Source: Roseobacter sp. SK209-2-6
GTDB taxonomy: Bacteria > Pseudomonadota > Alphaproteobacteria > Rhodobacterales > Rhodobacteraceae
DNA length: 64,000 bases
Assembly (NCBI RefSeq): GCF_000169455.1
Contig: NZ_AAYC01000005.1
Location: forward strand, 1 to 64,000
Direction: 5' to 3'
The position numbers and the translations under genes were made by a program. Below are positions 1 to 64,000 of this stretch, piece after piece (position 1 is the stretch's first letter; each line of letters starts with the position of its first letter). Under the pieces are notes generated by a model, which did not search any database, had not been told where the DNA came from, and was given only the letters and a program-made list of their open reading frames with translations.

Positions 1-793
1 GTTGCAAACAGGCGGCGGCTGCGCAGCAGATGAAACCATCCAAGATTACAGGAATTCCCAGAACACGCGCCGCTGCAATTGCGCCGGCCATGGCTGCGAT
101 TTCGCGCCCACCCAGGCGACCCAGAGCATCAAGCCCGTCGCGAATCTGGGCCTTGTGCAGAGCGATACCTTCCGCAACGACACGCGATTTATTCGCCAAG
201 CCGGCATCATCAACGCCAGTGCCACGCCCGGTCCAGTCAGCAGCCTCGCCACCAAAAAGCGCATGGGCCAGAGCGGCGGCGGGTGTGGTATTGCCAATTC
301 CCATCTCGCCGACAACCAAAAGGTCTGCCTCAGGGTCGACCGCGTTCCAGCCAACCTGCAATGCCGCAAGCAGTTCTGCCTCTGACATTGCCGCTTCTTG
401 GGTGAAATCCTTCACCGGGTTGTCCAGGTCCAGCGCATGCACATCCATGCGCGCACCGGCCAGCTTGGCCAGCTGATTGATCGCAGCACCGCCGTGCTCA
501 AAATTCAGCACCATCTGCGCGGTAACTTCCGGTGGGAACGCAGAGACCCCTTGCGCGGTCACACCATGGTTGCCCGCAAAGACGATGACCTGCGGAGATC
601 TGATCTCGGGGCGGTCAGTGCCACGCCAGCTGCCATACCAAATTGCCAGATCCTCAAGACGGCCAAGCGCACCGGGGGGTTTGGTCAATTGCCCATTGCG
701 GGACGCGGCGGCCGCGGCGGCCGCTTCGTCACAGTCCCCGGCCTTGGCCAGTTGGGCACGTAAATCATCGAGAGTGGTTAGTTCTGACAGCAT
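1..793 (-). CDS. cobT: Nicotinate-nucleotide--dimethylbenzimidazole phosphoribosyltransferase, partial
   Basis: This cytoplasmic enzyme transfers phosphoribose from nicotinate mononucleotide to 5,6-dimethylbenzimidazole, making alpha-ribazole phosphate for the lower ligand of cobalamin. The ATG is at 793 and the frame stays open to the left edge, so about 264 residues are visible of a usual 330-350 and the C-terminus is missing. Family features seen are a [14 protein letters not shown] stretch near the N-terminus, a [17 protein letters not shown] segment and a [14 protein letters not shown] segment. It is divergent from cobS, with which it shares a 100-nt intergenic region; together they carry out nucleotide-loop assembly. 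I saw no cobalamin riboswitch between them. The call is secure; the real C-terminus lies outside the window. Confidence 0.95.
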
Positions 794-893
794 GTAAAGC
801 CTCGTTGCATCTGAGTGGCGGACGCGCGTAAATCAGGGTTCACTCTGTTTAGCGGCTGAGGGCTGCTTCGCAAGTACCGCAAGAGGCCCGCAT

Positions 894-1652
894 ATGCGAA
901 AAAACGACATCTCCCCCGTGGACATCCCCCTGGCCCTGGTGCTGCTTACACGCCTTCCGATACCCACCCTTTCCGACACAACTTTTCAGCGACAATCCCG
1001 TGCGGTCTGGGCCTTTCCCCTGGCCGGGCTAGCTGTGTCGTTGCCTGCCTGCCTGCTGGCCTGGCTTGCCCTGTCTCTTGGCCTGTCCCCCGGCTTGGCT
1101 GCCGGGCTGTTCATTGCGCTTCAGGTTCTTCTTACCGGTGCGATGCACGAAGACGGGCTGGCAGATTGCGCTGATGGATTCTGGGGCGGGTTTGACCGCG
1201 ATCGCCGCCTGGAGATCATGAAGGACAGTCAAATCGGCACCTATGGGGTGCTGGCACTGATCCTGGTGCTTGGGCTGCGCTGGCAGGCGCTTACGCTGCT
1301 ACTTGAGGCAGGCCATCTCTGGCTCCTCCCCGCCCTCGCGATGCTAAGCCGCGCCTTTATGCCGCTGCTTATGGCGGCCCTTCCCAATGCGCGACAATCA
1401 GGGCTGTCACAGTCGGTTGGCCGACCGGAATGGCGAGCGGGTTTGGTTGGGCTGGGACTTGCACTAACCTTTAGCGTCCCACTCTTGGGAGCCAGCGGAG
1501 CTGTCGTGCTCCTAATCATGGCTCTCGCGGCTATTAGCCTCGCCCAGTTGGCACGCAACAAGATTGGCGGCCAGACCGGTGATGTCCTGGGCGCTTGCCA
1601 ACAGCTCTGTGAGCTGGTGGGACTTTTGGCACTGGTCGCGCTCCTTCACTAG
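894..1652 (+). CDS. cobS: Adenosylcobinamide-GDP ribazoletransferase
   Basis: This inner-membrane enzyme joins adenosylcobinamide-GDP to alpha-ribazole(-phosphate), the last assembly step of cobalamin. The 252-residue length is normal. The acidic signature HEDGLADCADG is at residues 85-95, after two hydrophobic segments (about 38-60 and 65-82), and further membrane segments follow at 115-155 and 180-250. The start is the ATG at 894 with an AAGAGG ribosome site just upstream. It is divergent from cobT, so both nucleotide-loop genes sit together without the rest of a corrin pathway in this window. Confidence 0.95.
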   Translation: MRKNDISPVDIPLALVLLTRLPIPTLSDTTFQRQSRAVWAFPLAGLAVSLPACLLAWLALSLGLSPGLAAGLFIALQVLLTGAMHEDGLADCADGFWGGFDRDRRLEIMKDSQIGTYGVLALILVLGLRWQALTLLLEAGHLWLLPALAMLSRAFMPLLMAALPNARQSGLSQSVGRPEWRAGLVGLGLALTFSVPLLGASGAVVLLIMALAAISLAQLARNKIGGQTGDVLGACQQLCELVGLLALVALLH

Positions 1653-1701
1653 TGGTGGGCACTAGTGGCGGGCATGACAGGCCTTCACCCAGAGCTTCAC
1701 T

Positions 1702-1738
1702 AAAAGAAAAGGCCCGCATCATAAGACGCAGGCCCCTT
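1702..1738 (-). terminator. Rho-independent terminator of carD
   Basis: Read on the minus strand, a hairpin with GGCC arms and GCG/TGCG inner pairs (1711-1734, two wobble pairs, 8-nt loop) is followed by TTTTCTTTT at 1702-1710. It begins about 25 nt after the carD stop codon. Confidence 0.75.
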
Positions 1739-1761
1739 AGTTGTCAGATAGTCAATTCGGA

Positions 1762-2271
1762 TCAGGCAGCGCGGGAGGTCAGAACCTCATCCACCTGCTT
1801 GGCGGCCAGAATCTCATCGGCACCGGAAACAGCGGCAACCTCACGCGTCAGACGCTCCAATGCGGCCTCATAAAGCTGGCGCTCAGAGTAGCTCTGCTCA
1901 CGCTGATCATCGGTGCGGTGCAAGTCACGGACCACTTCCGCAATCGCGATCAGATCACCGGAGTTGATCTTCTGTTCGTATTCCTGAGCCCGGCGCGACC
2001 ACATGGCCCGCTTGACCTTGGCTTTGCCTTTCAGCGTCTTCATAGCCTGGTTGATCACATCAGGAGAGCTGAGCGAGCGCATGCCAACTTCGGTTGCCTT
2101 GTTGGTTGGCACCCGCAGGGTCATCTTGTCTTTCTCAAAAGTGATCACGAAAAGCTCCAGCGCAAAGCCGGCCACTTCCTGCTCCTCGATCGAAATGATC
2201 TGTCCAACGCCATGGGCTGGATAAACCACATAATCATTTGGGCGGAATTCGAGCTTCTTCGATTTTGTCAT
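1762..2271 (-). CDS. carD: CarD family transcriptional regulator
   Basis: CarD/CdnL-type proteins bind the RNA polymerase beta subunit and stabilise open promoter complexes, notably at rRNA promoters. The 169-residue protein opens with the family's RNAP-interaction fold: FRPNDYVVYPAHGVGQI at about residues 9-25 and the LRVPTNKA segment near 52-59. The remainder is a helical DNA-binding tail containing the AMWSRRAQEYEQKI segment typical of alphaproteobacterial members. It is monocistronic, lying downstream of fdxA in the same direction across a 355-nt gap, and it ends at its own terminator. Confidence 0.93.
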   Translation of the reverse strand: MTKSKKLEFRPNDYVVYPAHGVGQIISIEEQEVAGFALELFVITFEKDKMTLRVPTNKATEVGMRSLSSPDVINQAMKTLKGKAKVKRAMWSRRAQEYEQKINSGDLIAIAEVVRDLHRTDDQREQSYSERQLYEAALERLTREVAAVSGADEILAAKQVDEVLTSRAA

Positions 2272-2626
2272 TCAGGTCTTTCCTCGCTCTTGGTTCAAAA
2301 CCCTGCCTACAGCTGTGCAATATCAGCAGATCACCTGCCTCAGACACAACAACGGCAACGCTCTCCCCCAACTTGCGCCAAACGTGGCGCCGTAAGTTCG
2401 ATCGTCGCCGCAGGTCAATCTCAAAACCGCGCGATGCAGGGCATGCGCGGCCAGATCAGGGTCCCACCATCTCTAGTATCTGAAAAAGAGTGTAACACAG
2501 AATCACCCCAGCCGAAAGCTGAGCACCAGAGGATTCGCGGTTTCACATCTTAAAAGTGCATCACTTCCGCAGAAAACCAGCAATTTCCCGAGCCACGGAA
2601 TGGCGCACGGGGCGCTAAATCGGGCC
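2272..2626. other. Intergenic region between carD and fdxA
   Basis: This 355-nt stretch has no convincing gene on either strand. It must hold the carD promoter, read leftward, but no unambiguous -35/-10 pair was recognised. Open frames crossing it show no recognisable family and lack good ribosome sites. Confidence 0.6.
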
Positions 2627-2965
2627 TCAGCCACCTTCGCCAGGCGCTTCGGAGAAGTATTTCTCCAGCTTGCCCTCTTCCCCATCTTTTTCTTCATAGC
2701 CCGGCATCGGATCCTTCTTGGAGACGATCACAGGCCACATTTCCGAGTATTTACGGTTAAACTCGACCCATTTGTCCATGTCTGGCTCTGTATCCGGCCG
2801 AATCGCATCCGCCGGGCATTCCGGCTCGCAGACGCCACAGTCGATGCATTCGTCAGGGTGAATCACCAATGTGTTTTCACCTTCGTAAAAGCAATCCACC
2901 GGGCACACTTCGACACAGTCGGTGTATTTGCAGGCGATGCAGTTTTCCGTAACGACATAGGTCAT
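2627..2965 (-). CDS. fdxA: 7Fe ferredoxin FdxA
   Basis: This small soluble electron carrier holds one [3Fe-4S] and one [4Fe-4S] cluster. In the 112 residues the N-terminal cysteines are C9, C12, C17, C21 and C25 (the pattern [17 protein letters not shown]), and the second set is C40, C43, C46 and C50 ([11 protein letters not shown]). The C-terminal extension with [16 protein letters not shown] is characteristic of the FdxA type found in Rhodobacterales. It lies 63 nt downstream of the Hsp15-like gene and is probably co-transcribed with the helicase block. The acidic tail after residue 95 is normal for the family. Confidence 0.95.
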
Positions 2966-3028
2966 GGTGCCGAGTCCTATTTGCTGTTTGGCGTCTAGCT
3001 AATTCAGAGCAGCGACTTCTTCAAGACA

Positions 3029-3403
3029 TCATAGCCCCTGACCATTGCGGGAAAGATCAAGCGCTCTGCGAGTCTTCTTGTCCGGACGGCCTTTTCCCTC
3101 AAAGCCTGGGTTCTTTGGTATGATTTCCTGCTTTGGCGTCCGGTCGAGGTATAGTGTTTGCGCCTCAGGTGCAGGACCGCGGCGTTCGCCTATCGCCGAG
3201 ACTTCGATCACGCGAATTTGACGCCCCTGCGGGAAGGTCAGAACATCACCTGGCGTGACGTTCTGAGCCGGTTTTGAGATTTTGGAACTGTTAAGGCGCA
3301 GATGACCGCCGCTGACAAGTTTTGCGGCCAGGCTGCGGGTTTTGAAAAACCGCGCATGCCATAGCCACTTGTCGATGCGGATCTTCTGCCCCTGTGGCTC
3401 CAT
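3029..3403 (-). CDS. S4-domain RNA-binding protein, Hsp15-like
   Basis: This 124-residue protein carries an N-terminal S4 RNA-binding fold (IRIDKWLWHARFFKTRS at about residues 8-24, then a GGHLRLN segment). Hsp15-type proteins bind stalled 50S subunits that carry nascent tRNA and help ribosome recycling. The C-terminus is basic (GKGRPDKKTRRALD), as expected for rRNA contact. The ATG at 3403 is 6 nt after the stop of the preceding helicase frame, so translation is probably coupled. Family assignment is secure; the ribosome role is taken from the family. Confidence 0.85.
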   Translation of the reverse strand: MEPQGQKIRIDKWLWHARFFKTRSLAAKLVSGGHLRLNSSKISKPAQNVTPGDVLTFPQGRQIRVIEVSAIGERRGPAPEAQTLYLDRTPKQEIIPKNPGFEGKGRPDKKTRRALDLSRNGQGL

Positions 3404-3409
3404 CAGCGA

Positions 3410-4651
3410 TCAATCGCCCTGTTTCAGCCCCATAAGTGCGGCTGCAAAGGGGTTATCCGGATCGATCTGCTTTTCTTTGCGTGGTGGGCGCGCCGAATAG
3501 GTCTTGCTACCCTGCTGCGGAGGCCGCTTGCCGGTTTTGCCGCCGGGACGTCCCTGGCCGCCTTTGGCACCACGCGGTTTGCCTTTGCCACCGGCGCGTT
3601 GTTCCTGACCACGGGAGTCGCCGCGATCTTGTCCGCGACGTTGACCACGCTGGCCGCCACCCTGACGAGCACGGCCACCCCAGGTGAAAGTATAGAAAAC
3701 TTCCATCTCTGGCGCGGCAGCTTCCGCTGATACCTCGGCAGGAGCTTCAGCACTCTCACCTTCGGCTGGGGTCGCGTCCTCAGCAGGAGCTTCACTTACA
3801 TCGGCCGCCTTGGCTTCTGCCGCAGAATCTTCTGCCACGGCCTCACCAGTTGCTGATGCATCGACCTCCGTCGCTGAAGCTGCTTCAGCTTCCGCCGATC
3901 CCTCAGCCTTTTCAGTTGCTTCGCCACTGGGCTTCGGGGCTTCAGCAGGGGCTTTCACCTTCTCCCGTTCACCTTTTTCGGCGCGATAGCCAAGACCCTG
4001 CATCAGATCAGAGAATTGTTCCAGCGTCATGCCAGTGATCGACAACATGTCCGCCTTGGCTTCAAAACCACCGCGGCTGTCTTCACCGCGCAGCATATCT
4101 GCCAGACGCTCCAGCATATCGATACGGATCATCCGCTCGCCCGCTTCGCGGTAGCCCGACATGGTGTCATAGCCCTTGGGCGCATCTTTCAGCGCAGGCA
4201 CGGTCACCAGTCCCGGAGGCGGCGCTTCGGGGAATTCTTGCAGACCATTTGCCAGAGACCACAGCACCAGACGCAGACGCGTTGGGGCGGGCTTTAGCAG
4301 GAGCGGCATGAAGATAGTGAACTGGCCAAAACGAATACCGTGCTTGCGCAGCGCGCCACGGGCATCCTGATCCAGGTCTTTCACTTCCTGCATCACGCTG
4401 TGACGCGGCAGCAGGCCCAGACCTTCGACCAGACGGAAGGCGAACCCACGGGCAAGGCCAGTCAGCTCTTCGTCTTTCTGCAGGTTCAACAGCGGTTCAA
4501 ACAGCGCCTGCACCTTGCGGGAGATGAAATGCTGCAACCGGCGCTCAACCTTCTGAGCGACATCCGGACCAGCACTTTCATCTACAAAGACCTCTACCAT
4601 GGGGGAGAGAGGATCAGCGCCAGCACCAATTTGCACGCTGCGTCGCCCCAC
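3410..4651 (-). CDS. Suv3-like RNA helicase, C-terminal part in a shifted frame
   Basis: This frame continues the helicase encoded at 4594-6333, but one base out of phase. It opens at a GTG (4651) inside the end of the N-terminal frame, overlapping it by 58 nt. Homologous sequence begins around the IGAGADPLSPMVEVFVDE segment and runs through the conserved QKVERRLQHFI region. After about residue 235 it becomes a long Ala/Glu-rich low-complexity segment, then an Arg/Gly/Gln-rich basic tail likely to bind RNA, ending NPFAAALMGLKQGD. In relatives both parts form one protein of roughly 950-1000 residues. Here either the gene is frameshifted, the sequence has a one-base error, or the second part is reinitiated at the GTG. 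The Hsp15-like gene follows after 6 nt. Confidence 0.8.
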   Translation of the reverse strand: MGRRSVQIGAGADPLSPMVEVFVDESAGPDVAQKVERRLQHFISRKVQALFEPLLNLQKDEELTGLARGFAFRLVEGLGLLPRHSVMQEVKDLDQDARGALRKHGIRFGQFTIFMPLLLKPAPTRLRLVLWSLANGLQEFPEAPPPGLVTVPALKDAPKGYDTMSGYREAGERMIRIDMLERLADMLRGEDSRGGFEAKADMLSITGMTLEQFSDLMQGLGYRAEKGEREKVKAPAEAPKPSGEATEKAEGSAEAEAASATEVDASATGEAVAEDSAAEAKAADVSEAPAEDATPAEGESAEAPAEVSAEAAAPEMEVFYTFTWGGRARQGGGQRGQRRGQDRGDSRGQEQRAGGKGKPRGAKGGQGRPGGKTGKRPPQQGSKTYSARPPRKEKQIDPDNPFAAALMGLKQGD

Positions 4652-6333
4652 ATCAGCCCCCTGCTCGGTGAATCGATCTCGGTATCTGGGGCATTGTAAA
4701 AGCGGTCCGCACGCAGATGAAACTGCGGTGCCAAGGCCTGCAGTGAGGCAGACTTCAACGTCTTTGCCTCTGCGCCCTGCGCGCTTTTATCCGGGGAAAA
4801 CCGGAACCCATCCAAACGACCGACAAATTCGCCTTCGACGGTCACTTCACCCTTGTCATTCACTTCGGCCAAAAGGGCCTCCTTCTGTTTGAGCCGGCGC
4901 AGAAGCACGGATGTGCGCCGGTCCACAAATCGCTGAGTCAAGCGCTCGTGCAGCGCATCTGACAACCTGTCTTCTACAGCGCGAGTCACCCCACGCCAAT
5001 GGCTTTCATCACGCAACCAGTTCTTACGTTGTGAGACATAGGTCCAGGTGCGAATAAAAGCCAGTCGTTTGGAGAGGGTATCTATATCTCCATCGGTGCG
5101 ATCAATTCGCTTTATCTGGCGAGCCAGCCAGTCGTCCGGCACCACTCCGCCCCCGTGCAGATACTCAAAAATACCCCCAATCAAGGAGGCATGCTCCCCG
5201 TGGGAGATACCGCGAAAATCGGGGATCCGGCAGACATCCCAGAGCAGACGAACAGATTCCGCATTGGTTGTGCGCGAAATTATGCCGCTGTCGCGCGACA
5301 AAAACTTGAGAGCTCCCAAATCATCCGCTTCGCGTGCCTTAACCAGCACTTCGCTCTGTGTGGCGGAGGGCGATGATTCGAGTGACCGGATCAGCGCCTC
5401 AACCGTGCCGAACTGCAGATCAGAAGACCGCCAGTTGAGTTTCTTTAGCGGCGCAAAGCGGTGATCCATGATTGCCTCGGCCACCTCATCCTCCAAGGGG
5501 CGCGCGTCACCGGTGACACCAAAGCTGCCATGGCTCATACCGCGCCCGGCACGGCCTGCGATCTGGGCCAGCTCATTGGGGGCCAGTGGTCGCATTCGGC
5601 GACCATCGAATTTTGAAGTGGCAGAAAAGGCCACATGGTCGATATCGAGGTTCAACCCCATCCCAATGGCATCGGTGGCGACCAGATAGTCGACTTCGCC
5701 ATTTTGATAGAGCGCCACCTGAGCATTGCGGGTGCGCGGGCTAAGGGCGCCCATGACCACAGCCGCCCCGCCCTTCTGTCGCTTTAACAGCTCGGCAATG
5801 GCATAGACATTGTCGACCGAGAACCCAACGATGGCAGTGCGCGGCGGCATGCGACTGATCTTTTTCGAGCCGCCATAAACAAGTTCCGACATCCTTTCAC
5901 GGCGCAGAAACTCCACACCGGGCACCAGGGCCGCGATCGGCCCGCGCATGGTATCGGCCCCCAGAAACAGGGTTTCATGGGTGCCGCGGGCACGCAAAAG
6001 CCGCTCGGTGAAGACGTGACCGCGTTCGGGGTCGGCACAAAGCTGGATCTCATCAATTGCCAGGAAATCGCAGCCCATACCCGGTGGCATCGCCTCGACA
6101 GTGCAGATCCAGTATTGCGCGCGCGGCGGCACGATACGCTCTTCCCCGGTGACCAAGGCAACCACCGAAGGGCCGCGCAGGGCGACGATCTTGTCATAGA
6201 CTTCCCGCGCCAATAGCCGCAAAGGAAAGCCCATGATGCCGCTGCGATGGGCCAGCATCCTCTCGATTGCATAGTGGGTTTTGCCGGTGTTCGTGGGGCC
6301 AAGAACCGCCACCAGCCGGGATGCGCCTGCCAT
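4594..6333 (-). CDS. Suv3-like DExH RNA helicase, N-terminal part (frame disrupted near its end)
   Basis: The helicase core is complete here: Walker A GPTNTGKT at residues 12-19, the DEIQ box at 94-97, and the motif VI region with QIAGRAGRG. Suv3-type enzymes unwind RNA using ATP and in mitochondria work with a degradosome. The C-terminal section has the YVSQRKNWL region of the alphaproteobacterial family. The last residues after MWGDAACK are out of frame with homologues and run quickly to a TAG at 4594, while the correct continuation is in the frame at 3410-4651. A single missing base around 4612-4625 would explain this. It lies 33 nt downstream of the TPR gene and likely shares its transcript. 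Confidence 0.88.
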   Translation of the reverse strand: MAGASRLVAVLGPTNTGKTHYAIERMLAHRSGIMGFPLRLLAREVYDKIVALRGPSVVALVTGEERIVPPRAQYWICTVEAMPPGMGCDFLAIDEIQLCADPERGHVFTERLLRARGTHETLFLGADTMRGPIAALVPGVEFLRRERMSELVYGGSKKISRMPPRTAIVGFSVDNVYAIAELLKRQKGGAAVVMGALSPRTRNAQVALYQNGEVDYLVATDAIGMGLNLDIDHVAFSATSKFDGRRMRPLAPNELAQIAGRAGRGMSHGSFGVTGDARPLEDEVAEAIMDHRFAPLKKLNWRSSDLQFGTVEALIRSLESSPSATQSEVLVKAREADDLGALKFLSRDSGIISRTTNAESVRLLWDVCRIPDFRGISHGEHASLIGGIFEYLHGGGVVPDDWLARQIKRIDRTDGDIDTLSKRLAFIRTWTYVSQRKNWLRDESHWRGVTRAVEDRLSDALHERLTQRFVDRRTSVLLRRLKQKEALLAEVNDKGEVTVEGEFVGRLDGFRFSPDKSAQGAEAKTLKSASLQALAPQFHLRADRFYNAPDTEIDSPSRGLMWGDAACKLVLALILSPPW

Positions 6334-6366
6334 AGTCTTCAGCCTCCGCCTGCGCCGCGCCTACGA

Positions 6367-6936
6367 CTACAGGTCCCTGCCGCCATAAAGGGGCATTAAT
6401 CGTTCAAGCGCTGTGGTTACTTCCTCATGATGCGGATGTATAGACTTGGCCCGCAAATAGGCCTGATAGGCGCGTTTGGGACGTTGAACCGTTTCCAGGA
6501 CCTGGCCCAGCGCAAAGATCGCGTCATAGTCGTTGGGATTCAGGGCCAAAGCGCGTTCCAGATCGGCAACGGCGGGGCCATAATAGCCCGCAGCGTATAA
6601 GGCACGGGCACGCAGCAGCCAGCCCCGTGCAAAATCAGGCGCATGATCCGTAAGCGCAGTCAGATGCTCTGTTGCCGCTGCGACCTCTCCCTGCTCCAGA
6701 GCTTTTTGCGCGCGAGAGAACAGCAGATCCATCGCCGGTGAGCCGCTTTTGCGCCAGAGCGCCTGCAACTCGCGATTTAGGGCCAAGGCCTCCTCTGCAT
6801 CCGCCCCCGCCAGAGATTGCAGCAACTCACTCTCCACCGGGGCTGCCGAGAGAGGTTTACTAAAAGGCAAGGAAATCGTGACTGTCGCCAGAGTTGCCGC
6901 CACGATAGCTTTGAGATTCAGGTGATTTGCAATCAT
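6367..6936 (-). CDS. Secreted TPR-repeat protein
   Basis: This 189-residue protein has an N-terminal signal peptide (hydrophobic residues about 9-30, cleavage probably after SAA) and at least two tetratricopeptide repeats between about 80 and 180, such as AAGYYGPAVADLERALALNP followed by a matching DAIFALGQ repeat. TPRs serve as protein-binding scaffolds, so a periplasmic assembly or chaperone role is possible but not shown. It is the first gene of the leftward helicase-Hsp15-FdxA block and is divergent from the SCP2 gene. Confidence 0.8.
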   Translation of the reverse strand: MIANHLNLKAIVAATLATVTISLPFSKPLSAAPVESELLQSLAGADAEEALALNRELQALWRKSGSPAMDLLFSRAQKALEQGEVAAATEHLTALTDHAPDFARGWLLRARALYAAGYYGPAVADLERALALNPNDYDAIFALGQVLETVQRPKRAYQAYLRAKSIHPHHEEVTTALERLMPLYGGRDL

Positions 6937-7049
6937 GATGGCCTAGTGTAACCCTGCGCGATGCGTTTACCAGAGCGAGTGCAGTCTGCATCACGCAGAA
7001 TTGCGAAATCGCCCGCAGCTATATTGCGCGAAGAGATAAGGATTTGACA

Positions 7050-7340
7050 ATGAGCGAGATGCTTGAACAGGCCGCAGCCGTCCTCAACGAAAAGCTGAGC
7101 GGAGAAGGCTTTGATGCTTCTGCAAAATTTGCGATTGAAGGCCTGGGCGCCATCATTCTGGACGGGGAAGGCGCGCGCATCAGCGATGATGAGGCCGATG
7201 TGACCCTGTCCGCAGATGCAGATACCTTTCAGGAAATCCTGAGCGGCGAGTTGAACCCGACCTCTGCCTTCATGACCGGCAAGCTCTCGGTGGATGGTGA
7301 CATGGGCATTGCGATGAAACTCGCATCGGTTCTGGCCTGA
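7050..7340 (+). CDS. SCP2 sterol-binding domain protein
   Basis: This 96-residue single-domain protein is of the SCP-2 fold (KFAIEGLGAIILDGEG, then TLSADADTFQEILSGELNP and the KLSVDGDMGIAMKLASVL end). SCP2 domains bind lipids or acyl-CoA in a hydrophobic tunnel; the bacterial ligand is unknown. The ATG at 7050 is preceded by AAGGA with a 7-8 nt spacer and is preferred over the upstream TTG at 7044. Its stop overlaps the start of the hydrolase gene (TGATG at 7338-7342), indicating translational coupling and suggesting a shared lipid-related role. Confidence 0.9.
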   Translation: MSEMLEQAAAVLNEKLSGEGFDASAKFAIEGLGAIILDGEGARISDDEADVTLSADADTFQEILSGELNPTSAFMTGKLSVDGDMGIAMKLASVLA

Positions 7341-8311
7341 TGGACAAAAGCCTGATGGACCTTGCCCCTGCCCCCTATTTCGACGAAATCGCCGAAGGAC
7401 CCCGTGGCGGCAAGGCCCATTGGGCAACCACCGAGGATGGGCTACGAATCCGCGTTGGCCATTGGCTCCCCGAAGGCCAGCCCGCAGAGGAACTGAAGGG
7501 CACCGCCCTGATCTTCCCCGGCCGCACCGAATATATCGAGAAATACGGCCCGGCCGCTCGAGAGCTGCACAAGCGCGGCTATGCCGCTTTGGCAATAGAC
7601 TGGCGTGGGCAGGGACTGGCCGACCGCATGCTGCCTGATCGCAGGCTTGGTCATATTGAAGAGTTCAAAGACTTCCAGTCTGATGTTGATGCCGTTTTGA
7701 AAATGGCAGAGCGCTTGGACCTCCCGAAACCTTGGTACCTGCTGGCACATTCAATGGGCGGCGCCATTGGTCTACGTGCGCTATTGAATGGTCTACCGGT
7801 CAAGGCCTGCGCCTTTACCGGCCCCATGTGGGGGATCCAGATCCCTGCCGCACTCAGACCACTGGCGACCCTTCTTGGCGGCCTCGCCCCCCTCTTTGGG
7901 ATTGGCAAAATCCGGGTACCCAGCACCACCGTAGGCCATTACGTCCAAAGCACGCCCTTTAAGGGCAATACCCTTACAAATGATCCGGGGATGTACCAGC
8001 TGATGATCGATCAGCTTGCCGCCGAACCCGATTTGGTTCTCGGCGGGCCAACCATTGGCTGGCTCACTCAGGGCCTGAAAGAATGCGCAGCACTGTCGAC
8101 AGAAACCTCGCCCGCGCTGCCCTGTGTCACCTTCCTGGGGGCGCAGGAACAGATCGTCAACAGTGACGCCGTTCGCGACCGCATGAAGCGCTGGCCGGGC
8201 GGCGAGCTGGTCTTGGTTGATCCCTGCCAGCACGAGGTCATGATGGAAGACGACGAAACACAGGCCCGTGTCTTTGACCAGATAACGCGGCTCTTTGATC
8301 AATACCGCTAG
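7340..8311 (+). CDS. Alpha/beta hydrolase, lysophospholipase-like
   Basis: This 323-residue serine hydrolase is of the monoacylglycerol lipase/lysophospholipase L2 (PldB-like) group. The nucleophile elbow AHSMGG puts the catalytic serine at residue 138. The oxyanion-hole region is FPGRTEYIEKYG near 59-70, and the acid/base part is the QHEVMMEDD segment near the C-terminus with the catalytic His. No signal peptide is seen, so it is probably cytoplasmic or peripheral. It is translationally coupled to the SCP2 gene, which supports a lipid or acyl-ester substrate; the substrate is not identifiable from sequence. Confidence 0.85.
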   Translation: MDKSLMDLAPAPYFDEIAEGPRGGKAHWATTEDGLRIRVGHWLPEGQPAEELKGTALIFPGRTEYIEKYGPAARELHKRGYAALAIDWRGQGLADRMLPDRRLGHIEEFKDFQSDVDAVLKMAERLDLPKPWYLLAHSMGGAIGLRALLNGLPVKACAFTGPMWGIQIPAALRPLATLLGGLAPLFGIGKIRVPSTTVGHYVQSTPFKGNTLTNDPGMYQLMIDQLAAEPDLVLGGPTIGWLTQGLKECAALSTETSPALPCVTFLGAQEQIVNSDAVRDRMKRWPGGELVLVDPCQHEVMMEDDETQARVFDQITRLFDQYR

Positions 8312-8452
8312 CGCACAGGAATATCGCGACTGAGGCAGCACAGCCTCTATTACCTCTTCTCCTGCAAGACAATTTCCGAAATGCCTTAATAATGGGATCC
8401 ACTAACTCTATTGCACTGCCCCAGAAGGTTTCAGATTAGGGTTTAGAAACAC

Positions 8453-8770
8453 ATGACCAAAGAGGCTTCCTCCACCGCACTTGGACGACTGCAAGATTGG
8501 TATCAGTCGAATTGCGATGGCGATTGGGAACACCATTTCGGCTTTAGCTTAGAAAGCTTGGACAACCCCGGCTGGGCAATTACGGTCGACCTCGATGAAA
8601 CCCACCAAGAAGGCGAGACCTTTAGCGAGGTCTCATTAGCTGGAAACGACCCACACGATTGGATGCGCTTAAAGAAAGATGGAACAAAGCTCCGTGGTGA
8701 TTGTAGCGCGCTCCATCTCAGCGAAATGCTGGATATCGTAGCGAATTGGCTGCGCCCGCGCCCATCCTAA
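8453..8770 (+). CDS. Imm53-family immunity-like protein
   Basis: This 105-residue acidic soluble protein matches the Imm53 type: an N-terminal LQDWYQSNCDGDWEH segment, then LDNPGWAITVDLDET, and the GDCSALHLSEMLDIVANWL C-terminal helix. Imm53 members are predicted antitoxins against polymorphic contact-dependent or secreted toxins. No toxin, RHS/CDI scaffold or secretion gene is adjacent; its neighbours are ordinary hydrolase and peptidase genes. It may be an orphan immunity gene kept as protection against competitors. It looks less GC-rich than its neighbours, consistent with transfer. Family call is from recognised motifs only. Confidence 0.7.
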   Translation: MTKEASSTALGRLQDWYQSNCDGDWEHHFGFSLESLDNPGWAITVDLDETHQEGETFSEVSLAGNDPHDWMRLKKDGTKLRGDCSALHLSEMLDIVANWLRPRPS

Positions 8771-8927
8771 ACACGCAAAACATTACACCGGTCACCAAAG
8801 CTCCCCAAAGAAGTCCTAAGCCTTACCTTTAGGGGCAGGCATGTTTGCTTGTGATCCTTGAGGGGGCACCTTAGATATTGAATTAGACAACATCTAAAAC
8901 ACGAGCACGCCCAATAAAGGAGGCCCC

Positions 8928-10748
8928 ATGTTGCATCTGCCTTTCCCCGTCAAAGACGCCAATGCCGCTTCTGGCTCTGAGGAGCTGGGCAACCTGCCAG
9001 AATGGGATCTAAGCGATCTCTACAAGGGTGAGGATGCAGCAGAGCTCAGCCGTGATCTCGATTGGCTGGAGCAGGAATGCAGTGCCTTTGCCGCTGATTA
9101 CGAAGGTAAACTGGCGGGTCTCGACGCCGCAGGCCTGCTGGATTGTGTGTTGCGCAATGAAAAGATCAACGCCATCGCCGGGCGCATCATGTCCTATGCG
9201 GGCCTGCGCTATTATCAGCTGACGACGGATGCGGACCGGGCAAAATTCATGTCCGACATGCAGGAGAAGATCACCATCTTCACCACGCCACTGGTTTTCT
9301 TCACTCTGGAAATCAACCGTATCGATGACGATGTCCTTGCCGGGCATTTTGCGGCCAATGCGGATCTCGCCCGTTACCAACCGATTTTTGACCGCATCCG
9401 GGCAATGAAGCCATATCAGCTCTCGGATGAGCTGGAGAAGTTTCTGCATGACCTCGGCGTGGTGGGTGACGCCTGGGAGCGCTTGTTTGACGAGACCATC
9501 GCGGGGCTCAAATTTACCATCGATGGCGAAGAGCTGAACATCGAGGGCACGCTGAATTTCCTGACCGAGCAGGACCGCAGCAAACGCGAGGCCGCTTCGC
9601 GCGAGTTGGCGCGGGTCTTTGCCGAAAACGTCAAGACCTTTGCCCGAGTCCACAATACCCAGGCCAAGGAAAAGGAAATCGTGGATCGCTGGCGCGGCAT
9701 GCCCACCCCACAGACCGGCCGACATCTGTCGAACCATGTGGAGCCCGAAGTGGTTGAGGCCCTGCGCGAAGCCGTGGTTGCGGCCTATCCCAAGCTCTCC
9801 CACCGCTATTATGAACTGAAGCGGAAGTGGCTAGGCCTGGACCGCATGCAGGTCTGGGATCGCAATGCGCCACTTCCTATGGAAGACAGCCGGGTGGTGA
9901 ACTGGGACGAAGCCGAGCAGACAGTGATGGAGGCCTATAACGCCTTTGATCCGCGCATGGGTGAAATCGCAGCGCCTTTCTTCTCGGACGGCTGGATCGA
10001 CGCAGGCGTGAAGCCAGGCAAGGCTCCCGGCGCCTTTGCCCACCCCACCGTCACAGAGGTGCACCCCTATGTGATGCTGAACTACCTGGGCAAGCCGCGC
10101 GATGTGATGACCCTGGCGCATGAGCTGGGCCATGGCGTCCATCAGGTACTGGCCGCCGAACAGGGTGAAATGCTCTCCTCAACCCCGCTAACCCTGGCGG
10201 AAACTGCTTCGGTTTTTGGTGAGATGCTTACCTTCCGCAAGATGCTGGACAAGGCCGAAACCAAAGAGCAGCGTAAGGTGCTTTTGGCGGGCAAGGTCGA
10301 GGATATGATCAACACCGTAGTGCGCCAGATTGCCTTCTATGATTTTGAATGCAAACTGCATGCCGCCCGTGCCGAAGGGGAGTTGACCCCCGATGACATC
10401 AATGCGCTCTGGATGTCGGTGCAGGCCGAGAGCCTGGGCGATGCCTTTGACTTCATGGAGGGCTATGAGACCTTCTGGTGCTATATCCCGCACTTCGTGC
10501 ATTCACCCTTCTACGTCTATGCCTATGCCTTTGGCGACGGTTTGGTAAATGCGCTCTACTCGGTCTATGCCGAAGGCGGTGAAGGTTTTGAGGACAAATA
10601 CTTCGATATGCTCAAGGCTGGCGGATCCAAGCATCACAAGGAACTTCTGGCCCCCTTTGGTCTGGACGCTTCTGACCCCAAATTCTGGGACAAGGGCCTT
10701 GCGATGATCTCTGGCATGATCGATGAGCTGGAAGCGATGGAAGACTGA
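8928..10748 (+). CDS. pepF: Oligoendopeptidase F, M3 family
   Basis: This cytosolic zinc metallopeptidase degrades oligopeptides. The 606-residue length is normal. The zinc motif HELGH is at residues 398-402 and the third ligand glutamate is in LTLAETASVFGE at about 425. The AHPTVTEVHPYVMLNY stretch just before the zinc site is typical of the family. The ATG at 8928 follows an AAGGAGG site. A strong terminator follows the stop codon, so the gene is its own unit or the end of one. Confidence 0.95.
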   Translation: MLHLPFPVKDANAASGSEELGNLPEWDLSDLYKGEDAAELSRDLDWLEQECSAFAADYEGKLAGLDAAGLLDCVLRNEKINAIAGRIMSYAGLRYYQLTTDADRAKFMSDMQEKITIFTTPLVFFTLEINRIDDDVLAGHFAANADLARYQPIFDRIRAMKPYQLSDELEKFLHDLGVVGDAWERLFDETIAGLKFTIDGEELNIEGTLNFLTEQDRSKREAASRELARVFAENVKTFARVHNTQAKEKEIVDRWRGMPTPQTGRHLSNHVEPEVVEALREAVVAAYPKLSHRYYELKRKWLGLDRMQVWDRNAPLPMEDSRVVNWDEAEQTVMEAYNAFDPRMGEIAAPFFSDGWIDAGVKPGKAPGAFAHPTVTEVHPYVMLNYLGKPRDVMTLAHELGHGVHQVLAAEQGEMLSSTPLTLAETASVFGEMLTFRKMLDKAETKEQRKVLLAGKVEDMINTVVRQIAFYDFECKLHAARAEGELTPDDINALWMSVQAESLGDAFDFMEGYETFWCYIPHFVHSPFYVYAYAFGDGLVNALYSVYAEGGEGFEDKYFDMLKAGGSKHHKELLAPFGLDASDPKFWDKGLAMISGMIDELEAMED

Positions 10749-10768
10749 TCCGGCACTGTTGACTTGAC

Positions 10769-10800
10769 AAACGGGCACCATCTGGTGCCCGTTTTCGTTT
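10769..10800 (+). terminator. Rho-independent terminator after pepF
   Basis: A perfect 11-bp inverted repeat, AACGGGCACCA / TGGTGCCCGTT, with a 2-nt spacer (10770-10793), is followed by a T-rich run to 10800. Confidence 0.9.
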
Positions 10801-10828
10801 GAACGAAGACAGGACTAAAGACTAAGCG

Positions 10829-11326
10829 ATGGAAGAACTCCGCCTCGCTCCACTGGCCAAAGATGAATTCCGCAGGGTCCGCCACATATGGATCCCTGAT
10901 GACCAGGTCCTGTTTGCAGGCAGCATTCAGCAGGCTTTTGGCGTCGAAGAGCCGGAAGTCGATTTTCACATCTTAGAAACAGAGACCCGGATCATTGGCT
11001 TCTTCAAGGTGGACAGGGGATTTGATCGTAATGGCTTTGCGCTGCCCTGGGAGCTAGGGATCCGGGCTTTCAAGATCAATCATGCGGATCAGAGCAAGGG
11101 CTTTGCCACACGAGCAGTGACAGCCCTGCGTGCCTATCTGCAACAGCACTATCCAGATCGCAGCTCTGTGGTGCTAACCGTGAATATGCAAAACCCGGCT
11201 GCTTTGGCCTGCTATCTGCGCGGCGGCTTCCAGGACACTGGTGAAATCTACACCGGCGGCATTGCCGGACCTCAGCATGTACTTCGCATGTCGTTGGAAG
11301 GATCACCCGCCGCAATGAGCGGATGA
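10829..11326 (+). CDS. GNAT-family N-acetyltransferase
   Basis: This 165-residue protein has the GNAT fold. The acetyl-CoA loop region is QSKGFATRAVTAL at about residues 90-102, and the C-terminal VNMQNPAALACYLRGGF segment is the usual beta-bulge and helix pair. It belongs to the group that acetylates small molecules or protein N-termini; the substrate cannot be told. It stands alone between the pepF terminator and the convergent amidinotransferase gene. Confidence 0.82.
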   Translation: MEELRLAPLAKDEFRRVRHIWIPDDQVLFAGSIQQAFGVEEPEVDFHILETETRIIGFFKVDRGFDRNGFALPWELGIRAFKINHADQSKGFATRAVTALRAYLQQHYPDRSSVVLTVNMQNPAALACYLRGGFQDTGEIYTGGIAGPQHVLRMSLEGSPAAMSG

Positions 11327-11348
11327 CCCAATTCGTTTAGAACCCCAA

Positions 11349-12470
11349 TCACTGGTTGGGGAAGTAATCCTCACAATCGCCATCGCGGTAGACGTCTGCG
11401 GTGCAGCAATGCAGCCCGCCGCCAAAGGCATAGGCGTCGCGCAGTTCGACCTCGACCACTTCCATACCCAGCTTATCCATCTGCTCGGCCTGATGGACCT
11501 CGGACTTTTCAACACAGACGGTTTTTGGATCCAGCACCAGCACGTTCATCGACAGCCAAGTGGAGGAATAGCACAGCGGCGGAGGCGTGTTATGCGCCGG
11601 GCGTACCGCATCGACGATTTCCCAACCGTTCTTGTTGAACAGCTCGCGCTGATCGTCCGGCAGGCGGCGCTGCGGGTTGTTCAGGATCAGACCCGGACGC
11701 AGCGGCGTGAAGGTTGCGTCGATGTGGATCGGATAGGGATCACCGGGGAAGTTCACAGTATGCACGCGGTGATCGGGGAAGTGACGGCGCAGCCACTCGA
11801 TGCCCTTCAGGTTGGTGGTAAACCCGTGCTGCACCACCAGATCCTTGCCAAAGCGCAACACGTCGGCTGCGTCGAACAGTGGCTCCTCCTCTGTGGTGAC
11901 AAAGAACTTCTCAGCCGCCCACTCCAAACGCTTTGCATCTCCGATCTTCTCGCTCAGATAGTCGGGATGATAATCCGCATCTGTGAGGCGTGGCTTAGGC
12001 GCCGCCTCATGGCGGAACTTGGGGTCTTCTTCCCAGTATTGCTTCAGCAGCGGGCGGTAATTCAGATACTCAAACCAGCGGCAGCGATAGGACATGGTCG
12101 CTTCCAGCATCTCATGCCCCACGGTCAGCAACACGTCACGCGGTGGCATACAGCCAAACTGGCTTTCGGTGTGGAAGTCTGGCGTGGTCACCGGCTGTGA
12201 ATGATCAATCGAGACCGGGCGATCAACACGGATGCCACGGTCACGCAGCTGATCTGCGAAGTTATCGAGCAGTTCATTGGCGCGATCGATGGTTTCCTGC
12301 GGGCGGCGGCCCCATTGGCCGCGCATGTCGCTATCTTCCGGCACCTTGGCATCCAGGGCGGGCTCTTCCGGCGGGATATGGCAATCATCCGCGCGCCCCA
12401 CGATCACATGGCGCAGCGTATCCCATTCATTCCAGCTTTTGACTTCGGTTTTCTCTGGCGACCAGGCCAT
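11349..12470 (-). CDS. Glycine amidinotransferase-like enzyme
   Basis: This 373-residue enzyme belongs to the L-arginine:glycine amidinotransferase group of the guanidino-group modifying superfamily, which moves the amidino group of arginine to an amine acceptor by a cysteine mechanism. The expected catalytic triad is present: Asp in FDAADVLRFG (D203), His in PIHIDATF (H249) and Cys in GGGLHCCTADV (C355). No creatine pathway methyltransferase is adjacent, so the acceptor may be glycine or another amine. An inverted repeat CCCCAA/TTGGGG at 11343-11361 overlaps its last codons and may end transcription. It is transcribed on its own, convergent to the GNAT gene. Confidence 0.85.
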   Translation of the reverse strand: MAWSPEKTEVKSWNEWDTLRHVIVGRADDCHIPPEEPALDAKVPEDSDMRGQWGRRPQETIDRANELLDNFADQLRDRGIRVDRPVSIDHSQPVTTPDFHTESQFGCMPPRDVLLTVGHEMLEATMSYRCRWFEYLNYRPLLKQYWEEDPKFRHEAAPKPRLTDADYHPDYLSEKIGDAKRLEWAAEKFFVTTEEEPLFDAADVLRFGKDLVVQHGFTTNLKGIEWLRRHFPDHRVHTVNFPGDPYPIHIDATFTPLRPGLILNNPQRRLPDDQRELFNKNGWEIVDAVRPAHNTPPPLCYSSTWLSMNVLVLDPKTVCVEKSEVHQAEQMDKLGMEVVEVELRDAYAFGGGLHCCTADVYRDGDCEDYFPNQ

Positions 12471-12685
12471 GAATGCCTCCTTGATCTAGGGAGACAAGGC
12501 GGGGCCTTCAATCTCCCGATTGAAAGTCCCGGCGTACAGGAGCGTGGAACCAGGGCGAGAGCAAACCGCTCTCCGGCGACGCCATCGCCTATGAGCCCTG
12601 CCCGCGATATAGCACTGGTGCGCGGTGCGGGGAAGATGTTTCAACCACGCCCAGCTGCGGCACAAGGTGCCCCCGGACGTCAGCC

Positions 12686-12955
12686 CTATTTAAGCTGGCT
12701 GTCCTTGGAGCCGCGCCGATTGATGCCGCCGCGCATCTGCTGCGCACCATCACGTTCCTGCTGGCACTCGATGCATAGCTTCACCCCCGGCAATGCAACC
12801 CTGCGCTTTTCAGGAATCACCTCTTCACATTCGGCGCAATGGGTCAGGCTTTCGCCCACCGGGCGCTTTTGCGCCTTCATCCGGGCCAGCTCATCATTGA
12901 TTGAGGCTTCGATCTGTTCACTCACAGCCCCGTCCTGCGCCCATCCGCCAGCCAT
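12686..12955 (-). CDS. DksA/TraR C4-type zinc-finger protein
   Basis: This 89-residue protein carries the DksA/TraR zinc finger: CAEC (about residues 40-43) and, 17 residues later, CIEC (about 61-64), with the intervening PEKRRVALPGVKL. Short DksA-like proteins bind the RNA polymerase secondary channel and may change promoter responses with or without ppGpp. It lacks the long coiled-coil of full DksA, so its activity may differ. The ATG at 12955 has a GGAAAGGG site. A long upstream gap to rpoH (12956-13774) holds its promoter. Confidence 0.85.
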   Translation of the reverse strand: MAGGWAQDGAVSEQIEASINDELARMKAQKRPVGESLTHCAECEEVIPEKRRVALPGVKLCIECQQERDGAQQMRGGINRRGSKDSQLK

Positions 12956-13202
12956 GCCCAGCCCTTTCCAGCAAAAAACCGGCTTCAGTCTAAGCCTCTC
13001 CCGGCACTTCCGGCAAGGCTCCCTGCGACACCTGGTTTGTGTTTCGAGACCCGCCGGGAAAGCTGTCAGCTTTTCAATGACTTTGCCTTCGCCGCCATAT
13101 CCTTTGTCTTTCTATCGGAAAAAAGAAAGCCAAGCGCGGCTGCTAATTTCCGACAAAAATAATCAACTATTTGATTTTGTTAGATTTTTCCCTCAATTCC
13201 AG

Positions 13203-13231
13203 TTGACGCCCCACCGGGAATTGCGTATTCA
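13203..13231 (+). promoter_or_regulatory. Sigma-70-like promoter in the rpoH-dksA-like gap
   Basis: TTGACG at 13203-13208 and TATTCA at 13226-13231 are separated by exactly 17 nt, preceded by an AT-rich tract. No protein gene follows on this strand, so it would drive a non-coding transcript ending perhaps at the T-run near 13373-13383. Prediction by pattern only. Confidence 0.4.
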
Positions 13232-13718
13232 AACTACAGGAACTGCAGCCCGCCGGATCTCAGGCAGCCAGCAGCAAGCTACTCAAGCCAAACCCGCTTC
13301 TCGCAGGGTTAGCCAGACAGCCAGCCCCGCCAGCAACCGACCGATCTTCGCCAGCCAGCCGTTCCCTATTGGTTTTTTCTTTTGCAACCTCGCATCGCAA
13401 GGTCTCCATCTCGCTCGCCAGCCTTAGGGGCAAACCCTATGCTAGCACGCCCGAAAGACACCCAGCACGCCAGGCAGCCCTCCTTCTCAGCACAGAGCCA
13501 GCCAGCGCTAATGAACACGCTATGTTTCGCCCGCTAGATACCTCTGTCATGTCCCAGGAACCGCCAGCCAAAACACGCCAGCGGCCCCCAGGGATCGCTG
13601 ATCCGGCGCCTGGATCAAATCCATTGCCCACACAAATCATTAGATAAGCTTTCGCCTCCTTCCCAGGGTCGCGAACCAGATCGCTCCTGCGGAAACCCTG
13701 TAGATGGCAACAAATGCA

Positions 13719-13757
13719 AAAGGCGGTGCTCCTTTTGAGCCCCGCCTTTTCTTTTTC
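13719..13757 (-). terminator. Terminator of rpoH
   Basis: The inverted repeat AAGGCGG...CCGCCTT, with an inner GCTC/GAGC pairing, lies just after the rpoH stop. It is flanked by T-rich runs on both strands, so it could stop transcription from either side. Confidence 0.75.
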
Positions 13758-13774
13758 ACTCGTTGAGCAGCCGC

Positions 13775-14671
13775 TCAGTGTCGCGCAAGCATTCCTTTTT
13801 CGGATGCCAGATCGCGCATCTTCTTTTGAAGCTTTTCAAAAGCGCGTACCTCAATCTGGCGAATCCTCTCGCGGCTGACACCATATTCGCCGCTGAGATC
13901 CTCAAGCGTGGTTGCCTGATCCGACAAACGTCGCTGGGTCAGAATGTCTTTCTCACGGTCGTTCAAGACCTCCATGGCCTGGACCAGCAATTCACGACGC
14001 GCTTCCAGCTCATCGCGTGCTTCATAGTCACCGGCCTGATCGGCGTCTTCATCTTCCAGCCAATCCTGCCACTGCATGGTGCCTTCGCCTTCGGAACCAA
14101 CCGTGGCGTTGAGAGAGGCATCCCCGCCGGACATGCGGCGGTTCATCGAGATGACCTCTTCCTCGGTCACACCCAGATCATGGGCGATCTGTGCGACGTT
14201 TTCTGGACGCAGGTCGCCTTCTTCCAGGGCACCGATGCGGGCTTTAGCCTTGCGCAGATTGAAGAACAGTTTCTTCTGCGCTGAAGTCGTACCCAACTTC
14301 ACCAGTGACCAGGACCGCAGGATATACTCCTGGATCGAAGCACGGATCCACCACATGGCATAGGTCGCCAGACGAAAGCCCTTTTCCGGGTCAAAGCGTT
14401 TTACAGCCTGCATCAGGCCAACATTGGCTTCCGAAATCACTTCTGCCTGAGGTAGGCCGTAGCCGCGGTATCCCATGGCGATCTTTGCCGCCAACCGCAG
14501 GTGCGAGGTCACCATCTTATGGGCAGCACCTGTGTCTTCCTTTTCGACCCAGGCCTTGGCCAGCATGTATTCCTCTTCCGGCTCCAGCAGCGGAAATTTG
14601 CGGATTTCCTGCATGTAGCGGTTCAAGCCGCCTTCCGGGGTCGGTGCGGGCAGATTTGCGTAGTTCGCCAT
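13775..14671 (-). CDS. rpoH: RNA polymerase sigma factor RpoH (sigma-32)
   Basis: This heat-shock sigma factor has 298 residues, a normal length. Region 2 is seen as NVGLMQAVKRFDPEKGFRLA and YAMWWIRASIQEYI (about residues 83-118); the RpoH box QKKLFFNLRK follows at about 131-140. Region 4 ends with [19 protein letters not shown]. Its own promoter matches the sigma-32 consensus closely (14714-14742), indicating autoregulation. The ribosome site is GGGAGGG, about 9 nt before ATG. It lies downstream of a LysR gene in the same direction but has its own promoter and terminator. Confidence 0.95.
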   Translation of the reverse strand: MANYANLPAPTPEGGLNRYMQEIRKFPLLEPEEEYMLAKAWVEKEDTGAAHKMVTSHLRLAAKIAMGYRGYGLPQAEVISEANVGLMQAVKRFDPEKGFRLATYAMWWIRASIQEYILRSWSLVKLGTTSAQKKLFFNLRKAKARIGALEEGDLRPENVAQIAHDLGVTEEEVISMNRRMSGGDASLNATVGSEGEGTMQWQDWLEDEDADQAGDYEARDELEARRELLVQAMEVLNDREKDILTQRRLSDQATTLEDLSGEYGVSRERIRQIEVRAFEKLQKKMRDLASEKGMLARH

Positions 14672-14713
14672 TTAGTTGGTCCCTCCCAATGTTTAAGGAC
14701 TTAACATTAGTCC

Positions 14714-14742
14714 ATATGGGGTGATGCATTTCCCCTTTCAAG
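14714..14742 (-). promoter_or_regulatory. Sigma-32-type promoter of rpoH
   Basis: On the minus strand CTTGAAA (14742-14736) is followed after 14 nt by CCCCATAT (14721-14714). This equals the classical heat-shock consensus CTTGAAA-N(11-16)-CCCCATNT. Transcription would begin near 14707, about 36 nt before the rpoH start codon. Confidence 0.82.
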
Positions 14743-14846
14743 GGGGCGCTAACATGGATCGTTATATATTTCGTTTTCAGAAACATCTGTGAACTGCAAC
14801 ACAGAGCGTAGATTTTGTAACTTTTCTTAGGATCAGCCCTAGCGCC

Positions 14847-15665
14847 TCAGTAGAAATCCCGCAAAAGACTGGCGATTTCATGCGCAAAAACCGATTTTCT
14901 CGCAGAAACGCCAATCCGGCGCGTCACTTGCGTGGGTACATTCCGCAAGGGACGCACCACCACGCCCGCATGCCCCTCCCCATGCGACAAAGGTACAAAT
15001 GCGATGCCCAACCCGGCGGCAACCAAGTCAAGAACCTGTTGATCATTCACCGCCTGTGCAGGCAACTCCAGATTCGGCAATGACTCTCCCACCATTCGAT
15101 CCGCATTGGGGCAATAGGGCCGATGGATACGCGGCTCCTGCTCCAGTTGCTTCAGATCGATTGTCTCATCCTCTGCCAATAGGTGATCAGCGGCCAGGGC
15201 AACCCCATAGGCTTCTTCGGACAAAAGAAAGAAGTCATGACCTTTTGGCGTACAAGGTTCAGAAACCAATGCGATGTCCGCCATTTCGACCTGTTCCGTG
15301 AAGGAGGGAACAACATCCGGCTGCATATTCTGAAGCTTGCGGAAGGACGGAATAAAGGGCGTCAACACGACATCCGGGTGACAATAGATACGCAGGGGGC
15401 TGCGCGGCACTGGCTTCAGACGCTCAGCCATGCCACTCAGACGCTTTACGCTTTCTCCGGCCTCAGCATAGACACGTTGCCCCAATGCAGTCGCCCGCAG
15501 TCCGCGCCGACTGCGGTGAAACAACACGCCACCCAGCTCATCTTCGAGCTTTTGAATTGCGGTTGAAACGGTTGGCTGGCTCACCTGGTTCATTCTAGCC
15601 GCATGGCTGAATGAGCCACTTTCATATGCGCTTAGAAAGTAGCGCAGCGGAGTGAGTTCAATCAT
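14847..15665 (-). CDS. LysR-family transcriptional regulator
   Basis: This 272-residue protein has an N-terminal winged helix-turn-helix (SFSHAARMNQVSQPTVSTAI at about residues 18-37, then LEDELGGVLFHRSRRGLRAT) and a LysR substrate-binding domain with LPNLELPAQAVNDQQVLDLV and LGIAFVPLS. It is divergent from the NTF2-like gene at 15764, with 98 nt between them, the usual arrangement for a regulator and its target. The inducer is unknown. Confidence 0.9.
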   Translation of the reverse strand: MIELTPLRYFLSAYESGSFSHAARMNQVSQPTVSTAIQKLEDELGGVLFHRSRRGLRATALGQRVYAEAGESVKRLSGMAERLKPVPRSPLRIYCHPDVVLTPFIPSFRKLQNMQPDVVPSFTEQVEMADIALVSEPCTPKGHDFFLLSEEAYGVALAADHLLAEDETIDLKQLEQEPRIHRPYCPNADRMVGESLPNLELPAQAVNDQQVLDLVAAGLGIAFVPLSHGEGHAGVVVRPLRNVPTQVTRRIGVSARKSVFAHEIASLLRDFY

Positions 15666-15763
15666 AGACGCCCTCTATACCAAACATAGCCACCATATGA
15701 ATAGATTATGCCGCAGGGTTTTGCCATCTCTCTAAGCATCCAAAGCAAGCACGGAGAGTTAGA

Positions 15764-16165
15764 ATGACAACCGCAATCGAAGCCCTGATCCAAAAATTCG
15801 TCGCGGGCGATCCTGGTCTTTTTGACCTGATGGCCCCCGACATCGATTTTCGCATTGACCACTTCCGCGACGAGGAGACCGACATTAGCTGGCAGGCCGG
15901 AAAAGGTCTGAAAGCCATGCAGGTCATCCTGACCCGTCTCGCTGGCGAAGTTTTCCCAAAAGGAACAGAGGCCCTGTCAATCAATACCGAAGCCCTGCCC
16001 CAGGAGGGCTGGATGCTGACCACCTTTGAGCAGAGGTTCTACTACGGTGTGCGCGGCTGCAACTGTACCAGCGTGACATTGATCCTGTCCCACGAGAGTG
16101 AGGGAAAGGTGGATTACTTCCGCGAAACGGTCACCAAAGTTGTTGATCTGAAGGATACAGCCTAG
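15764..16165 (+). CDS. NTF2/SnoaL-like protein
   Basis: This 133-residue soluble protein resembles the NTF2-like alpha+beta barrel group (LIQKFVAGDPGLFDLMAPDIDFRI at the start, TTFEQRFYYGVRGCNCTSVT in the last strands; split here for reading). The start has a GGAGAGTTAGA site before ATG. Such folds include isomerases, hydratases and ligand binders; no active-site assignment can be made. It is divergent from the LysR gene and is a probable target of it. Confidence 0.6.
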   Translation: MTTAIEALIQKFVAGDPGLFDLMAPDIDFRIDHFRDEETDISWQAGKGLKAMQVILTRLAGEVFPKGTEALSINTEALPQEGWMLTTFEQRFYYGVRGCNCTSVTLILSHESEGKVDYFRETVTKVVDLKDTA

Positions 16166-16372
16166 TGGCGAAGTCGTGCCCTTTGTCATGAACAGGGGGC
16201 ACGAACTCCGATCACTGTATCACGCCACCCGGCGCAGAGCCTCAATCAAGTATTTCATACCGATAGGCGCCGGTGCTGCACCTCACATTCGGCATCACTC
16301 ACCGGATGTGTGGGTAAACCCTGTCTCAGCGATCAAAATAGCCGCTTCGCATGACCAGCCTGTTCTTGCGCT

Positions 16373-17014
16373 TCACTCGGCTGGGGTGGTGACATCCACC
16401 ACCTTGCAACGGGTCAGACCTTTGCTTTTTGCCCAGGCTCGCCCCTCGATATTGAGGCCGGTAAGCGCCTGCGCCACTTCGGCTTCGCAATAGCTGATCG
16501 CGGTTGCCCGTGCCTCTGCCTCATCCGCCCAGCCAAAGGACATTCCAGCCTGGTAAGCTGGGGAGATCGCATAGGCACCGTAGCCTTCGGCCCTTTGCTT
16601 CTTTTGGTAGGCCCCAAGGAAGGTCGCACGTGCGCCCGAGCCCAGTCCAGATGCCTCCCTGGTGTCAGGTGCCATCCCTCTGGGGAGCATTTCGCCATAG
16701 GCTCTGCATGTTCCCTGCCCTTTTGAAACAACCTGACATCCCTTCAATGCTGCCTGTCGAGCGAGGTTCAGATCAGAGAACCCTTTTACATGAAACGAAA
16801 AATCGACCGTATCATTCACATAGAACGCACCAAAGTAGCTTTGCTGCTTCAGAAACCCTGCAAAGTGCCGCGCCTGATTTGGTTTCAGAGTGATCGCATC
16901 AGAACGAACAACTGAAACTTCTGGACCAAAATCCGTAGGTGCTGCAACCAGCGGTGCGGCAGTAGCCAGAAACACTGAAGCGACGGCACAAATTGCCGAT
17001 CTTTTAGTTTTCAT
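16373..17014 (-). CDS. Secreted protein with two DUF4189-like repeats
   Basis: This 213-residue protein has a clear signal peptide (MKTKRSAICAVASVFLATAA, cleavage near residue 25). Two similar modules follow. Each has a YFGAFYV or YGAYAIS strand, an acidic-aromatic SD or WADEAEARA turn, a helix with a cysteine (ARQAALKGC; ATAISYCEAEV) and a final strand with a second cysteine (GTCRAYG; LTRCKVVDV). This resembles DUF4189 domains, with one disulfide per module likely. It is monocistronic. Function is unknown. Confidence 0.6.
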   Translation of the reverse strand: MKTKRSAICAVASVFLATAAPLVAAPTDFGPEVSVVRSDAITLKPNQARHFAGFLKQQSYFGAFYVNDTVDFSFHVKGFSDLNLARQAALKGCQVVSKGQGTCRAYGEMLPRGMAPDTREASGLGSGARATFLGAYQKKQRAEGYGAYAISPAYQAGMSFGWADEAEARATAISYCEAEVAQALTGLNIEGRAWAKSKGLTRCKVVDVTTPAE

Positions 17015-17123
17015 AATAGTTCTCCAAACTTAGGACACACGAATAAGTTGCAGAGAATCAATTCTTGCGCAAGAGGCATTTTTTATCGTAAAACAATAAT
17101 TATTCAAATCACGGAGTTCATTC

Positions 17124-17651
17124 ATGCCTCATATCCGAACTGTCGCAAGATTGCTCATCCTGCCTATGGGTATCTTTGTGATCTATTATTTCTACAAGGG
17201 CATGGAGTGGCAGTTGAACATAGCCTTTCTGGAGCCAGAGCGCTGGATGAAAAGCCGCTATGTCAGCCCGGAAGCCGTGGTCGAGACCTCGACCCGCATC
17301 TTTTACTTCGTGATGTGGCAGGTGCCGCTTTACTGCGGGCTTACAGCTTATGCCTTTGCTGTTATCTGCCTCATCCGCCTTGCCAGAGGCTACCTGTTTG
17401 ACCAAGGGATTGCGCGGTGTTGCATGATGATCGGCACTTTTACAGCGGTAAGTTCGGGAAGCAATTTGATTGCTGCGGCTTTTTCACCGATGATTCTGTC
17501 TTGGCACAATCCAGAAGGACCAGCACCCTTGCGCTTCTGGTACAGCTCGACACATTTCTCTCTGGTCTTCTATGGCTTTGCTTTCCTGATGATGGGATGG
17601 ATCCTGCAAGAGGCCATCCGCGTCGACAAGGAAAACCGGGAGTTCGTGTAA
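17124..17651 (+). CDS. DUF2975-type membrane protein
   Basis: This 175-residue inner-membrane protein has four hydrophobic segments (about residues 8-24, 62-88, 100-122, 142-163). Its ARGYLFDQ segment between the second and third segments is typical of DUF2975 proteins. These occur next to small Cro/C1-type regulators. Here the stop overlaps the ATG of such a regulator (TAATG at 17649-17653), so the two are translationally coupled. The pair may form a membrane-linked regulatory module, but its signal is unknown. Confidence 0.75.
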   Translation: MPHIRTVARLLILPMGIFVIYYFYKGMEWQLNIAFLEPERWMKSRYVSPEAVVETSTRIFYFVMWQVPLYCGLTAYAFAVICLIRLARGYLFDQGIARCCMMIGTFTAVSSGSNLIAAAFSPMILSWHNPEGPAPLRFWYSSTHFSLVFYGFAFLMMGWILQEAIRVDKENREFV

Positions 17652-17881
17652 TGCAGATCGCTGTCCGGCTGGATGTGATGCTGGCCCTGCGCAAGATGAA
17701 ATCCAAGGACCTGGCAGAGGCCGTCGGCATCACGGTGCAGAACCTGAGCCTGTTGAAAACCGGCCAAGTGAAAGGCGTGCGCTTTGAGACCCTGGCCAAG
17801 ATCTGCGAGGTGCTGGAGTGCCAGCCCGGCGATCTGCTGGAAGCAGTACCGGACCCCAGAGAGAGCCCGGAAGCGACCTAA
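17651..17881 (+). CDS. Cro/C1-type HTH regulator (YozG-like)
   Basis: This 76-residue protein is almost entirely one helix-turn-helix domain: LDVMLALRKMKSKDLAEAVG (helices 1-2), ITVQNLSLLKTGQVKGVRF (recognition helix), and the family ending LAKICEVLECQPGDLLE. The ATG at 17651 overlaps the stop of the DUF2975 gene. Its last codons overlap the 3' end of rluD on the other strand by 4 nt. It probably autoregulates the pair. Confidence 0.85.
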   Translation: MQIAVRLDVMLALRKMKSKDLAEAVGITVQNLSLLKTGQVKGVRFETLAKICEVLECQPGDLLEAVPDPRESPEAT

Positions 17882-18912
17882 GCGGGGGCCGCTCGCAATT
17901 TGTCGATAAGCTCTTCCATGTCATCCGGCAAAGGGGCTTCAAATCTCATTGCTTCACCACTCACCGGATGGGTGAAACCCAAAACCGCCGCATGCAGCGC
18001 CTGACGGGGGAAGCTCTGAACCGCAGAGATTCCCGCAAGGCTTAGCGCTTTGGCAGCTAATTTGCGTTTGCCGCCGTAAGTCGGGTCACCAATCAGACTA
18101 TGGCCCGCGTGGGTCATATGCACCCGGATCTGATGGGTGCGGCCGGTCTCCAGCCAGCATTCAATCAGAGCCGCAGTGCCTGGATTACCAAAGGGTTCCA
18201 CGATGCGTGCCCGCGTCACCGCATGGCGTCCGCCCTGGAACAGAACGGCTTGGCGCTGGCGGTCATGTTTGTGCCGCGCCAGTTGGGTGGTGAGTTTTAG
18301 AATATTCCCGGATTCGAAACTGGCCCCTTTGACCCCACGCAGACGCGGGTCATTGCCATCTGGAACACCATAGCAAACCGCGCGGTAATAGCGCTCCACC
18401 GTGTGTTTTTCAAATTGCGCTGCCAGCCCCTGGTGGGCCGCATCGGTCTTTGCCACCACCAGGAGGCCTGAGGTTTCCTTGTCGATGCGATGCACGATGC
18501 CAGGCCGCTTCACCCCGCCAACGCCGGAAAGTTTCTCACCACAGTGATGCAAGAGCGCATTGACCAAGGTGCCAGAAGGTGTGCCCGGCGCTGGATGCAC
18601 GACCATTCCAGCAGGTTTATTGATAACGATGAGGTCATCATCCTCATAGATTACCTCCAGCGGGATATCCTCTGGTCCGATATGGCTGTCCTCGGCCTCT
18701 TCAACTGTAATGGAGATCTGCGCGCCCTCGGCGATACGGGCCTTTGGATCCAGCACGACCACACCGTCCACCAAAAGGCTGCCCGCCTCAATCAATCGGG
18801 CCAGGCGGGTGCGCGACAGGGCCGCTTCCTCTGGCACATCACGCGAAACCGCTTTATCAAGCCGTTTAGGCGGGTTTTCCGTGATGACAAATTCAATCTG
18901 GCGGCTGCTCAT
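17878..18912 (-). CDS. rluD: 23S rRNA pseudouridine synthase RluD
   Basis: RluD-type enzymes convert uridines in helix 69 of 23S rRNA (1911, 1915, 1917 in E. coli) to pseudouridine. The protein has an N-terminal S4 domain (LSRTRLARLIEAGSLLVDG) and the catalytic motif HRIDKETSGLLVV containing the nucleophilic Asp. The C-terminal fold includes LETGRTHQIRVHM and ALHAAVLGFTHP. The ATG at 18912 with GGAAGGA and a 6-nt spacer is chosen over a TTG at 18927; length is then 344. Its start codon shares the CATG tetranucleotide with the divergent gene at 18911. Confidence 0.93.
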   Translation of the reverse strand: MSSRQIEFVITENPPKRLDKAVSRDVPEEAALSRTRLARLIEAGSLLVDGVVVLDPKARIAEGAQISITVEEAEDSHIGPEDIPLEVIYEDDDLIVINKPAGMVVHPAPGTPSGTLVNALLHHCGEKLSGVGGVKRPGIVHRIDKETSGLLVVAKTDAAHQGLAAQFEKHTVERYYRAVCYGVPDGNDPRLRGVKGASFESGNILKLTTQLARHKHDRQRQAVLFQGGRHAVTRARIVEPFGNPGTAALIECWLETGRTHQIRVHMTHAGHSLIGDPTYGGKRKLAAKALSLAGISAVQSFPRQALHAAVLGFTHPVSGEAMRFEAPLPDDMEELIDKLRAAPA

Positions 18913-19213
18913 GACAGATCCTTCCAAGCCCGAAATTCAAGAGGAGCCAGCGCAGCTGAAGTTTTTGCGGCGGCTGGTCACAACCCTGACAGTGGTCATG
19001 ATTGGCGGGCTTGTAGTGGTTATCAGCCTGCTTGTCATCCGCTTGTCTGACAAGGGCCCGGCTTTGCCTCAAGACATCACGCTACCTGCGGGCGCAGAAG
19101 CACAGGCGGTGACTTTTGGCTCTGACTGGATTGCGGTCGTCACCAAAGACAACCGCATTCTGATACTAGATCCTGCAAGCAATGCTGTCCGCCAAGAGAT
19201 CGATCTGCAATAA
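18911..19213 (+). CDS. Single-pass membrane protein, DUF6476-like
   Basis: This 100-residue protein has a short cytoplasmic N-terminus, one transmembrane segment (TTLTVVMIGGLVVVISLLVI at about residues 24-43) and a small periplasmic domain ending with beta-strand-rich ITLPAGAEAQAVTF and NRILILDPASNAVRQEI. Members of this family sit divergent from rluD in Rhodobacterales. Its ATG (18911-18913) and the rluD ATG (18912-18910) overlap head to head. Function is unknown. Confidence 0.75.
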   Translation: MTDPSKPEIQEEPAQLKFLRRLVTTLTVVMIGGLVVVISLLVIRLSDKGPALPQDITLPAGAEAQAVTFGSDWIAVVTKDNRILILDPASNAVRQEIDLQ

Positions 19214-19234
19214 CTCGCGCCAGCAACACATCTA

Positions 19235-19816
19235 CTAGGTGGAACGCAGGAGCACCTTGTTCGAATCGATCGCAGAAGCAATCCGGGCGTATTGACCGCT
19301 GCGTTTCTTTTCCGAGGCAGCACTGCGCAAAAGAACCGTCACAGCTTCGTCCAGAATAGCGGCAGCGGCGGCATTTACCTGGGCCTGCGCTTCGGGCCGT
19401 ACCGGAACCAATGCACGACTGGATTTGCGCGATTTATCCGTTGTGGACACACGCGCACGCGACCGCCCTGGGTCTCGATTGGAACGCGCAAGCTGCGCCA
19501 GATCCTGCGAAGTCTGCGCCAAAACGCTTCGCACCTCTTCGTAGTCGGTCCCTTCCGGGATGTCATTGGCGACACTGTCCAGCCGATCCGCCAGACAATC
19601 AACCGTCAGCGCTTCATCCTGAAGACCCGCACAAAAGGCCCGTGCGGCCCCCAATCCCTGAACAAGTTCTTTTAAGAAAGCCGCGGATCCAAACCCACCT
19701 CCGGGTAGAATCACGGTGTAAATCACCCCCGGCGCGCCCTGCGCATTGACCGGTGCAATGCCGAAAGTGACTGAAGAAGCGGTGGCTGCCAGAAGACCAA
19801 AAAAACGTCCAAACAT
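19235..19816 (-). CDS. Secreted protein of unknown function
   Basis: This 193-residue protein starts with a signal peptide (FGRFFGLLAATASSVTFGIA; cleavage near VNAQ, residue 25). Two cysteines (in AFCAGLQ and VDCLADRL) could form a disulfide. The middle is basic and Ser/Arg-rich (NRDPGRSRARVSTTDKSRKS), followed by an Ala-rich helix. I do not recognise the family. It is convergent with the rluD-divergent gene and probably monocistronic. Confidence 0.65.
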   Translation of the reverse strand: MFGRFFGLLAATASSVTFGIAPVNAQGAPGVIYTVILPGGGFGSAAFLKELVQGLGAARAFCAGLQDEALTVDCLADRLDSVANDIPEGTDYEEVRSVLAQTSQDLAQLARSNRDPGRSRARVSTTDKSRKSSRALVPVRPEAQAQVNAAAAAILDEAVTVLLRSAASEKKRSGQYARIASAIDSNKVLLRST

Positions 19817-19978
19817 CTCTAAACCTTAAGAATGACTATGAAAACAACCATAGGATCAACTTTCGCCGTCCCATGTCTCTGCCGCTTTCAGTCTTCCAGC
19901 CAATTCCTTAACTTGCAAGTGTGGAGTTTCAACCGCTAGGTTGGAGCAACTGTTCCAGTAGTTGTTTAGGAATTTGCC

Positions 19979-20335
19979 ATGACCAGAACTCTTATTTTTT
20001 CATCCCTTTTCTGCCTAAGTTTTTTGCCAGCAGCCCAGGCTGTTTCAGCACAAGCGGCCACAGCGGCCCTCAACGAAGCAAAGGCTCGACTGGCTTGCGG
20101 TGCGGGGACACCGGTTTCCGCAAGTTATCTCCCCGGCGGCTCCGTCAAAGTGACCTGCCGGTCCAACGCACCAAGCAGCGGCTCTGAAAGTGTATTAGGA
20201 GATACCGCGCTCAATCCCATCACCCCCGGACTTGCTCCCATCGCGACGGCAATTGTCGTCGGCGTCTTGGTTGGTGACTCCGGAGAAACCTCCACCACGA
20301 CGACCACAACCGATAGTGGCGGAGGCGGCGAGTAA
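19979..20335 (+). CDS. Small secreted protein with Thr/Gly-rich tail
   Basis: This 118-residue protein has a signal peptide (MTRTLIFSSLFCLSFLPAAQ, cleavage near residue 24). The mature part has two cysteines, RLACGAGTPV and KVTCRSN, which could pair. A hydrophobic Ala/Ile/Val stretch (IATAIVVGVLVG) precedes a low-complexity TSTTTTTTDSGGGGE end. An AGGA-like ribosome site precedes the ATG. The late hydrophobic stretch may anchor it. Family not recognised. Confidence 0.6.
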   Translation: MTRTLIFSSLFCLSFLPAAQAVSAQAATAALNEAKARLACGAGTPVSASYLPGGSVKVTCRSNAPSSGSESVLGDTALNPITPGLAPIATAIVVGVLVGDSGETSTTTTTTDSGGGGE

Positions 20336-20515
20336 AAAAATCGCAACGGGGAGCCCCCCCTTTGGGAGACAGACCTGATGTCAGGGCAAACAGTACATCC
20401 CCTGCAACATGTACAACACAGCGGGCTAAAACGCCCGCTAGCGAACCAAGCTTAGCCTCCGCCCAAATGCGGTTCCTAAAGCAGGGAGGATATAGGGATT
20501 TGAAGGGAAAGAGAG

Positions 20516-20592
20516 TGGTACCACCTCCCCGGCTCGAACGGGGGACCTCCTGATCCACAATCAGGCGCTCTAACCAACTGAGCTAAGGCGGC
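20516..20592 (-). tRNA. tRNA-His (GUG)
   Basis: This is a 77-nt cloverleaf with CCA encoded. The acceptor arms are GCCGCCT and AGGTGGT, the anticodon stem-loop CCTGA-TTGTGGA-TCAGG gives GTG, and the T-loop is GTTCGAG. Position 73 is A and no G-1 is encoded opposite it, unlike the usual bacterial tRNA-His but as known for some Alphaproteobacteria. Confidence 0.96.
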
Positions 20593-20812
20593 ACTGCGGG
20601 CGATTTAGCCCAGAGAAAAGCGAAGCGCAAGAGGATAGTAGCACAGTTTTTTACCTTTCTCCAAAGAATTGCTTTCACTGCGGGAATTTGAGCCATGCTG
20701 GCTTCGTGGCTTTCTTACTCCCCTTCCTGGTCGTGCTGTCAGCTTGCCTTTTTTGTCTCCACGGGCTAGCACCGGGCACTGAAAATCCGACAGCCATAGC
20801 AGGAGCCGCAGG

Positions 20813-21004
20813 ATGGGAATCAACAGCGAGCGCGATATCGAAGCAAACATGCAGATCGGCCCAACCGATCAAGGTATGGTGCGGATATTCATCGAAGCCG
20901 ATGGCCTCGAGATTCCAATGGATTTCGACCCGGAAGAAGCTGAAGAGATTGCAGATGAACTGCGCGCTGCAGCCCAGGCTGCACGGGCTGTTTCCGGCTC
21001 TTAA
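20813..21004 (+). CDS. Small acidic conserved protein, possibly DUF6324
   Basis: This 63-residue acidic protein has the conserved-looking segment IGPTDQGMVRIFIEADGLEI followed by PMDFDPEEAEEIADELRAAA. It resembles a small Rhodobacterales family (possibly DUF6324, from memory). An AGGAGCCGCAGG ribosome site precedes the ATG. It is probably cytoplasmic, with one beta-hairpin and one helix. It is convergent with mmcB. Function is unknown. Confidence 0.65.
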   Translation: MGINSERDIEANMQIGPTDQGMVRIFIEADGLEIPMDFDPEEAEEIADELRAAAQAARAVSGS

Positions 21005-21025
21005 ATCCATACTTTGTTTGCAGGG

Positions 21026-21517
21026 CTAGAAGGTGTCCTCCCCTGCCCCTGTCGCCCCGGCGGCCTGTAAAAGCAGGCCATCGCGTCCGGGACGCGGATC
21101 TCTGAGCACCTGCAATCTCCTGGCGGCATCCATCGCAAACTTCTGCAGCAGCTTCTTGCGCCGCGCAGGGGGCAGTTTGTCTTCAGGCCCCATGCGAACC
21201 AGCTCTGCGTCATAGTCATCCGCGATGATCAATCCCGTTTCATCTGGCAAGAGCTCGGTTGGGAAGGCCAGATCCACCGCCCAGAAATAGCGGTCACACC
21301 AGTCCAGATACCCTTCCCATTTATTGTCAGACTGAAAATCCGCGCGGCTGGATTTGCATTCAATGACCCAAATTTCGCCCTTGGGTCCCAAGGCGATGAC
21401 ATCGACGCGTAGCCCGCGTGTAGGCACGAATTCCTCCAGTGAAGCAAAGCCAAGAGAGCGCAAATGTCGCGCCACCCCCCGCGCCAATTTCTGTCCAGGC
21501 TGCATGTTATGTTCCAT
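21026..21517 (-). CDS. mmcB: MmcB-family DNA repair protein
   Basis: This 163-residue protein has a PD-(D/E)XK-like nuclease core: LRVDVIALGPKGEIWVIECK, continuing SSRADFQSDNKWEGYLDWCD. MmcB was found in Caulobacter as an SOS-induced factor protecting against mitomycin C. A LexA box 12 nt upstream of the ATG at 21517 supports SOS control here. An internal ATG at 21505 (MQPGQKLARG) is also a good start and would leave more room for a ribosome site. The mutagenesis link to ImuAB-DnaE2 is known for the family; those genes are not in this window. Confidence 0.9.
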   Translation of the reverse strand: MEHNMQPGQKLARGVARHLRSLGFASLEEFVPTRGLRVDVIALGPKGEIWVIECKSSRADFQSDNKWEGYLDWCDRYFWAVDLAFPTELLPDETGLIIADDYDAELVRMGPEDKLPPARRKKLLQKFAMDAARRLQVLRDPRPGRDGLLLQAAGATGAGEDTF

Positions 21518-21528
21518 GGTAACACCGT

Positions 21529-21543
21529 GAACAATTCATGAAC
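21529..21543 (-). promoter_or_regulatory. LexA box upstream of mmcB
   Basis: The sequence GAACAATTCATGAAC on the plus strand reads GTTC-N7-GTTC on the minus strand, the alphaproteobacterial SOS box. It lies 12 nt before the first mmcB ATG, where bound LexA would block transcription. Confidence 0.85.
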
Positions 21544-21566
21544 AAATTGCAAGATCAGAGACACTC

Positions 21567-21616
21567 TTGACAGGATACCAAAAGGTATCACATAAATTAG
21601 GATACCGTTTAGTATC
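21567..21616 (+). promoter_or_regulatory. arsR-type gene promoter with two operators
   Basis: TTGACA at 21567-21572 is followed after 17 nt by a weak -10 (about 21590-21596). Between them is the perfect inverted repeat GATACC-AAAA-GGTATC (21574-21589). A second, one-mismatch copy GATACC-GTTT-AGTATC is at 21601-21616, centre to centre 27 nt. The repressor encoded next probably binds both. Confidence 0.72.
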
Positions 21617-21632
21617 ACTTCAAGGGATCCAA

Positions 21633-21953
21633 ATGCCTGATCCAGTTCAAAGCAGTTTTCGTGCACTCGCCGATCCGACACGGCGCGAGATCATCGCGAT
21701 CCTGTCCAAAGAGCAGCAAACCATCGCACAGCTCACTGGTCACTTCGACATGACCAGAGCAGCGGTAAAGAAACACCTTACCGTTCTCAGCGACGGCGGT
21801 TTGATCACCATGGAGCAACAAGGGCGCGAATGCATCAACCGTCTAAGTCCTGGCGGAATGAAACCCGTCCTGGATTGGCTCAGCTACTTTGATCAATTCT
21901 GGAACACCCGCCTGGAAAACCTAAAAGAAGCCATTGAAAGGAACGACACATGA
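21633..21953 (+). CDS. ArsR-family (winged helix) repressor
   Basis: This 106-residue protein is of the metal-independent ArsR subgroup often paired with SRPBCC proteins. It begins FRALADPTRREIIAILSKEQ and has the recognition region MTRAAVKKHLTVLSDGGLI. No metal-binding Cys pair is seen in the recognition helix. The ATG at 21633 is preferred to the upstream TTG, since the two operator repeats lie between them. It overlaps the next gene by 4 nt (ATGA). Confidence 0.9.
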   Translation: MPDPVQSSFRALADPTRREIIAILSKEQQTIAQLTGHFDMTRAAVKKHLTVLSDGGLITMEQQGRECINRLSPGGMKPVLDWLSYFDQFWNTRLENLKEAIERNDT

Positions 21954-22372
21954 CCGCCAACACTCTTGAAAAATCGATCTTTCTAAAGGCAGAACCAGAA
22001 AAGGTCTGGGCCTATTTGACCGACCCGGACTGTCTGGCAGAATGGTTCCACAGGCCAGATCATGCCTTGGACAATGCGGGGCAGCATTTCAAAATGTGTT
22101 CTGATGGGGGAACCGCAATCATTGGCGAGGTCTTGAAAGCAGAGGCCCCGACCGACCTCGAATACAGGTTTCACGTCCCCCCAATGGGAGAGCAAATCAG
22201 CACTGTAAAATGGCGGATAGACCCTGTGGCTGGCGGTTGCAAACTATCCCTGCTGCACGAAGGTTTGCCAGAAAGCGCAACTGCTTTCCCACTCATCCTC
22301 GCTTTGGACAAGGGCTGGGATGCACATTTCACCGCCATGCGGGATGCATTTCATCAAAACCTTGCGGCCTGA
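21950..22372 (+). CDS. SRPBCC (AHSA1-like) domain protein
   Basis: This 140-residue START/Bet v1-like protein starts IFLKAEPEKVWAYLTDPDCL and includes AEWFHRPDHALDNAGQHF and the C-terminal helix GWDAHFTAMRDAFHQNL. The fold binds hydrophobic ligands or acts as an Hsp90 co-chaperone domain; here it likely binds a small ligand. It is translationally coupled to the ArsR gene, a common two-gene arrangement. The ligand is unknown. Confidence 0.88.
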   Translation: MTANTLEKSIFLKAEPEKVWAYLTDPDCLAEWFHRPDHALDNAGQHFKMCSDGGTAIIGEVLKAEAPTDLEYRFHVPPMGEQISTVKWRIDPVAGGCKLSLLHEGLPESATAFPLILALDKGWDAHFTAMRDAFHQNLAA

Positions 22373-22513
22373 CCCCTTGCGCCAGAAGAGAGAGGCGCCT
22401 AGGTAAACCCTTGGCGGGTTCTGCCCTTCTTGTGACAGGCAGCATTCTGGTGGCCTTAAGCAAATCCGAGGGAGCTGGCTCTGTGCGGATCCTGGTCCGT
22501 TTACCTGGCGCCC

Positions 22514-22529
22514 ACCTGTATATACAGGT
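22514..22529. repeat. Perfect 16-bp palindrome
   Basis: ACCTGTATATACAGGT is its own reverse complement. It sits between the SRPBCC gene and a bidirectional terminator, with no obvious gene start near it. The half-site ACCTGTA is the same as in the lux box, but the spacing is shorter. Confidence 0.6.
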
Positions 22530-22588
22530 CCTCGGGAATCAAGCCGCACGGTTGTTTGGTGGTCCCGCCGCCTGATCTATCGATCAAC

Positions 22589-22623
22589 CAAAAAAGCCGC
22601 TCCCCAAAAGGGTGCGGCTTTTT
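22589..22623. terminator. Bidirectional terminator
   Basis: The hairpin GCCGCTCCC/GGGTGCGGC (22596-22618), loop CAAAA, has A-run and T-run flanks and lies between the convergent SRPBCC gene and the small membrane-protein gene. It can stop both transcripts. Confidence 0.85.
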
Positions 22624-22651
22624 GCATTCCAGTATTGTCAAACGCTCAGTT

Positions 22652-22975
22652 TCAGCGGCGCAGCTGTTGCGCCTGTCTGGATCTATTTGAGGCCTCAACC
22701 CGAACCGGTTCAAAGTGATGCGCAACAGGCGTTCCGCCACGGGGGCCCTGCCCCTTGTCCGCCATCGCCATGATAACCCAGGCAAATTGGACACCGGCAA
22801 AAACAATTCCATGCATGAACCACAAGAGGAACAGCGCCAGCATGCCATCATTGGATTGGCTTATAAGCCCCCATAGGTTCATGACATTGAACCACAAGAG
22901 CATCGCGACAAAGGCAGCGGCAATTGCAAATCCGATCAGGACGTTCTTGATATAGAGCTTCACCAGCTTTGGCAT
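22652..22975 (-). CDS. Small two-pass membrane protein
   Basis: This 107-residue protein has two transmembrane helices (about residues 12-30 and 44-70), joined by a short loop (LWGLISQSNDG), and a basic cytoplasmic tail (ASNRSRQAQQLRR). I do not recognise the family, but the pattern is that of many small Rhodobacterales inner-membrane proteins. It is leftward, after the nusB end, and probably has its own promoter. Confidence 0.65.
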   Translation of the reverse strand: MPKLVKLYIKNVLIGFAIAAAFVAMLLWFNVMNLWGLISQSNDGMLALFLLWFMHGIVFAGVQFAWVIMAMADKGQGPRGGTPVAHHFEPVRVEASNRSRQAQQLRR

Positions 22976-23174
22976 CTCGACCTCTTTTTGCTTTCAGAAA
23001 AGAGGGTAGCACTCAGCGGGCTGAGGTCCAGCGGATCTCAGCAAATTGGTGAATATTTTCTCAGACAGTTTGACGCAGCCAGATCCGGGTATGGTAGAAT
23101 TTTGGCATCCCGCCCCTCTTTTCTGGGCTTTGGTCATCTATGAGTGCAGAAAGCACCTACCCTAGGCCCCAAAC

Positions 23175-23200
23175 AAAAAAGCGCGCCCAACGGGACACGC
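23175..23200 (-). terminator. Terminator downstream of nusB
   Basis: On the minus strand a hairpin GCGTGTCC/GGGCGCGC (23181-23200, with wobble pairs) is followed by TTTTTTG. It lies about 35 nt after the nusB stop and ends the ribBX-ribH-nusB unit. Confidence 0.65.
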
Positions 23201-23235
23201 ATTTTCAACTCCAAGAGATCAACCAGAGAACCGAC

Positions 23236-23718
23236 TCAGAAGGCCTCTGGTTTGGCTTCCCGCGCCATATGGTCCAGCACGCCATTGACGAATTTCGACT
23301 CTTTGCCCTCCGGGAAAAAGGCGCGAGCGATATCGACAAATTCGTTGATCACAACCTTAGGGGGCGTCTCTGACTGTGTGAGTTCAGCACCGGCTGCGCG
23401 GAACAGCGCGCGCAGGGTCGGATCGATGCGGGCAATCGGCCATTTCGCCACCAGCGCGCGGTCGGTCATCTGGTCCACCGGCGCCTGATAGTTCACCGCA
23501 TCCTCAACCAACTTACGAAACAGCTTGGTATCACCCTCGGCCATCTCGTCACCATCATAGACAGCGCCAAAGCGGTGGTCTTCAAACTCGACGATGATCT
23601 GGTCAAAGGTCTGACCGGACTGTTCCATCTGGAACAGCGCCTGCACCGCATAAAGCCGCGATGCCGATTTCATCTGTCTTTTGCCACTGCCCTTTGGGGC
23701 GCTGCCGGATTGGGTCAT
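23236..23718 (-). CDS. nusB: Transcription antitermination factor NusB
   Basis: NusB binds boxA RNA with NusE (ribosomal protein S10) in rRNA antitermination. The 160-residue protein has the helical NusB fold: SASRLYAVQALFQMEQSGQT, then RDPTLRALFRAA-like segment (IDPTLRALFRAAGAE), and VINEFVDIARAFFPEGKESK near the end. It overlaps ribH by 4 nt (ATGA at 23715-23718). The ribH-nusB linkage is common in Proteobacteria. Confidence 0.95.
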   Translation of the reverse strand: MTQSGSAPKGSGKRQMKSASRLYAVQALFQMEQSGQTFDQIIVEFEDHRFGAVYDGDEMAEGDTKLFRKLVEDAVNYQAPVDQMTDRALVAKWPIARIDPTLRALFRAAGAELTQSETPPKVVINEFVDIARAFFPEGKESKFVNGVLDHMAREAKPEAF

Positions 23719-24266
23719 GCTGTCTGGGGTCCGTTCTCTGTGCCAGCCAGTTGAATGGCTTCGGAAGGCGCCTTAAAGCCGACTCCCTTGGTCTGGGCGC
23801 CCCACTTACGCGTCAGTGCAATAAGATGCAAGGCCGCAGCTGCAGCACCACCGCCTTTGTTCTGATCTTCCGGGTCCGCGCGCACCTCGGCCTGCTTGCG
23901 GTTTTCGACAGTCAGGATGCCATTGCCAATGCAAAGCCCCTGCAGGCCCAGCAATTGGATGGCGCGGCTGCTGTCATTGCAGACCGTTTCATAATGGGTG
24001 GTTTCGCCGCGAATGACACAGCCCAGCGCAACAAAACCATCAAAATTCGAGCTCCGGTCGGCAATGGCAATGGCTGTTGGAATTTCCAGCGCGCCAGGGA
24101 CCTGAACGATCTCATAAGTCCCGCCCGCAGCCTCGATCTCTGCCTTGGCGCCGGCCAGCATATTGTCGGCGATATCCTTGTAATAGGGCGACATCACGAT
24201 GGCGAGTTTGACCGGTTTGTCGAACTCGGCGCGCGGCATAATGTAGTGCTGTTCATGTCCAGCCAT
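23715..24266 (-). CDS. ribH: 6,7-dimethyl-8-ribityllumazine synthase
   Basis: RibH condenses 5-amino-6-ribitylaminouracil with 3,4-dihydroxy-2-butanone 4-phosphate. The 183-residue protein includes the substrate-binding VPGALEIPTAI and GFVALGCVIRGETTHYE with its conserved His. The start is ATG 24266, preceded by AAGGAAG; a longer upstream frame overlapping ribBX is not needed. It is coupled to nusB downstream and begins 2 nt after the ribBX stop. Confidence 0.95.
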   Translation of the reverse strand: MAGHEQHYIMPRAEFDKPVKLAIVMSPYYKDIADNMLAGAKAEIEAAGGTYEIVQVPGALEIPTAIAIADRSSNFDGFVALGCVIRGETTHYETVCNDSSRAIQLLGLQGLCIGNGILTVENRKQAEVRADPEDQNKGGGAAAAALHLIALTRKWGAQTKGVGFKAPSEAIQLAGTENGPQTA

Positions 24267-24267
24267 A

Positions 24268-25389
24268 TCAGTCTTCCTTAAGAATGGGGCGGGTGCCGAC
24301 AATGGAGAGCCCGTAGGCATCAAGACCGAGATAGGTGGTAGCTGGCGAATCCGTCAAGAGGACCAGTTCCTCCAGACCCAGTTTAGACAGAATCTGTGCG
24401 CCCAGGCCGGTCTGCTTGATGGTGCGGGGGCCCTCGTCTTCAGGCGCATAAAGGGAATGGCGCGGCTCGCGGAACAGGCAGACAACGCCGCGACCCTCTT
24501 CTGCGATCAGTTCCATGGCGCGGGGCAGCTCACGCACCGGCTTGGGGCCAAGGCCAAGGATGTCAGAGGCCTCATGCAGCGCATGGGTCCGGGTCAGCAC
24601 AGGTTTGCCATCGGTGATATCGCCTTTGATCAGCACGACATGTTCAACCCCATGGGTCTGGTCGGTGAAGATCCGCATCTCCCACTCGCCGCCGAACTCC
24701 GAATTTACCGTGCTTTTGTCTGTTTCAACAACCAGGTTGTCATTGCGCGAGCGGTAAGTGATCAGATCCGAAATGGTGCCGATTTTCAGCGCGTGTTTTT
24801 CTGCGTAGTCCACCAGATCCGGCAGACGCGCCATGGTGCCATCTTCATTCATGATCTCGCAGATCACGGATGACGGATAGTGACCGGCAAGACGGGCCAC
24901 ATCGCAGCCAGCCTCTGTATGGCCGGCCCTTACCAGCACCCCGCCCCGGCGTGCGCGCAGCGGGAAAACATGTCCCGGTGTGGCAATATCGGCGGCAGTT
25001 TTTTCCGGGTCAATCGCAGTGGCAACTGTCAGCGCGCGGTCTGCGGCGGAAATACCGGTCGAAACACCTTCGCGGGCTTCGATGGAGACGGTAAAGGCGG
25101 TTTCATGGCGCGAGGAGTTGTGCATCGCCATCATCGGCAGGCCCAGTTCCTCGATCCGCTCAGCAGGCAGCGTCAGGCAAATCAGCCCGCGCCCGTGGGT
25201 GGCCATAAAGTTGATCGCATCTGCATTTGCGGCCTGCGCCGGGATCACCAGATCGCCTTCGTTTTCGCGGTCTTCATGGTCGACCAGAATGAACATGCGG
25301 CCCTGACGCGCCTCTTCGATGATCTCTTCAATCGGGCTGATCGCCGCGCGCAAGCGGGCCTCAACCGGCCCAGGTGTTTCAAAGCTCAT
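24268..25389 (-). CDS. ribB: RibBX: DHBP synthase with a degenerate GTP cyclohydrolase II domain
   Basis: Residues 1-210 are 3,4-dihydroxy-2-butanone 4-phosphate synthase (MFILVDHEDRENEGDLVIPA; GRGLICL; RAGHTEAGCDVARLAG). Residues 215-373 resemble GTP cyclohydrolase II, but the zinc cysteines of the family (the C...C-D-C pattern after the GD segment) are absent. The region reads VVLIKGDITDGKPVLTRTHA, continuing LHEASDILGLGPKPVRELP. This matches the RibBX variant, whose second domain has no cyclohydrolase activity. A separate RibA must therefore exist elsewhere. The ATG at 25389 is preceded by a GGCCGAGAG site; ribH follows after 2 nt. Confidence 0.92.
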   Translation of the reverse strand: MSFETPGPVEARLRAAISPIEEIIEEARQGRMFILVDHEDRENEGDLVIPAQAANADAINFMATHGRGLICLTLPAERIEELGLPMMAMHNSSRHETAFTVSIEAREGVSTGISAADRALTVATAIDPEKTAADIATPGHVFPLRARRGGVLVRAGHTEAGCDVARLAGHYPSSVICEIMNEDGTMARLPDLVDYAEKHALKIGTISDLITYRSRNDNLVVETDKSTVNSEFGGEWEMRIFTDQTHGVEHVVLIKGDITDGKPVLTRTHALHEASDILGLGPKPVRELPRAMELIAEEGRGVVCLFREPRHSLYAPEDEGPRTIKQTGLGAQILSKLGLEELVLLTDSPATTYLGLDAYGLSIVGTRPILKED

Positions 25390-25571
25390 CTCTCGGCCTT
25401 TCCATTGGCAGGGTGCCAGGTCGCCAGCGCCTAGCAGGATATGGGGCGAAATAGCCCAACCAGCCCGCAAAGACCAGCCCCGCAAGCGGCGCAGGAAGGG
25501 CTGGACGCGGCGTTTGCTATCGGGCACATAGGTTTTGATTGGATACAATATTCAAACACACAGGAGGTTCC

Positions 25572-26624
25572 ATGCGCGCATCCCGTATTTTGCAAGCTGT
25601 CGAAGCCCATGCCGAAGGCGAGCCCGGTCGCGTCATCACCGGTGGCATGCCCTTGCTCAAAGGCGCCAGCGTTTTTGAGAAAATGCAGGACATGGCTGCA
25701 AACCATGACGAAATCCGGCTGATGATGCTGCGTGAGCCACGCGGCAATCCGGGTCTTTGCGGCAATGCCATTGTCGCTCCCTGCCATCCTGATGCGGATG
25801 CGGGCTTTATCATCTTTGAGCAGACCGAATACCCGCCAATGTCCGGGTCAAATACAATCTGCGTGGTCACTGTGCTTCTGGAAACAGGCATTGTGCAGAT
25901 GCAGGAACCTGTGACGGAGCTGACCCTCGAGGCCCCGGCGGGTTTGATCCGAGTGCGTGCGGATTGCCGGGACGGAAAAGTCACCCGTGTGACCTTCCAC
26001 AATGTACCCGCCTTTGCCATGCATCTGGATGCTCCGGTCGAGGTCCCGGGCCTTGGCACCGTGGAGGTGGATGTGGCCTGGGGTGGTATGTTCTTTGTGC
26101 TGATCAATGGCGAGAAAATCGGGTTGGACCCAAGTGCCGAAAATGGCGCTGAAATCGTCAGGATTTCCGAGGCCATTCGCCACGCCACCGCGGAACAGCT
26201 GCCGGTGGTTCACCCGGAAAACCCAGCGATCACCGGGCCAACAATCAGCAATCTCTGGGCACCTCCCCTGGACCCTGAAACACAGGGGCGTGGCGCCATC
26301 ACAATCTCTACAGGGCCCTTCAACCCAGAGCGCCCACAGGACGCCAGTGGCATCCTGGATCGCTCCCCATGTGGGACGGGTACCTGCGCCAAGATGGCCG
26401 TTTTGCATGCGCGTGGACTGCTTGGAGAGGGTGAAGACTATGTCAATGCCGGCCCTCTGGGTACCACATTTACCGGCCGCATCCTGGAAACCACGACCGT
26501 CGGCAATTACCCAGCCATCGTACCCAGCCTTTCAGGCCAAGGATGGATCTATGGGTTGAGCGCTTACAGCCTGGATCCCAGCGACCCTTTTCCTGCAGGC
26601 TATACCGTTGGCGATATGTGGTGA
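25572..26624 (+). CDS. Proline racemase / hydroxyproline epimerase family enzyme
   Basis: This 350-residue enzyme is of the PLP-independent proline racemase superfamily. The two acid/base positions are residue 91 in PPMSGSNTIC, which is Ser instead of the usual Cys, and C267 in DRSPCGTGTCAKM. A Ser/Cys pair argues against plain proline racemase and fits a 4-hydroxyproline epimerase or trans-3-hydroxy-L-proline dehydratase-type member. The ATG at 25572 has an AGGAGG site. It is a lone rightward gene placed between ribE and ribBX, with no hydroxyproline catabolic genes next to it. Confidence 0.88.
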   Translation: MRASRILQAVEAHAEGEPGRVITGGMPLLKGASVFEKMQDMAANHDEIRLMMLREPRGNPGLCGNAIVAPCHPDADAGFIIFEQTEYPPMSGSNTICVVTVLLETGIVQMQEPVTELTLEAPAGLIRVRADCRDGKVTRVTFHNVPAFAMHLDAPVEVPGLGTVEVDVAWGGMFFVLINGEKIGLDPSAENGAEIVRISEAIRHATAEQLPVVHPENPAITGPTISNLWAPPLDPETQGRGAITISTGPFNPERPQDASGILDRSPCGTGTCAKMAVLHARGLLGEGEDYVNAGPLGTTFTGRILETTTVGNYPAIVPSLSGQGWIYGLSAYSLDPSDPFPAGYTVGDMW

Positions 26625-26792
26625 CGCGCGCCGCAAAGCGGCGCGCCGGGCCCAAGGCTTGGGGCTGCATCTTTGATGCTGTCTCAAGGCGCGGGAGCAA
26701 CACCGCGACTGGAGATGAGGGGCTCTGCCCCTCGGCTCTTTGAGCCTCACCCCGGGATGTTTTTTGGGGAAAGATGAAGGGGAGGCTAAATC

Positions 26793-27380
26793 TCAGCCCG
26801 CTTCGTGGAGCCGCGCCACATAGCGCGCCAGGGTATCAATCTCCAGATTGACCTGATCGCCCAGCTTTACGTCGCCCCAGGTGGTGACCTCTTTGGTATG
26901 CGGGATGAAGTTGATGCCAAAATCGCACCCCGCCACGTCATTCACCGTCAACGAGGTGCCATTCAGCGCCACCGAGCCCTTTGAAGCGATAAAGCGGGCC
27001 AATTCTTCTGGCGCACGCAGGGTGACACGGGTGCTATCGCCTTCATCTTCCAGCTTGACCACTTCGGCCACCCCGTCCACGTGACCAGAAACGATGTGAC
27101 CGCCAAGTTCATCACCAACCTTGAGCGCGCGTTCCAGATTGACCCGCTTGCCAGCCTCCCAGGCGCCTATATTGGTCTTGGAAACTGTTTCAGCCGAAAT
27201 CTGCACATCGTACCAGTCCGGCCCCAGCTCCACCACTGTCAGGCAGACGCCATCTGATGCGATAGAAGCCCCCATGTCGATGCCAGAGGTGTCATAGGAG
27301 GTCTTGATGCGTGCCCGCAGATCACCTTGTTGCTCGAGGTGGGTGATGGTTCCGATATCGGTGACAATGCCGGTAAACAT
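26793..27380 (-). CDS. ribE: Riboflavin synthase alpha subunit
   Basis: RibE dismutates two lumazine molecules to riboflavin and the pyrimidine precursor. The 195-residue protein has two lumazine-binding repeats: MFTGIVTDIGTI with SDGVCLTV, and HIVSGHVDGVAEV with NGTSLTVNDV. The ATG at 27380 gives the canonical MFTGIV start; AGGAGTG precedes it. It is a lone leftward gene: ribD lies 5 kb upstream and ribBX 1.4 kb downstream, separated by rightward insertions. No FMN riboswitch was recognised before it. Confidence 0.95.
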   Translation of the reverse strand: MFTGIVTDIGTITHLEQQGDLRARIKTSYDTSGIDMGASIASDGVCLTVVELGPDWYDVQISAETVSKTNIGAWEAGKRVNLERALKVGDELGGHIVSGHVDGVAEVVKLEDEGDSTRVTLRAPEELARFIASKGSVALNGTSLTVNDVAGCDFGINFIPHTKEVTTWGDVKLGDQVNLEIDTLARYVARLHEAG

Positions 27381-27665
27381 AGGGCAGCACTCCTTGGTAG
27401 GCGCGGATCTAGGCGCTGGGTTTCGCCAAAGAGGTAAACGCTCCTCTTGCTCGCGACAAGCCCTGTCTGGCAGCCATGACCTGTGGCACCTCCGCTGGGT
27501 GATATAGCCACGCGGAGGTGCCACAAGTTCACCAGCATTCCCAAGCGCGCCGCTCCCTGCTAGATGTGCGATGAGAAGTCAAAAACGGGCAGCCATAGTT
27601 TCGCCCCAGTCCATCGATAGTTTACGCGAGCCCCAAACCCCATCCTGCGGACCCAATCCAACCTG

Positions 27666-28970
27666 ATGCCCCAGACGATCAGCCATACCCCAGCGGGAAA
27701 GCGCAGTTTTCTCTTTTTGCAGGGCCCGCATGGGCCTTTCTTTAGCGCCTTGGGGAAGATGCTTGTTCAGGCCGGCAGTCGGGTGTTTCGCATAGGGTTC
27801 AATGCAGGAGACCAGTTTTTCTGGCCTTCGAAAGCAAATTTCCATCCCTTCACGGGAACACCGGAGCAATGGCCTGACTATTTCTCTGAGATATGTCAGG
27901 CCAATGCGATCACGGATATTGTGCTTTATGGTGATACCCGCCGGATCCATGCCGAAGCCGTGGAAATCGCTCGCAGCCTTGGGCTACAAATTCATGTCTT
28001 TGAAGAAGGCTATCTACGGCCCTACTGGGTGACCTACGAACGAGGCGGTTCCAATGGGCATTCTCGGCTGACCGATACCACGGTTGGTGAGATGCAGGAG
28101 GTGCTGGAAAACAGCGATACCGAGACATCACTGCCGCCCTCTCATTGGGGAGATATGCGGCAACATGTTTTCTATGGCGCCCTCTACCACTGGTTCGTAA
28201 TGTTTCGAAACCAAGAGTATCGCAACTTCCAACCCCATCGCGCCCTGCCGGTAACGCGTGAGTTTCAGCTCTATCTAAAACGGCTCTTGTTGATGCCCGC
28301 TCAGGCGTTGGAGCGTCAATTGGCCACCCTGCGGATCAGAAACGGTGGCTTCCCCTATCATCTGGCGCTTTTGCAATTGGAGCACGACAGTTCTTTTCAG
28401 ATGCACTCCCCCTTCAAAACCATGACCGAGTTTTTGGAAGAGGTAGTATCGGGTTTTGCCAAGGGCGCCCCACGGCATCATCATCTGGTGATCAAGGCAC
28501 ACCCGCTTGAAGATGGTCGCGTCGCGTTGCGGCGTGAGGTTGATCGCCTGGCCCGCGCCTATGAAATCCGCCATCGCGTCCACTATGTCCGTGGCGGAAA
28601 GCTGGCGCAGCTTCTCAATGAGGCCCGCACGGCCGTCACTGTGAACTCAACCGCTGGGCAGCAGGTGCTCTGGCGTGGAATCCCACTCAAAGTCTTTGGA
28701 ACTGCAGTCTATGACAAGCCAGAGTTCATTTCACGCCAGCCCCTGACAGAGTTTTTTGCATCAGCCAAGCGGCCGGACGCCCGCGCCTATCGGGACTATC
28801 GCCGATATCTTCTGGAAACCTCCCAGGTTCCCGGCGGCTTTTATTCCCGCAAGGGCCGCCGCAAGCTTCTGCGCCATACGGTAGACATGATGCTATCCCC
28901 CCATGATCCCTATGATGCCTTGCGTCTGGGCACAGCGGCGCCGCGGCAACAGTTAAGCGTGGTCCGCTAA
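27666..28970 (+). CDS. kpsS: Capsule polysaccharide Kdo-transferase KpsS
   Basis: KpsS starts the poly-Kdo linker of group 2-type capsules on phosphatidylglycerol. The 434-residue single-domain protein has FLQGPHGPFFSALGKML at the start, HVFEEGYLRPYWVTYE in the middle, and VNSTAGQQVLWRGIPLKVFG in the nucleotide-binding part. It is cytoplasmic and would act at the inner membrane face. The Wza-like gene follows after about 95 nt and kpsC after that; the three are co-directional. No KpsM/KpsT transporter genes are adjacent. Confidence 0.9.
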   Translation: MPQTISHTPAGKRSFLFLQGPHGPFFSALGKMLVQAGSRVFRIGFNAGDQFFWPSKANFHPFTGTPEQWPDYFSEICQANAITDIVLYGDTRRIHAEAVEIARSLGLQIHVFEEGYLRPYWVTYERGGSNGHSRLTDTTVGEMQEVLENSDTETSLPPSHWGDMRQHVFYGALYHWFVMFRNQEYRNFQPHRALPVTREFQLYLKRLLLMPAQALERQLATLRIRNGGFPYHLALLQLEHDSSFQMHSPFKTMTEFLEEVVSGFAKGAPRHHHLVIKAHPLEDGRVALRREVDRLARAYEIRHRVHYVRGGKLAQLLNEARTAVTVNSTAGQQVLWRGIPLKVFGTAVYDKPEFISRQPLTEFFASAKRPDARAYRDYRRYLLETSQVPGGFYSRKGRRKLLRHTVDMMLSPHDPYDALRLGTAAPRQQLSVVR

Positions 28971-29066
28971 GAGGCCGGCGGCTCTGGGCTGGATTTATTG
29001 TTACCTTCGGGTTAAGTTAGCTCAAAAAACTGAGGCAGAACAATAATTGGTCGAGGAGACCGAGCA

Positions 29067-30200
29067 GTGAAAAACGTCCCCCTTCGTTGGGCGCGGCCTG
29101 TTGCGCTATTGGCGGCAATGGTGCTTGCGGCGTCCTGTGGCCTTCCAAAAGTTGGCCCGAACAAGCGCCAGATTTTTGCCGGCTCCGTGCAAAAAGAAGG
29201 CGATGCCTTCATTGTATCCGTCAATGACCGCGTCACACGTGCAACCGCCGTTGTACCTGCTTTGGGTTTCTCTCAGCAGTTCATCAATGCCGGGAAATTG
29301 ACCTCTGACACCATTCGGCCTGGCGATGTACTGGGGCTGACGATCTGGGAAAACGTCGATGACGGGCTCTTGGCCAGTGAAGCCACCAATGCCACCGCAT
29401 TGGAAGAGGTGCAGGTCGATAGCGCCGGCTACATCTTTGTGCCCTATGCCGGGCGCCAGCGGGCGGCAGGCAATACGCCTGAACAGTTGCGCGCAATGAT
29501 CACCAAGAAACTGGAAGATCAGACCCCGGACCCGCAGGTGCAGGTGCGTCGTGTTGCGGGTGATGGCTCCACTGTCAGCCTGACCGGCGCCGTCGGTGGC
29601 CAGGGCGTCTATGCGATTGAACGCCCGACCCGCACCCTCTCGACCATGTTGGCCCGCGCTGGTGGTGTTGCGATTGAACCGGATATCGCGCAGATCACCG
29701 TTATACGCGGCAAGGAACAGGGCAAGATCTGGTTCCAGGATCTGTTCAACCATCCAGAGCTGGACATTGCCCTGCGTGGTGGCGACCGTATTCTGGTAGA
29801 GGCTGATACCCGCTCCTTTACCGCACTTGGCGCAACCAGCGCCCAGGCGCGTGTCCCTTTCGAAAGCCAGAACCTCTCTGCGCTGGAAGCGATTGCCCAG
29901 GTGGGCGGTCTGATTTCGACCAGCTCTGATCCGACCGGTGTGTTTGTGTTGCGCAACGAACCGGCTGAAATTGCAAACCAGGTGCTGGGGCGTGATGATC
30001 TGATCGGAGCGCAACGCTTGGTCTATGTGCTGAACCTCACCCAGCCCAATGGGCTGTTTGTGGCGCGTGATTTTGTAATCCGGGATTCAGACACGCTCTA
30101 TGTGACCGAAGCCCCCTATGCACAGTGGACCAAGACAATCTCCCTCTTGGTTGCGCCACTCTCGCCGATCACCACCACCACATCGGCGCTTGGCCTCTAA
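29067..30200 (+). CDS. Polysaccharide export lipoprotein (Wza/KpsD type)
   Basis: This outer-membrane polysaccharide export protein has 377 residues. The signal peptide ends at the lipobox LAASC, with the lipidated Cys at residue 24. A polysaccharide export domain follows (RPGDVLGLTIWENVDD, about 88-103; VDSAGYIFVPYAGRQRAAG), then SLBB-type segments (VSLTGAVGGQGVYAIERPTR). The C-terminal segment WTKTISLLVAPLSPITTTTS could form the amphipathic outer-membrane helix of Wza. The start is GTG 29067 with GAGGAG. It lies between kpsS and kpsC. Confidence 0.92.
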   Translation: MKNVPLRWARPVALLAAMVLAASCGLPKVGPNKRQIFAGSVQKEGDAFIVSVNDRVTRATAVVPALGFSQQFINAGKLTSDTIRPGDVLGLTIWENVDDGLLASEATNATALEEVQVDSAGYIFVPYAGRQRAAGNTPEQLRAMITKKLEDQTPDPQVQVRRVAGDGSTVSLTGAVGGQGVYAIERPTRTLSTMLARAGGVAIEPDIAQITVIRGKEQGKIWFQDLFNHPELDIALRGGDRILVEADTRSFTALGATSAQARVPFESQNLSALEAIAQVGGLISTSSDPTGVFVLRNEPAEIANQVLGRDDLIGAQRLVYVLNLTQPNGLFVARDFVIRDSDTLYVTEAPYAQWTKTISLLVAPLSPITTTTSALGL

Positions 30201-30203
30201 CCT

Positions 30204-32231
30204 ATGCAAAGCAGCAGTACGACAGCCCAAGCCGGGAGCAAGCGCTCCCGGCTTTTTGTCTACAACGGCGGCTTTTTGCTGCAAAAGAGACTGCGCCGCA
30301 TCCTGCAGCTCGCGGGTTATGACCTGCGCCTCGGTCTTCCCAAAGAAGGGGATCTTGTTGGCATCTGGGGCAATTCCCCGACTGCAGATCGCGGGCGTGG
30401 AATTGCCGAGAAGTACAATGCCCCCCTCTTGATTGCAGAGGATGCTTTCTTGCGCTCGATCCACCCAGGGCGCGCTGGTGAGCCACCCCTGGGGTTGCTG
30501 CTGGACAAAACCTGCGCACATTTTGACCCAGTGCAGGCCTCTGACCTGGAACAGATGCTTGCAACGCACCCTCTGGATGACAGCGCCATGATGCGGCGCG
30601 CCCGGGCGGCCATTGCCAGACTGCAGGATATTCATCTCAGCAAATACAATGGGTTTTCACCACAATCACCGGTGCCAGAGCCGGGCTATGTCCTGGTGAT
30701 TGACCAACTGCGGGGCGATGCCTCCGTTACTGCCTCCAAGGCCAATCGCGACCGCTTCCGGGAAATGCTTTACTATGCGCAGGAGGAAAATCCCGGAGCC
30801 CGCATTCTGATCAAGACCCATCCAGAGACACTGGATGGACATCGTCCGGGTTTCTTCACAGAAGAAGACGCTGATGGAAGGGTCGAGTTTTTCTCACAGC
30901 CGGTCTCTCCCTGGCCTTTGCTGGATGGTGCGATTGGCGTTTATACGGTTTCCTCTCAGCTTGGATTTGAGGCGATCCTCGCAGGGCACCGCCCGCGTGT
31001 CTTTGGCCATCCTTTTTATGCAGGCTGGGGCCTGACACGGGAAGAAAACCCATTACCGCGCAGGCAACGCCAGCTCACCCGTGCACAGCTGTTTTCTGCT
31101 GCCATGATCCTCTATCCGCACTGGTATGACCCCTTCAATGACGCGCGTTGCGAATTGGAACGCGTCATCGACATCCTGGAAGCCCACGTCAAATCCTGGC
31201 GCCAGGACCGAGCTGGATGGGCTGCCTCTTCTATGCGGATGTGGAAACGCAGGCCGCTGCAGGGGTTCTTTGGGCAGGAAAAAAAGCTGAAATTCATCGA
31301 AGATCCCAAAGCAGCGCAGGAGAGTGGGCGCAATTGGATGGTTTGGGCAGGCAAAGCCAAGACAGAGCATCAGGGCGCTTGGCGGCTAGAGGATGGTTTT
31401 CTGCGCTCTCGCGGGTTGGGGGCAGAGCTGGTTGCCCCGCTTTCCTTGGTGTTGGATCGCAAAGGTATCTATTACGATCCGCGCAGCCCTTCCGATCTGG
31501 ACGATCTCATTTCAGCCAGTACAGAGCTGGAACCTGCAGCACTAAGGCGCGCCGAAGAGCTTGTGGCCCGACTGATCCGGCATAGTGTAACAAAATACAA
31601 TCTCGGTGGCTCTGTGCCTGCGCTCCCATCGGGGCATCGCATTCTGGTCCCGGGCCAGGTTGAAGATGACGCCTCGATCCTGGTAGGGTGCGGGAAGATC
31701 CGAACCAATCTAATGCTGTTGCAGGCCACCCGCCGTGCAAATCCCAAGGCGGTGATTGTCTACAAACCTCATCCAGATGTCGAAGCAGGTCTACGCAAGG
31801 GAGCAGTCCCTGAAAAAGAGCTGGCGCAGCTTGCAGATGTTGTCGCGGCCAATAGCGACCCAATGGCCCTGTTGGATGAAGTTCAGGAGGTCTGGACGCT
31901 GACCTCCCTCCTGGGGTTTGAAGCCCTCTTGCGAGGCTGCAAAGTGACCACGCTTGGCTTGCCTTTCTACGCAGGTTGGGGCCTGACCCGAGATAACCTA
32001 ACTGCCCCACCCTGGCGGAAGGCACGGCCGGAACTCATGGGCCTCGCCCATGCGGCTTTGATAGACTATCCCCGCTACTTCGATCCGGTCACAAAGGCCC
32101 CATGCCCGCCAGAGGTTGTTGTAGATCGCCTGATCACCGGCGATCTGCCAACAGCTGGACTAGGAAATCGCAGCCTGTCAAAGCTGCAAGGGCTGTTTGC
32201 AACCTATGCCCATCTCTGGCGTCGCGATTAA
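30204..32231 (+). CDS. kpsC: Capsule polysaccharide Kdo-transferase KpsC
   Basis: KpsC extends the poly-Kdo linker with two alternating Kdo transferase domains. The 675-residue protein shows the duplication directly: the segment FYAGWGLT occurs near residue 271 and again near 587, each followed by an RxNL/EEN-type turn. IKTHPE and YKPHPD mark the matching sites in each half. It starts 3 nt after the stop of the export gene, indicating an operon. The protein would be cytoplasmic and membrane-associated. Confidence 0.93.
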   Translation: MQSSSTTAQAGSKRSRLFVYNGGFLLQKRLRRILQLAGYDLRLGLPKEGDLVGIWGNSPTADRGRGIAEKYNAPLLIAEDAFLRSIHPGRAGEPPLGLLLDKTCAHFDPVQASDLEQMLATHPLDDSAMMRRARAAIARLQDIHLSKYNGFSPQSPVPEPGYVLVIDQLRGDASVTASKANRDRFREMLYYAQEENPGARILIKTHPETLDGHRPGFFTEEDADGRVEFFSQPVSPWPLLDGAIGVYTVSSQLGFEAILAGHRPRVFGHPFYAGWGLTREENPLPRRQRQLTRAQLFSAAMILYPHWYDPFNDARCELERVIDILEAHVKSWRQDRAGWAASSMRMWKRRPLQGFFGQEKKLKFIEDPKAAQESGRNWMVWAGKAKTEHQGAWRLEDGFLRSRGLGAELVAPLSLVLDRKGIYYDPRSPSDLDDLISASTELEPAALRRAEELVARLIRHSVTKYNLGGSVPALPSGHRILVPGQVEDDASILVGCGKIRTNLMLLQATRRANPKAVIVYKPHPDVEAGLRKGAVPEKELAQLADVVAANSDPMALLDEVQEVWTLTSLLGFEALLRGCKVTTLGLPFYAGWGLTRDNLTAPPWRKARPELMGLAHAALIDYPRYFDPVTKAPCPPEVVVDRLITGDLPTAGLGNRSLSKLQGLFATYAHLWRRD

Positions 32232-32289
32232 TCGCTTTGCCGGATCAAGCCCCAAGGCTGAGAGATGCTGAAGGCATAGCCCTCACACC

Positions 32290-33399
32290 TCAGCCCGCGC
32301 GATGCCACCGATGTAGAACATCACCACCAACGGGCGTTGTTTCCACCAGATCAAACCGCCCGGCACGCTCCAGACCTGTCAGACCGAGTGCCCCTATCGA
32401 AGGCAGGCCTTCGGCGCCAATCCCAAGACCCGCGGTAAAGCCAATCAGCTCATCCACCAGGTCAAAGGCCAGAAGCGACGCCGCTAGCGCACTGCCGCCT
32501 TCACAGAACACACGAGTCAAACCAGCCGCGCCCAGTTGCTGCAAAATATCATTGGGATCCAGCTGCACGCCATGCGCAGCACAGGGCAATAGTCGCGCGC
32601 CCAGGCCCTCCCAGGCCTGTATCCGTTCGACATCCGCCCCAGCCCCATGACAGAGCCAGACAGGCACCTCTTTTGCAGTGCGCGCCAATTGCCCCATCAG
32701 GGGCAGGTCCAGATGCCTGGAGATCACCACCCGCACCGGTTGCTCAGCAACGCCAAGATCCCTGACCGTGAGGGAAGGATCATCAGCGCGGGCTGTGCCC
32801 CCACCAACCATGACCGCATCATGGCAAGCCCGCATCGCGTGAACCCGACGCCTTGCTTCCGGACCCGTTATCCATTTGCTCTGCCCGGATCCCGTCGCAA
32901 TGCGCCCATCAAAACTGGAGGCAAGTTTCAGCGTCACCCAGGGACGCCCCTGCTCCGTTTTGTAAAAGAAGCCTGCGTGATCCAATCCGGCCTCTTCCGC
33001 CAGGACACCGGTACGCACGGTGATCCCCGCCATACGCAGCATTTCAAATCCTTGACCGGACACACGGGGGTCACTGTCTTCAATCGCAGCAACCACATGG
33101 GACACGCCTGCATCGATAAGCGCCTGGGCACAGGGCGGCGTTTCACCAAAGTGCGAACAGGGCTCGAGAGTGACATAGGCCGTTGCGCCACGCGCAGCTT
33201 CCCCCGCCTGTGCCAGTGCTTGTGGCTCGGCATGGGGGCGTCCGCCCGGCTGGGTCCAACCCCGCCCGACAATGCGTCCCTCTTTGACGATAACGCATCC
33301 TACCGCAGGGTTCGGCCAGCATTTGCCCTGACCACGGCGCCCCAGGGACAGGGCCAAGGCCATGTAACGCGCATCGGTTTGGTTTGCCTTTGTCGCCAT
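32290..33399 (-). CDS. ribD: Bifunctional pyrimidine deaminase/reductase RibD
   Basis: RibD deaminates and then reduces the ribosylaminopyrimidine intermediate. Residues 1-145 are the deaminase: zinc ligands in RPHAEPQAL and LEPCSHFGETPPC. The reductase follows (LKLASSFDGRIATGSGQSKW; MVGGGTARADDPSLT; FCEGGSALAASLL). Two ATGs lie back to back (33402 and 33399); the GGAG site with 6-nt spacing favours the second, giving 369 residues. nrdR is just upstream in the same direction. ribE, its usual neighbour, is 5 kb away behind the capsule genes. Confidence 0.95.
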   Translation of the reverse strand: MATKANQTDARYMALALSLGRRGQGKCWPNPAVGCVIVKEGRIVGRGWTQPGGRPHAEPQALAQAGEAARGATAYVTLEPCSHFGETPPCAQALIDAGVSHVVAAIEDSDPRVSGQGFEMLRMAGITVRTGVLAEEAGLDHAGFFYKTEQGRPWVTLKLASSFDGRIATGSGQSKWITGPEARRRVHAMRACHDAVMVGGGTARADDPSLTVRDLGVAEQPVRVVISRHLDLPLMGQLARTAKEVPVWLCHGAGADVERIQAWEGLGARLLPCAAHGVQLDPNDILQQLGAAGLTRVFCEGGSALAASLLAFDLVDELIGFTAGLGIGAEGLPSIGALGLTGLERAGRFDLVETTPVGGDVLHRWHRAG

Positions 33400-33500
33400 C
33401 ATATTCTCCGGCAGCCCTTCGGGGGCCTCTCAAACTCAAGAGGGAGTTGAATTTCCACCAACTCCCCCAGTTTTAGAATTTAGACTGTTCTTGTAAAAAA

Positions 33501-33968
33501 TCACTCGTCCTTGGGAACATTCGGGCGCAATTCATGGACGAAATCCTCGAAATCATCCGCCGCCTGGAAGTTCTTGTAGACGCTGGCAAAGCGCACATAG
33601 GCAACGGTATCGATCCGCGCCAGGGCCTCCATGACGATCTCACCGATCTTCTTGGAGTCTATATCCGTCTCGCCCATGCTTTCCAGGCGCCGGACGATAC
33701 CGGAAATCATCTGGTCAATACGCTCAGGATCAATCGGGCGCTTTTGCATCGAGATCCGGATCGATCGTTCCAGCTTGTCGCGGTCGAAATCTTCGCGCTT
33801 ACCATTGCTCTTAACCACCACCAGGTCACGCAACTGCACCCGCTCATAGGTCGTAAAACGTCCGCCACAGGCGGGGCAAAACCGCCGTCTGCGAATTGCT
33901 ACATGGTCCTCTGCGGGCCGTGAATCCTTCACCTGAGTGTCGATATTTCCGCAAAACGGACAGCGCAT
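33501..33968 (-). CDS. nrdR: Transcriptional repressor NrdR
   Basis: NrdR represses ribonucleotide reductase genes when dATP is bound. The 155-residue protein has the zinc ribbon [18 protein letters not shown] and [15 protein letters not shown], then an ATP-cone ([20 protein letters not shown]). The ATG at 33968 is preceded by AAGGGGATC; the longer frame to 34031 is rejected because MRCPFC is the universal start. A DnaA-box sequence lies 54 nt upstream. The nrdR-ribD order is typical of Proteobacteria. Confidence 0.96.
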
Positions 33969-34021
33969 CAGCTGATCCCCTTCTTCCGCAAAGCCAGTAG
34001 ATAGTACTGAGCCTCGCCCAG

Positions 34022-34030
34022 TTATCCACA
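34022..34030 (+). promoter_or_regulatory. DnaA-box match upstream of nrdR
   Basis: TTATCCACA is an exact match to the strong DnaA box. It lies 54-62 nt before the nrdR start codon, within the probable promoter. A single box; its use is unproven. Confidence 0.45.
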
Positions 34031-34090
34031 ACTATAGGGCAGCCGCTATGGATTGGGTAGAGGGGAAATGCCACCGCAAGATCAAGCGGT

Positions 34091-34510
34091 TCACTGCGTG
34101 AGATGGGCAACAACTCTGCGTCGGTGAGGCGCGTTTCGGTGTTCAAAAAGATAGACCCCCTGCCAGGTTCCCAGCACCGGCCGACCTTCGCTGATCGGGA
34201 TCGAAAGGCTCACGGGCATCATCGCGGCCTTGATATGGGCAGGCATATCATCCGGGCCTTCATAGGTATGGCGCAAATAGCGCATCCCAGGGTCATCTGC
34301 AGGCGGAACCAGACGATTGAAAAAAGCCAGAAGATCTCCTTGGACATCAGGGTCGGCATTTTCCTGTATCAAAAGCGAACAGGAAGTATGACAAACAAAG
34401 AGTGTGAGAAGCCCCGTCTGGCAACGACGATGTCCGGTCCATTCACATAGCCTATCGGTAAACTCATATAGGCCCTGGCCCTGGGTAGAGATGATGAATT
34501 CCTGCTGCAT
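34091..34510 (-). CDS. YjbQ family protein (UPF0047)
   Basis: This 139-residue soluble protein is of the YjbQ/UPF0047 family. It has FVCHTSCSLLIQENADPDVQ in the middle and LGTWQGVYLFEHR near the end. The Cys and His residues in these segments are near the family's conserved site. Some members are called secondary thiamine-phosphate synthase, a weak side activity; the true role is unclear. The ATG at 34510 is chosen (MQQEFIIS). Confidence 0.88.
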   Translation of the reverse strand: MQQEFIISTQGQGLYEFTDRLCEWTGHRRCQTGLLTLFVCHTSCSLLIQENADPDVQGDLLAFFNRLVPPADDPGMRYLRHTYEGPDDMPAHIKAAMMPVSLSIPISEGRPVLGTWQGVYLFEHRNAPHRRRVVAHLTQ

Positions 34511-34566
34511 CTCTTTTGCCTGCCGCAAACGACCCAACTAGGCAAGTCGTGTTCGGCCTAAGCCAG

Positions 34567-34989
34567 CTACCAGCGCCGAAAGAGAAAGTCCTCTCTGCGA
34601 TCAAAACAGTAGTTCCGAGCGGTCGCAGCATTGATATTCCGCCCCGGAAACTTGACGCTTAGCGAGTAGTGGTGGCTGGTATCTGCCCCATCAGGTGGAG
34701 ATAGGGCAAAGTGAACAGCCTTGCGGCCGGCGCGATGAACCGAAGGGCCAATTTCGCGCCAAACATAAATCCGTTGCGTTGCCTTGCTCCGCAATTGACG
34801 GATGCTGAAATCTCCAATTGCGCACCAATAGTCTTGTGCGCCAGATCCAACCTCGCTCACCACCTCCCAAACCCCTGGGGCGACTGGCAAGACCTCATGC
34901 CTGTTCCATGCCCACCAAGTCTGCGCCTGCAGTGGAGCTGTCGCGACGACAAGAATGACGGTAAGAAAACTATGGGTAACCCGGAACAT
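34567..34989 (-). CDS. Secreted paralogue 1 of a three-gene family
   Basis: This 140-residue protein has a signal peptide (MFRVTHSFLTVILVVATAPL, cleavage after LQA). The mature part shares with two neighbours the pattern V-P-x-x-x-G-x-(W/F)-E-V, then YWCAIGDFSIRQL, then a K/Q-x-x-YV-R segment with GPS and RKAVHFAL. Two cysteines (in YWCA and NYCFDR) likely pair. The ATG at 34989 is chosen because upstream residues are not part of a signal peptide. Family not recognised by name. Confidence 0.7.
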   Translation of the reverse strand: MFRVTHSFLTVILVVATAPLQAQTWWAWNRHEVLPVAPGVWEVVSEVGSGAQDYWCAIGDFSIRQLRSKATQRIYVWREIGPSVHRAGRKAVHFALSPPDGADTSHHYSLSVKFPGRNINAATARNYCFDRREDFLFRRW

Positions 34990-35011
34990 GGCACTTCGCC
35001 TTTTGGCAAAG

Positions 35012-35048
35012 GAAAACAAAAATGCGGGCGAACCAGGCGCCCGCATGC
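35012..35048 (-). terminator. Terminator after secreted paralogue 2
   Basis: A perfect 9-bp stem ATGCGGGCG/CGCCCGCAT with a 7-nt loop (35022-35046) is followed on the minus strand by TTTTTGTTTT. It separates paralogue 2 from paralogue 1. Confidence 0.9.
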
Positions 35049-35084
35049 GAGATCGGACAAGACAGATATCTGCGTCCAACAGGA

Positions 35085-35498
35085 TCAGAACGTAGTTTGA
35101 AGCTGATGACAATAGCTAAAGGCTTGGCTTACCTTCATGCTTTCGCCGGGTTTTAGACTATTGATGTTGTGAAACCCCCCAGCGGATCCTGCCGCAGCTT
35201 GTTGCGCATCCAGTGTAAATTGCGCGGCGGATTTGCGCCTTGTCGTTTCGCTGGGACCTAGCCCTCGTGCAACATAGAGCTTCGCTGACCAGGGTGCTTT
35301 CAGCTCACGCTGGGCATAGTCCGCCGCTGCGCACCAATAGTCACGCCCAATTCCACCCGCTTTGGGAACCACCTCAAACAGACCGGAGCCAACTGGGTTA
35401 ACCTTCGCACCACCTCGGGAGGTGAAGGCATCTGCGGTCTGTGGCATAGACAAAGCCGCAAGGGCGGCCACGAGGATCGGGAGAGAGGTGTTTTTCAT
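35085..35498 (-). CDS. Secreted paralogue 2 of a three-gene family
   Basis: This 137-residue protein has a signal peptide (MKNTSLPILVAALAALSMPQ, cleavage near ADA). The mature part is close to its neighbours: FTSRGGAKVNPVGSGLFEVV, then YWCAAADYAQREL, KLYVARGLGPSETTRRKSA and QFTLD. Cysteines in YWCA and YCHQLQ likely pair. A strong terminator follows, so it is a separate transcript from paralogue 1. No enzymatic motif is seen. Confidence 0.72.
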   Translation of the reverse strand: MKNTSLPILVAALAALSMPQTADAFTSRGGAKVNPVGSGLFEVVPKAGGIGRDYWCAAADYAQRELKAPWSAKLYVARGLGPSETTRRKSAAQFTLDAQQAAAGSAGGFHNINSLKPGESMKVSQAFSYCHQLQTTF

Positions 35499-35877
35499 CG
35501 GTTTGGCCTTTCTTTTAGGAAGTACAAAGACCCGCGGGCCTTCTCCTAGAAGAGATAGGAATGCCTGTATGAACTACCAGTAACGGTACCGTGCTACACG
35601 CGTCCGTGCCACAGATGTGACCATAGACAACAACCAGCACTTCGTGCCATCGCAGGAAGATCACTTCTCACGGCAGCGCCTCAAAACTCTCTGTTGAAAG
35701 TTGGAAGGTCTTCCGCCGAAGGTTTCCAGAAATCCCAAACCTTCTGGAATGTTTGCTAAATCCAGCTAAGCATGGTGTTCCGGCCCAAAACAAAAAAGAG
35801 CCACCCACACTAGCGCAAAACCAGCCTAGCGCAAAACCAGCGCTTTCAAATGCCGAGGCGAGGTTACAAACCTAGGG
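35499..35877. other. Intergenic region between secreted paralogues 2 and 3
   Basis: This 379-nt gap has no recognisable gene. It contains the promoter region of paralogue 2 and, near the right end, a 16-nt perfect tandem repeat (35810-35841). A T-run on the minus strand (AAAACAAAAAAGAG at about 35787-35800 on plus) may serve as a terminator for paralogue 3. Confidence 0.55.
35810..35841. repeat. 16-nt tandem direct repeat
   Basis: The unit CTAGCGCAAAACCAGC occurs twice with no spacer (35810-35825 and 35826-35841). The second copy is followed by GC, so AGCGC and GCGCT segments can pair on the minus strand, downstream of paralogue 3. Confidence 0.9.
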
Positions 35878-36291
35878 TCATCTCTCTTCAACAATGCTCT
35901 GATCGCAGTGACGGCGAGCGGATTGAATCGACATCCGGTCACCGGCCTTGATGCCAAAACGCAGCCAACCTTGCGGTGCAGGACCTACTCCGGTTTGCTC
36001 AGGATACAGCGTGAAATGCACTGCGGAACGTCGCCCAGTGGTCTCACTCGGTCCACGTTCTCGCAAAACATAGACCTTATCGGTCCATCCGGCACCAAGC
36101 TCCCGGCGCGCATATTCCGAAGCTCCGCACCAGAATCCAGCCAGATCGCCAGACCCAGAAGGGATGACCTCAAACACCAGATCCGTGAGAGGATTAACTT
36201 GAACGCCGCGCGCGGTTGTAAAGGCTTGAGCACCTGCAGGAAGAGCCAAGAGCACAGACAGGCTAAGCGCTTTTAGTGTATTTTGCATCAT
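35878..36291 (-). CDS. Secreted paralogue 3 of a three-gene family
   Basis: This protein of about 137 residues starts with two Mets (36291 or 36288) and a signal peptide (QNTLKALSLSVLLALPAGAQ; cleavage near AQA). The mature part matches its neighbours: FTTARGVQVNPLTDLVFEVI, FWCGASEYARREL, KVYVLRERGPSETTGRRSA and HFTLYPE. Cysteines in FWCG and RHCDQS likely pair. The residues before 36291 are not signal-like and are left out. Confidence 0.72.
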   Translation of the reverse strand: MMQNTLKALSLSVLLALPAGAQAFTTARGVQVNPLTDLVFEVIPSGSGDLAGFWCGASEYARRELGAGWTDKVYVLRERGPSETTGRRSAVHFTLYPEQTGVGPAPQGWLRFGIKAGDRMSIQSARRHCDQSIVEER

Positions 36292-36407
36292 CTTGGTCCC
36301 CTTTGCTTGCTTCCTAAATAGGTCAGCAGGCCGGAGCATCCAAGAGGTCTGGGCAAAGTTTCTGAAACGCCCAGCCCGCAGCTATCATTTATTCAAAACC
36401 CGCCCAG

Positions 36408-36710
36408 TTACATCAGGCGGCGGGGCGCCGGAAAGGGGATGACATCCGCCTCTAACCCGTTGCTCAGCGATTGCTCCAAAAGCGCCAAAACCTCTGCATT
36501 GGGGGCGATGCCCCCATCAGGAGAGAACTTTGCACGCGCTTTCCTGCGCAACATGGCCCGCGCGGAGTCTGCGCCCATGTTGCGCAGGGCATCGCCTTCC
36601 TCCCGAAGCATTTCGACCAGGAACTGGTTGGCATCGGTCATAACCTTCAGCGCTTCCAGCTTTTCTTTTAGCGTCCCGAGGGCCGTATTCAGGTCTTGAT
36701 CTGCAGACAT
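36408..36710 (-). CDS. Small conserved protein behind two CtrA sites
   Basis: This 100-residue cytoplasmic protein is mainly helical: LNTALGTLKEKLEALKVMTD, then QFLVEMLREEGDALRNMGAD, and a basic ARAMLRRKARAKF segment. It ends with DVIPFPAPRRLM. I do not recognise a family. The ATG at 36710 has a perfect AGGAGG site with good spacing, so it is well expressed. Two perfect TTAA-N7-TTAA CtrA sites lie upstream (36754-36768 and 36800-36814), which suggests cell-cycle, motility or gene-transfer-agent regulation. Its coiled-coil character would suit an adaptor. Confidence 0.7.
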   Translation of the reverse strand: MSADQDLNTALGTLKEKLEALKVMTDANQFLVEMLREEGDALRNMGADSARAMLRRKARAKFSPDGGIAPNAEVLALLEQSLSNGLEADVIPFPAPRRLM

Positions 36711-36753
36711 CAGCACCTCCTGGGGCGAGTTGGTCGTCAAATGGATACATTGG

Positions 36754-36768
36754 TTAAGACAAAGTTAA
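36754..36768. promoter_or_regulatory. CtrA-type site 1
   Basis: TTAAGACAAAGTTAA matches TTAA-N7-TTAA exactly. It lies 44-58 nt before the start codon of the 100-residue gene, the place where CtrA would contact the -35 region. Confidence 0.65.
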
Positions 36769-36799
36769 GCCCTCCCTCCTGCTGCAACAAGATCAGAAC

Positions 36800-36814
36800 T
36801 TAACAGATGGTTAA
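36800..36814. promoter_or_regulatory. CtrA-type site 2
   Basis: TTAACAGATGGTTAA, followed by C, matches the full TTAA-N7-TTAAC consensus. It is 90-104 nt before the same start codon and 46 nt from site 1. Confidence 0.68.
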
Positions 36815-36821
36815 CGCCCAA

Positions 36822-37385
36822 CTACGACACGGAAGAGCCAGATTGATCGACCGGCACGTCGAACTGCCCCTGGTAGCGGATCAGCAGGCCGACCCCCGGC
36901 AGGTGCCCCGAGATATCAAAACCAAAGCCGCCATCAAGTGCTGCAAACTCGCGCGCGGCACTCACAGGCGTCAGAAAACGCGGCAGCGGCAGGCCGAAGA
37001 GACGCGCCCGCAGCACTTGGACATGCAGTTCCCCGCCCTGAACCCTCAGGGTCACCTCAACCGATGCTGGGCCAAAGCTTTCAACGGCGCGGCCCGTCTT
37101 GGCATTGTAACGGAGGCAGGAGCGGGTAACCGAAGCACCAAAATGGCGGGTCCAAATATGGGCCGCTCCGTCCTCAATCGGGGTAATTTCTATGGAAAAA
37201 GGCACTGCATTGCTTGCCCGGGGGAACCCCAAAATCCGGGTCAGCAGCCGCGCCAGCCAGTTGCCGCTCTGCACTTCGGCCAGCCCGGAATAGCGCCCAC
37301 TGCCCCGTTCATGGAACGTGCGCAGCACCTCCGGCACTTCCAAGCCCTCGGCTGCGATGATCTTTCCATAGGCATCAGCCGCCAT
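36822..37385 (-). CDS. DUF4166 protein
   Basis: This 187-residue protein is of the DUF4166 type: RTFHERGSGRYSGLAEVQSG near the start, WTRHFGASVTRSCLRYNAKT in the middle, and a PVSAAREFAALDGGFGFD segment. The ATG at 37385 lies within the last codons of the DCC gene, an 11-nt overlap, so the two are coupled. DUF4166 domains often sit with or fuse to oxidoreductases; function is not known. Confidence 0.82.
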   Translation of the reverse strand: MAADAYGKIIAAEGLEVPEVLRTFHERGSGRYSGLAEVQSGNWLARLLTRILGFPRASNAVPFSIEITPIEDGAAHIWTRHFGASVTRSCLRYNAKTGRAVESFGPASVEVTLRVQGGELHVQVLRARLFGLPLPRFLTPVSAAREFAALDGGFGFDISGHLPGVGLLIRYQGQFDVPVDQSGSSVS

Positions 37386-37959
37386 CGGGCCTCCAATCGA
37401 GAAAACGGGACCGCACCTCAGCACTGGGCAGCATGCAGGTCTCATAGCGGCCAAAGATCTGATACCGGTTGCGGGCGATCAGGTGATATGCTGGATCTTT
37501 GACCCAACGGGGCAGAAACCGGCACAAGGACAGGATCGGCCAGGGCCAGGGCAAAGCGCGCATGGCCGTCGCAAAGGCGTCCAGCCGCTGATAACAGCGT
37601 CCATCGACATAGACGAGATTGGTCTCGAAATCTCCGGTGGGCAGCCCTTGCTCCCGGTAAAGCCGCTGGCCCAGGGCAGATTGAGCGGTGGCGAAAGAGA
37701 AGCGCCCTGCCCGGTCAAAGCGCAGCATGAACCGGAAGAACCCCGAACAGAGCACGCATTCGCCGTCAAAGACGATGAGATCGGAATGCTCGGGCCGCCA
37801 GCCTGCGGTCGATGTTTCCATCTCCACCGGTACTTCCCCACCGCCTTCGAATGCTGCACCGGGCGGCACCGCCGGGCAGCCCCCACCCGCCCCCAAGACG
37901 GGGGCTTTACCCCCACCCGGCCGGGCACTGGCCTCTGGCGATTCAACAGCCTTGTTCAT
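37375..37959 (-). CDS. DCC-family (DUF393) thiol-disulfide oxidoreductase-like protein
   Basis: The DCC motif is clear: LIVFDGECVLCSGFFRFML at about residues 61-79, with the CxxC pair, then RDRAGRFSFATAQS-like FSFATAQSALGQRL and YHLIARNRYQIFGRYE near the end. The first 46 residues are Gly/Pro-rich and not part of the domain; an internal ATG at 37821 could be the true start. It overlaps the DUF4166 gene downstream by 11 nt. A redox role is likely from the family. Confidence 0.82.
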   Translation of the reverse strand: MNKAVESPEASARPGGGKAPVLGAGGGCPAVPPGAAFEGGGEVPVEMETSTAGWRPEHSDLIVFDGECVLCSGFFRFMLRFDRAGRFSFATAQSALGQRLYREQGLPTGDFETNLVYVDGRCYQRLDAFATAMRALPWPWPILSLCRFLPRWVKDPAYHLIARNRYQIFGRYETCMLPSAEVRSRFLDWRPDGG

Positions 37960-38009
37960 ACAGCCCTACCCGACCTCTAGGCCCGGGTCCGGGCCGACTT
38001 TCATATAGA

Positions 38010-38036
38010 GAAAAAGGCGCCCCGCAGGGCGCCCTT
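38010..38036 (-). terminator. Terminator of rpoD
   Basis: A GC-rich hairpin GGGCGCC-CTGC-GGGGCGCC (38016-38034) is followed on the minus strand by TTTTTC. It begins a few nt after the rpoD stop codon. Confidence 0.9.
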
Positions 38037-38039
38037 TGA

Positions 38040-40031
38040 TCACTGGTCCAAGAAGCTGCGCAACTTGCGGCTGCGGCTGGGGTGCTTCAGTTTCCTGAGC
38101 GCCTTCGCCTCGATCTGACGGATCCGCTCGCGGGTCACGCTGAACTGCTGGCCGACTTCCTCCAGGGTGTGGTCAGTGTTCATGCCGATGCCGAAACGCA
38201 TGCGCAGAACCCGTTCCTCACGCGGGGTGAGCGAGGCCAGAACCCGGGTGGTGGTCTCCTTCAGGTTTTCCTGAATGGCCGAGTCCAGCGGCAGCACCGC
38301 GTTTTTGTCCTCGATGAAATCGCCCAGCTGCGAATCTTCCTCGTCCCCGATCGGGGTTTCGAGAGAGATCGGCTCCTTGGCGATCTTCATCACCTTGCGG
38401 ACCTTCTCCAGCGGCATCTGCAGTTTTTCGGCCAGTTCTTCCGGGGTCGGCTCGCGGCCAATCTCATGCAGCATCTGGCGTCCGGTGCGGACCAGCTTGT
38501 TGATGGTCTCGATCATATGGACCGGGATCCGGATGGTGCGGGCCTGATCGGCAATCGAACGGGTGATGGCCTGACGAATCCACCAGGTCGCATAGGTAGA
38601 GAACTTGTAACCGCGGCGGTATTCAAATTTGTCCACCGCCTTCATCAGGCCGATGTTGCCTTCTTGGATCAGATCCAGGAACTGCAAGCCGCGGTTGGTG
38701 TATTTCTTGGCGATCGAGATCACCAGGCGCAGGTTGGCCTCGACCATCTCTTTCTTGGCCTGACGGGCTTCTTTTTCGCCTTTCTGAACCTGCTGCACGA
38801 TGCGGCGGAATTCAGAAATATCCAGACCTACATACTGGCCGACCTGGGCCATCTCAGCGCGCAGATCTTCGACCTTCTCGGTGGAACGCTCGATGAACAT
38901 CTGCCAGCCACGACCGGGCTTTTCGCTCATCTCGGACAGCCAGTTCGGATCCAGCTCGCGGCCGCGATAGGCCTCGACGAATTCGCGGCGGTTGATACGC
39001 GCCTGATCCGCCAGTTTCACCATGTTGCTGTCGATCTGCATCACACGGCGGTTGATACCGTAAAGCTGGTCGATCAGCGCTTCGATCCGGTTGTTGTGCA
39101 GATGCAGCCCGTTTACCAGTTCAACGATCTCTGACCGCAGAGATTGGTAAGTCTTCTCGTCCTGGCTGCTGAAAGAACCGTCTTCATTCAGAGTCGCCGA
39201 AATCCGGCTGTCCTGCATTTCGGACAGCTGGGCAAAATCAGTCGAGATGCGTTCCAAAGTAACCAGAACACGGTCTTTCAAAGCAGCTTCCATTGCCGCC
39301 AGGGACATATTGGCCTGTTCGTCTTCGTCGTCATCATCATCAGAGGCAATCGGGTTGCCATCCGCATCCAGCTCTGGGCCTTCGTCTTTTTCGGACTTGG
39401 CCGCTGGTGCAGCCGCCGCGCCGGGCGCGACAACGGGCTCGTCGACCTCGCCGTCTTCGTCCATCTGATTGCCGAATGTGGTTTCCAGATCGATGACGTC
39501 GCGCAGCAGAATGTCTTCGGACAGAAGTTCGTCGTGCCAGATGGTGATCGCCTGGAAGGTCAGCGGGCTTTCGCAAAGCCCAGCGATCATCGTGTTACGA
39601 CCTGCCTCGATCCGCTTGGCGATTGCGATCTCGCCCTCGCGGCTCAGCAGTTCAACCGAGCCCATCTCGCGCAGATACATGCGCACAGGGTCATCGGTGC
39701 GATCCAGCTTTTCAGCCTGCGCACCGGCCAGAGCGACTTCGCGTGGGCCTTCGGTGGTCACAAGGTCTGTGGCGCCCTTGTTCTCTTCCTCTTCGACCTC
39801 TTCGTCCTCAATGATATTGATGCCCATTTCCGAGAGCATCGACATCACATCTTCAATCTGCTCCGAGCTCACCTGATCGGGCGGCAGAACCTGATTGAGC
39901 TGATCATAAGTGATGTAGCCCTTCTCACGGGCTTCAGCGATCATCTTCTTGACCGCTGCCTGGCTCATATCAAGGGAGATCTCTGCTTCCTGATCTTCAG
40001 GCTTACGGTCGTCGTTGTCTTTGGCGGCCAT
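38040..40031 (-). CDS. rpoD: Primary sigma factor RpoD (sigma-70)
   Basis: This is the housekeeping sigma factor of 663 residues. Region 1.1 ([20 protein letters not shown]) and 1.2 ([20 protein letters not shown]) precede an acidic non-conserved region (DDDDDEDEQ). Region 2 has the [20 protein letters not shown] segment and [14 protein letters not shown]. Region 3 and 4 follow, ending [20 protein letters not shown]. It is 128 nt downstream of dnaG and in the same direction, the classic macromolecular-synthesis order. Confidence 0.97.
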
Positions 40032-40159
40032 TCATTGCTCCTCTGGGGGGCTGGGCGATTCGGATGCGCGAATCATTAGCGCGTTCCTATGATTCGTCAC
40101 CCCGTTTACCCAAATTTCTTCAGGTCTTCCTTAGCAAAACGCCATTTTCCTGCGGCATG

Positions 40160-42178
40160 TCACTTATTTGAAAAACCGATTCTGTCCAAAAGGGCACCAA
40201 AAGCATCGCGTTCCTCCCGGCTGAGCCGCGCGCCATTCTCGCCCACATCATATGTTGCCTTGTCCTCATTTTCGCTGCGCACCGCGCGGTTTCGCGCCTC
40301 GGCTGCCTCTTTCAGACGCCAAGTCAAAGCCTCATCCGCCAGACCACTCAGGTCTTCTTCGGCTTCCGCGAGTTCCGCATTCAATCCCCGCAATGCTTCC
40401 AGCTTGGCAAATTCTTCGGCCAGGGTCAGACGGGCCGCTTCGAGATCTTCTGGTCTGCGCAGGCAGGGGATAATTGCCACATGGCGTAGGGACATGAGGT
40501 TTTCAAGGGCCTGGCTGCCAAGAGTTTCGCAGATCCGTTCTTTCAGCTGCTCTGGTGCATCCACGCCATGGCGCAAAACCTGATCGCGTAGTGCCGCAAG
40601 GGCACCATCGGCGCAGGTCATACGCTCCAGATTGACTTCGAATTCTACAATGATCCACGGGCAGGAGATGGCAACAGCCAGCACCACCGCCTCACGCACC
40701 CGGGCCAGCTCACTCTCATCAGCTGCCGCAACCAGGGAACTGCGGGTTGTGGAAAGCGGAGCCTGCGCTGCAGCCTGCCCCTTCCATGGACGACGTGCGC
40801 CATCCCGAAAGCCCCCGCCTTTATAATTGCCGCCCTTGTAGCTCCCCGGTTTTCCCTCGGTGCCGTCATAGCCGCCTGCCCCCGGCGGGCGGTTCCCCCG
40901 AAACAGGGTCCAGCGCATCTCTTTGATGTCTTCGCCGTAATGCTTGCGGATCGAGGGATCACGGATCAGCCGGATCTTGTCGCGCAGCGCCTTGTCCAGC
41001 GCGGCCTTGCGCTCGGGGCTGTCAAAGACCTTGCCCTCGGTTTCGCGCTGCCACAGCAGCTTCACCATGGGCATCGCCTGGTCCAGCACCGCCTGCACCG
41101 CCGCAGGGCCCTTGCTGCGGATCAGGTCATCAGGGTCCTGGCCATCCGGCATCAGGGCAAAGCGCAGGGATTTTCCCGCCTGCAAATGCGGCAAAGCAAG
41201 GTCGACCAACCGCATCGCGGCGCGGATCCCCGCCTTATCACCATCCAGCGCAATAATGGGCTCATCCGACATGCGCCACATCATCTGCAGCTGGTTTTCC
41301 GTCACTGCCGTGCCCAATGGCGCCACCGATGAGGTAAAACCGCCTTCGGAGAGGGCAATCACATCCATGTAGCCCTCAGCCACGACCAGCTGCGAACCCC
41401 GGCCCGAGGCCGCACGTGCGGGCCCGTGATTGTAGAGGTTGCGCCCCTTGTCAAAGAGCTCGGTTTCTGGCGAGTTCAGGTATTTGGCATTGTCATTCGG
41501 ATCCATCGCCCGCCCGCCAAAGGCAATGGCGCGGCCACGTGCATCGCGGATCGGGAACATGATTCTGTTGCGGAAAGTGTCATAGGGCTTGCCGCCCTTG
41601 TTCGAAGGCTTGGCAAGGCCAGCCGCGATGATCAGATCCTCGGGCACATTCTTGGCCCTCAGCGCATCCCAGAGGTTCTGCCAGCCATCCGGGGCAAAGC
41701 CGATTTCCCAACGGTCCAAGGCGGGCGGTGTTAGGCCGCGGCGCTGCAGATAATCGCGTGCCGGTCCTGCCGCGCCTGTCTTCAGCTGCAACCGGAAGAA
41801 CTGCACCGCCTGTTCCATGACCTCCGCCAGCAGGGTGCGGCGGTCCTGTTTCTCCTGGGCGCGCGGGTCGCGTTTGGGCATCTCCATGCCTGCCTCGCCC
41901 GCCAGGATCTCTACCGCCTCCATGAAGCTGACGTTTTCGGTCTCCTGGACAAATTTCAGCGCATCGCCTTTGGCGTGACAGCCAAAGCAATAATAGAAAC
42001 CCTTGCGATCCTCGACATGGAAAGAGGCGGTCTTTTCATGGTGGAAAGGGCATGGGCTCCAATAATCGCCTTTGCCGGGCTGGCTTTTGCGCTGATCCCA
42101 CATAACTTTGCGCCCGACAACATCAGAGATACTGATGCGGGTGCGCAGTTCATCCAGGAATCCGGGCGGCAAAGACAT
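40160..42178 (-). CDS. dnaG: DNA primase DnaG
   Basis: This 672-residue replication primase has an N-terminal zinc domain (YWSPCPFHHEKTASFHVEDR then FYYCFGCHAKGD, CHC2 type at about residues 36-71), a TOPRIM core (LVVAEGYMDVIALSE; ALDGDKAGIRAA) and a C-terminal helicase-interacting part. A Gly/Lys-rich linker (PPGAGGYDGTEGKPGSYKGG, about 430-449) lies between the core and the C-terminal domain. It lies upstream of rpoD. Confidence 0.97.
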   Translation of the reverse strand: MSLPPGFLDELRTRISISDVVGRKVMWDQRKSQPGKGDYWSPCPFHHEKTASFHVEDRKGFYYCFGCHAKGDALKFVQETENVSFMEAVEILAGEAGMEMPKRDPRAQEKQDRRTLLAEVMEQAVQFFRLQLKTGAAGPARDYLQRRGLTPPALDRWEIGFAPDGWQNLWDALRAKNVPEDLIIAAGLAKPSNKGGKPYDTFRNRIMFPIRDARGRAIAFGGRAMDPNDNAKYLNSPETELFDKGRNLYNHGPARAASGRGSQLVVAEGYMDVIALSEGGFTSSVAPLGTAVTENQLQMMWRMSDEPIIALDGDKAGIRAAMRLVDLALPHLQAGKSLRFALMPDGQDPDDLIRSKGPAAVQAVLDQAMPMVKLLWQRETEGKVFDSPERKAALDKALRDKIRLIRDPSIRKHYGEDIKEMRWTLFRGNRPPGAGGYDGTEGKPGSYKGGNYKGGGFRDGARRPWKGQAAAQAPLSTTRSSLVAAADESELARVREAVVLAVAISCPWIIVEFEVNLERMTCADGALAALRDQVLRHGVDAPEQLKERICETLGSQALENLMSLRHVAIIPCLRRPEDLEAARLTLAEEFAKLEALRGLNAELAEAEEDLSGLADEALTWRLKEAAEARNRAVRSENEDKATYDVGENGARLSREERDAFGALLDRIGFSNK

Positions 42179-42195
42179 CGCGGGTCAGGCCTTTA

Positions 42196-42537
42196 TTAGT
42201 TCGATTGCAGCTGTTTTTGCATTTCCTGGATCTGATCCCAGTTCTCCAGACATTGCTGTTCCAGAAGCTCCCCCAGTTCGACATTGCGCAGATCGCGACG
42301 CTTCATGTCATAGACATGGGCCGCGAGCTGCGGGATCGCCTTGGAATACTCCTCGGGCCACTCCGGCTCACTGTCGAGGATGGTCTGTTCGACATCCTGC
42401 AGTTTCACGCGATCCAGACGCGCAGCCTGCACCGCAGCCATGACCTGGCCCTGGTACTTGCAGCTGGCTTCTTTCTTGTCAGCCGCATAGGCCGGCGCCG
42501 CCAGCAGAACGGCGGCTGCGAGGGTGAGGCGGATCAT
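42196..42537 (-). CDS. Small secreted protein of unknown function
   Basis: This 113-residue protein has a signal peptide (MIRLTLAAAVLLAAPAYAAD, cleavage after AYA). The mature part is helical and acidic with two cysteines (KEASCKYQG and LEQQCLENW) that may pair. It starts after a GGGAGCG site and ends 17 nt before the dnaG start, and may be co-transcribed with dnaG. Family not recognised. Confidence 0.68.
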   Translation of the reverse strand: MIRLTLAAAVLLAAPAYAADKKEASCKYQGQVMAAVQAARLDRVKLQDVEQTILDSEPEWPEEYSKAIPQLAAHVYDMKRRDLRNVELGELLEQQCLENWDQIQEMQKQLQSN

Positions 42538-42573
42538 GGATCGCTCCCGGAATCAGTTGATGATCCGGAGAGA

Positions 42574-43122
42574 CTACCCCCGCGCCGCCAGAGCTTCCAT
42601 GGCTGTTTTCAGGTCATGCACCAAAGTCTGCGCCAGAGAGCGGAAGACCATGATCTGAAAGCTCGCCTCTTCCAGCCGCGTCACCGAGGCCATCATATGC
42701 TTCAGCTCTGCTCTGGATGTAGCGCCAACGGGGAATTCGGCGAGGCGAAAATCCACCGGGCAAAGCCGTGCCAGCACCTCTTCGCCGCCGACCCCCTCCA
42801 GGGTGACCACGGCCCAGCCTGCGGATTGATCGGTCAGTGCCGCATGTTCCGACAGACCTTCCGCCGGGGCGGCCCCAGTCAAAAGCGCCATATCACGCCC
42901 GAACCAGATGGCTCTGGCGCCGGCCTTGCCTTCAGTGCTTTCATTCGGCCCAGGGAAGGCCATCCCATGCGCCTTTTTCAGCGCCTTGCTCAGGGCTGCC
43001 TCCTGCCCTTTAAAAGGCGCAATGGTGGTCAGCGGGCCTGGAGTCGCCTCTTTCAGAGTGAGCGCACCGCAGGTGACGGGCAACAGCCCTTCGCAGGGTG
43101 ATTTCAGCGTGAGTTCAGCCAC
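42574..43122 (-). CDS. soxG: Sarcosine oxidase gamma subunit
   Basis: SoxG is a structural subunit of the heterotetrameric sarcosine oxidase. The 182-residue protein begins AELTLKSPCEGLLPV from a GTG at 43122 that overlaps the soxA stop by 8 nt. It includes RAIWFGRDMALLTG, VTLEGVGGEEVLARLCPVDF and RLAEFPVGATSRAELKHMMA. Order soxB-soxD-soxA-soxG is conserved. The internal start (GTG) is chosen because residues before it are not homologous. Confidence 0.92.
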   Translation of the reverse strand: MAELTLKSPCEGLLPVTCGALTLKEATPGPLTTIAPFKGQEAALSKALKKAHGMAFPGPNESTEGKAGARAIWFGRDMALLTGAAPAEGLSEHAALTDQSAGWAVVTLEGVGGEEVLARLCPVDFRLAEFPVGATSRAELKHMMASVTRLEEASFQIMVFRSLAQTLVHDLKTAMEALAARG

Positions 43123-46060
43123 GGGCCCGCTCCCCTTCTGTGTCGTAGAATACCGGCTCGCAGACCTCGCATTGGACATCCAGCCCGCGCATGTGGTCCA
43201 CCAGGCGGATCTGATCCCCGATACGGTTCTGCCCATCCTTAAGGAAGCCCAGCGCAATCATGTGCCCCATCAAAGGCGAGAAGCCCGCCGAGGTGACATA
43301 GCCCTGATCATAGATGCGCTCCACCGGATCCTCCGGGTTGAACAGATGCGCCCCGGCGCTCAGCTCTTTCACGGCACCAACAGGTTTCAAACCAATCAGC
43401 TGCATGCGCTCCTCACCCAATAGGCCCGGGCGCGTCGCCATTGCTTTGCCGATGAAGTCTTTCTTCTTCGACATCAGCCCCTGCATGCCCAGATCAAAGG
43501 CGGTCACCGTGCCGTTGATCTCCGCGTGGGTGATAAAGCCCTTCTCGATCCGCAACACATTCAGCGCCTCCATCCCATAGGCCCCGCCGCCCAGCGCCTC
43601 TGCCCGTTCGACCAAGAGCCGGTAGAGGCTGTCGCCATAGCCCGCGGGCAGCGCCAGCTCATATGCTTCTTCGCCTGAAAAGGAGATCCGGAACAAGCGG
43701 CCCTTGATCCCCATGACAGAGATCTCACCGCAACCCATGAAGGGCCAGCTTTCGCTGTCGATCTTTTCGTCCAGCAAGCCGTTCAGCAACTCACGCGATT
43801 TCGGTCCGGCTACAGCAAACTGTGCCCATTGTTCCGTGACCGAGGTAAAGCGCACATCCCATTCGGGCCGCAGAGCTTGAGAGACGAACTCCAGATGCGC
43901 CATGACCTGACCGGCAGCAGCGGTGGTGGTGGTCATCACATAGTGATGCTCCCCCAGCCGCGCGGTGGTGCCGTCATCCATGATGAAACCGTCTTCGCGC
44001 AGCATGAGCCCGTAGCGGGTCTTGCCGACCTTCAGCTTTGAGAAGCCATTGGTATAGACAAAATCCAGGAATTTACCTGCATCCGCGCCCTGAATGTCGA
44101 TCTTGCCCAGGGTGGAAACATCACAGATGCCCACCGCATTGCGCACATACATGACCTCACGGTCGCAGGACTGGCGCCAGTTGGTCTCTCCCGGCTTGGG
44201 GAAATAGGCGGCCCGGTACCAGAGGCCGACCTCAAGCTGATGCGCCCCGCGCGCTTCCCCGGCCTCATGGGAGGTGAGGAAGCGTTGCGGCTTAAAGCCC
44301 TCATCGGCAGCCCCCGCTCCCATGGCGCCAATGGCCATCGGCGTAAAGGGCGGGCGAAATGTGGTCGTGCCGGTCTCAGGTATTGTGCGCCCGTTGGCAT
44401 CGGCCAGCACCGCCAGCGCAGCAACATTGGAGTTCTTGCCCTGATCCGTCGCCATGCCCTGGGTGGTGTAGCGCTTCATATGCTCGACCGAGCGGAAGTT
44501 CTCCACCGCTGCCTGTTTCACATCCTTGACCGTCACATCATTCTGGAAGTCGAGCCAGGCGCGGCCCTTGCCCGGCACCGCCCAAAGCGGTGCAATCCGG
44601 TATTCTGCATCCTCCGCCTGCGGCAATTCCTGCGTGGCAGCCGCCAGCCCCAGGTCATTCAGAGCAGCCAGTGCCGCTTCCGCCCCTTCGCGCAGGGCAC
44701 CAGCCGTGCTGAAGCTGCCATTGCAGGCCCCCGCCGCCCGCAGCCCAGGCACCGCGCCCGCCTCGGGCACAAAGCCCAGAATATCTCGCCGCCAGGCAGG
44801 CCGCGCGTTCAGGTGGCAGGTCAAATGCACCGAAGGGTTCCAGCCGCCGGACATCGCCAGGCAATCGGTCTGGATCTTCTCTTCACCGCGCACCGAGCGC
44901 ACGGTGATGCTCTCCAGCTGCTTGCCGCCGCCGGAGTTGCAGACCTGCGCACCCTTGATCACCGGATAGAGATCGCTTTCGGGCGCATCATGGCGGCTGT
45001 CGATCACCGCTGCCAGATGCACGCCGGATTTCACCAGATCGTGCGCAGTGCGGTGGGCATCGTCGTTATTGGCAAAGAGCGTCATGCGCTCGCCCGGGGC
45101 CACGCCCCAGCGGTTGAGATAGGCCCGCACCGCACCGGCCATCATGATGCCGGGGCGGTCGTTGTTGCGGAATGCCACCGGGCGCTCAATAGCGCCAGCC
45201 GCCAGCACTGTGCGCTTGGCGGCGATCCGCCAAAAGCATTCGCGCGGCAGATGGCTGCCCTTCAGGCTATGACTGCGCGGCAGATGATGGCTCACCCGCT
45301 CCAGTGCTGCATAGGTGCCCTGATCATAGGCGCCGGTGACCGAAGTCCGGCGCATCAGGCGCACATTCTCCATGGCCTCCAGCTCTGCCTCAGCCTCTGC
45401 CACCCAGAGATGCGCGGGCTTGCCATCGATCTCTTCGTCTTCGGCCAAGAGGCGCCCGCCCAAGCGGCAGTCCTCTTCACACATGATTACATCCGCCCCG
45501 GCACGCCCCGCGGTCAGGGCCGCCATCAGCCCGGCAGGCCCGGAGCCAATCACCAAAAGATCGCAAAAGCCATAGGCCTTCTCATAGGCGTCCGTGTCCG
45601 CCTCACCCGACAGGGCACCCAGCCCCGCCGCGCGCCGGATCATCGGCTCATAGAGTTTTTCCCAAAAGGCAGCGGGCCACATGAAGGTCTTGTAATAGAA
45701 CCCGGCCCCAAAGAAGGGGGCGGCCAGATTGTTCAGCGCCATCACATCATGCTCGACCGAGGGCCAGCAGTTCTGGCTGCGCGCCTCCAGCCCCTCAAAA
45801 AGCTCCTGCGTCGTCGCCCTCTGGTTCGGGTCCTGCTGCGGCCCGTGACCCAGAGTGACCAGGGCATTGGGTTCTTCGCTGCCCGCTGTCAGAATGCCGC
45901 GCGGCCGGTGATATTTGAATGAGCGCCCCACCAGATGCACACCATTGGCCAAAAGGGCAGAAGCCAGGGTGTCTCCCTCCTGCCCCATCAAATGACGGCC
46001 ATTGAAGGTAAAGCTGACGGATTTCGCTTCAGGCGCCAGTCCTTTGCCCGCAATCCTCAT
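43115..46060 (-). CDS. soxA: Sarcosine oxidase alpha subunit
   Basis: SoxA (981 residues) carries the NAD site and, at the C-terminus, the tetrahydrofolate-binding GcvT-like domain that captures formaldehyde as 5,10-methylene-THF. The N-terminus has VSFTFNGRHLMGQEGDTLAS; the dinucleotide fold is LLVIGSGPAGLMAALTAGRA near residues 169-188; the THF domain starts at about 610 (LEVGLWYRAAYFPKPGETNW) and ends GHMIALGFLKDG. It overlaps soxD by 4 nt (ATGA) and soxG by 8 nt. Confidence 0.97.
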   Translation of the reverse strand: MRIAGKGLAPEAKSVSFTFNGRHLMGQEGDTLASALLANGVHLVGRSFKYHRPRGILTAGSEEPNALVTLGHGPQQDPNQRATTQELFEGLEARSQNCWPSVEHDVMALNNLAAPFFGAGFYYKTFMWPAAFWEKLYEPMIRRAAGLGALSGEADTDAYEKAYGFCDLLVIGSGPAGLMAALTAGRAGADVIMCEEDCRLGGRLLAEDEEIDGKPAHLWVAEAEAELEAMENVRLMRRTSVTGAYDQGTYAALERVSHHLPRSHSLKGSHLPRECFWRIAAKRTVLAAGAIERPVAFRNNDRPGIMMAGAVRAYLNRWGVAPGERMTLFANNDDAHRTAHDLVKSGVHLAAVIDSRHDAPESDLYPVIKGAQVCNSGGGKQLESITVRSVRGEEKIQTDCLAMSGGWNPSVHLTCHLNARPAWRRDILGFVPEAGAVPGLRAAGACNGSFSTAGALREGAEAALAALNDLGLAAATQELPQAEDAEYRIAPLWAVPGKGRAWLDFQNDVTVKDVKQAAVENFRSVEHMKRYTTQGMATDQGKNSNVAALAVLADANGRTIPETGTTTFRPPFTPMAIGAMGAGAADEGFKPQRFLTSHEAGEARGAHQLEVGLWYRAAYFPKPGETNWRQSCDREVMYVRNAVGICDVSTLGKIDIQGADAGKFLDFVYTNGFSKLKVGKTRYGLMLREDGFIMDDGTTARLGEHHYVMTTTTAAAGQVMAHLEFVSQALRPEWDVRFTSVTEQWAQFAVAGPKSRELLNGLLDEKIDSESWPFMGCGEISVMGIKGRLFRISFSGEEAYELALPAGYGDSLYRLLVERAEALGGGAYGMEALNVLRIEKGFITHAEINGTVTAFDLGMQGLMSKKKDFIGKAMATRPGLLGEERMQLIGLKPVGAVKELSAGAHLFNPEDPVERIYDQGYVTSAGFSPLMGHMIALGFLKDGQNRIGDQIRLVDHMRGLDVQCEVCEPVFYDTEGERARG

Positions 46061-46326
46061 CGTGCACCTCCCAGCCCGGCATCCGCCGCCAGCACCACAT
46101 CGGTAATCTCATGCGTGGCGGTATCGCGCGTCACTCTGAGCCAGGAATTGCAGCCCATCTCATGATACCAAAGCTCCTCCAGCTCCCCTGCCGGGTTTTC
46201 CCGCAGGTGCACATGGGCATGCCAGGCGTCCAGATCGGCCTCCGCAGCAGGGCGTTCCAGCGCGGCCCCTTTGTAATAGAATTCGCGGCGGTCTCTTTCA
46301 CCGCAGAGCGGACAGGTGATCCTCAT
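46057..46326 (-). CDS. soxD: Sarcosine oxidase delta subunit
   Basis: SoxD is the small zinc-binding subunit. The 89-residue protein begins MRITCPLCGERDRREFYYKG, with the zinc cysteines, and has a conserved WYHEMGCNSWLRVTRDTATH segment. The ATG at 46326 gives the canonical start; upstream residues are dropped. It overlaps soxA by 4 nt and lies 69 nt after soxB. Confidence 0.95.
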   Translation of the reverse strand: MRITCPLCGERDRREFYYKGAALERPAAEADLDAWHAHVHLRENPAGELEELWYHEMGCNSWLRVTRDTATHEITDVVLAADAGLGGAR

Positions 46327-46395
46327 TGCCAAGGCTCCCTTTTCATTTTGCTCCAAATACCTCCGCCGGAGGCTCCCCAGATTGGCAACAAAGCC

Positions 46396-47649
46396 TTAGT
46401 GCAAATTATGCTGCGCACCGGTCCCCTCCTCATCCATCAGGCCCACGCCACTGCAGAAACGGTCGAGCTTCAGTTTCTCCGCCGCCCCATGGGGCCGGTC
46501 GGTGGCAATCAGATGCGCGTAGACATTGCCGGAGCCGGGTGTGGCCTTGAAGCCGCCGTAGCACCAGCCGCAATTGAGATAGAGGCCCTCAATCGGGGAA
46601 TGATCGATGATGGGCGAGCCATCCGGCGTCATATCCATAATGCCGCCCCAGCTGCGCAAGAGCCGCGCCTTGCTGACCGCTGGCACCATGGCAACGCAGG
46701 TCTCCATGGTGTGCTCCACCATCGGAAGGTTGCCGCGCGCCGCATAAGAGGCGTAGAAATCCAGATAGCTGCCAAAAACCAGCCCGCCCTTGTCGGACTG
46801 GCTGATATAGAGATGACCCTCGGCAAAGGTGATCACGTGGTCGATGAGAGGCTTCAGCCCCTCCGAGACAAAGGCCTGCAGCACATGGCTCTCGATCGGC
46901 AGGGTGAGCCCCGCCATAGCCGCCACCTGAGAGCTGCGCCCAGCGGCGGCCAGCGCAACTTTCTTGGCCTTGATTGGCCCGCGCGCGGTCTGCACCCCGG
47001 TGACCTTGCCGTTCTCGACATCGATGCCAGTCACTTCGCAATTCTGGATCAGATCCACGCCGCGCATATCAGCACCGCGGGCAAAGCCCCAGGCCACAGC
47101 ATCATGGCGCGCGGTGCCCGCCCGGCGCTGCATAAGTCCGCCCATGATGGGAAAACGGTTATTGTCGAAATTCAAAAACGGCGCCAGCCGGCGCACGGCT
47201 TCGCGGTCCAGCAGTTCTGCATCATCACCCTGGTTGACGATGGCATTGCCGCGCCGCACGGCTGCGTCGCGCTGGCCGTCATTGTGGAACAGGTTGATAA
47301 TCCCGCGCTGGGACATCATCGCATTGTAGTTCAGCTCCTGCTCCAGGCTCTCCCAGAGCTTCAGAGAATGCGAATAGAATTCAGAGTTTCCGGGCAGATA
47401 GTAGTTGGCCCGCACGATGGTGGTGTTGCGACCGACATTGCCGCCGCCGAGATAACCCTTCTCCAGCACCGCCACATTGGTGATGCCATGCTCCGCCGCC
47501 AGGTAATAGGCCGTTGCCAGCCCATGACCGCCGCCGCCGATGATCACCACATCATATTCGCGCTTGGGCTCAGGGTCACGCCAATGGGGCGCCCAACCCT
47601 TGTTTCCGGTGAGCCCCTCCTTGAGCACCCGCCATCCCGAAAACCGCAT
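46396..47649 (-). CDS. soxB: Sarcosine oxidase beta subunit
   Basis: SoxB carries the covalent FMN and the FAD and oxidises sarcosine to glycine. The 417-residue protein has the dinucleotide fold VVIIGGGGHGLATAYYLA at about residues 34-51, the GYLGGGNVGRNTTIVRANY segment, and the GIMDMTPDGSPIIDHSPIEG segment near the end. AGGAG precedes the ATG. It is the first gene of soxBDAG. Confidence 0.97.
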   Translation of the reverse strand: MRFSGWRVLKEGLTGNKGWAPHWRDPEPKREYDVVIIGGGGHGLATAYYLAAEHGITNVAVLEKGYLGGGNVGRNTTIVRANYYLPGNSEFYSHSLKLWESLEQELNYNAMMSQRGIINLFHNDGQRDAAVRRGNAIVNQGDDAELLDREAVRRLAPFLNFDNNRFPIMGGLMQRRAGTARHDAVAWGFARGADMRGVDLIQNCEVTGIDVENGKVTGVQTARGPIKAKKVALAAAGRSSQVAAMAGLTLPIESHVLQAFVSEGLKPLIDHVITFAEGHLYISQSDKGGLVFGSYLDFYASYAARGNLPMVEHTMETCVAMVPAVSKARLLRSWGGIMDMTPDGSPIIDHSPIEGLYLNCGWCYGGFKATPGSGNVYAHLIATDRPHGAAEKLKLDRFCSGVGLMDEEGTGAQHNLH

Positions 47650-47879
47650 CCTGCACTCCTCCCCCTGTATTTTGGCCTGACCGCGAATTACCGCAAAAAG
47701 GTTGCGCTATTGCTAGCGACTTTCAAGCAAGGCGGGTAGAGCAAAGCCGCAGAATTTAGCAAAGCGGCAAGCTCCCGCCGCCACAGATCACCAGAACTAA
47801 TCACATGTGTCTAGTACCAATGCCGACAAATCGGGGCACAAATTCCGCAAATCCCGCCGCAAAGCAGCCGCTACGGAAA

Positions 47880-48695
47880 TCAACCCGGGATCTGGGCGCC
47901 CTCACTGCCGCATTCTGCCCGCTTCTTTTCCCAGAAAGCCTGCTCTTCCGCCGCCATGCGTTCGGCACTCCAGCGCGCGCCAAAGATTTCCTGCATCAGA
48001 TCAAAGGCATCCTGCGCCCTTCGCATGCAGTGCAGCCTTGCTACTTCAAAACGCAGAGACAGCAGTGTTGGCTGCAGTTCAGTTGCTTCCGCGACATCCC
48101 GGCGCATTTCCACATCGGAATTCGGGCAGTTATCCAGCCAATGGCGCCGCGCGGCCTCCACTTTGGGCGCCGCCCCGGCCTCCAGCAGCAGACGGGCAAC
48201 CTTCGGATAGGGTGACCTCCACTCATAATAGGGCTGCACCACCAGGAACGGCACCAGTGCAAAAGGGTTGAACTTTTCAAGATCCGGCTGGCAGACCAGC
48301 AAGGTTTGATCGAAAGCCAGAACCGCGTGATCAAAAGCTCTGAGCCCGGAGAGATCACGCTGGTCCACTGCTTGTTTGACTTCGGGCAGCTCCAAAAGGA
48401 ACGCGACCGCAAAAGCATAGCCTTTGGCGGCAGCGCGTATCAGAAGATTGCGCCCCTTCCCGTCCAATGCCAGGGGCTCCAGCCGCCCGGCCTATTGCAG
48501 GCTGCGCCAGTCTTCGAGCAGCTTTTGCTCGGCGGCTTGCCAGTCCTCCAGGGACCCACCAGTGGTTTCGCCCAGCACATAAAGCCTGCGGCCAAAGTCC
48601 TTCAGAGCAGTTTGCCCGTTTGCCGCGGAACCCGCCAAAGAAATGGCGGGCAAAAGGCCCGCCATCCAAAGTGCACAGAAACCGGCGAAGAACCG
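47880..48695 (-). pseudogene. Secreted ankyrin-like protein interrupted by an in-frame TAG
   Basis: One reading frame runs from about 48695 to the stop at 47880, broken by a TAG at 48494-48492. Before it, RFFAGFCALWMAGLLPAISL looks like a signal peptide continuing to AGSAANGQ, then ALKDFGRRLYVLGETTGGSL and EDWQAAEQKLLEDWRSLQ. After it the frame continues AGRLEPLALDGKGRNLLIRA, AAKGYAFAVAFLLELPEVKQ and an ankyrin-like helical pair. A second TAG at 48698-48696 sits where the start codon of the signal peptide would be expected; the first ATG in frame is 48665. The gene is read leftward just after the glutamate dehydrogenase. It looks like a decaying gene; the second part could start from TTG 48467 as a 195-residue protein. 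Confidence 0.7.
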
Positions 48696-48702
48696 CTAAG
48701 GA

Positions 48703-50133
48703 TCAGAGCCCCTTGGCCCGATAGCTGCGGGCGACCTTGTCGATCGAGACCAGATAGGCCGCGGTGCGCAGATCGGTTACATCGTCCCGGCTGTGCCAGA
48801 CCTCGCGCATAGACTGATAGGCAATCCGCATTGTGTCATCGAGACCGGAACGCACCAGCTCCAACTCATCCGCACCGCGCAGGTACTTATCTTTGAAACT
48901 GCCTTCGAGGTTCCAAGTATTGCCCATGCTATCGGACAGCGCTTCCAACTGATCAACAACCAATTGGTGACGCGCCTCCTCCTGCCGCCGCTGCATGCGT
49001 CCAAAACGAATATGGCTCAGGTTCTTGACCCACTCAAAGTAGGAGACCGTCACACCACCTGCGTTTGCATACATATCAGGGATGATTACCGTACCCTTGT
49101 TGCGCAGGATCTCATCCGCGCCCGAAGTCACCGGACCATTCGCCGCTTCGATGATCAAAGGAGCTTTGATCTCTTTTGCGTTGCTGAGGTTGATTACCCC
49201 TTCGAGTGCGGCCGGGATCAGAATATCGCAATCCTGCTCCAGCAGTTTTGCCCCATCTTCGATCAGGTTGGCATCCGGGTAGCCACTCACACCACCGTGT
49301 TTGATGATCCAGTTGCGCACGGCCTCTACGTCCAGGCCCTCCTCGCGGAACAACGCGCCATCTCTTTCGATTACACCGGTAATCAGCGCCCCATCCTCTT
49401 CGCTGAGGAATTTTGCAGCGTGATAACCCACGTTGCCAAGTCCCTGAACAATGACTCGCTTGCCCTCAAGGGTACCAGAGAGACCCGCCTTGGCCTTGTC
49501 CTCTTCGTAGCGAAAGAACTCTCGCAGAGCATATTGAACGCCACGCCCGGTGGCCTCTACCCGCCCAGAGATCCCCCCCGCATTCAGCGGCTTGCCGGTA
49601 ACACAGGCGCGACCATTGATATCGGTGGTATTCATGCGCTGATACTGGTCTGCAATCCAGGCCATCTCACGCTCACCGGTGCCCATATCAGGAGCCGGGA
49701 CGTTCTGGGCCGGGTTGATCATGTCACGCTTGGCCAACTCATAGGCAAAACGGCGGGTGATCAACTCCAGCTCATGCTCTTCATATTCACGCGGATCAAT
49801 GCAAAGCCCGCCTTTGGACCCGCCAAAGGGTGCTTCAACCAGGGCACATTTATAGGTCATAAGTGCGGCAAGCGCTTCAACCTCATCCTGGTTCACGCCC
49901 AGCGCATAGCGAATACCGCCTTTCACGGGCTCCATATGCTCGGAATGGACCGAGCGATATCCGGTGAAGGTTCGTATCTCGCCGCGAAGGCGCACACCGA
50001 AACGCACCGTGTAGGTGGCGTTGCAGACACGGACCTTTTCCTCGAGCCCTGGCGGTAGGTCCATCAGGGCCACAGCCCGATTGAACATGATATCTACGCT
50101 TTCGCGAAAACTGGGCTCTTTAGGGCTGCTCAT
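48703..50133 (-). CDS. Glu/Leu/Phe/Val-type dehydrogenase (glutamate dehydrogenase)
   Basis: This cytoplasmic enzyme deaminates glutamate to 2-oxoglutarate with NAD(P). The 476-residue protein has the substrate-site PFGGSKGGLCIDPREY (catalytic Lys in GGSKGG), AQNVPAPDMGTGEREMAWIA, and the dinucleotide fold VQGLGNVGYHAAKFL at about residue 230. ATG 50133 with CGGAG is preferred to the GTG at 50142. It is leftward, followed immediately by the interrupted ankyrin-like gene. Confidence 0.93.
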   Translation of the reverse strand: MSSPKEPSFRESVDIMFNRAVALMDLPPGLEEKVRVCNATYTVRFGVRLRGEIRTFTGYRSVHSEHMEPVKGGIRYALGVNQDEVEALAALMTYKCALVEAPFGGSKGGLCIDPREYEEHELELITRRFAYELAKRDMINPAQNVPAPDMGTGEREMAWIADQYQRMNTTDINGRACVTGKPLNAGGISGRVEATGRGVQYALREFFRYEEDKAKAGLSGTLEGKRVIVQGLGNVGYHAAKFLSEEDGALITGVIERDGALFREEGLDVEAVRNWIIKHGGVSGYPDANLIEDGAKLLEQDCDILIPAALEGVINLSNAKEIKAPLIIEAANGPVTSGADEILRNKGTVIIPDMYANAGGVTVSYFEWVKNLSHIRFGRMQRRQEEARHQLVVDQLEALSDSMGNTWNLEGSFKDKYLRGADELELVRSGLDDTMRIAYQSMREVWHSRDDVTDLRTAAYLVSIDKVARSYRAKGL

Positions 50134-50475
50134 TGGCGTCACTCCGTGCTCCTAAAACGACTCAGGTGATTGTCTTTCAAATCTATGCACGGAAGCTTAA
50201 AGAGTGCGACCATTTTAACCCTTTCCATCTCCTTTTTTTCACGTTGCATCTTTCTCGTTTTTCAGACTGTCGATTCGGATAGCCCTCCTCGCCATTGTTG
50301 CCGGTTCCGCGACAGAGGCTGCCGCAGCCAAAAATTGGCGGCCAGATTAAGAAAATTGAAACCAAATAGACCTAACAGCGCCCCATTTCCGCCATCTTCC
50401 CAAACCAATCATGAACTGTCGAAAACCCACTTTGTAAATGCCCCGTGGACCGCGGGGCGATGAAGGTTGCTGCCA
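50134..50475. other. Intergenic region between glutamate dehydrogenase and tadG
   Basis: This 342-nt divergent region holds the promoters of both neighbours. I see no protein gene, no clear -35/-10 pair and no CtrA site. It is AT-richer from about 50200 to 50270, with a CCTTTTTTTC tract. Confidence 0.55.
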
Positions 50476-52068
50476 ATGTTCAAATGCCGGATGCCAGAAA
50501 CCGCCTTGCCGCGCTATGTCCTCGAAAAGAGTGTTAACAACCTGCGCAGCTTTCGTAGTGATGAGAGCGGTGCACTCGCCTATCCCACTATTGCCTTCTT
50601 TCTTGCCATGCTGGCCGTGGGGGGCGTGGGCGTCGACCTGATGCGTTTGGAGCGTGACCGGACTGTTCTGCAATACACATTGGACAGGGCTGTGCTTGCT
50701 GCGGCCGACCTTGACCAAACGCAGGAACCTGCAGTGGTTGTGCAGGACTATCTGAACAAAGCGGGCCTGGGTGAATACTATGAGGCCCCGGAGGTCGAAA
50801 CCGGCCTCGGCTACAAAAAAGTTAAGGCAACCATCGATGCGACCTTTGATGCCCATCTTCTGCAATTCGCAGGCGGCAGCGATTTGCCCGTCTATGCCAG
50901 CTCCACCGCAGAGGAGAGCATCGATGGCCTAGAGATTTCTCTGGTCTTGGATGTATCCGGATCGATGAATTCAAATAGCCGCCTGTCCAACCTCAAGGTG
51001 GCTGCGCGGGATTTCATCGACACCATGGTTGAAAACACTACCGATGGGCGGATGTCGATTTCGATCGTGCCCTATGCGACCCAGGTTTCGGTGTCTGACG
51101 AATTGTTTGACGAATACACAACGTCCGGCACCAACAATTTTGCCAATTGCATCAACTTCGAAACATCAGATTATTCAACAACAGCCCTATCCACCACCAG
51201 CGAACGTGAAAGAACCATGCATTTTTCGCCATGGTACACCTCCAATACACGCGCCTCGGGGTCGCCAATTGACTATGAAATTTGCGACGATCGCAGCAGC
51301 CGCGAGATCCTTCCTCTTCAGAAGGATGCAACAACACTCAAGAGTTTCATTACCAACCTGACCGCTTGGGGAAATACCTCTATCGACATTGGGATGAAAT
51401 GGGGGGTTGCCTTGCTGGATCCATCCGCGCGACCAGCGATCTCATCGCTGGCCTCGGGCGCAAGCGTCCCCAGCGAATTCTCGGTGCGCCCGGTGGACTA
51501 CTCCGACCCAGATACACTCAAAATCATCGTCTTGATGACCGACGGCCAAAACACTTCACAGTACTACGTCGAAGACGATCACCGAGCTGGCGACTCAAAC
51601 GTTTGGTACGACTTTAGCGCGAACAGATATTCCACCTATAACCCCGACAATGGGTACTACTGGCGCGACGGCTATTCCTATTGGTACAGCTCCCCTTATG
51701 GCGGCAACAATGCACAGCAACTAAGCTACCCCGACCTTTTTGCCTATACCTCGTTGAAGTACCTCTATAAGTACATCTACGCCGATTGGATGGGAAGCTA
51801 TTCCGCCAGGAGTGAATGGTACTATGGGGTCTATGACTACCATGGCAACAGCACAAAGAACACGCGCACCAGCAACGTCTGTAGTGCAGCCAAGGCCCAG
51901 GGCATTATCGTCTATACCATCGGCTTTGAAGCACCCAGCAATGGTGTCGCAGTCTTGCAGGATTGTGCCAGCTCGGACTCTCACTACTTCGATGTCGATG
52001 GCCTGGAAATCCGCGATGCCTTTGAATCCATTGCAACCTCAATCCGCAAGCTGAGGCTGACACAATGA
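50476..52068 (+). CDS. TadG-like pilus assembly protein with von Willebrand A domain
   Basis: This 530-residue protein is of the TadG type. The N-terminal part has a prepilin-like SDESGALAYPTIAFFLAMLA segment (about 28-47) with one transmembrane helix. A vWA domain follows, with the MIDAS motif DVSGSMNS at about 159-166 and IVLMTDGQNT later. Between about 380 and 470 is a Tyr/Trp/Ser-rich insert (YYWRDGYSYWYSSPYGGNN). ATG 50476 is preferred over TTG 50467. It overlaps the TadE gene by 4 nt. No tadA/B/C or flp gene is nearby. Confidence 0.85.
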   Translation: MFKCRMPETALPRYVLEKSVNNLRSFRSDESGALAYPTIAFFLAMLAVGGVGVDLMRLERDRTVLQYTLDRAVLAAADLDQTQEPAVVVQDYLNKAGLGEYYEAPEVETGLGYKKVKATIDATFDAHLLQFAGGSDLPVYASSTAEESIDGLEISLVLDVSGSMNSNSRLSNLKVAARDFIDTMVENTTDGRMSISIVPYATQVSVSDELFDEYTTSGTNNFANCINFETSDYSTTALSTTSERERTMHFSPWYTSNTRASGSPIDYEICDDRSSREILPLQKDATTLKSFITNLTAWGNTSIDIGMKWGVALLDPSARPAISSLASGASVPSEFSVRPVDYSDPDTLKIIVLMTDGQNTSQYYVEDDHRAGDSNVWYDFSANRYSTYNPDNGYYWRDGYSYWYSSPYGGNNAQQLSYPDLFAYTSLKYLYKYIYADWMGSYSARSEWYYGVYDYHGNSTKNTRTSNVCSAAKAQGIIVYTIGFEAPSNGVAVLQDCASSDSHYFDVDGLEIRDAFESIATSIRKLRLTQ

Positions 52069-52604
52069 TACGCTCAGGCCTGATCAAGTTGCTCTGCAAA
52101 TTCCGAAGGCGCGAGGACGGCAACGCCACGATTGAATTCGTCATCCTGGCTCCGCTCCTGTTGCTCATGCTGGTTTCCACCGTTGAGCTGGGCATGATCA
52201 ACCTGCGCCAGTCCCAGCTTGAACGCGCATTGGATATCACCGTTCGTGGCATTCGCTTGTCGACCGGCTCGGCACCACAGCACAACGAAATCCGTGACCA
52301 GGTTTGTGATCTATCTGGTTTTATCGACGATTGCGCGACCTCGCTGCGCCTCGAAATGGTTCAATTGGACCCGTTCGCTTGGTCTCCTGTTGATCCCGAA
52401 CCAGACTGCGTCAACAGCATCGAGGATGTTCAACCCGTACGCACATTTGTTGGCGGTGCGTCGAACGAATTGATGCTGATACGAGCCTGCATGAAATACA
52501 GACCGTTCATTTCGACCTGGGGACTTGGGGATGTCCTGGAAAAGGACGGCGACGGCCGGGCCAGCCTCTTTGCGGCCTCTGCCTTTGTTCAGGAGCCGAG
52601 ATAA
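52065..52604 (+). CDS. TadE-like pseudopilin
   Basis: This 179-residue protein has the TadE-like signature REDGNATIEFVILAPLLLLM (about residues 16-35), one N-terminal membrane helix with the prepilin-type Glu, and a periplasmic part with several cysteines (VCDLSGFIDDCA, PDCVNS, RACMKY) likely forming disulfides. It overlaps the vWA gene by 4 nt and is followed by another TadE/F gene after 3 nt. Confidence 0.85.
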   Translation: MIRSGLIKLLCKFRRREDGNATIEFVILAPLLLLMLVSTVELGMINLRQSQLERALDITVRGIRLSTGSAPQHNEIRDQVCDLSGFIDDCATSLRLEMVQLDPFAWSPVDPEPDCVNSIEDVQPVRTFVGGASNELMLIRACMKYRPFISTWGLGDVLEKDGDGRASLFAASAFVQEPR

Positions 52605-52607
52605 GCC

Positions 52608-53219
52608 ATGGAACAGTCAATCTTTCATAAACTGAAGAGCTTTCGTCAAAAGCAAGAGGGCTCTGTTACTGTAGAATTTGTCATCTACATTCCTCTGTTG
52701 CTCTGGCTCTTTGCGGCGATCTACACCTTCTTTGACGCCTTCCGCCAGGAGAGCATCAACCTCAAAGCCGCCTATACAGTTTCCGACCTGATCTCACGCG
52801 AGACGACAACGCTGACCGAAGACTATATGGACAGCATGCATGAAATGACCCAACTGCTGATCAGAGGCGACTCCAGCGTTTCCCTTAGGGTCACGGTGGT
52901 GCGCTGGGACGAGGACAACGACCGCTACTATGTGGATTGGTCAAAAGTCCGGGGCGACAATCTGGCAGGAACATTCACGGCCTGGACAAATGCCACCGTG
53001 GGAGAAATCGAGGATGATCTACCCAACATGCCGGACGAGGAGCGGGTCATCGTGGTTGAAACCTTCAATGACCTCGTGCCAGCCTTCGAGGTCGGTCTGC
53101 CTGACCTCGACATTGAGAACTTTGTTTTCACCCGCCCGCGTTTCGCGCCCCTGGTCTACTTTGAAGGCGTAGACGTCGGCGGCGGCAGCCACGACGACGG
53201 CGGAGATAGCATCGACTGA
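52608..53219 (+). CDS. TadE/TadF-like pseudopilin
   Basis: This 203-residue protein has the pilin-like KQEGSVTVEFVIYIPLLLWL segment (about residues 15-34) with one membrane helix and a periplasmic domain containing SDLISRETTTLTEDYMDSM and VVRWDEDNDRYYVDWSKVRG. The C-terminal end is Gly/Asp-rich (GGGSHDDGGDSID). It starts 3 nt after the previous gene, so the three tad genes are one operon. Confidence 0.82.
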   Translation: MEQSIFHKLKSFRQKQEGSVTVEFVIYIPLLLWLFAAIYTFFDAFRQESINLKAAYTVSDLISRETTTLTEDYMDSMHEMTQLLIRGDSSVSLRVTVVRWDEDNDRYYVDWSKVRGDNLAGTFTAWTNATVGEIEDDLPNMPDEERVIVVETFNDLVPAFEVGLPDLDIENFVFTRPRFAPLVYFEGVDVGGGSHDDGGDSID

Positions 53220-53263
53220 TCACTGTTTCGACAGACCGACAACGTTCCCTACAAATCAAATGA

Positions 53264-53293
53264 AACCCGCTGCGCCCTACAGGCCAGCGGGTT
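53264..53293 (-). terminator. Probable terminator between convergent genes
   Basis: AACCCGCT and AGCGGGTT form an 8-bp stem with a 14-nt loop, followed on the minus strand by TTTCATTT. It lies between the end of the tad operon and the stop of the leftward membrane-protein gene. Confidence 0.5.
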
Positions 53294-53297
53294 AACT

Positions 53298-53777
53298 TCA
53301 TAGCTTGCCTGTTCGCTGCGCGATCATCGCCGCCAGAATTTCAGACATGGCTTTGCTTTGAGACCCGGGCGTCACACCACCAATGCCGATCCGGCGCCCA
53401 GCGCGCCACCAAAGGCCTGGAAACCATGCTCTTGGGCCGCGGGAGGACAGGCGGATCAGAAAGCCGTTGGAAGGCTTAAAGGCAAAGAACCCGCGATCCA
53501 GGGCCTCAATCTCCGCGACCTCTGCAATAAGACTGCCATCGCTACTGCGCAGCTCGGTCTCGGTCAGCTCGATATGAAAAGCAGTTGCCTGCCACATGCG
53601 CCAGGACAGCCAAAGCGCAGCAAAGCCCACAATCAAGAGAAAAGCCAACCAGCCCACAGAGGGTGGCGTGGACATGGCGATGTAGATCAGCACAAGTCCG
53701 ATACAGCCCAGCATACCCACACCCATGACCCGCCGCACACCAGATGCTTCGATTTTTGCCAGAACTTCTTCGGACAT
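53298..53777 (-). CDS. Two-pass membrane protein of unknown function
   Basis: This 159-residue protein has two adjacent transmembrane helices (about residues 21-37 and 42-60), then a soluble domain with beta-strand-rich AFHIELTETELRSSDGSLIA, EVAEIEALDRGFFAFKPSNG and a basic GPRAWFPGLWWRAGRRIG segment. The ATG at 53777 is chosen because AGGAGAG precedes it. It resembles PH-domain-like bacterial membrane proteins (DUF in Rhodobacterales), but no family is assigned. It is divergent from the reductive-dehalogenase-like gene. Confidence 0.68.
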   Translation of the reverse strand: MSEEVLAKIEASGVRRVMGVGMLGCIGLVLIYIAMSTPPSVGWLAFLLIVGFAALWLSWRMWQATAFHIELTETELRSSDGSLIAEVAEIEALDRGFFAFKPSNGFLIRLSSRGPRAWFPGLWWRAGRRIGIGGVTPGSQSKAMSEILAAMIAQRTGKL

Positions 53778-53918
53778 TTCTGCTCTCCTGCCTTGATTGG
53801 CTTGGTGATACAGGCTTTCCCCAAGTGGGAACAGCCCCACTTGTACGGCAATTTTTGACAGGGCCATCCTCCCAAAGGACTATTGCCGCCCTGGGGTGCG
53901 GCCCATAGGGTCCTTGCT

Positions 53919-55127
53919 ATGACTTGGCCCAAAAACACCCCACCCCGCTACGACACCGATGCTGCGGCAGGCATTGAGATCACCGAGAACTTTGAACGCT
54001 TCACCCAGCGCAATGATGTCTTTACCCGCGCTTTCTGGGATCCGCTGGTAAAATCCAAACACACCGCCAAGTTCTTCGCCTCTTACCGCATGGAGGCGGC
54101 ACCGCGCCGGGGCGACGGCTTCACTCAGCGCGATTTTGCCCTGCGCAATGCCGCTTGGTTGGTTTCTGATGTCATTTCGAACCGGCGCGGTGCGGATGGG
54201 ATCCGTGAGGGCTTTCAGGCCCCGATCCAGCCTGACACTCCAGTTGCGCCAGAGCCGATGCCGATCGAAGATCCTACCCGGATGAGCGCAGAGGTGAAGC
54301 GCATCGCAAAGTTCTTTGGCGCTGATCTTTGTGGTGTTACCGATCTGGACGAACGTTGGCTTTATACATCTCGTGTGGACACCCGCGACTTTTCCGAGGC
54401 CCCCCATGACCTGCCTGAGGGGCTGAACAGCGTTATTGTCCTTGGCCATGAGATGGAGCAGGAGCTGGTTGCCACCTACCCCTCCGCCTTGGCCGGAGCC
54501 GCTACGGGACGGGAATACAGCCATGAGGCCTCGGTGGTGATGCAGCTCGCCGCCTATATCCGCAACCTCGGCTATGAGGCGGTGCCCTCAATGAACGACA
54601 CCGGGCTGGTGATCCCCTATGCGGTGAAAGCGGGCCTGGGCGAATATGCGCGCAATCAGATGGTGATCACGCCGGAATTCGGCCCCCGCCTGCGGTTCTC
54701 CAAGATCTTCACCAATCTGCCGCTGAGCCATGACGCACCGCAGCCCCTTGGGGTGCGCGCCTTTTGCGATATCTGCACCAAATGCGCCGATGCATGCCCG
54801 GTCAAGGCCCTACCCTACGGCCCTCCCGAAGAAGGCGGCAGCAATATCTCGGCTATCCGCGGCGTGAAGAAATGGACCTCCGACGCAGAGAAATGCTTTT
54901 CTTTCTGGGCCAAGCTGGCCTCGGACTGCGCCATCTGCATGCGGGTCTGCCCCTTCAACCGGGACTACAGCCAGCGCCACAACCGGCTGTGGCTGCGGCT
55001 GGCCTTGTCACCGCTGAGAAAGCTGGCCCTGCGGCTAGCCGACAAACACGGCGCCCGCGTCAAACCGGGAGACTGGTGGCAGCAGGATCAGAACGACGAT
55101 CAGACAGCGGCGGGCAAAGAAAGCTAA
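53919..55127 (+). CDS. Reductive-dehalogenase-like iron-sulfur protein
   Basis: This 402-residue protein resembles the cobalamin-dependent reductive dehalogenase family. Two ferredoxin-like clusters are near the C-terminus: CDICTKCADACP (C283, C286, C289, C293) and CAICMRVCP (C337, C340, C344), with an intervening C326. The central part has VIVLGHEMEQELVATYP and IPYAVKAGLGEYARNQMVIT. There is no Tat signal, and no rdhB anchor gene is adjacent, unlike respiratory RdhA. It is probably cytoplasmic and may act on a different substrate. ATG 53919 is the start. Confidence 0.78.
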   Translation: MTWPKNTPPRYDTDAAAGIEITENFERFTQRNDVFTRAFWDPLVKSKHTAKFFASYRMEAAPRRGDGFTQRDFALRNAAWLVSDVISNRRGADGIREGFQAPIQPDTPVAPEPMPIEDPTRMSAEVKRIAKFFGADLCGVTDLDERWLYTSRVDTRDFSEAPHDLPEGLNSVIVLGHEMEQELVATYPSALAGAATGREYSHEASVVMQLAAYIRNLGYEAVPSMNDTGLVIPYAVKAGLGEYARNQMVITPEFGPRLRFSKIFTNLPLSHDAPQPLGVRAFCDICTKCADACPVKALPYGPPEEGGSNISAIRGVKKWTSDAEKCFSFWAKLASDCAICMRVCPFNRDYSQRHNRLWLRLALSPLRKLALRLADKHGARVKPGDWWQQDQNDDQTAAGKES

Positions 55128-55234
55128 GCTAGGTATGTGCGCTTTTGCACAAAAGCGGTGAGGGTACGGGCATTATCCGGCTGAGCGCGCAGCCCTATCT
55201 TGGCTGCAACGCAACTCATGCAGGAGACGAGACC

Positions 55235-56146
55235 ATGTCCCTCAGACCGCTTTTGGAAAAACGCCCCGCCCAACCAACGCTGGAAGGCGCCGGTGTCAAA
55301 CTGCACCGCGCCTTTGGTTTTCACGACCCTAGCGAGCTGGATCCCTTTTTGCTGTTTGACGATTTCCGCAACGAAGACCCCCTCGATTTCGAGAAAGGAT
55401 TCCCCTGGCACCCGCACCGGGGCATCGAGACCATCACCTATGTGCTGTCCGGCGAGGTCGAGCACAGCGATTCCCTGGGCAACGCCGGCACGCTGGGTGC
55501 GGGCGGGGTGCAATGGATGACCGCCGGATCAGGCATCCTGCACCAGGAGATGCCCATCGGCAATGCCACGGGTCAGATGCATGGCTTTCAGCTCTGGGGC
55601 AACCTGCCTGCGGCGCAGAAAATGACCGCGCCGCGCTATCAGGACATCACCGCCGCCGACATCCCCGAGGTGACCGACGACGACGGCACCAGGGTCAAGG
55701 TGATCACCGGCGAATTCTGGGGGCAGCGCGGCCCGGTGGATGGCATTGCGGCGGATCCGCAGTATCTGGATGTCTTTGTGCCCGCAGGGGTGAAAAAGAC
55801 CTTCCGGATCGACACCTACCGCCGGGCGTTCGCCTATGTTTTTGAGGGTTCTGCCGCATTTGCCGATGCCTCTGCCCCCTCCGGTGTGCTGCTGGAGAAA
55901 GAGGTGGCGGGCCAGGAGGTCAATATCCGCGATCTGTCCGGCGACCGCACCCTGATCCGCTTTGGCAGCGGCGATGAAATCACCCTGCAGGCGGGTCCCG
56001 AAGGGGTGCGTTTTCTGCTGATCTCCGGCGCGCCGATCGATGAGCCCGTGGCCTGGCACGGGCCCATCGTGATGAACACCCGCGAGGAGCTGCATCAGGC
56101 CTTCAAGGATCTGAAAAACGGGTCCTTTATTGCCCCGGCACACTGA
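55235..56146 (+). CDS. Pirin family protein
   Basis: This 303-residue bicupin has FLLFDDFRNEDPLDFEKGFP and WHPHRGIETITYVLSGEVEH with the metal-binding His residues, then WMTAGSGILHQEMP. Bacterial pirins include quercetin dioxygenases and metabolic regulators. The ATG at 55235 is preceded by GGAGAC; the frame before it is not homologous. It ends at a hairpin. Confidence 0.88.
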   Translation: MSLRPLLEKRPAQPTLEGAGVKLHRAFGFHDPSELDPFLLFDDFRNEDPLDFEKGFPWHPHRGIETITYVLSGEVEHSDSLGNAGTLGAGGVQWMTAGSGILHQEMPIGNATGQMHGFQLWGNLPAAQKMTAPRYQDITAADIPEVTDDDGTRVKVITGEFWGQRGPVDGIAADPQYLDVFVPAGVKKTFRIDTYRRAFAYVFEGSAAFADASAPSGVLLEKEVAGQEVNIRDLSGDRTLIRFGSGDEITLQAGPEGVRFLLISGAPIDEPVAWHGPIVMNTREELHQAFKDLKNGSFIAPAH

Positions 56147-56160
56147 AGAACGCATAGCGG

Positions 56161-56180
56161 AAAGGCCCTGCCGGGCCTTT
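56161..56180. terminator. Hairpin between convergent pirin and GNAT genes
   Basis: AAAGGCCC-TGCC-GGGCCTTT is an 8-bp inverted repeat directly between the two convergent stop codons. It can end transcription in both directions. Confidence 0.7.
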
Positions 56181-56185
56181 CTGCA

Positions 56186-56686
56186 TCACCCCATGGCATC
56201 CCAGATGTAGGTCGCCTCACCTTCCCCGTTCCTGGCCCCTTCCCGGAACCCGGCTTTCAGCAGCACCCTGGCAGAAGCGGCATTCTCTTGCATCACCCCG
56301 CCGGAGATCCTGACCCTTTGCACTCTGAACAGCGCCTGCAGCCCGGAGAGCATCTCTGTGGCATAGCCCCGGCCCCAGGCGTTTTCCGCAAACAGATACC
56401 CCAGATGCCGGACCGGCACACCCTCCGCCGCGTCATCGGTCATCGGGTGGCTCAGAAAGATCAGCCCGATGTTCTGCCCGGCCTCATCGGTCAAGGCAGC
56501 TGTTTCCGCCTCTTGCGCCAGCCCCTCCAGCAGGGTCAGACGGTCCTTGTCGCTCTCGAGATTTTGAAAACCCAGCGGCAGCCAGCGCACCACTTCAGGG
56601 GCCAGCAAGGCGCGACGGTCATCTGCATCCAGTGTTGAAACCGCCACGGCCCGCAGCCGTTCAGAACGAAAATCCAACAGGGCCAT
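56186..56686 (-). CDS. GNAT-family N-acetyltransferase
   Basis: This 166-residue protein is of the RimJ-like GNAT group: LGYLFAENAWGRGYATEMLS contains the acetyl-CoA loop, and QENAASARVLLKAGFREGAR is the C-terminal part. It starts 3 nt after the stop of the TetR gene and is thus in its operon, which suggests that the TetR protein also controls it. The substrate is unknown. Confidence 0.88.
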   Translation of the reverse strand: MALLDFRSERLRAVAVSTLDADDRRALLAPEVVRWLPLGFQNLESDKDRLTLLEGLAQEAETAALTDEAGQNIGLIFLSHPMTDDAAEGVPVRHLGYLFAENAWGRGYATEMLSGLQALFRVQRVRISGGVMQENAASARVLLKAGFREGARNGEGEATYIWDAMG

Positions 56687-56689
56687 GCC

Positions 56690-57277
56690 TTATGCTCCCA
56701 CCGCGTTGCGCACCATTTCCCAATAGACGCCTTCGACCTCTTCCAGCGACAAGCGTCCGCCGCTGCGGTACCAGGTCATCACACCGTTGAGCATGGCGAT
56801 TACCGCCAATGTAGCAATCTTGGTATCCGGGATGCGGAAACAGCCGCTTGCCACCCCGTCTTTCAGAATCTGCTCCAGCGCATCCTCATAACTCCGCCGC
56901 AACACCTCGATGCCGGCAAAGTTCTCTTCGTTGAGATTGCGCAGCTCCATATAGGCAATAAAAACCTCATCCGGGCGCTGCATATGGAAGCGGATATGGA
57001 ACTTCACAAAGGCTTCCAGCTGCACGGCGGCGTCGCCCTCCACAACCAGATCCCCCCAGGCCGCAAGCAATTCGCGCATGTGGCTTTCCATCAGACGGAA
57101 CAACAGGCTTTGCTTATCCGGCGTGTAGTTGTACAAGGCCCCGGCCTGTACACCCACCTCCTTGGCGATCTGCCGCATGGAGACCGCCGCATAGCCATGC
57201 TGGGCAAAGAGCTGCAAAGCTGCTTCGCGGATACGGGGACCGGTGATGCCGGAGTGTGAACCTTGAGTACGTGCCAT
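56690..57277 (-). CDS. TetR-family repressor
   Basis: This 195-residue regulator has an N-terminal helix-turn-helix: AALQLFAQHGYAAVSMRQIA then KEVGVQAGALYNYTPDKQSL (about residues 17-56). The ligand-binding domain follows, with HMQRPDEVFIAYMELRNLNE. A 16-bp palindrome lies 14 nt before the start and is likely its operator. The GNAT gene follows after 3 nt. Confidence 0.9.
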   Translation of the reverse strand: MARTQGSHSGITGPRIREAALQLFAQHGYAAVSMRQIAKEVGVQAGALYNYTPDKQSLLFRLMESHMRELLAAWGDLVVEGDAAVQLEAFVKFHIRFHMQRPDEVFIAYMELRNLNEENFAGIEVLRRSYEDALEQILKDGVASGCFRIPDTKIATLAVIAMLNGVMTWYRSGGRLSLEEVEGVYWEMVRNAVGA

Positions 57278-57291
57278 TCGGCAAAAGATAA

Positions 57292-57307
57292 CTGAACATT
57301 TGTTCAG
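57292..57307. promoter_or_regulatory. Probable TetR operator
   Basis: CTGAACATTTGTTCAG is a near-perfect palindrome (arms CTGAAC/GTTCAG) between the TetR gene and the divergent lipoprotein gene. It lies 14 nt upstream of the TetR start and could regulate both directions. Confidence 0.7.
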
Positions 57308-57376
57308 AAAAAAGGGGTCCCTTGTGCCTCAGGCAAACATTGTGCATTTATGACTGAGTTTCTGAAGGATCCGCTT

Positions 57377-57631
57377 ATGCGCAAGCTGCTGCCCCTCACA
57401 CTGATCTGTTCCGGAATTGCTCTTGCGGGCTGTTCTACGCAACCCGAGCTTCAGAACCAGATCACACCAGAGATGCGCGCTGCCGCTTACCCGCAACTGC
57501 TCCCTTTGGATCAAGCCCTCTCCCCTCTCCCCTCCCCTCAAAGCGAGAATGAGCGGTTGCAAAAACACCTGGACGCGCGTGGCAACACCCTCCAGCGACG
57601 CGCCGAGCGCCTCCGCCGTCAGCCGATCTGA
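57377..57631 (+). CDS. Small lipoprotein
   Basis: This 84-residue protein starts MRKLLPLTLICSGIALAGCS, with the lipobox LAGC (Cys at about residue 19). The mature part has Pro/Ser-rich LPLDQALSPLPSPQ and a basic helical end NTLQRRAERLRRQ. The ATG at 57377 has AAGGAT before it. It is divergent from TetR and may be controlled by the shared palindrome. Not recognised beyond being a lipoprotein. Confidence 0.68.
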   Translation: MRKLLPLTLICSGIALAGCSTQPELQNQITPEMRAAAYPQLLPLDQALSPLPSPQSENERLQKHLDARGNTLQRRAERLRRQPI

Positions 57632-57800
57632 TTACTTGCGCCTTCCAGCGGTAGTTATCCCATTCTAAGTGCGGTTAGCACGGGTTCAAAACCTACCATT
57701 TCAATGCGAAAACCCCATGCAATGTCTCGCCGCCGTTGCACCCAATCCCTGAACCCGCTAAGGCGGAGCAGACTTGAGTTTGGGAAAAGGACCTCCGGCA

Positions 57801-59087
57801 ATGACAGAACCGCTTCGTCTAGGGATTGCAGGTTTGGGCACGGTTGGCGTGGGCGTCGTAAAGATTGTCCGCCGTCATGCTGAAATGCTGGAGAGGCGTT
57901 GTGGCCGTCCGGTGGTGATCACCGCTGTTTCTGCGCGCGATGCCAACAAGGACCGTGGTGTGGCGCTATCCGGCTACGCCTGGGAAAGTGACCCGGTTGC
58001 GCTGGCAAAACGCGACGACATCGATGTCTTTGTCGAGCTGATGGGCGGCCATGAAGGACCCGCCAAAGACGCAACCGAGGCAGCCCTCGCGACTGGCAAA
58101 AATGTGGTTTCCGCCAATAAAGCATTGCTAGCAATCCACGGCCAGGCCCTGGCAGAGCAGGCCGAAGCCGCAGGCCGGGTGATCCGTTTTGAGGCCGCCG
58201 TTGCCGGTGGCATTCCGGTGATCAAATCCCTGACCGAAGGTCTGGCGGGCAATGAGATCACCCGCGTCATGGGTGTCATGAACGGGACCTGCAACTACAT
58301 CCTGACCCGTATGGAAGCCACCGGTCAGGGCTATAACACCCTCTTTGAGGAATGTGCCCGCCTTGGCTATCTCGAAGCGGATCCCAACCTTGATGTGGGC
58401 GGTATCGATGCAGGCCACAAATTGGCGCTGCTCTCCTCCATTGCCTTTGGCAACAAACCCGCCTTTGACGATGTGGTACTCCAGGGTATTCAGCGTATTG
58501 AGCTGGAAGACATCCGTCACGCAGCCGACATGGGATACCGGATCAAACTCCTCGGCGTTGCGCAGCGGACTGCCCGTGGCCTGGAGCAGCGCATGACCCC
58601 CTGCCTAGTGCCCGCAAACTCCCCCTTGGGACAGCTTGAGGGCGGCACCAATATGGTGGTGATCGAAGGGGACGCGGTCGAGCAGGTCGTGCTACGCGGC
58701 CCCGGAGCGGGCGAAGGCCCCACCGCAAGCGCGGTTGCTGGCGATATCTGTGATCTGGCGCGGGGGTTCCGCATTTCGACCTTTGGCCAACCGGCCACTT
58801 CGTTGCAGGATCTCCCTGCCGCGCAGACCGGCCTGCCAGCCCCCTACTATCTGCGGCTGGGCCTTCAGGACAAACCCGGCGCCCTGGCCAAAGTCGCCAG
58901 CGCCCTGGGGGATGCAGGTGTTTCGATCGACCGGATGCGTCAGTATGGCCATTCGGAACCCACTGCACCGGTCCTGATCGTGACCCACAAATGCACCTCC
59001 ACGATGCTGGAAGCGGCACTTGAATCACTTGCCTCGACCGATGTTGTCGACAGCGATCCCGTCGCGCTGCGCATCGAAGAGCTTTAG
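57801..59087 (+). CDS. hom: Homoserine dehydrogenase
   Basis: Hom reduces aspartate semialdehyde to homoserine for threonine, methionine and isoleucine. The 428-residue protein has the dinucleotide fold RLGIAGLGTVGVGVVKIV at residues 5-22, the catalytic core GVMNGTCNYILTRME, and a C-terminal ACT domain (about 350-420; YLRLGLQDKPGALAKVASAL) for threonine feedback. The ATG at 57801 is chosen (CTCCGGCA before it). Confidence 0.96.
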   Translation: MTEPLRLGIAGLGTVGVGVVKIVRRHAEMLERRCGRPVVITAVSARDANKDRGVALSGYAWESDPVALAKRDDIDVFVELMGGHEGPAKDATEAALATGKNVVSANKALLAIHGQALAEQAEAAGRVIRFEAAVAGGIPVIKSLTEGLAGNEITRVMGVMNGTCNYILTRMEATGQGYNTLFEECARLGYLEADPNLDVGGIDAGHKLALLSSIAFGNKPAFDDVVLQGIQRIELEDIRHAADMGYRIKLLGVAQRTARGLEQRMTPCLVPANSPLGQLEGGTNMVVIEGDAVEQVVLRGPGAGEGPTASAVAGDICDLARGFRISTFGQPATSLQDLPAAQTGLPAPYYLRLGLQDKPGALAKVASALGDAGVSIDRMRQYGHSEPTAPVLIVTHKCTSTMLEAALESLASTDVVDSDPVALRIEEL

Positions 59088-59121
59088 AAAAGAGCTCAAT
59101 ACACAGGTAAAAACGGGTTTT

Positions 59122-59161
59122 GGCGCGCAGAACTGCCCTTTTAGGGGCACAGAGGCGCGCC
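59122..59161. terminator. Long stem-loop between hom and glpX
   Basis: GGCGCGC (59122-59128) pairs with GCGCGCC (59155-59161), and inside TGCCC pairs with GGGCA around a TTTTAG loop. No T-run follows, so it may be a processing or weak stop signal rather than a classic terminator. Confidence 0.5.
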
Positions 59162-59255
59162 TTCCCGCTTAGCTATCGCTATCATCCCTTGCCCGCAGGT
59201 CCCTCAACGGGCTATGCGACAGGCAACTCGATATGGATTTACAGGATTTCAGAGC

Positions 59256-60242
59256 ATGACCTCGACACCTAATGATGCCACCTTCCACGACCGCATGTTG
59301 TCCCTGGGCCTCGCCCGTGTAGCTGAGCAAGCGGCCCTCGCTTCTGCTTCTTTGGTTGGACGCGGTGATGAGAAAGCCGCGGATCAGGCCGCCGTGAACG
59401 CCATGCGTGAACAGCTGAACCTTCTGGATATCGCTGGCGTGGTTGTCATCGGCGAGGGGGAGCGCGACGAAGCTCCGATGCTCTACATCGGTGAAGAGGT
59501 TGGAACCGGCAATGGTCCCGGTGTTGATATCGCTCTGGATCCGCTGGAAGGCACCACGCTGACCGCCAAGGACATGCCCAATGCGCTGACCGTGATCGCC
59601 ATGGGTCCACGCGGCTCCATGCTGCATGCGCCTGATACCTATATGGACAAGCTGGCCATCGGCCCTGGCTATGAGCCTGGCGTTGTCTCTCTGGATATGT
59701 CGCCACGTGAACGTGTCGAGGCGCTGGCCAAAGCCAAGGGCTGCGCCCCTGCTGACATCACTGTCTGCATCCTCGAGCGTCCTCGCCACGAAGCCATGAT
59801 CACCGAAGTGCGCGAAACCGGTGCCGCCATCCGCCTGATCACCGATGGTGATGTTGCTGGCGTCATGCACTGCGCCGAAAGCGAAGTCACCGGCATCGAC
59901 ATGTATATGGGTCAGGGCGGCGCCCCTGAAGGCGTGCTGGCAGCAGCCGCGCTGAAATGCATGGGTGGCCAAATCTTCGGCCGCCTGCTGTTCCGCAACG
60001 ATGACGAGAAGGGCCGCGCCGCCAAGGCAGGCATCACCGATCTCGACCGCATCTACAGCCGTGACGAGATGGTCACCCAGGACGTGATCTTTGCCGCAAC
60101 CGGCGTCACCGGCGGCTCCCTCCTGCCCGCGATCAAACGCAAGCCAGGCTGGGTTGAGACCACCACCCTCCTGATGCGCTCCAAAACCGGTTCCGTGCGC
60201 CGCATGAGCTACCGTACACCGCTGGCCTCTCACGAGAATTGA
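59256..60242 (+). CDS. glpX: Fructose-1,6-bisphosphatase class II (GlpX)
   Basis: GlpX hydrolyses fructose 1,6-bisphosphate in gluconeogenesis. The 328-residue protein has GEGERDEAPMLYIGEEVG and the metal-binding DIALDPLEGTTLTAKDMPNA segments, then EVRETGAAIRLITDGDVAG. The ATG at 59256 is chosen. It lies in the same direction as hom and recJ, a gene order common in Rhodobacterales. Confidence 0.96.
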   Translation: MTSTPNDATFHDRMLSLGLARVAEQAALASASLVGRGDEKAADQAAVNAMREQLNLLDIAGVVVIGEGERDEAPMLYIGEEVGTGNGPGVDIALDPLEGTTLTAKDMPNALTVIAMGPRGSMLHAPDTYMDKLAIGPGYEPGVVSLDMSPRERVEALAKAKGCAPADITVCILERPRHEAMITEVRETGAAIRLITDGDVAGVMHCAESEVTGIDMYMGQGGAPEGVLAAAALKCMGGQIFGRLLFRNDDEKGRAAKAGITDLDRIYSRDEMVTQDVIFAATGVTGGSLLPAIKRKPGWVETTTLLMRSKTGSVRRMSYRTPLASHEN

Positions 60243-60305
60243 GCCAAGCGCCATATGCGGCCTGTGGCCACTGCCACCGGCAGGGGCTTTTTTTGAAAGA
60301 TGAAA

Positions 60306-60333
60306 GGGCCGGATCCAAAAGGGTCCGGCCTTT
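60306..60333 (+). terminator. Terminator after glpX
   Basis: GGCCGGATCC/GGGTCCGGCC with an AAAA loop forms a 10-bp stem (60307-60330, one wobble pair) followed by TTT. It lies 64 nt after the glpX stop and before recJ. Confidence 0.65.
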
Positions 60334-60351
60334 GCACATGAGGGGTATATG

Positions 60352-62094
60352 ATGAGCTTTTTGGGTGTTGAGACTTCTTTGACCGGACGCCGCTGGACTG
60401 GTCCCGGAGTTGATCTGGAACGCGCTGCCGAACATATGCAACAGCAGACCGGGTTGCCCGCACCGCTATGTCAGGTTTTGGCCCGGCGTGGTGTTCCCCC
60501 GCATGAGGCCATGGGTTTTCTGACCCCGCAGCTGAAAGAGCTCTTGCCCGATCCCCGCCGGATGAAGGATATGGAGGCGGCCGCCGCGCGCTTCCTGGAG
60601 GCCGTGGAGAAGCGCCAGCGCATTGCCATCTTTGCTGATTACGATGTGGATGGCGGCAGTTCTGCGGCACTGCTGATTGTCTGGCTGCGCGCCATGGGGT
60701 TGCAATCGACCCTCTATATTCCGGACCGCATCGACGAAGGCTACGGCCCCAATGAGGCGGCCATGGCAGGCCTTGCGCGCGATCACGACCTGATCATCTG
60801 CGTCGACTGCGGTACACTCTCGCATGGTCCCATCGCAGCGGCCAAGGGGGCGGATGTCGTCGTGCTCGACCACCACCTGGGCGGCGAGACCTTGCCCGAC
60901 TGCGTTGCTGTAGTGAATCCCAACCGACAGGACGAAGAAGGCGATCTTGGCTATTTCTGCGCTGCGGGCGTTGTCTTCTTGATGCTGGTCGAGACCCGGC
61001 GACAGGCGCGGGGAAAAGGCCTGGGCGCCGGGCCGGACCTGTTGAGCCTGCTGGACCTAGTGGCCCTAGCCACGGTTGCGGATGTGGCGCCGCTGACCGG
61101 CGCCAACCGTGCCCTGGTGCGCCAAGGGCTAAAAGTGATGGCTGGCCGTCAGCGCCCTGGCCTCGTGGCGCTGGCGGATGTCAGCCGTATGGATACAGCA
61201 CCCTCGGCCTATCATCTCGGCTTTCTCCTCGGGCCGCGCGTCAATGCTGGCGGGCGTATCGGCAAGGCCGACCTGGGCGCGCGCCTACTGGCCACGGATA
61301 ACCCGCATGAGGCCGCCGCTCTGGCAGAGCGGCTGGACCAGCTGAATAGTGAGCGACGCGATATTGAAAACGCCGTGCGTGCTGCTGCGCTGGAACAGGC
61401 AGAAGCCAGAGGATTTGACGCGCCCCTGGTTTGGGCCGCTGGTGAGGGCTGGCACCCCGGCGTCGTTGGCATCGTCGCCTCGCGCCTGAAGGAAGCCACC
61501 GGCCGCCCGGCTGTTGTCATTGGCCTGAACGATGGCGAAGGCAAGGGCTCCGGTCGCTCGGTCACAGGCATTGATCTCGGCGCTGCCATCCAACGCACCG
61601 CCGCAGAAGGGCTGCTTCTGAAGGGTGGTGGGCATAAGATGGCCGCTGGTCTGACCCTCGCGGAAGAGAACCTGGAACCCGCCATGGAGCGGCTTGCGGA
61701 ATTGCTGGCCAAACAAGGCGCAGGCGACCTCGGGCCCTCGGACCTGAAACTGGAAGGCATGCTGATGCCCGGTGCCGCCACTGTTGATTTGATTGAGCAG
61801 ATCGAACAGGCAGGCCCCTTTGGCGCTGGTGCCCCTGCCCCGCGCTATGCGCTTCCCAGCCTGGAGGTCCGCTTTGCCAAACAGGTGGGCGAAAGCCATC
61901 TGAAGCTCTCTTTGTCCGATGGTTTGGGCGGCAAGATCGATGCAATTTGCTTTGGCGCTTTCGACACCCCACTTGGCTCTCGGCTTCTCAACCATGGGGG
62001 GGCGAGATTCCATTTCGCGGGGCGTCTGGAGGTCAATACCTGGGGAGGACGGCAATCTGCGCAATTGCGCCTGGAAGATGCTGCAGAGGCGTAA
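60352..62094 (+). CDS. recJ: Single-stranded-DNA exonuclease RecJ
   Basis: RecJ degrades single-stranded DNA 5' to 3' in repair and recombination. The 580-residue protein has the DHH motifs IFADYDVDGGSSAALL and VVLDHHLGGETLPD, then the DHHA1 motif GGGHKMAAGLTLAE near the end. Of two adjacent ATGs (60349, 60352) the second has better spacing from AGGGG. Confidence 0.95.
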   Translation: MSFLGVETSLTGRRWTGPGVDLERAAEHMQQQTGLPAPLCQVLARRGVPPHEAMGFLTPQLKELLPDPRRMKDMEAAAARFLEAVEKRQRIAIFADYDVDGGSSAALLIVWLRAMGLQSTLYIPDRIDEGYGPNEAAMAGLARDHDLIICVDCGTLSHGPIAAAKGADVVVLDHHLGGETLPDCVAVVNPNRQDEEGDLGYFCAAGVVFLMLVETRRQARGKGLGAGPDLLSLLDLVALATVADVAPLTGANRALVRQGLKVMAGRQRPGLVALADVSRMDTAPSAYHLGFLLGPRVNAGGRIGKADLGARLLATDNPHEAAALAERLDQLNSERRDIENAVRAAALEQAEARGFDAPLVWAAGEGWHPGVVGIVASRLKEATGRPAVVIGLNDGEGKGSGRSVTGIDLGAAIQRTAAEGLLLKGGGHKMAAGLTLAEENLEPAMERLAELLAKQGAGDLGPSDLKLEGMLMPGAATVDLIEQIEQAGPFGAGAPAPRYALPSLEVRFAKQVGESHLKLSLSDGLGGKIDAICFGAFDTPLGSRLLNHGGARFHFAGRLEVNTWGGRQSAQLRLEDAAEA

Positions 62095-62207
62095 AACATA
62101 TATTTTTCAGCATCTTGGATGCACCTGGCGAGAAAACCTCTGAAATGTTCATTTTTCCTCTTGCGGCATCCCCCGCAACACCCTAAACACCCGTTCACAG
62201 CAAGGCT

Positions 62208-62282
62208 GCTCCGTTCGTCTATCGGTTAGGACGCCAGGTTTTCAACCTGGAAAGAGGGGTTCGATTCCCCTACGGAGTACCA
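62208..62282 (+). tRNA. tRNA-Glu (UUC), copy 1
   Basis: This is a 75-nt cloverleaf with CCA: acceptor GCTCCGT/ACGGAGT, anticodon loop TTTTCAA (TTC) on the CCAGG/CCTGG stem, and the T-arm GAGGGGTTCGATTCCCC. It is identical to copy 2. Confidence 0.97.
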
Positions 62283-62451
62283 CTTTTCCCACAAGAATTC
62301 TCAAAGTACATCGCCTTTCATGGGCGCCATTTCCTTTGTGTTTCTTGTGCATTTTCATTCGCTTAGATAGCTCGGAAAAAAGTGGCAATTTCTGAAAAAA
62401 GGTCTTGCGCCCTGAAGCGGGACTAAGTAAATACCGCCTCACAGCAAGGCT

Positions 62452-62526
62452 GCTCCGTTCGTCTATCGGTTAGGACGCCAGGTTTTCAACCTGGAAAGAG
62501 GGGTTCGATTCCCCTACGGAGTACCA
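62452..62526 (+). tRNA. tRNA-Glu (UUC), copy 2
   Basis: The 75 nt are identical to copy 1, 244 nt away. Flanks on both sides are also shared for about 8-12 nt, which indicates a recent tandem duplication. Confidence 0.97.
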
Positions 62527-62786
62527 CTTTTCCCACCCTGAAAAGCCATCGATCGCGGAGTGCGACACCATTTGATTGTCGCTTTGGTATATGTGATTGA
62601 TTCAAGCACTTGAAACGTCAATCCCGTTTCCCCCCGCCCTTCTCCACTGCCTGCAACTTGGGTTGTGTCAAAAGTTGTGGACCTATCATAGCAAGGCAAG
62701 CTGCGCGCCAGGCGGCCACAGCTTGCAAAGCCATATGCCAGATGATTGCCACTGGTGATGTCACATGAGGTTGAACCGGCTTCAGA

Positions 62787-63794
62787 TCACTGACCCGCCA
62801 GTTCCTCTTCTTCCATTCCGGAATGGTAGAAACAATGCCTGGATCGTCCAGCGTGTTTCGCCGCATACAGCGCCACATCGGCCTGATGGACCAGATCCGC
62901 CGCCTTGAGTGGGTGCTTATTCCAAATGGAAAGCGTGGTCCCAGCACTCGCAGAAATCTTACACAGGTGCCCCCCAAAGGGAACTGGCTCCTCCATCCTC
63001 GCGATTAGGCGATTGGCCAGGGCTTCTAGGACTTTTGGTTGCCTCACATTCTCGAGCAGGATGACAAATTCATCCCCGCCAACACGCGCAACCGTATCGC
63101 TCTGCCGCGTGCATTCGACCATGACTTTGGCGACGTTCTGCAGAACCGCATCCCCTGCTGCATGCCCCAGCGTGTCATTGACCGCCTTGAAGAAATCGAG
63201 ATCTATGTGCATGACCGCAAAATCCGTACCGCGGCTGATCAGGCGACCCAGGATGTGATCCATAGCACGACGATTCTTGAGACCGGTGAGCGTATCTGTA
63301 AAGGCCTGCTCCTCCGCCGCGATTTTCGCGCCTTGGAGCCGTAGATTCAATTGGCGAGAAGCCTCCATAGCGGCCGATTTCGCCTCCACCAGATAGAGCA
63401 TCTCAATGGTGAGATCCGTGGGCGAAAAATCAGCGCTGGTGAGATCATAGTCGCGCACAGCCTCTAGGACCGAGATGCCGAAAGAGAGATTGATCAAAGC
63501 GCCCTGGCCCTCAGGCAGCGGCACAAGAACGCCTTTCAGACTGGTCTGTGGCGCATCCCGAAACTGCAGATGGAGTTTAGCACCCGCTGTCTGGATCAAA
63601 TCCTCGATCGAGCGGGCAGAACGTGGGCGGGAAAGATCAAAGATACGGAAAAACCGCTTTCCCTCCCAGTCCAGATCCGGGCGCAATTTCCGCAGGGTTG
63701 GCCCCACACTTTGCAATCGCCCAGAGGCGTCAACCAAAGCATGCATAGGACAAAGCCCATCCGCAATCGCAGAAAGATCTTGCAAGGAAATCAT
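62787..63794 (-). CDS. HNOBA-GGDEF diguanylate cyclase
   Basis: This 335-residue protein joins an N-terminal H-NOX-associated (HNOBA-like) domain (about residues 1-130; LCPMHALVDASGRLQSVGP and FSPTDLTIEMLYLVEAKSAA, with a helical linker to 165) to a GGDEF domain. GGDEF is intact at residues 239-243 and the inhibitory I-site RQSD is at 230-233 with the normal spacing. It overlaps the H-NOX gene by 4 nt (ATGA). The pair would tie NO or oxygen sensing to c-di-GMP, as known for H-NOX/DGC pairs. Confidence 0.85.
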   Translation of the reverse strand: MISLQDLSAIADGLCPMHALVDASGRLQSVGPTLRKLRPDLDWEGKRFFRIFDLSRPRSARSIEDLIQTAGAKLHLQFRDAPQTSLKGVLVPLPEGQGALINLSFGISVLEAVRDYDLTSADFSPTDLTIEMLYLVEAKSAAMEASRQLNLRLQGAKIAAEEQAFTDTLTGLKNRRAMDHILGRLISRGTDFAVMHIDLDFFKAVNDTLGHAAGDAVLQNVAKVMVECTRQSDTVARVGGDEFVILLENVRQPKVLEALANRLIARMEEPVPFGGHLCKISASAGTTLSIWNKHPLKAADLVHQADVALYAAKHAGRSRHCFYHSGMEEEELAGQ

Positions 63795-64000
63795 AGCGAA
63801 TGCGCCCCTAGATCAAAGGCGCGCCCTTCCGCAAAATCGGATTCAACCAGGGTGATCGAAATCACTTCTGCGTCGCCCTTCTCTCCGCTGTGATCAAGGA
63901 TCACCAGATCCCCATAGTCGTCGCCCATTGCTCGCAGAACACCCATCATAACAGAACCATAGCCAGGCAAGCCTGGCTGACAAATTAGATCAAACTGACC
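63791..64000 (-). CDS. H-NOX heme nitric-oxide-binding protein, C-terminal part
   Basis: The last 69 residues of a protein that runs off the right edge are seen, ending LGAHSL before TGA at 63793-63791. The segment VLRAMGDDYGDLVILDHSGE and then VISITLVESDFAEGRAFDLG match the C-termini of H-NOX domain proteins. The heme-ligating His and the YxSxR motif are outside the window. The gene is translationally coupled to the GGDEF gene, which supports the assignment. Confidence 0.7.
   Translation of the reverse strand, partial: GQFDLICQPGLPGYGSVMMGVLRAMGDDYGDLVILDHSGEKGDAEVISITLVESDFAEGRAFDLGAHSL

Follow-up and report, generated by a model that had tools for sequence, protein, structure and literature searches.

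A small gene downstream of rpoD carries two TTAA-N7-TTAA sites

In the 64-kb stretch of DNA analysed here (the window), the gene for the primary sigma factor, rpoD (38040-40031, minus strand), is accompanied on the same strand by a DCC1-like thiol-disulfide oxidoreductase gene (37375-37959; Pfam PF04134), a DUF4166 gene (36822-37385; Pfam PF13761) and a gene encoding a protein of 100 amino acids (36408-36710). rpoD lies upstream of the 100-residue gene, and the DUF4166 gene lies between the two. A preliminary description of this DNA had assigned the small gene a strong AGGAGG, and a ribosome-binding site of that sequence is indeed found at 36716-36721 (minus strand), 5 nt upstream of the ATG. 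The gene is present in all 12 congeners that we compared and in 6 other genera.

The gap upstream of this gene, 111 bp long, holds two full matches to TTAA-N7-TTAA, both at the positions first reported for them. The upstream site, a putative CtrA box (36800-36814), reads TTAACAGATGGTTAA on the plus strand and TTAACCATCTGTTAA on the gene strand (minus). The downstream site (36754-36768) reads TTAAGACAAAGTTAA on the plus strand and TTAACTTTGTCTTAA on the gene strand. The gap had been described as GC-rich; in fact its GC content is 49%, against 58% for the window. The claim that two such sites are unlikely by chance fared better, as the window has 2 matches against 0.12 expected, and 2 matches were attained in 1 of 100 shuffles of the window. 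The sequence TTAACCAT occurs a single time in the window, with both strands scanned, and falls within the upstream site. Across the whole genome (4.55 Mb, 29 contigs), we found 29 perfect TTAA-N7-TTAA matches and 40 matches to the reversed pattern; because the reversed control is the more frequent, the bare motif is not enriched genome-wide. The genome holds only one other pair of sites with starts no more than 50 bp apart (C29:473605 and 473653), and by our own arithmetic random placement of 29 sites would give about 0.01 such pairs.

The upstream site is conserved with a predicted core promoter

We aligned 18 promoter sequences, 12 from congeners (the Pseudophaeobacter group, window species included) and one from a single genome of each of 6 other genera. 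In 11 congeners the full upstream site occupied the same position, compared with 0.04 of 12 expected from shuffles, and the twelfth (L023) had a site with one mismatch. Among the congeners the box starts 98-108 bp upstream of the ATG. Conservation of alignment columns was 99% in the box, 52% in its upstream flank and 57% in the spacer. All six of the other genera, each represented by one genome, retained the half TTAACCA; three (L003, L004 and L096) had a one-mismatch box at the same place, and three (L002, L005 and L095) had the half site only. Full or near-full boxes downstream of rpoD were found in 4 of 7 genera that carry the 100-residue gene, versus 2 of 98 that do not. In one non-carrier genus (G137) a perfect TTAA-N7-TTAA of its own lies about 208 bp past the rpoD stop codon (L173), followed by a frame that, from its translation, we take to be REP-associated transposase-like.

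Downstream of the conserved box we predict, from the letters of the alignment, a core promoter on the gene strand with a -35 hexamer TTGTTG (36785-36790) and a -10 hexamer TAACTT (36762-36767). In all 18 sequences a TTG starts 23-24 bp after the box start, and every one of them has a TA 16-18 bp beyond the -35 hexamer. The same combination of TTG and TA spacing appeared in shuffled tails in a mean of 0.3 of 18 sequences and a maximum of 2 (500 shuffles), with an offset range that was picked after inspecting the alignment. A generic consensus promoter scan of 35800-38100 detected no promoter. In the window, 9 bp separate the end of the upstream box from the predicted -35, and the downstream site covers the predicted -10. 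We estimate that the box starts about 60 bp, and ends about 45 nt, upstream of the predicted transcription start. This arrangement resembles a sigma-70 promoter that CtrA activates and whose -10 can carry an additional, optional CtrA site.

The second site may limit the promoter

The preliminary description had proposed conservation of both sites in relatives as a check. The upstream site is conserved there; the downstream one, as a full site, is not, being full in the window species only and in 0 of the other 11 congeners and 6 other genera. L023, L005 and L095 each have a version of it with one mismatch that overlaps the -10. A full or near-full site over the -10 is thus present in 4 of 18 sequences. 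The expectation with the two hexamers kept constant is 0.25, and none of 2,000 shuffles attained 4, although the sequences are mutually related and the count was made post hoc.

A possible role for the second site is that of a limiter of the promoter. We base this suggestion by analogy on Caulobacter, in which, according to PMC4287350, CtrA acts as a repressor from half motifs that overlap the -10 and as an activator from motifs close to the -35; the ctrA P1 promoter, for example, is repressed with a CtrA motif at -14. The window promoter resembles ctrA P1 and similar promoters described there in having a CtrA motif that overlaps the -10, but differs from those cases in that one promoter would have two elements, a full site at the -10 and a conserved box farther upstream. 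We give nearly equal weight to the second site not being used. It is close to an even chance that the upstream box and promoter are under real CtrA control while the second TTAA-N7-TTAA is an unused by-product of an AT-rich -10. The restriction of the full site to the window species and its overlap with TAACTT favour this explanation, whereas the recurrence of one-mismatch sites over the -10 argues against it, within the limits of that count.

CtrA is the best-supported candidate regulator

The genome encodes a CtrA orthologue (C28:162894-163565) that is 75% identical to Caulobacter CtrA over residues 1-224. The CtrA motif is given as TTAA-N7-TTAAC in PMC7200025 and PMC4046655, and flagellar genes are described as being under CtrA in P. 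inhibens and D. shibae (PMC12363192; PMC4046655). In P. inhibens, CtrA mutants mostly lose expression, and PMC12363192 presents CtrA as mostly an activator. The genome studied here has a perfect TTAA-N7-TTAA 36 bp upstream of motB (L197:1225-1239, the same site as C26:166524-166538). One-mismatch sites in the same genome lie at the start of a presumed flgB-like gene and between presumed flgJ-like and fliK-like genes, which we named by reading translations and gene order.

The other close pair of sites (L007:3606-3668; C29:473605-473667) precedes a gene for a family-2 glycosyltransferase that includes an MshEN domain, next to a gene whose translation we read as that of carA. Of the 12 genomes of the genus, 11 have at least one perfect site near the start of the glycosyltransferase gene and 5 have two or more, with the qualification that the start codon of the gene is uncertain and that in some species the site lies at the edge of the longest possible frame or slightly within it. 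This gene is probably another conserved CtrA target. Perfect sites were also seen upstream of radC (L193) and of genes of the NDUFA12 type (L180), with PEP-CTERM (L184) and with a PAS domain (L196).

As a prediction, CtrA control of the 100-residue gene is well supported. The original suggestion that the gene belongs to the CtrA regulon gains from the conserved box and the encoded CtrA orthologue, and has to be amended in that the two sites are not equivalent. It is unlikely that the box is instead bound by a different regulator with a similar TTAAC-type palindrome. Two observations would suit such a regulator: the perfect CtrA motif lacks genome-wide enrichment, and the box is farther upstream than in the published CtrA-activated promoters compared here. 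The Caulobacter examples in PMC4287350 have the box at the -35 region or at -39, and podJ P1 at -49. The fla2 promoters of R. sphaeroides (PMC6180460) likewise have a CtrA-type box upstream of the start, with CtrA as the activator, but in those promoters 23-24 nt lie between the end of the box and the mapped start, whereas here the distance to the predicted start is about 45 nt and a TTG -35 lies between. Against a different regulator, the box fits the published motif, and a perfect site also stands ahead of motB, flagellar genes being CtrA-controlled in the two relatives.

The gene is found in one sampled clade and lies at rpoD

To the extent sampled, the 100-residue gene is restricted to one marine Rhodobacteraceae clade and to the rpoD locus. 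A profile search of 394 Rhodobacteraceae genomes from 393 genera found it in 7 genera. The other 386 sampled genera gave no match, and we found no link between the protein and the roles that had been proposed for it in motility, the cell cycle or gene transfer agents. An earlier sample of 295 genomes yielded 5 matches with a profile and 6 when one protein served as the query; we left uncounted the sixth, which falls within a 1147-aa frame of G078 (E 1e-3), and likewise a weak match from a separate search, within a 415-aa frame of G015 (E 0.009). A class-wide profile search of 289 genomes returned the window genome and none of the 288 others. Nine named matches, which include Pseudophaeobacter sp. 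EL27, P. flagellatus, P. leonis, Roseobacter sp. MED193 and Phaeobacter sp. CECT 5382, have the same promoter and start as 9 of the 11 other congeners; this places the window in the Pseudophaeobacter group, and the nine do not count as additional evidence. We set aside an origin from phages or plasmids, as tblastn of the window protein against plasmids and phages found no homologue.

Representatives of all seven carrier genera have the gene downstream of rpoD on the same strand, 0.2-1.9 kb away, with the DUF4166 gene in between in two of the seven. Nine further congeners have it 0.6-1.8 kb downstream of rpoD. Adjacency was examined in 16 of the 18 members (among the 12 congeners, all but L020 and L026) and was found in all 16. 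The DNA downstream of rpoD in 128 other genera (sets of 50 and 78) contained neither the gene nor a diverged orthologue; in the set of 50, the downstream DNA amounted to about 1.5 kb at most in 30 genera and to 342 bases in one. In a search for remnants in 12 near non-carriers, the tblastn matches listed were weak and scattered, with a best E of 0.008 over 36 residues.

We also built an rpoD protein tree of 85 genera by a quick method, with 7 carriers and 78 non-carriers mostly chosen for genomes of at least 4 Mb. The seven carriers fell within one group of nine genera, two of which do not have the gene. The distribution of the gene required 3 changes on this tree compared with 6.8 in shuffles, and 0 of 500 shuffles were as low. 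Support for the group is 81, which leaves the exact branch uncertain; the gene may have had one origin. In all 12 near non-carriers the genes after rpoD encode small proteins whose N termini resemble signals, and within the stretch read yjbQ follows in 11 of 12. Because these near non-carriers keep the order of rpoD, small proteins and yjbQ, the carriers look like the result of one insertion into a stable neighbourhood.

The window itself encodes, at 34567-36339 (minus strand), three adjacent related proteins of about 140-180 aa, all with signal-like N termini and none matching Pfam above the cut-off. Relatives have 1-4 copies of this protein after rpoD, mostly ahead of yjbQ. These are probably secreted members of a tandem family of variable copy number.

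The 100-residue protein matches no recognised family

The 100-residue gene is a real coding gene under purifying selection, as judged from its presence in all 12 congeners and a median dN/dS among them of 0.16 (65 of 66 pairs computable; dS frequently >1). An alignment of the 18 members contains a 3-residue insertion in L027 and otherwise short gaps. It reveals a conserved motif, AR-x2-L-x3-AR-x2-F, and a C terminus of the form A-x-[IV]-I-P-F-P, which is A-x-I-I-P-F-P in most members; the variants are VIPFP in the window protein, IIAFP in two members and IIPFR in one. A search for [IV][IV]PFP in 1.16 Mb of DNA found two open frames only beyond this family. These gave no lead, and we dropped the idea of IIPFP as a widespread motif.

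A helix had been anticipated in the protein, and the first segment (residues ~6-47) does show helical hydrophobic periodicity, with a moment matched by just 0.006 of shuffles; three other segments were not outstanding (0.18, 0.17 and 0.62 of shuffles), and the limits of all segments were drawn by eye. The protein had also been described as having no known family, and our profile searches agree. Pfam gave no meaningful match for the window protein and 5 members scanned (best E 0.031), nor did NCBIfam for the 18 members (best E 0.0012, for one member and a phasin-related model). The NCBIfam XisF model was touched by 7 of 18 members at E up to 1 (best E 0.0056). PHROGs gave no significant match for 3 members (best E 0.17). 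We found no literature on Pseudophaeobacter with CtrA, and the gene has no name, which limits such searching.

We tentatively picture the protein as a small soluble helical accessory factor that would dock on a partner through its conserved C-terminal IIPFP and tune a CtrA-dependent process, a guess that we hold at somewhat below an even chance. The most likely such process would be the swim-or-attach programme, given that two relatives share flagella and cyclic di-GMP turnover as core CtrA targets (PMC12363192). The position of the gene would suit a different role for the protein, as a sigma-70 or RNA-polymerase adaptor made on CtrA's command and acting on the neighbouring RpoD. The same-strand position after rpoD is indeed kept in all seven carrier genera despite changing intervening genes, but the rpoD-to-yjbQ neighbourhood is also found in non-carriers, so the linkage may reflect inheritance of one insertion, and the protein resembles no known family. 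We consider such an adaptor distinctly improbable.

Less probable still is a FlgN-like flagellar export chaperone. FlgN (5b3d) appeared at E 0.86 among five weak matches in a profile search of solved structures, and the 100-residue protein, small and probably helical, is like FlgN in these respects. However, neither the window protein nor the 5 members scanned match Pfam FlgN (PF05130), and the genome has a separate FlgN-like frame in its flagellar cluster (E 6.4e-6, below the Pfam cut-off, in a search in which controls match widely). The 100-residue gene is, moreover, missing from nearly all sampled genera. We rejected the FlgN identity on the first two grounds.

A young gene with a predicted CtrA-type promoter

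Taken as a whole, we think it fairly likely that the 100-residue gene is a clade-specific member of the CtrA regulon, controlled through the upstream box and, in the window species, limited by the second. Phosphorylated CtrA would bind the conserved box at 36800-36814 and recruit RNA polymerase carrying an RpoD-type sigma factor to the adjacent downstream -35 and -10, such that the protein would be produced while CtrA is active. In the window species, high levels of CtrA on the second full box would then act as a block on this promoter, limiting its output or setting the timing of it. In this scheme we infer CtrA as the binder, activation by the upstream box and repression by the second. The gene is probably a recent addition to the CtrA-controlled set, because a clade-limited gene is joined to a conserved promoter with a likely CtrA site. 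Several facts oppose this account: the motif lacks genome-wide enrichment, the box is farther from the predicted start than in the Caulobacter and R. sphaeroides examples, L002, L005 and L095 keep a half site only, the generic scan detected no promoter, the second site is perfect in one species only, and downstream of rpoD a full or near-full site also exists in two non-carriers. That both sites are due to chance is scarcely credible: two matches do arise in the occasional shuffle of the window, but the upstream box and core promoter are conserved across the 18 sequences, which refutes chance for the upstream site.

An extension of the preferred account, which we regard as improbable, is that the new gene entered the rpoD locus with a CtrA promoter, that its product is a regulator feeding back on CtrA or the sigma-70 machinery and that some species added the CtrA site over the -10. 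If this were true, the circuit would be pulse-like, with moderate CtrA activating the promoter and high CtrA shutting it off.

The locus offers a case, predicted from sequence, in which an old cell-cycle regulator governs a recently arisen gene that matches no known family. The pattern extends to all carriers found, and it is documented by the placement of the branch and by an unbroken alignment of the CtrA-type promoter. The 18 natural promoter variants, with or without the second box half and the -10 site, suit the study of how CtrA-site position relates to activation and repression in Rhodobacterales. A parallel exists in CP1-4 of P. inhibens, which PMC12363192 describes as conserved uncharacterised flagellar proteins, CtrA-controlled and from the same order; CP1-4 are universal in fla1 clusters, whereas the 100-residue gene is limited to one clade and lies at rpoD.
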